A program made the translations under genes and the position numbers. The notes below the pieces were generated by a model. It did no database searches, was not told where the DNA came from, and worked only from the letters and a program-made list of their open reading frames with translations. A stretch of 11,132 bases of DNA from a bacterium (lineage in GTDB: Bacteria > UBA9089 > CG2-30-40-21 > SBAY01). Position 1 is the first letter of the stretch, and each line of letters opens with the position of its first letter. Shown here in pieces: positions 1-11,132 of this stretch. The stretch lies in NCBI GenBank assembly GCA_040757115.1, contig JBFLYA010000030.1, forward strand, positions 1 through 11,132, given 5' to 3'.

Positions 1-91
1 TTATCAACCAGGGAAAACAGTCAAATCATTTTGTGGGGATTCATACTGTAGTGCCAAAACTCAACCTCTCTGCTCTGTAAGTTGTTGATAA

Positions 92-247
92 TACAAGACT
101 TATTTTTTTAAACGGCGAAGTTGGGTTAACCTTGAGTATGATTGCAATATCTCGCCGGTTATTTATACCCAGGCAGAATATCAAAAGAATCAACAGTTTA
201 ATACACTCTTTGTTCAAAACATAAGAAAGGAATCTATTGCCTTATGA
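92..247 (+). pseudogene. C-terminal remnant of an MNT-family nucleotidyltransferase (antitoxin of an MNT-HEPN pair)
   Basis: This is an open frame without a start that ends in TGA at 245-247. From about 131 it translates into a stretch containing LEYDCNISPVIYTQ and ending FVQNIRKESIAL, the usual C-terminal strand and helix of minimal nucleotidyltransferases ('..YDVVISPxVYTxxEY...F..NIRxEGI'). In intact MNT-HEPN modules this small protein neutralises the HEPN toxin, commonly by nucleotidylating it. Stops at 86-91 cut the frame, and the catalytic GSxxRG...D motif is not found upstream in the window, so only the tail is left, although part of the gene could lie beyond the left edge. The stop overlaps the start of the following HEPN remnant by ATGA, which preserves the translational coupling of the original pair. 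The family call rests on the motif and the neighbour together. Confidence 0.6.
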
Positions 248-633
248 GTATAGAGCAGGAGAAGATTGATTTATCCCGTTACCGTCTATCAAAAGCAGAT
301 ATGGAGATTCCATAGGGCGTTCTTACTATGCTATCTTTACTTCAGCAAGGGCACTTTTGGCTTTATTAGGATTGGATAGCCCAAAACACTCTGGGGTAAT
401 TTCGCTTTTTAATCGTGACTGGGTGAAAACTAAAATTATGCCTGAGGAAAGCAGTACTATTATTGCTGGTGCTAAACGGGATAGAGAAGCCTCCGATTAT
501 AGCGATTATGTTGAATTTACCTATGAGGAAGCAAATGCTCAACTTACTCAGGCAAAAAAAATTTGTCTGTCAGACCAAAGAAGTAGTAGAAAAAATAATA
601 TGCGGTGAGATACCTTTACCAAAGGTTGATTAA
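244..633 (+). pseudogene. HEPN-domain toxin gene, broken by two frame lesions
   Basis: The gene starts at ATG 244 (AAGGAA upstream) and reads MSIEQEKIDLSRYRLSKAD, a typical HEPN N-terminus, but meets TAG at 313. The next HEPN segment, DSIGRSYYAIFTSARALLAL, continues in another frame from 306. The usual stretch of roughly a dozen residues between these segments is missing, so a frame-changing deletion fits. The body carries the HEPN signature RDREASDY (Rx4-6 type, candidate RNase site) around 478-500. At 554-561 a run of eight A shifts the frame again: removing one A gives AKKFVCQTKEVVEKI and an end at TAA 631-633, instead of the shorter, unconserved end at 608. HEPN toxins are usually 125-135 residues, which matches the reconstructed gene plus the deleted part. 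Two independent lesions argue for a true pseudogene, although the A-run one could be a sequencing error. Confidence 0.75.
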
Positions 634-681
634 AGGAGATTTGACATAACCTGGATTAATATCTATCTGGAAGGGGTTTAA

Positions 682-2391
682 ATGAACCAGATTATAGAAC
701 GCATACTATCAAAAAAAGTTTATTGTTTCCTTCTAATCTTATCAGCGGTTATCATTATCTACAGCATTGGGTTAACCTCCTACCTCTTCGCTGATGACTT
801 TATGTTTATTGAAAAGGCGAAGAATACAGATTGGAGCAATTGGCAAAGTATAGTCCATTCCTGGGTATTCACTGCCAGAGACAGCGGCCTCTGGTGGGTT
901 CCAAAGGATACAGTTGCTCAATTCCTTAGACCACTCATTGCTTTCTCCTTTGCTATCGACTACTCTCTATGGGGAATGAATCCCTTTGGTTTTCATCTCT
1001 TAAATCTTTTGGTGCATATTTTTACTTCTATCATTGTCTTTTTTATTATAGATTTTATCTCTCAAAATAGAAGGGTAAGCCTGCTTGGTTCTCTTTTGTT
1101 CACCATCCATCCCTGTCAGGCAGAGGCGGTCTTCTGGGTCTCAGGAAGGTGCGACCTTATCTGTGGTTTCTTCTATTTTACCTCATTCTTCTGTTTTATA
1201 AAGTATCGCCAGGCAGATAAAAAAATTTGGCTTATTGGTTCGTTGATAACATTTATCTTATCTTTATCGGCAAAAGAAATGACAATTACTTTACCATTAG
1301 TGATGATAATCTACGATATGGCCTTGAATAAAGAGAAGCATCTTAAGACATACATTCCTTTCTTTGGTTTGCTCGTTGTCTATCTTCTCATTCGGTTTGC
1401 CGTCTTTGGCAATGTGTGTAAAATGCCTGACACCTATTTTTATAGCCTTGCTCAACCAGAATTTATCTATTGCCTCATCAGAAATCTATTTTCTTATCTT
1501 ACTGGACTTGTGCTTGGACTCTCGCCTATGATAGTAATACCATTTTTAGGAAAGCCAAAAATAGTCCTTTATCTCATCTTTCTTATTGTCTTATTGCTCA
1601 TTCTCCTTATCTTCAGGAGCCTAAAAGGGAGACGAGATTTTCGATTCTCTTACCTCTGGATACTTATCTCTCTACTTCCTGTTTTAATCATTCTTCCATT
1701 TGAAAGATACCTTTACATTCCATCCTTAGGGTTTTCAATTATAGCCGCCCTCTTTATCCTGAAGATTACTTCTTCTCCAGGATTTAAGAAGGTTGGAATC
1801 GGATTATTAATCATACTTTTAATTGGATATAGTTCTTTCAACATCATAAAGGGAGCAAGATATAAACTTGGGTCATCCACCGTGGAAAAGGTAGTTAAAG
1901 ATGTAAAGAAGTATTACCCAACTCTACCAGATAATAGCCATTTGTATTTTATAAACCTTTCTCCATTGGCTTGTTTAAGTACCTCCCAGGGATTCAGGCT
2001 GGAGTATAACAATCCAACCATCTCTGCTTATGTTCTGACTATGTCTCCTAACTTTGGACCAGGATGCGATTCATACCTGAAGGTGATTAATAAACATATC
2101 CTACTTATTGGTTTAAACAAAGGTAGTTTTCTTGATAATCCTGTTGCTCAATTCTTCCTACTTGGCAGGTCTTTTACTAAAGGCGAGAAAATAGAATGGG
2201 ATGGATTTAACGCCACTATGACAAAAATGGATAACCTATGGCCAACAGAGATACTATTTGAGTTTAAGGAGGAAATAGCATCTCCTGATTCCTATTTCTT
2301 TGAGTTTAAGGATTGGAGAGTTTATCCATTGTTCAAAAAGAAGGTTATGTCCACAGGGAGTGAACACAAAGCGATTATTAAGGGGGAATAA
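682..2391 (+). CDS. GT-C fold membrane glycosyltransferase, TMTC/PMT-like
   Basis: This 569-residue polytopic inner-membrane protein is predicted to transfer a sugar from a polyprenyl-phosphate donor on the outer face of the membrane. TM1 is at about residues 13-32. It is followed by an acidic ADDF motif (37-40), in the position of the catalytic aspartates of the first external loop in GT-C enzymes. Further family marks are FLRP with a following WGMNPFGFHLLNLLVH block (81-112), HPCQAEAVFWVSGR (143-156) and SAKEMTITLPLVMIIYD (196-212). These resemble the 'HPxxxEaVaWvsGRxDl' and 'sKE..itlPl' blocks of TMTC-like O-mannosyltransferases and bacterial relatives. About ten hydrophobic segments run to roughly residue 390, then a soluble C-terminal domain of about 170 residues follows. 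No TPR repeats are seen, unlike many relatives. The start is set by GGAAGGGG at 669-676. Substrate and acceptor cannot be read from the sequence, and no other cell-surface genes are adjacent. Confidence 0.75.
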   Translation: MNQIIERILSKKVYCFLLILSAVIIIYSIGLTSYLFADDFMFIEKAKNTDWSNWQSIVHSWVFTARDSGLWWVPKDTVAQFLRPLIAFSFAIDYSLWGMNPFGFHLLNLLVHIFTSIIVFFIIDFISQNRRVSLLGSLLFTIHPCQAEAVFWVSGRCDLICGFFYFTSFFCFIKYRQADKKIWLIGSLITFILSLSAKEMTITLPLVMIIYDMALNKEKHLKTYIPFFGLLVVYLLIRFAVFGNVCKMPDTYFYSLAQPEFIYCLIRNLFSYLTGLVLGLSPMIVIPFLGKPKIVLYLIFLIVLLLILLIFRSLKGRRDFRFSYLWILISLLPVLIILPFERYLYIPSLGFSIIAALFILKITSSPGFKKVGIGLLIILLIGYSSFNIIKGARYKLGSSTVEKVVKDVKKYYPTLPDNSHLYFINLSPLACLSTSQGFRLEYNNPTISAYVLTMSPNFGPGCDSYLKVINKHILLIGLNKGSFLDNPVAQFFLLGRSFTKGEKIEWDGFNATMTKMDNLWPTEILFEFKEEIASPDSYFFEFKDWRVYPLFKKKVMSTGSEHKAIIKGE

Positions 2392-2475
2392 GTTTGCTAC
2401 CGACAGATTATTTTTATTTTCAGAAGAAACGCTCATGTCCACAGGGATGGACAGAAAGGAGGATGAAAATAAGTA

Positions 2476-2547
2476 GTAAGCGGATTTAGCGGATTGAGCA
2501 GATAAAAAACAGAAAAGAAATCCGATTAATCCGCTCAATCCGATTAC
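2476..2547. repeat. gcggatt-type hairpin repeat, copy 1
   Basis: The left arm (2476-2503, beginning GTAAGCGGATTTAGCGGATT) and the right arm (2520-2547, ending AATCCGCTCAATCCGATTAC) are inverted copies that match at 24 of 28 positions, separated by an A-rich 16-nt loop. Each arm is itself about three 9-nt units of the form AGCGGATTn. The same arms form the core of the element at 7935-8117, so this is a dispersed family in this genome. It could form an RNA stem-loop at the end of the upstream transcript, but no U tract follows. Confidence 0.8.
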
Positions 2548-2560
2548 TAAAAAATAAAAA

Positions 2561-2598
2561 ATCCGTGCTCATCCGTTTAATCCGGGTCATCCGTGTTC
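2561..2598. repeat. ATCCG short tandem repeat
   Basis: Four degenerate units of 9-10 nt begin with ATCCG: ATCCGTGCTC, ATCCGTTTAA, ATCCGGGTC and ATCCGTGTTC. The array sits directly upstream of the ribosome binding site of the HdrA-GltD gene. It is distinct from, but compositionally related to, the adjacent hairpin. Confidence 0.7.
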
Positions 2599-2629
2599 TA
2601 TTCTTACAGCTATTTTCAGGAGAAGAAAA

Positions 2630-5600
2630 ATGGATAAAATAGGTTCTGTATTAGTTATTGGTGGTGGTATTGGTGGGATGCAGGCATCACTTGATCTGGC
2701 AGATGCCGGCTTTAAAGTCTATCTGGTCGAAGATAAACCTGCCATTGGTGGCAAGATGTCTCAACTGGATAAAACCTTCCCGACCAATGATTGCTCGATG
2801 TGTATTATGGCGCCACGGCTGGTAGATGTGGCTGGAAATCTAAATATCGAACTTTTGACAACATCAGAGGTTGTTGGTCTGGAAGGACAACCGGGTAATT
2901 TCAAGGTTGAAGTCCGTAGAAAACCCAGATATGTAGATACATCAAAATGCACCGGCTGTGGTGATTGTGCCAAAAAATGTCCGGTAGAGATGCCAGATGA
3001 ATTTAATATGGGAATGAGCAATAGAAAGGCAATCTATAAACTCTATGCTCAGGCTGTTCCAGGTGCCTTTGCTATTGATAAAAGAGGGACTTCTCCCTGT
3101 AAGGCAAAATGTCCTGTAGGTATCAGTGTGCAGGGATATGTTGCCCTGATTGCTCAAGGTAAATACCAGGAAGCCCTTAACTTAATCCGTCAAAAAAATC
3201 CATTTCCTGGCATTTGCGGCAGGGTTTGTAACCATCCCTGTGAAACAGAATGTATGCGTGGTAAAGTAGATGAACCAATTGCTATCGCCAGTTTGAAGCG
3301 TTTTGTGGTTGATTATGAGTCAGAGGTTAGAGGACAGAGGACAGAATTTATTTTTTCCCGAGTCCCGAGTCCCGAGTCCCGAGTCCCGAGTAAAGTGGCT
3401 ATTATCGGCTCAGGTCCAGCAGGCTTGACTGCGGCTTATGACCTAACATTGGCTGGTTACCAGGTAACGGTATTTGAAAAACTGCCAGTGGCTGGTGGTA
3501 TGATGCGGGTTGGAATACCAGACTATCGATTACCATCTAAGATAATTCAGGCAGAAATCGACGCTATTCTCTCAGCTGGTGTAGAACTCAGGCTTAATAC
3601 CCCGGTAGAATCCCTTGACCAACTTAAAACAGAGGGTTTTGAAGCAATATTAATTGCCGTTGGTGCTCATATCAATAAAAAAATGGGTGTGCCAGGAGAA
3701 GAATTAGATGGTGTCCTGTCAGGAGTAGATTTTCTGCGTGATATAAATCTTGGGCAGAAGGTTAATCTGGGAAATAAAGTAGCCATAGTTGGTGGTGGCA
3801 ATGTGGCTATAGATGCCGCCAGAGTAGCAGTGCGGTTGGGTGTCCGAGAGGTTAGCATTATTTATCGACGCTCCCGCAATGAAATGCCAGCAGACCCACA
3901 TGAAATTATTGCCGCAGAGGAAGAAGGGATTAAGATTCATTTTCTCACTAACCCAACTAAGATTATCGGTAAGGATGGTAAGGTCGTGGCTGTGGAATGT
4001 ATTAAAATGGGACTGGGTGAACCAGATGAATCCGGAAGAAGACGGCCAGTGCCAATCCCTGATTCTGAATTTGTCATAGAGATTGATAATATTATCCCGG
4101 CTATAGGGCAAACCTCTGACCTTGAATTAGTAAAAAACCAGGTAAAAGCAACTAAGTGGGGAACAATTGAAGTTGACCCCGAAACCCTCGCTACTAATCA
4201 GGAAGGTGTTTTTGCTGGTGGAGATGTAGTCACGGGACCAGCCTTTGTGGTTGATGCTATTGCCGCTGGGCATATAGCGGCTGAGTCTATTTCAAGATAC
4301 TTGCAAGGTCAAGACCTTAAGGTAGATAGAAAAAAAACATCTGCTTCTGTAGTTAAAGAAGTCCCACTTGATAAGGTTAAGAAAACAGCTCGCCAGAGGA
4401 TGTCGACTCTAAGTATCGAAAAAAGGACTGCTAATTTTAACGAGGTTGAGTTGGGATTTACAGAGGAGCAGGCAAGGGCTGAGGCACAAAGATGTCTTTC
4501 CTGCGGTATCTGCTCGGAATGCTATGAATGCGAACAAGTCTGTCAGGCAAAGGCAATAAACCATCAAGAGGTAGAGTTCACCCAAAAGATAGAGGTTGGA
4601 GCGATTATTCTGGCGCCAGGTTTTGAAACTATTTCACCACAGGTGCGTGAAGAATACGGCTATGGCTATTACCCAAATGTCATTACCAGCCTGGAATTTG
4701 AACGATACCTGTCTGCCTCAGGACCTACTACTGGACATGTGCAGAGACCATCAGATGGCAATGAACCAAAAAAGGTAGCCTGGATACAATGTGTAGGCTC
4801 TCGCGATGAAGAACATAGATACTGTTCTTCAGTTTGCTGTATGTATGCTACGAAAGAGGCTATCATTGCTAAAGAACATTCCCCAGCACTTGAACCAACT
4901 ATATTCTTCATAGATGTGCGGGCTTATGGTAAAGGATTTGATTCATACTATGAACGGGCAAAAGAACAATATGGAGTCAAGTATGTGCGATGTATGGTCT
5001 CAACCGTCAAAGAACATCCAGTGACTAAAGACCTAATCATTCGCTATCTAAACTCCGCCAATGAGTTAGTGGAAGAAGAATTTGAGATGGTGGTGCTGTC
5101 TGTAGGTTTAAAACCTTCTGCTAAAACTTATGAACTATCAAAGAATCTTGGTGTAGAGCTAAATCAGTATCAATTTTGTGCCACCTCTACCTGGACACCA
5201 ATGGCTACTTCTCGTGAAGGCATCTATGTCTGTGGTGCGGTTAGTGAACCAAAGGATATTCCAGAAACGGTTATGCAGGCATCTGGGGCGGCTGGATGTG
5301 TAGGCGAATTACTTGCGGATGTCCGTGGTAGCCTGATGGCTAAGAAAGAATATCCGCCAGAGATAGATGTCAGCGGACTGCTGCCCAGAATTGGTGTTTT
5401 TGTCTGTCGATGTGGGATAAATATTGCTGGAGTAGTTAATGTGCCAGCAGTCGTTGAACAGGCTAAAACTCTGCCTAATGTAGTTTGTGTAGAGGAAAAG
5501 ATATATGTCTGCTCTCAGGATTCACAAGCTTTAATTCGCGATAAAATCAAAGAACATAATTTAAATCGGGTGGTGGTTGCCTCCTGCACCCCACGAACCC

Positions 5601-7240
5601 ATGAAAGGCTATTTCAAGATACAATTCGGACAGCAGGTTTAAATAAATATTTATTTGAGATGGCTAATATCCGTGACCAATGCAGTTGGGTGCATAGTTC
5701 AAACTATGAAGGGGCGACTGAGAAAGCCAAAAAACTGATAGCAATGGCTGTTGCTCGTGCATCGTTACTTGAACCACTATACTTAATCCCGATGGACATC
5801 ACCCGCAAAGGATTGGTCATTGGTGGTGGAGTATCTGGAATGGTATCTGCCCTCTCATTAGCCGAGCAAGGATTTGAGGTTGAACTTGTTGAAAGAGAAG
5901 CTGAGCTTGGTGGAAATGCAAGACATCTCTATTTCACCTTAGAAGGCGATAACCCACAAGTGTATCTTAAATCTGTGATAGAAAAGGTTACCGCGCATAA
6001 GTCGATTAAAATCCACCTGTCGAGTGAAATAACGAAGTTCTCAGGACATGTCGGGCATTTTAAATCTGAAATCCGAAATCCGAAATCCGAAATGACTATT
6101 GAACACGGCGTGGTGATTGTAGCCACAGGTGGTGTAGAACACCAACCAACAGAATATTTATACGGCGAGGACGAAAGAGTAATCACACAACTTGAATTAG
6201 AAAAGAGGTTAGCGAATCCCGAATCCCGAGCCCCGAGCCCCGAGTCCCGAGTCCCGAAGACCATCGTTATGATTCAATGTGTTGGTTCTCGCACCAGTGA
6301 ACGACCGTATTGCAGTCGGGTATGTTGTAGTCAGGCGATAAAAAATGCCTTGAAAATCAAAGAGATAAGTCCCAAAACACAGATTTATATTCTCTATCGA
6401 GACATAAGGACTTACGGGTTCCGTGAAGATTACTATCGCCAGGCACGAGAGGCGGGAGTAATCTTTATTCGATACGAAGAAGATGCAAAACCAAAGGTCA
6501 GAAGACAGAGGACAGATGAGAAAGGGGGAAACGGAGAAGGAGAGGAGACACGAGGCACTATACCTGAATTTTCAGCCATTAGCCATCAGCCTATTTTCCC
6601 GAGCCCCGAGCCCCGAGCCCCGAGCCCCGAGCCCCGAGCCCCGAGCCCCGAGTCCCGAGCCCCGAGCCCCGATTTTGAGTCAGAAATCCGAAATCCCCTG
6701 GAAGTAGAAGTTGTTGACCCGATAATGGGAGAGAAATTGGTTTTGAATCCGGATTTGGTGGTGCTGGCACCGGCTATTCTTTCAGACCCAGGAAATGAAA
6801 GTTTATCTCCATTGTTGAAGGTAACATTGAATGCCGAGCGATTTTTCCTTGAAGCGCATATGAAACTTCGGCCAGTAGATTTTGCTTCAGAGGGTATGTT
6901 TTTGTGTGGGCTGGCACATTCACCCAAGCTGATTGAAGAGTCCATCGCCCAGTCACAAGCCGCCGCTGGTCGAGCGGCTACTATCCTGGCAAAAGACCAC
7001 TTAGATGTAGGTGGAGTTGTTTCGGTTATTGACGCAAATAAATGCGTTGTCTGTCTAACCTGTATCCGTATGTGTCCGTATGATGTGCCGTTTATTAACG
7101 AAAAAGGCGCTGCAGAAATCGAAGCGGCTAAATGCCAGGGTTGTGGGATATGCGCCTCAGAATGCCCGGCTAAGGCTATCCAATTGATGCATTATAAAGA
7201 CAACCAAATACTGGCTAAAACAGAGGCATTATTTGTTTAA
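2630..7240 (+). CDS. HdrA-GltD-HdrA fusion: CoB-CoM heterodisulfide reductase subunit A-like polyferredoxin flavoprotein
   Basis: This is a 1536-residue cytoplasmic electron-transfer flavoprotein. Domain order: HdrA N-terminus with FAD motif GGGIGG (11-16) and CSMC (55-58); a 4Fe-4S motif (C107, C110, C113, C117); a GltD-like NAD(P)H module with cluster cysteines C157, C161, C196, C200, C204 and C208, FAD motif GSGPAG (260-265), GGGN (388-391) and YRRSRNEMP; a cysteine-rich ferredoxin (C622-C638); the HdrA block WIQCVGSRD with YCSSVCC (718-737). A second HdrA copy follows with VCRCG (C926, C928), FAD motif GGGVSG (1065-1070) and another CVGSR/CSRVCC. It ends in two ferredoxin motifs (C1472-C1482, C1502-C1512). 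It probably moves electrons between NAD(P)H, flavin and ferredoxin, perhaps by flavin-based bifurcation; the partner is unknown, since no hdrB, hdrC or mvhD is adjacent. AGGAG at 2618-2622 fixes the start. The unusual part is low-complexity peptides at 231-254, 1145-1155, 1196-1209 and about 1291-1356, encoded by heptanucleotide repeats, mostly between conserved blocks. The frame stays open throughout, so the gene appears functional. Confidence 0.9.
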   Translation: MDKIGSVLVIGGGIGGMQASLDLADAGFKVYLVEDKPAIGGKMSQLDKTFPTNDCSMCIMAPRLVDVAGNLNIELLTTSEVVGLEGQPGNFKVEVRRKPRYVDTSKCTGCGDCAKKCPVEMPDEFNMGMSNRKAIYKLYAQAVPGAFAIDKRGTSPCKAKCPVGISVQGYVALIAQGKYQEALNLIRQKNPFPGICGRVCNHPCETECMRGKVDEPIAIASLKRFVVDYESEVRGQRTEFIFSRVPSPESRVPSKVAIIGSGPAGLTAAYDLTLAGYQVTVFEKLPVAGGMMRVGIPDYRLPSKIIQAEIDAILSAGVELRLNTPVESLDQLKTEGFEAILIAVGAHINKKMGVPGEELDGVLSGVDFLRDINLGQKVNLGNKVAIVGGGNVAIDAARVAVRLGVREVSIIYRRSRNEMPADPHEIIAAEEEGIKIHFLTNPTKIIGKDGKVVAVECIKMGLGEPDESGRRRPVPIPDSEFVIEIDNIIPAIGQTSDLELVKNQVKATKWGTIEVDPETLATNQEGVFAGGDVVTGPAFVVDAIAAGHIAAESISRYLQGQDLKVDRKKTSASVVKEVPLDKVKKTARQRMSTLSIEKRTANFNEVELGFTEEQARAEAQRCLSCGICSECYECEQVCQAKAINHQEVEFTQKIEVGAIILAPGFETISPQVREEYGYGYYPNVITSLEFERYLSASGPTTGHVQRPSDGNEPKKVAWIQCVGSRDEEHRYCSSVCCMYATKEAIIAKEHSPALEPTIFFIDVRAYGKGFDSYYERAKEQYGVKYVRCMVSTVKEHPVTKDLIIRYLNSANELVEEEFEMVVLSVGLKPSAKTYELSKNLGVELNQYQFCATSTWTPMATSREGIYVCGAVSEPKDIPETVMQASGAAGCVGELLADVRGSLMAKKEYPPEIDVSGLLPRIGVFVCRCGINIAGVVNVPAVVEQAKTLPNVVCVEEKIYVCSQDSQALIRDKIKEHNLNRVVVASCTPRTHERLFQDTIRTAGLNKYLFEMANIRDQCSWVHSSNYEGATEKAKKLIAMAVARASLLEPLYLIPMDITRKGLVIGGGVSGMVSALSLAEQGFEVELVEREAELGGNARHLYFTLEGDNPQVYLKSVIEKVTAHKSIKIHLSSEITKFSGHVGHFKSEIRNPKSEMTIEHGVVIVATGGVEHQPTEYLYGEDERVITQLELEKRLANPESRAPSPESRVPKTIVMIQCVGSRTSERPYCSRVCCSQAIKNALKIKEISPKTQIYILYRDIRTYGFREDYYRQAREAGVIFIRYEEDAKPKVRRQRTDEKGGNGEGEETRGTIPEFSAISHQPIFPSPEPRAPSPEPRAPSPESRAPSPDFESEIRNPLEVEVVDPIMGEKLVLNPDLVVLAPAILSDPGNESLSPLLKVTLNAERFFLEAHMKLRPVDFASEGMFLCGLAHSPKLIEESIAQSQAAAGRAATILAKDHLDVGGVVSVIDANKCVVCLTCIRMCPYDVPFINEKGAAEIEAAKCQGCGICASECPAKAIQLMHYKDNQILAKTEALFV
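3329..3391. repeat. Heptamer repeat array 1 in the HdrA-GltD gene (AGAGGAC x2, CCCGAGT x5)
   Basis: Two AGAGGAC units (3329-3342) are followed by five perfect CCCGAGT units (3357-3391). They encode residues from about 234 to 254, including RVPSPESRVPS. The array lies in the linker between the GltD iron-sulfur helical domain (ending LKRFVVDYESE) and the FAD-binding strand KVAIIGSGPAG. In ordinary GltD proteins this place is a short variable linker, so the insert should be tolerated. Confidence 0.9.
6062..6089. repeat. Heptamer repeat array 2 in the HdrA-GltD gene (AAATCCG x4)
   Basis: Four units (one AAATCTG and three AAATCCG) run in tandem and encode K1145 to about E1154 as KSEIRNPKSE. The position is a strand-connecting loop before TIEHGVVIVATGG in the second HdrA flavin domain. 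It is less clear than for arrays 1, 3 and 4 that the whole stretch is an insertion, because a short polar loop is normal here. Confidence 0.8.
6214..6255. repeat. Heptamer repeat array 3 in the HdrA-GltD gene (GARYCCC x6)
   Basis: Six consecutive units (GAATCCC twice, GAGCCCC twice, GAGTCCC twice) total 42 nt, exactly 14 codons (N1196-P1209, NPESRAPSPESRVP). They fall between the helix LELEKRLA and the conserved strand KTIVMIQCVGSR. Removing them leaves LELEKRLA-KTIVMIQCVGSR, which reads as a normal HdrA junction. Confidence 0.9.
6500..6697. repeat. Composite heptamer repeat array 4 in the HdrA-GltD gene
   Basis: Four different 7-nt families occur in one stretch. They are AGARGAC x2 (6500-6513), CAGCCAT-like x3 (6573-6593), GAGYCCC x10 (6601-6670) and AAATCCG/AAATCCC (6684-6697). 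They encode about 66 residues (R1291-P1356) rich in Pro, Ser, Glu and Arg, with the period-7 peptide PEPRAPS. The insert separates YEEDAKPKV from LEVEVVDPIMGEKL, two segments that are normally close together in HdrA. The reverse strand is also open across the GAGYCCC part, which explains long spurious antisense frames there. Confidence 0.9.
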
Positions 7241-7347
7241 TTGATACAGGATACAAGATATGTATCTATTCAGTTCTTTTGACAGGTTAGACGGTTTAAG
7301 TTGAGAGCGTTACATAGGGTTTCCAACAATATCCACAGTTTAAGGAA

Positions 7348-7944
7348 TCAGTTTAACATATCCAGTGGACTTTGTACTCCCATCCCACCCTTATTGATAA
7401 CATGTGTATAAATCATGGTCGTGGATACATCCTTATGACCGAGTAATTCTTGCACGGTGCGAATATCATATCCTTTCTCCAGCAGGTGTGTAGCAAAGCT
7501 ATGTCGAAATGTATGAGGGCTGACTGGTTTTGAAAGACCAACGGCACGAGCAGCACTATAGATTGCTCTTTGCAGCCCACTTTCATTGACATGATGCCGA
7601 TGCATCTTGTCACTACGCGGGTCTTTAGATATCTTCTTTGATGGGAAAACATATTGCCAACCCCATTCTTTACCTGCATTAGGATATTTCCGCTCTAACG
7701 CAAAAGGCAGATGTACCTCTCCAACACCATTCTTGAGGTCTTGTTCATGCAATGCCTTAACCCGTTTTAGATGTTCTGATAGCAATGGTTTTAAACTTTC
7801 CGGTAGCATAGTTACTCTATCCTTCATTCCTTTTCCATCTCGCACAATCACTTGATTCCGAGCAAAATCAATATCCTTAACCCGCAAACGAATACATTCC
7901 ATCAATCGTAGTCCACAGCCGTAAATAAGTTTCCACCTGTGCAA
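7348..7944 (-). pseudogene. intI: Integron integrase (IntI family tyrosine recombinase), N-terminally truncated
   Basis: The 198-residue frame matches the catalytic domain of integron integrases. It has R13 (in CGLRLME), H144 and R147 (in [10 protein letters not shown]), H170 and the nucleophile Y179 (in STTMIYTH). The R13-H144 and R13-Y179 distances, 131 and 166 residues, equal those of R146-H277 and R146-Y312 in IntI1. The IntI-specific extra helix segment is present ([26 protein letters not shown] region, about 77-102), which separates IntI from XerC/D. IntI1 has about 133 residues before its first arginine in excess of what is present here, so the core-binding domain is gone. Homology starts at KLIYGCGLR (residue 5). 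The only start is TTG at 7944, inside the inverted repeat of the neighbouring palindromic element and just after an in-frame TAA. Orientation opposite to the cassettes is normal for an integron. It is very probably inactive. Confidence 0.88.
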
Positions 7945-8117
7945 TTAGAAATAAAAGGATAATTGATTAAACAGATTACATTTTTTATTGTAAGCGGATT
8001 AAACGGATTGAGCGGATTTTTTTTATTTCTTTTTCCGCTAAATCCGTTAAATCCGCTTACTAAATCCACCCGCTTACTATTAAAAATCTGCTTCCTTAAT
8101 TTTCTACCTGCACAGGT
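7935..8117. mobile_element. MITE-like palindromic element that truncates intI (gcggatt hairpin, copy 2)
   Basis: The 183-bp AT-rich, non-coding stretch is bounded by perfect 9-bp inverted repeats ACCTGTGCA (7935-7943) and TGCACAGGT (8109-8117). These extend to about 20 of 25 matching positions. Inside is a long hairpin with arms 7990-8016 (beginning GTAAGCGGATTAAACGG) and 8034-8060 (ending AAATCCGCTTAC), matching at 25 of 27 positions around a T-rich loop. The same arm sequence occurs at 2476-2547. Length, terminal inverted repeats and absence of coding capacity are MITE-like, but no clear target-site duplication was seen. IntI homology stops within three bases of the left end. Confidence 0.6.
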
Positions 8118-8128
8118 CGAAAAAATTT

Positions 8129-8174
8129 ATAATGCAGTAAAATAAAAACCGCTAATAGGCAGTATAATCTAAGG
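8129..8174. repeat. attI-associated direct repeat, upstream copy
   Basis: This 46-nt sequence (starting ATAATGCAGTAA, ending GCAGTATAATCTAAGG) recurs at 8266-8310 with one gap and a few mismatches. It contains two GCAGTA words in the same orientation, the kind of short repeated box that integrases bind in attI. Unlike the downstream copy it is followed by ATGTTA, not by a cassette. Confidence 0.75.
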
Positions 8175-8219
8175 ATGTTATTTTTCAGTATTTTCTAATT
8201 TTGATATTAAAATTTTTTC

Positions 8220-8248
8220 TTGACAGAATATTTTATTTATGCTACTCT
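8220..8248 (+). promoter_or_regulatory. Candidate cassette promoter Pc
   Basis: A perfect -35 box TTGACA (8220-8225) is followed after 17 nt by TACTCT (8243-8248), preceded by TG at the extended -10 position (8240-8241). It lies between intI and the first cassette and reads towards the cassettes, where integron Pc promoters are found. The -10 hexamer matches only half the consensus, so this is a motif-based call. Confidence 0.5.
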
Positions 8249-8265
8249 ATAAATAACCCAACTTA

Positions 8266-8316
8266 ATAATGCAGTAATATAAAACTGCTAATAGGCAGTA
8301 TAATCTAAGGTTAAGC
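8266..8316 (+). other. attI: Putative attI recombination site
   Basis: The second copy of the 45-nt repeat (8266-8310) runs directly into GTTAAGC (8310-8316), a perfect GTTRRRY core site, with the expected cleavage between G8310 and T8311. Within it GCAGT (8271-8275) and ACTGC (8284-8288) form an inverted pair, and a further GCAGTA follows at 8295-8300, resembling integrase-binding boxes. Everything to the right is cassette material, everything to the left is integron platform. The call is inferred from position and core sequence. Confidence 0.6.
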
Positions 8317-8413
8317 GGCACGCCCGGTGGGCGGGCCGCTTAACCCATGCAATGGAGCTGACAAAAATGCGGCATAACAAGTTATGCCGACATTTTTGCA
8401 GCTCATCGCGTCG
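8311..8413 (+). mobile_element. Integron cassette C1, without a gene
   Basis: A 103-bp cassette consists of a 27-bp body and an attC site. Its first bases TTAAGCGGC are perfectly complementary to GCCGCTTAA at its own R'' side, as required for a circular cassette. Bases 8310-8346 can therefore fold into a 16-bp stem with a single mismatch. There is no room for a gene. The first 16 bases are identical to those of cassette C5. Confidence 0.7.
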
Positions 8414-8419
8414 TTAGCC
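8338..8419 (+). other. attC: attC site of cassette C1
   Basis: R'' GCTTAAC (8338-8344) matches RYYYAAC. R' GTTAGCC (8413-8419) fits GTTRRRY except at one position. The outer arms ATGCAATGGAGCTG and CAGCTCATCGCG pair imperfectly. The centre is a perfect hairpin around CGGCATAAC/GTTATGCCG, flanked by AAAAATG/CATTTTT. At 82 bp it is shorter and of a different type from the other three. Confidence 0.8.
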
Positions 8420-9204
8420 CGCATATAACAAGGAGCGAGCGATTCAGACAAAATGAATACGATACAGACACTCACTCAACGAGTCCAAAAGACACAACAT
8501 GGGTTTTTGGACATTCAAAAAGCAGCAGATGAAGTAGTAGCTGGGCACGCTGCCAAAGAGAGCCTTTGCATTGTCAAGCAGCTATTCGCTTCAGAGATAT
8601 ACCAAGCACGCTCACTGGCAACCTTCATTTTGGGCCGATTGGCGGCCAACTCGAACGAAAGCCTCGATTTTCTGAAACGGCGTGTCAGCGGAGACAATGA
8701 TTGGCGTGTGCAGGAGATTCTGGCAAAAGCCTTTGACAGGTACTGTGCTGACGTTGGCTATGAACAAGCACTCCCTGTCATCAAGGAATGGTTGGCAGAT
8801 TCCCAACCTAACGTGCGACGGGCAGTCACAGAAGGGCTGAGAATATGGACAGGACGCCCTTACTTTCATGACCATCCAGAAGTTGCCATTCAGTTGTTGA
8901 GCCAGCTTCGAAACGATGAGAGTGAATATGTACGGAAGTCTGTTGGGAATGCTTTGCGTGATATAAGCAAAAAGCACAAGGAGTTAGTAAGAATCGAATT
9001 GCAGCGATGGGACATTGCAAACAAGCGCATTGAGCAAACTCACAAACTGGCAAGTAAGTTCTTGCAAAACAATGGTGCAGGCTAACCCGGCGCTGCACCT
9101 GACTGCGAGGGCTGTGCCGTAATTAGAGTTTTGTGGTATCTCAAGCTTTTATCTTGTTTACAAAGTTTGGTGGTAATCCGCCCCGCAGCAGGTGAGCTCT
9201 ATCG
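8414..9204 (+). mobile_element. Integron cassette C2 (HEAT-repeat gene)
   Basis: The 791-bp cassette runs from the cleavage point of attC1 to that of attC2. Its start TTAGCC is complementary to GGCTAA of its own R'' box. It holds one gene that fills the cassette in the usual orientation. Confidence 0.8.
8453..9085 (+). CDS. HEAT-repeat protein of the AlkD/AlkC-like DNA alkylation repair superfamily
   Basis: The 210-residue, wholly helical protein lacks a signal peptide or membrane segment. The central and C-terminal parts carry WRVQEILAKAFD (about 82-93), NVRRAVTEGLRIWTGRPYF (about 121-139) and SEYVRKSVGNALRDISK (about 159-175). These resemble the repeat signatures of AlkD/AlkC-type alkylpurine glycosylases and their uncharacterised relatives ('VRRAvsEGxRxW...RPyfk..P..ai.LL..L..D.SEYVRkSVgNxLrDisK'). 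Known members release alkylated bases such as 3- or 7-methylpurines, but many relatives lack shown activity, so repair is inferred. AAGGAG (8430-8435) lies an unusual 17 nt from the ATG, with no better start nearby. The stop codon is inside the R'' box of attC2, as is common in cassettes. GC content looks higher than in neighbouring genes, which suggests separate origin. Confidence 0.7.
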   Translation: MNTIQTLTQRVQKTQHGFLDIQKAADEVVAGHAAKESLCIVKQLFASEIYQARSLATFILGRLAANSNESLDFLKRRVSGDNDWRVQEILAKAFDRYCADVGYEQALPVIKEWLADSQPNVRRAVTEGLRIWTGRPYFHDHPEVAIQLLSQLRNDESEYVRKSVGNALRDISKKHKELVRIELQRWDIANKRIEQTHKLASKFLQNNGAG

Positions 9205-9210
9205 TTAGGC
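9080..9210 (+). other. attC: attC site of cassette C2
   Basis: R'' GGCTAAC (9080-9086, one mismatch to RYYYAAC) and R' GTTAGGC (9204-9210, perfect GTTRRRY) bound a 131-bp imperfect palindrome. Inner arms CACCTGACTGCGAGGG and CCCCGCAGCAGGTGAG pair with bulges. The AT-rich centre shares the word AGTTTTGTGG and its general layout with attC3 and attC4, so the three belong to one long attC family. Confidence 0.85.
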
Positions 9211-9274
9211 TCTATGAAAGTGCTACTCTACATAATGCTGATTATCATACAAACATACAAAACGAGAAATTAAA

Positions 9275-9541
9275 ATGGATAAATATGAAGAATTAATGAT
9301 AAAAATTCTACGAGGGACATCTGATGCTAATATCCATTTTTCAGAGCTATGTCACTTGTTGAAAAAATTTGGCTTTGATGAACGAATCAAGGGTGACCAT
9401 CATATTTTTACAAAAGATGGTATTGAAGAAATACTGAATTTGCAACCCAAAGGATCAAAGTCTAAACCGTATCAGGTAAAGCAAGTTCGTAATCTCATCC
9501 TTAAATATAAATTGAATTTGGAGGAAGAAGATGTTGGATAA
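9275..9541 (+). CDS. hicA: HicA-family toxin (mRNA interferase)
   Basis: The 88-residue protein has the double-stranded-RNA-binding-like HicA fold pattern: N-terminal helix, FSELCHLLKKFGF (22-34), then GDHHIF (40-45) containing the conserved histidine (H42/H43) of the active site. It continues with a strand and a C-terminal helix around VKQVRNLILKY. HicA toxins cut mRNA and tmRNA and so arrest growth. The gene begins at ATG 9275 after only a weak GAG-type ribosome site, in keeping with low toxin expression. It overlaps hicB by 11 nt. The leader holds TGCTACTCTA (9221-9230), the same ten bases as at the candidate Pc -10 region. Confidence 0.85.
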   Translation: MDKYEELMIKILRGTSDANIHFSELCHLLKKFGFDERIKGDHHIFTKDGIEEILNLQPKGSKSKPYQVKQVRNLILKYKLNLEEEDVG

Positions 9542-9743
9542 ATATGAAATAATTGTCTATTGGAGCGAGGAAGATGAGGCATTTATTGCTGAGGTACCTG
9601 AATTGCCGGGTTGTATGGCAGATGGCGAGACATATCAAAGAGCCATTTCAAACGCTGAGATTATTATTCAGGAGTGGATTGAGACTGCAAAAGAATTAGG
9701 GCGATTAATTCCACAACCTAAAGGTCGATTAGTATATGCCTAA
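9531..9743 (+). CDS. hicB: HicB-family antitoxin, short form
   Basis: The 70-residue protein has the partial RNase H-like HicB domain: YEIIVYWSEEDEAFIAEVPELPGC (4-27, written YEIIVYW...PELPGC), the GET-turn at about 32-34 and the AISNAEIIIQEWI helix (39-51). It binds HicA and blocks its active site. No C-terminal HTH or ribbon-helix-helix DNA-binding domain is present, so it may not autoregulate as longer HicB proteins do. GGAGG at 9520-9524, six bases before the ATG and inside hicA, is a strong ribosome site that favours antitoxin excess. The stop TAA is part of the R'' box of attC3. Confidence 0.88.
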   Translation: MLDKYEIIVYWSEEDEAFIAEVPELPGCMADGETYQRAISNAEIIIQEWIETAKELGRLIPQPKGRLVYA

Positions 9744-9869
9744 CAATTCGTTACAGTTGACGGCGGGGGACTGTGCCGTGGTCAAAGTTTTGTGGTCTCT
9801 CAAAGTTTTATCTTGCTATCAAACTTTTGTGGTAATTCTCCCCGCCGCACCTGAACTTTATCGTTAGAA
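9738..9869 (+). other. attC: attC site of cassette C3
   Basis: R'' GCCTAAC (9738-9744) matches RYYYAAC. R' GTTAGAA (9863-9869) fits GTTRRRY apart from the last base. Arms around GACGGCGGGG (9759-9768) and CCCCGCCGCACC (9840-9851) pair strongly. From 9754 to 9866 the sequence is identical to attC4 except at one of 113 positions. Length 132 bp, similar to the long VCR-type sites of Vibrio superintegrons. Confidence 0.88.
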
Positions 9870-10105
9870 AACATACAGAGGAACATCCAAGATTGACAAA
9901 GTATCCAATCTGATGAATGGACGGGAGAAAAAACATAAAGGTCTCTACCGGGGTTCAATCCTTGAAAACTGAATAGTTCTTATAAGTTTACTGAAATGAG
10001 ATAGTTGGGCAGGATAGAAGAAAGAAAGAGAAAAAACGGCGAAGAAGTGAAAAAATCGGTGAAGGATAAGAGCCGCTAACAAAAATATTGGGAGGTTGAT
10101 TTCAA

Positions 10106-10345
10106 ATGGTTCAGGTTAGTGTAGATGAAATAAAACAAGATATATCGGTTTATCTTCCGTGTGTAGAAGTTGGAGAGACAGTTGTTATTATGAAGGAAGG
10201 TAAACCTCTGGCAGAATTCAAACCTGTTACTTCGACTTCTAAACGGCTACGACCCTTTGGATTATGCAGTGGAGAATTTATTGTGCCAAATGACTTTGAT
10301 GCTCCATTGCCAGAAAGTATCATTCAGGAGTTTGAAGGACAATGA
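10106..10345 (+). CDS. Phd/YefM-family antitoxin
   Basis: The 79-residue protein has the family's N-terminal fold: VSVDEIKQDISVYLPCVEVGE (4-24, first strand and helices) followed by the hairpin TVVIMKEGKPLAEFKP (25-40). The N-terminus should dimerise and bind operator DNA. The C-terminal tail, with RPFGLCSGEFIVPNDFDAPLP (49-69), is the part that wraps the PIN toxin in homologous pairs. GGGAGG (10090-10095) ten bases upstream sets the start. The stop overlaps the start of the next gene as ATGA, typical for coupled antitoxin-toxin expression. The downstream partner shows it belongs to a VapBC-like system rather than a Doc or YoeB one. Confidence 0.85.
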   Translation: MVQVSVDEIKQDISVYLPCVEVGETVVIMKEGKPLAEFKPVTSTSKRLRPFGLCSGEFIVPNDFDAPLPESIIQEFEGQ

Positions 10346-10740
10346 AACTACTTTTGGATACCCATATCTTTCTCTGGTTCATTAGCGGGGACAAACGATT
10401 ACCAGAAGGTATGCGAGATACCATTCGTGATCCTAATAACGAAGTCTACTTGAGTGTTGTGTCGCTATGGGAAGCGATCGTTAAATACCAGATAGGTAAA
10501 CTTTCCTTGCCTCAACCACCAAATGTCTATTTACCAATCCAACGCCAAAAACACCAAATAGATAGTTTATCTCTGGATGAAGCCAGTGTGTCTCAACTTG
10601 CTAATCTTGCTAAAATTCACCATGACCCATTTGATCGTATGCTGATTTGTCAAGCAATGGAACACGGTTTAACAATTGTTAGAGTAGATGATACCATTTG
10701 TAATTATTCTGTTTCTGTTCTAAACCGCATCTTAAAGTAG
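10342..10740 (+). CDS. vapC: VapC-like PIN-domain toxin RNase
   Basis: The 132-residue PIN-domain protein starts MKLLLDTHIFLWF, with D6 as the first metal ligand. It has E44 in SLWEAIVKYQIGKL, D95 and D98 in HHDPFDRMLICQA, and D116/D117 near the end in TIVRVDD. All acidic residues of the four-carboxylate site are therefore in place. Such toxins cleave tRNA or rRNA in a Mg-dependent manner, but the target here is unknown. The subgroup with DTHxxLW and HHDPFDR motifs is habitually paired with Phd/YefM-type antitoxins, as seen here. It has no ribosome site of its own beyond the 4-nt overlap, so translation is coupled. Length is normal and nothing suggests damage. Confidence 0.9.
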   Translation: MKLLLDTHIFLWFISGDKRLPEGMRDTIRDPNNEVYLSVVSLWEAIVKYQIGKLSLPQPPNVYLPIQRQKHQIDSLSLDEASVSQLANLAKIHHDPFDRMLICQAMEHGLTIVRVDDTICNYSVSVLNRILK

Positions 10741-10775
10741 ACTTAAATCTGATTTTGATGATGTTTTGCTTATGA

Positions 10776-10813
10776 ATTTGGGTGTTATCTGGTTTCTGGA
10801 TAACATCCCAAAT
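10776..10813 (+). other. Hairpin downstream of vapC
   Basis: ATTTGGGTGTTATC (10776-10789) pairs with GATAACATCCCAAAT (10799-10813) with a single bulged A and a 9-nt loop. It lies 36 nt after the vapC stop and could end or protect the toxin mRNA. It is not followed by a U tract, so I do not call it an intrinsic terminator. Confidence 0.5.
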
Positions 10814-10903
10814 GGGGAGATATGAAGGGCAAACCATGAATGTGGAATGCACAATAATTCGGTGAGGCAGAGGAAAAGGAAAAGACAGCGAATCAAAGCT
10901 TTT

Positions 10904-11035
10904 GTCTAACCCTGCATTGCAGTTGACGGCGGGGGACTCTGCCGTGGTCAAAGTTTTGTGGTCTCTCAAAGTTTTATCTTGCTATCAAACTTTTGTGGTA
11001 ATTCTCCCCGCCGCACCTGAACTTTATCGTTAAGC
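10904..11035 (+). other. attC: attC site of cassette C4
   Basis: R'' GTCTAAC (10904-10910) and R' GTTAAGC (11029-11035) both fit their consensus perfectly. The 113-bp interior (10920-11032) differs from attC3 at a single base (ACTCTGCC instead of ACTGTGCC). Cleavage is expected between G11029 and T11030. Confidence 0.88.
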
Positions 11036-11057
11036 GGCACGCCCGAGGAGGGAGCAG

Positions 11058-11120
11058 ATGAAAAAAATAGAAGAGATTGAGCAGATATTAAAAGATAAGG
11101 TAGGGAGTAGGGTCGGGTAG
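11058..11120 (+). pseudogene. Short or interrupted first gene of C5, possible MNT nucleotidyltransferase N-terminus
   Basis: AGGAGGG at 11046-11052 sits six bases before ATG 11058. The frame reads MKKIEEIEQILKDK and then enters a GTAGGGA-type repeat (VGSRVG), where TAG stops it at 11118. The first 14 residues resemble the N-terminal helix of small nucleotidyltransferases ('..kieeI..iL'), but this is too short for a firm call. A strong ribosome site ahead of a 20-codon frame suggests a gene broken by repeat growth. A short real peptide cannot be excluded. Confidence 0.3.
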
Positions 11121-11132
11121 GGAGTAGGGTCG
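11100..11132. repeat. GTAGGG heptamer-based tandem repeat at the window edge
   Basis: A 17-nt unit made of GTAGGGA, GTAGGGT and CGG occurs twice (11100-11116, and 11117 to the edge, lacking its last base). It is therefore again built of 7-nt units. The G runs (GGGAGTAGGGTCGGGTAGGG, 11103-11122) satisfy the usual four-run G-quadruplex pattern. The array continues out of the window. Confidence 0.75.

Follow-up and report, generated by a model that had tools for sequence, protein, structure and literature searches.

Heptanucleotide arrays in the loops of an HdrA-GltD fusion protein differ in family between related species

Four loops of a conserved HdrA-GltD fusion protein contain tandem arrays of seven-nucleotide units; relatives carry different heptamer families at the same loops, two of these loops have conserved their length, and tandem repetition in the genes of this genome is specific to a lag of 7. 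The host gene lies in the window, by which we mean the whole 11,132-nucleotide stretch analysed, on contig G000:C30. Genome G000 comprises 4.32 Mb in 462 contigs (99.87% complete, 1.4% contamination); our comparison drew on 19 genomes of its small phylum, in which G001 represents a sister species of the same genus. The data are metagenome-assembled genomes and sampled contigs with mechanical ORF calls, and several loci derive from related sequences, so that counts are not independent.

Arrays in the HdrA-GltD gene

The preliminary description had reported 7-nt tandem arrays at four sites of this gene, and TRF confirmed them, resolving seven period-7 arrays in four loops (Table 1); the sole remaining TRF row within the gene is a 10-nt unit in 2.2 copies at 7061-7082. 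By comparison, 480 kb of Markov-simulated G000 sequence yielded three arrays in all, not one of them with period 7. Measured against its G001 orthologue, the gene has a dS of 0.196 and a dN of 0.023 (dN/dS 0.116), and is thus under purifying selection and not decaying. The second array of site 1 runs to 11 units in G001, six more than in G000 and hence a multiple of three. Viral contigs held no homologue of the HdrA-GltD segment.

Table 1. The HdrA-GltD gene and its heptamer arrays, in window coordinates
Feature	Unit and copies	Position	Strand	Basis
HdrA-GltD fusion gene, 1536 aa, array host		2630..7240	+	ORF call
Site 1, first array, linker between Fer4_20 and FAD domain	CAGAGGA x3.6	3321..3345	+	TRF
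Site 1, second array	CCCGAGT (TRF unit TCCCGAG) x5.1	3356..3391	+	TRF
KSE site	AAATCCG x4.6	6062..6093	+	TRF
Site 2	CCCGAGY (TRF unit CGAGTCC) x6.4	6213..6257	+	TRF
Site 3	AGGACAG x3.1	6495..6516	+	TRF
Site 3	TCAGCCA x2.9	6572..6591	+	TRF
Site 3	CCCGAGC x10.7	6598..6672	+	TRF
Site 3, tail	AAATCCG, about two units	6678..6697	+	sequence, alignment

Whichever of the three frames of a strand is read, a heptamer array encodes the same cyclic heptapeptide. As had been claimed, AGAGGAC, CCCGAGY and AAATCCG contain no stop on either strand, while CAGCCAT is stop-free on the coding strand only; stop avoidance is a weak filter, though, since a random heptamer has a 69% chance of lacking stops on a given strand and a 50% chance of lacking them on both (at 37% G+C, 55% and 33%). 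G-quadruplex heptamers of the Xanthomonas/Nostoc type are marked by at least four G-tracts in register. Judged from their sequence, the CCCGAGY arrays have minus-strand G-tracts (GGGGCTC, GGGACTC) and may be of this type; AAATCCG, CAGCCAT and most of the relatives' units lack such tracts. Residues 1050-1460 were modelled with AlphaFold2 (mean pLDDT 82), and the fold matches HdrA structures; the model predicts a confident beta-hairpin for the KSE array, a lower-confidence loop for site 2 and disorder for site 3.

The same loops in relatives

Alignment of HdrA-GltD orthologues from the phylum at the DNA level bore out the proposal that arrays of several heptamer families sit in frame in the loops that separate conserved motifs. 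It also showed that the families change from species to species. At the KSE loop the units are AAATCCG in G000 and G001, AAATCGA in G003, GTCAGGT in G004 (degenerate in G006), GCGAATT in G005 and AGTCYAC in G007. Site 2 has at least six families among relatives, including CCCGAGY (G000, G001): CATTCCG occupies it in G003, G004 and G007, GATCCGC in G005 and CAGCTGT in G006, with AATTCGA (L155) and AATCGAA (L143) in more distant homologues. Site 1 carries AATGCGG in G003 and in a GltD homologue of G009, CAGTCCA in G018 and G006, and an AAAGTGA-like unit in G007. Arrays occur at the same site 2 in two Chloroflexota HdrA genes (L105, L108), in L108 at site 1 as well, and CCCGAGY occupies site 2 of two paralogues that are 54% identical.

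Turnover can be seen between close relatives. Outside the loops G004 and G006 share 93.8% identity, but their site 2 arrays are wholly different (CATTCCG versus CAGCTGT); between G004 and G005 the entire site 2 array has changed at constant length. Near the contig end (G000:C30:25802-26474; L123 14802-15474) lies a recent copy of the gene's 3' part, truncated and frameshifted, with flanks 95.5% and 97.8% identical to the original and other heptamers at its site 3 (126 versus 153 nt), from which we conclude that turnover is fast relative to substitution. Array-internal divergence at site 3 between G000 and G001 appeared no higher than background. Coding-array pairs of these two genomes differ in length by 0 nt (five pairs) or 36 nt (one), noncoding pairs by 79 nt (one event seen via two arrays), 184 nt and 7 nt; the truncated copy has a length difference of 51 nt in this comparison.

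The preliminary description had spoken of insertions, and the loop lengths, which we measured between fixed motifs, bear this out only in part. Relative to repeat-free homologues, site 1 of G000 is 28 aa long, 7 more than the mode of 21, and site 3 has some 59 extra residues (216 nt versus 39 nt in outgroups); the KSE loop equals the 13-aa mode and site 2 exceeds its mode by 5 aa. The KSE site is a pure replacement and site 2 a near-replacement, the native 15 residues being retained there by most relatives with arrays. Of 55 array-free homologues 31 have a KSE loop of 13 aa, and of 12 array-bearing ones 9 have 13-15 aa; for site 2 the figures are 45 of 61 with 15 aa and 9 of 13 with 14-15 aa. 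Two sequences are present twice in these counts. Among distinct sequences, the modal range holds 8/10 array-bearing and 48/54 array-free KSE loops, and 8/12 and 50/60 site 2 loops, with no significant difference in this share between array-bearing and array-free loops at either site. Length has also been altered in some loops, namely site 1, site 3, and KSE in G004 and G006. Equal length and composition in repeat-free homologues had been named beforehand as grounds for rejecting the insertion reading: length does agree at two sites, exactly at KSE and in the mode at site 2, but composition differs, the array-free homologues having unrelated peptides of the same length.

Heptamers across the genome and the origin of the arrays

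That several heptamer families should colonise one protein had looked unusual, but loop arrays are not peculiar to HdrA-GltD: besides the Chloroflexota HdrA genes they occur in other ORFs of G000 and in prolyl-tRNA synthetase. The latter, picked up through its array in G001, carries heptamers in a hinge loop, with GTCAGAA in G000 and G001, AATGCAS in G002 (degenerate in G003), GGTCAAG in G009 and GTCAGGR in G014; the hinge loop of the remaining 12 genomes has no array. The loop window measures 48 aa with an array against 45-47 aa in array-free genomes.

In DNA sampled irrespective of arrays, exact runs occur at lag 7 at 2.7 per 100 kb, at lag 8 at 0.6, at lags 9 and 10 at 0.2, and at lags 4, 5, 6, 11 and 13 not at all (lags 14 and 21 are multiples of 7). 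A mismatch-tolerant scan of 406 kb of G000 coding DNA found 19 matches at lag 7 and none at lags 4, 5, 8, 10, 11, 13, 16 or 17; 74 kb of non-ORF DNA gave 38 at lag 7, making the arrays about eleven times denser outside ORFs, a count inside and outside genes that the preliminary description had called for. If the coding sample is typical, genic arrays would number well over a hundred genome-wide. For CCCGAGY in three copies, G000 has 99 overlapping matches and its congener G001 has 54; a further 59 genomes have none. Sharing of families across phyla is suggestive only: 6 of 23 are exact matches (shuffled mean 1.9, maximum 6), and about 127 genomes from other phyla include 4 with AATNCGN in four copies, a pattern whose backward control has one match in all 146.

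Several larger arrangements accompany the arrays. CCCGAGY and AATTACC arrays alternate in a higher-order repeat of about 280 nt at L128 13346-16031 (G000:C77). Intergenic heptamer and octamer arrays are often paired in inverted orientation, with hairpin potential (L122 17500-18500; L184 2405-2499; L193 19056-19106), and one such inverted block is missing from the orthologous G001 site. A dispersed, genus-specific hairpin element, ATTTTCAGGRGAAACG-CATG(stem)CACAAA-GATGAAAAT, has a copy in the window at 2416-2470; we counted 34 across 740 kb of G000 and 11 across 396 kb of G001, and the other scanned loci had none. We rejected it as a general vehicle of the arrays, its boundary motif lying within 60 nt of only 7 of 31 CCCGAGY arrays.

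We consider the chances about even that heptameric SSRs arise and are homogenised in place, in a 7-nt register and under protein-level selection. Slippage in that register, or local template switching during replication or repair, would make and homogenise the arrays; genic arrays would persist only where the protein tolerates them, that is, in loops, with a net change that is a multiple of 3 and a unit stop-free on the coding strand; length-constrained loops would keep them only at near-native length; and fast turnover of families would leave one loop with different heptamers in different species. Both the act itself, slippage or template switching, and the reason for the number 7 are inferred; polymerase contact has been suggested as that reason (Mrazek 2007, as reported in PMC4679880). 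Four families argue for growth in place, having no other 20-nt copy in the genome: GATCCGC and GTCAGCT (of the CAGCTGT family), each in three copies, have a single locus in the 19 genomes, the HdrA genes of G005 and G006, and GTCAGGT in G004 and CATTCCG in G003 are confined to the HdrA gene, all by searches with exact 20-nt patterns, which miss short or degenerate donors. The in-place account is also supported by the lag-7 specificity in coding DNA, the different heptamers at shared loops, the modal lengths of KSE and site 2, the length comparison of G000 and G001 coding arrays, the parallel in prolyl-tRNA synthetase and the changed site 3 of the truncated copy.

The main competing account, possible though we give it clearly less weight, is ectopic copying, by which DNA ends with a few matching bases would copy units from high-copy arrays elsewhere, rejoin and replace the loop. 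KSE arrays do start on native bases (TTT AAATC, GAGTC, AAGTC), and of 25 coding families sampled in G000, 10 are identical to a noncoding one (shuffled mean 1.4), although the coding list is inflated by ORFs that stop-free arrays themselves create. The absence of any other 20-nt copy of GATCCGC or CAGCTGT from their own genomes speaks against it. CCCGAGY, however, is limited to G000 and G001, including loops of their HdrA genes and paralogues, and neither its dispersal through the genus nor its presence at site 2 of the two 54%-identical paralogues is predicted by a purely local origin; some ectopic spread of this family is needed there beside in-place growth, and both routes probably operate.

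As 7 is not divisible by 3, adding units one at a time would take an essential gene through frameshifts. This speaks against single-unit slippage as the sole process and leaves changes by multiples of three units, compensated indels or length-neutral copying. The last of these would do away with frameshift intermediates, and on one reading, which we think unlikely, copying in a 7-nt register overwrites tolerant coding sequence from local sequence in one or a few steps and accounts for the dominance of heptamers among bacterial repeats. That such rewriting, dedicated or incidental and with zero net change in length, made the present arrays seems to us more doubtful still. In several lineages whose units differ, the KSE array matches the native length exactly, and site 2 was switched wholesale between G004 and G005 at constant length; against this stand the changed lengths noted above (site 1, site 3, and KSE in G004 and G006), and ordinary indels with selection on loop length give the same picture. 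Selection for the heptapeptides as useful modules, hydrophilic hairpins or spacers, is very improbable: site 2 peptides are alike across families (NPHSAFR, DPRSAIR, NSKFEIR, NRKSEIE) and the modelled KSE hairpin would suit such a role, but repeat-free homologues fill the same lengths with unrelated peptides, and the arrays are far denser outside ORFs. We give almost no credence to writing by a reverse transcriptase (RT), telomerase-like or diversity-generating. G000 encodes an RT-TPR-primase fusion of the CRISPR-adaptation type and an AbiP2-type defence RT (L221 659-2986, L222 877-2370), but array-bearing G004, G007, G008, G009 and G010 have no RVT_1 match, and we rejected an RT as the common source on this ground.

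Known heptanucleotide repeats and other features of the window

Rickettsia palindromic elements, to which the arrays had been likened, are one longer palindromic sequence that adds an in-frame peptide to conserved proteins. The extra in-frame peptide is indeed shared, but here the unit varies by site and species and two sites replace instead of add; with no common element sequence at the sites, the parallel does not fit.

The comparison with bacterial heptamer repeats was correct, and the units belong to this known class: they are 7 nt long in at least three copies, over-represented relative to other lengths, dispersed through the genome and mostly outside genes. Heptanucleotides are over-represented among long bacterial SSRs in the account of Mrazek 2007 given in PMC4679880, and are described from Calothrix, Xanthomonas (GGGNATC) and Nostoc (GGGGAYT) in PMC4692102, according to which no detailed literature on heptameric repeats was available. 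Nostoc GGGGACT is one base from CGGGACT of G000. G000 differs from these cases in having many families in one genome, in conserved-protein loops whose family switches by species while loop length is largely kept. In Geobacter metallireducens, four-unit heptanucleotide elements (GGGACCG, 49 copies; PMC2700814) likewise lie within genes, some of which have more than one; they form a single family, read as predicted regulatory RNA, whereas our families are several and vary in copy number. TAACTGA repeats of Beggiatoaceae, cyanobacteria and Bacteroidetes (PMC4679880) are also heptamer arrays, patchy across phyla and limited in genes by stop codons; they lie mostly directly upstream of start codons, and the present coding arrays inside conserved proteins. 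A search of one open-access library found no earlier description of heptamers that switch family at the same site and keep length in essential or conserved proteins.

The dominance of heptamers among long-unit bacterial repeats is an old puzzle, which array-bearing loops make testable: in universal proteins like prolyl-tRNA synthetase, where homology, frame and length are known, aligned loops supply before-and-after pairs from which to date the process, read the choice of unit and test the behaviour of length. Repeat-derived loop sequence in such lineages can also mislead alignments and domain searches.

Downstream of the HdrA-GltD gene the window holds an integron integrase on the minus strand (7348-7944; TIGR02249, 327 bits against a cut-off of 265) that lacks its first ~120 residues. 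An insert at 7930-8120 with inverted 9-nt arrays (AGCGGATTA) and CACCTGTGCA/TGCACAGGT-like ends interrupts the integrase gene. The adjoining cassette region (~8300-11040) has attC-like inverted repeats of ~130 nt at 9082-9212, 9737-9870 and 10905-11037, and by eye its cassettes resemble HicAB-type (9275-9743) and VapBC/PIN-type (10106-10740) pairs.
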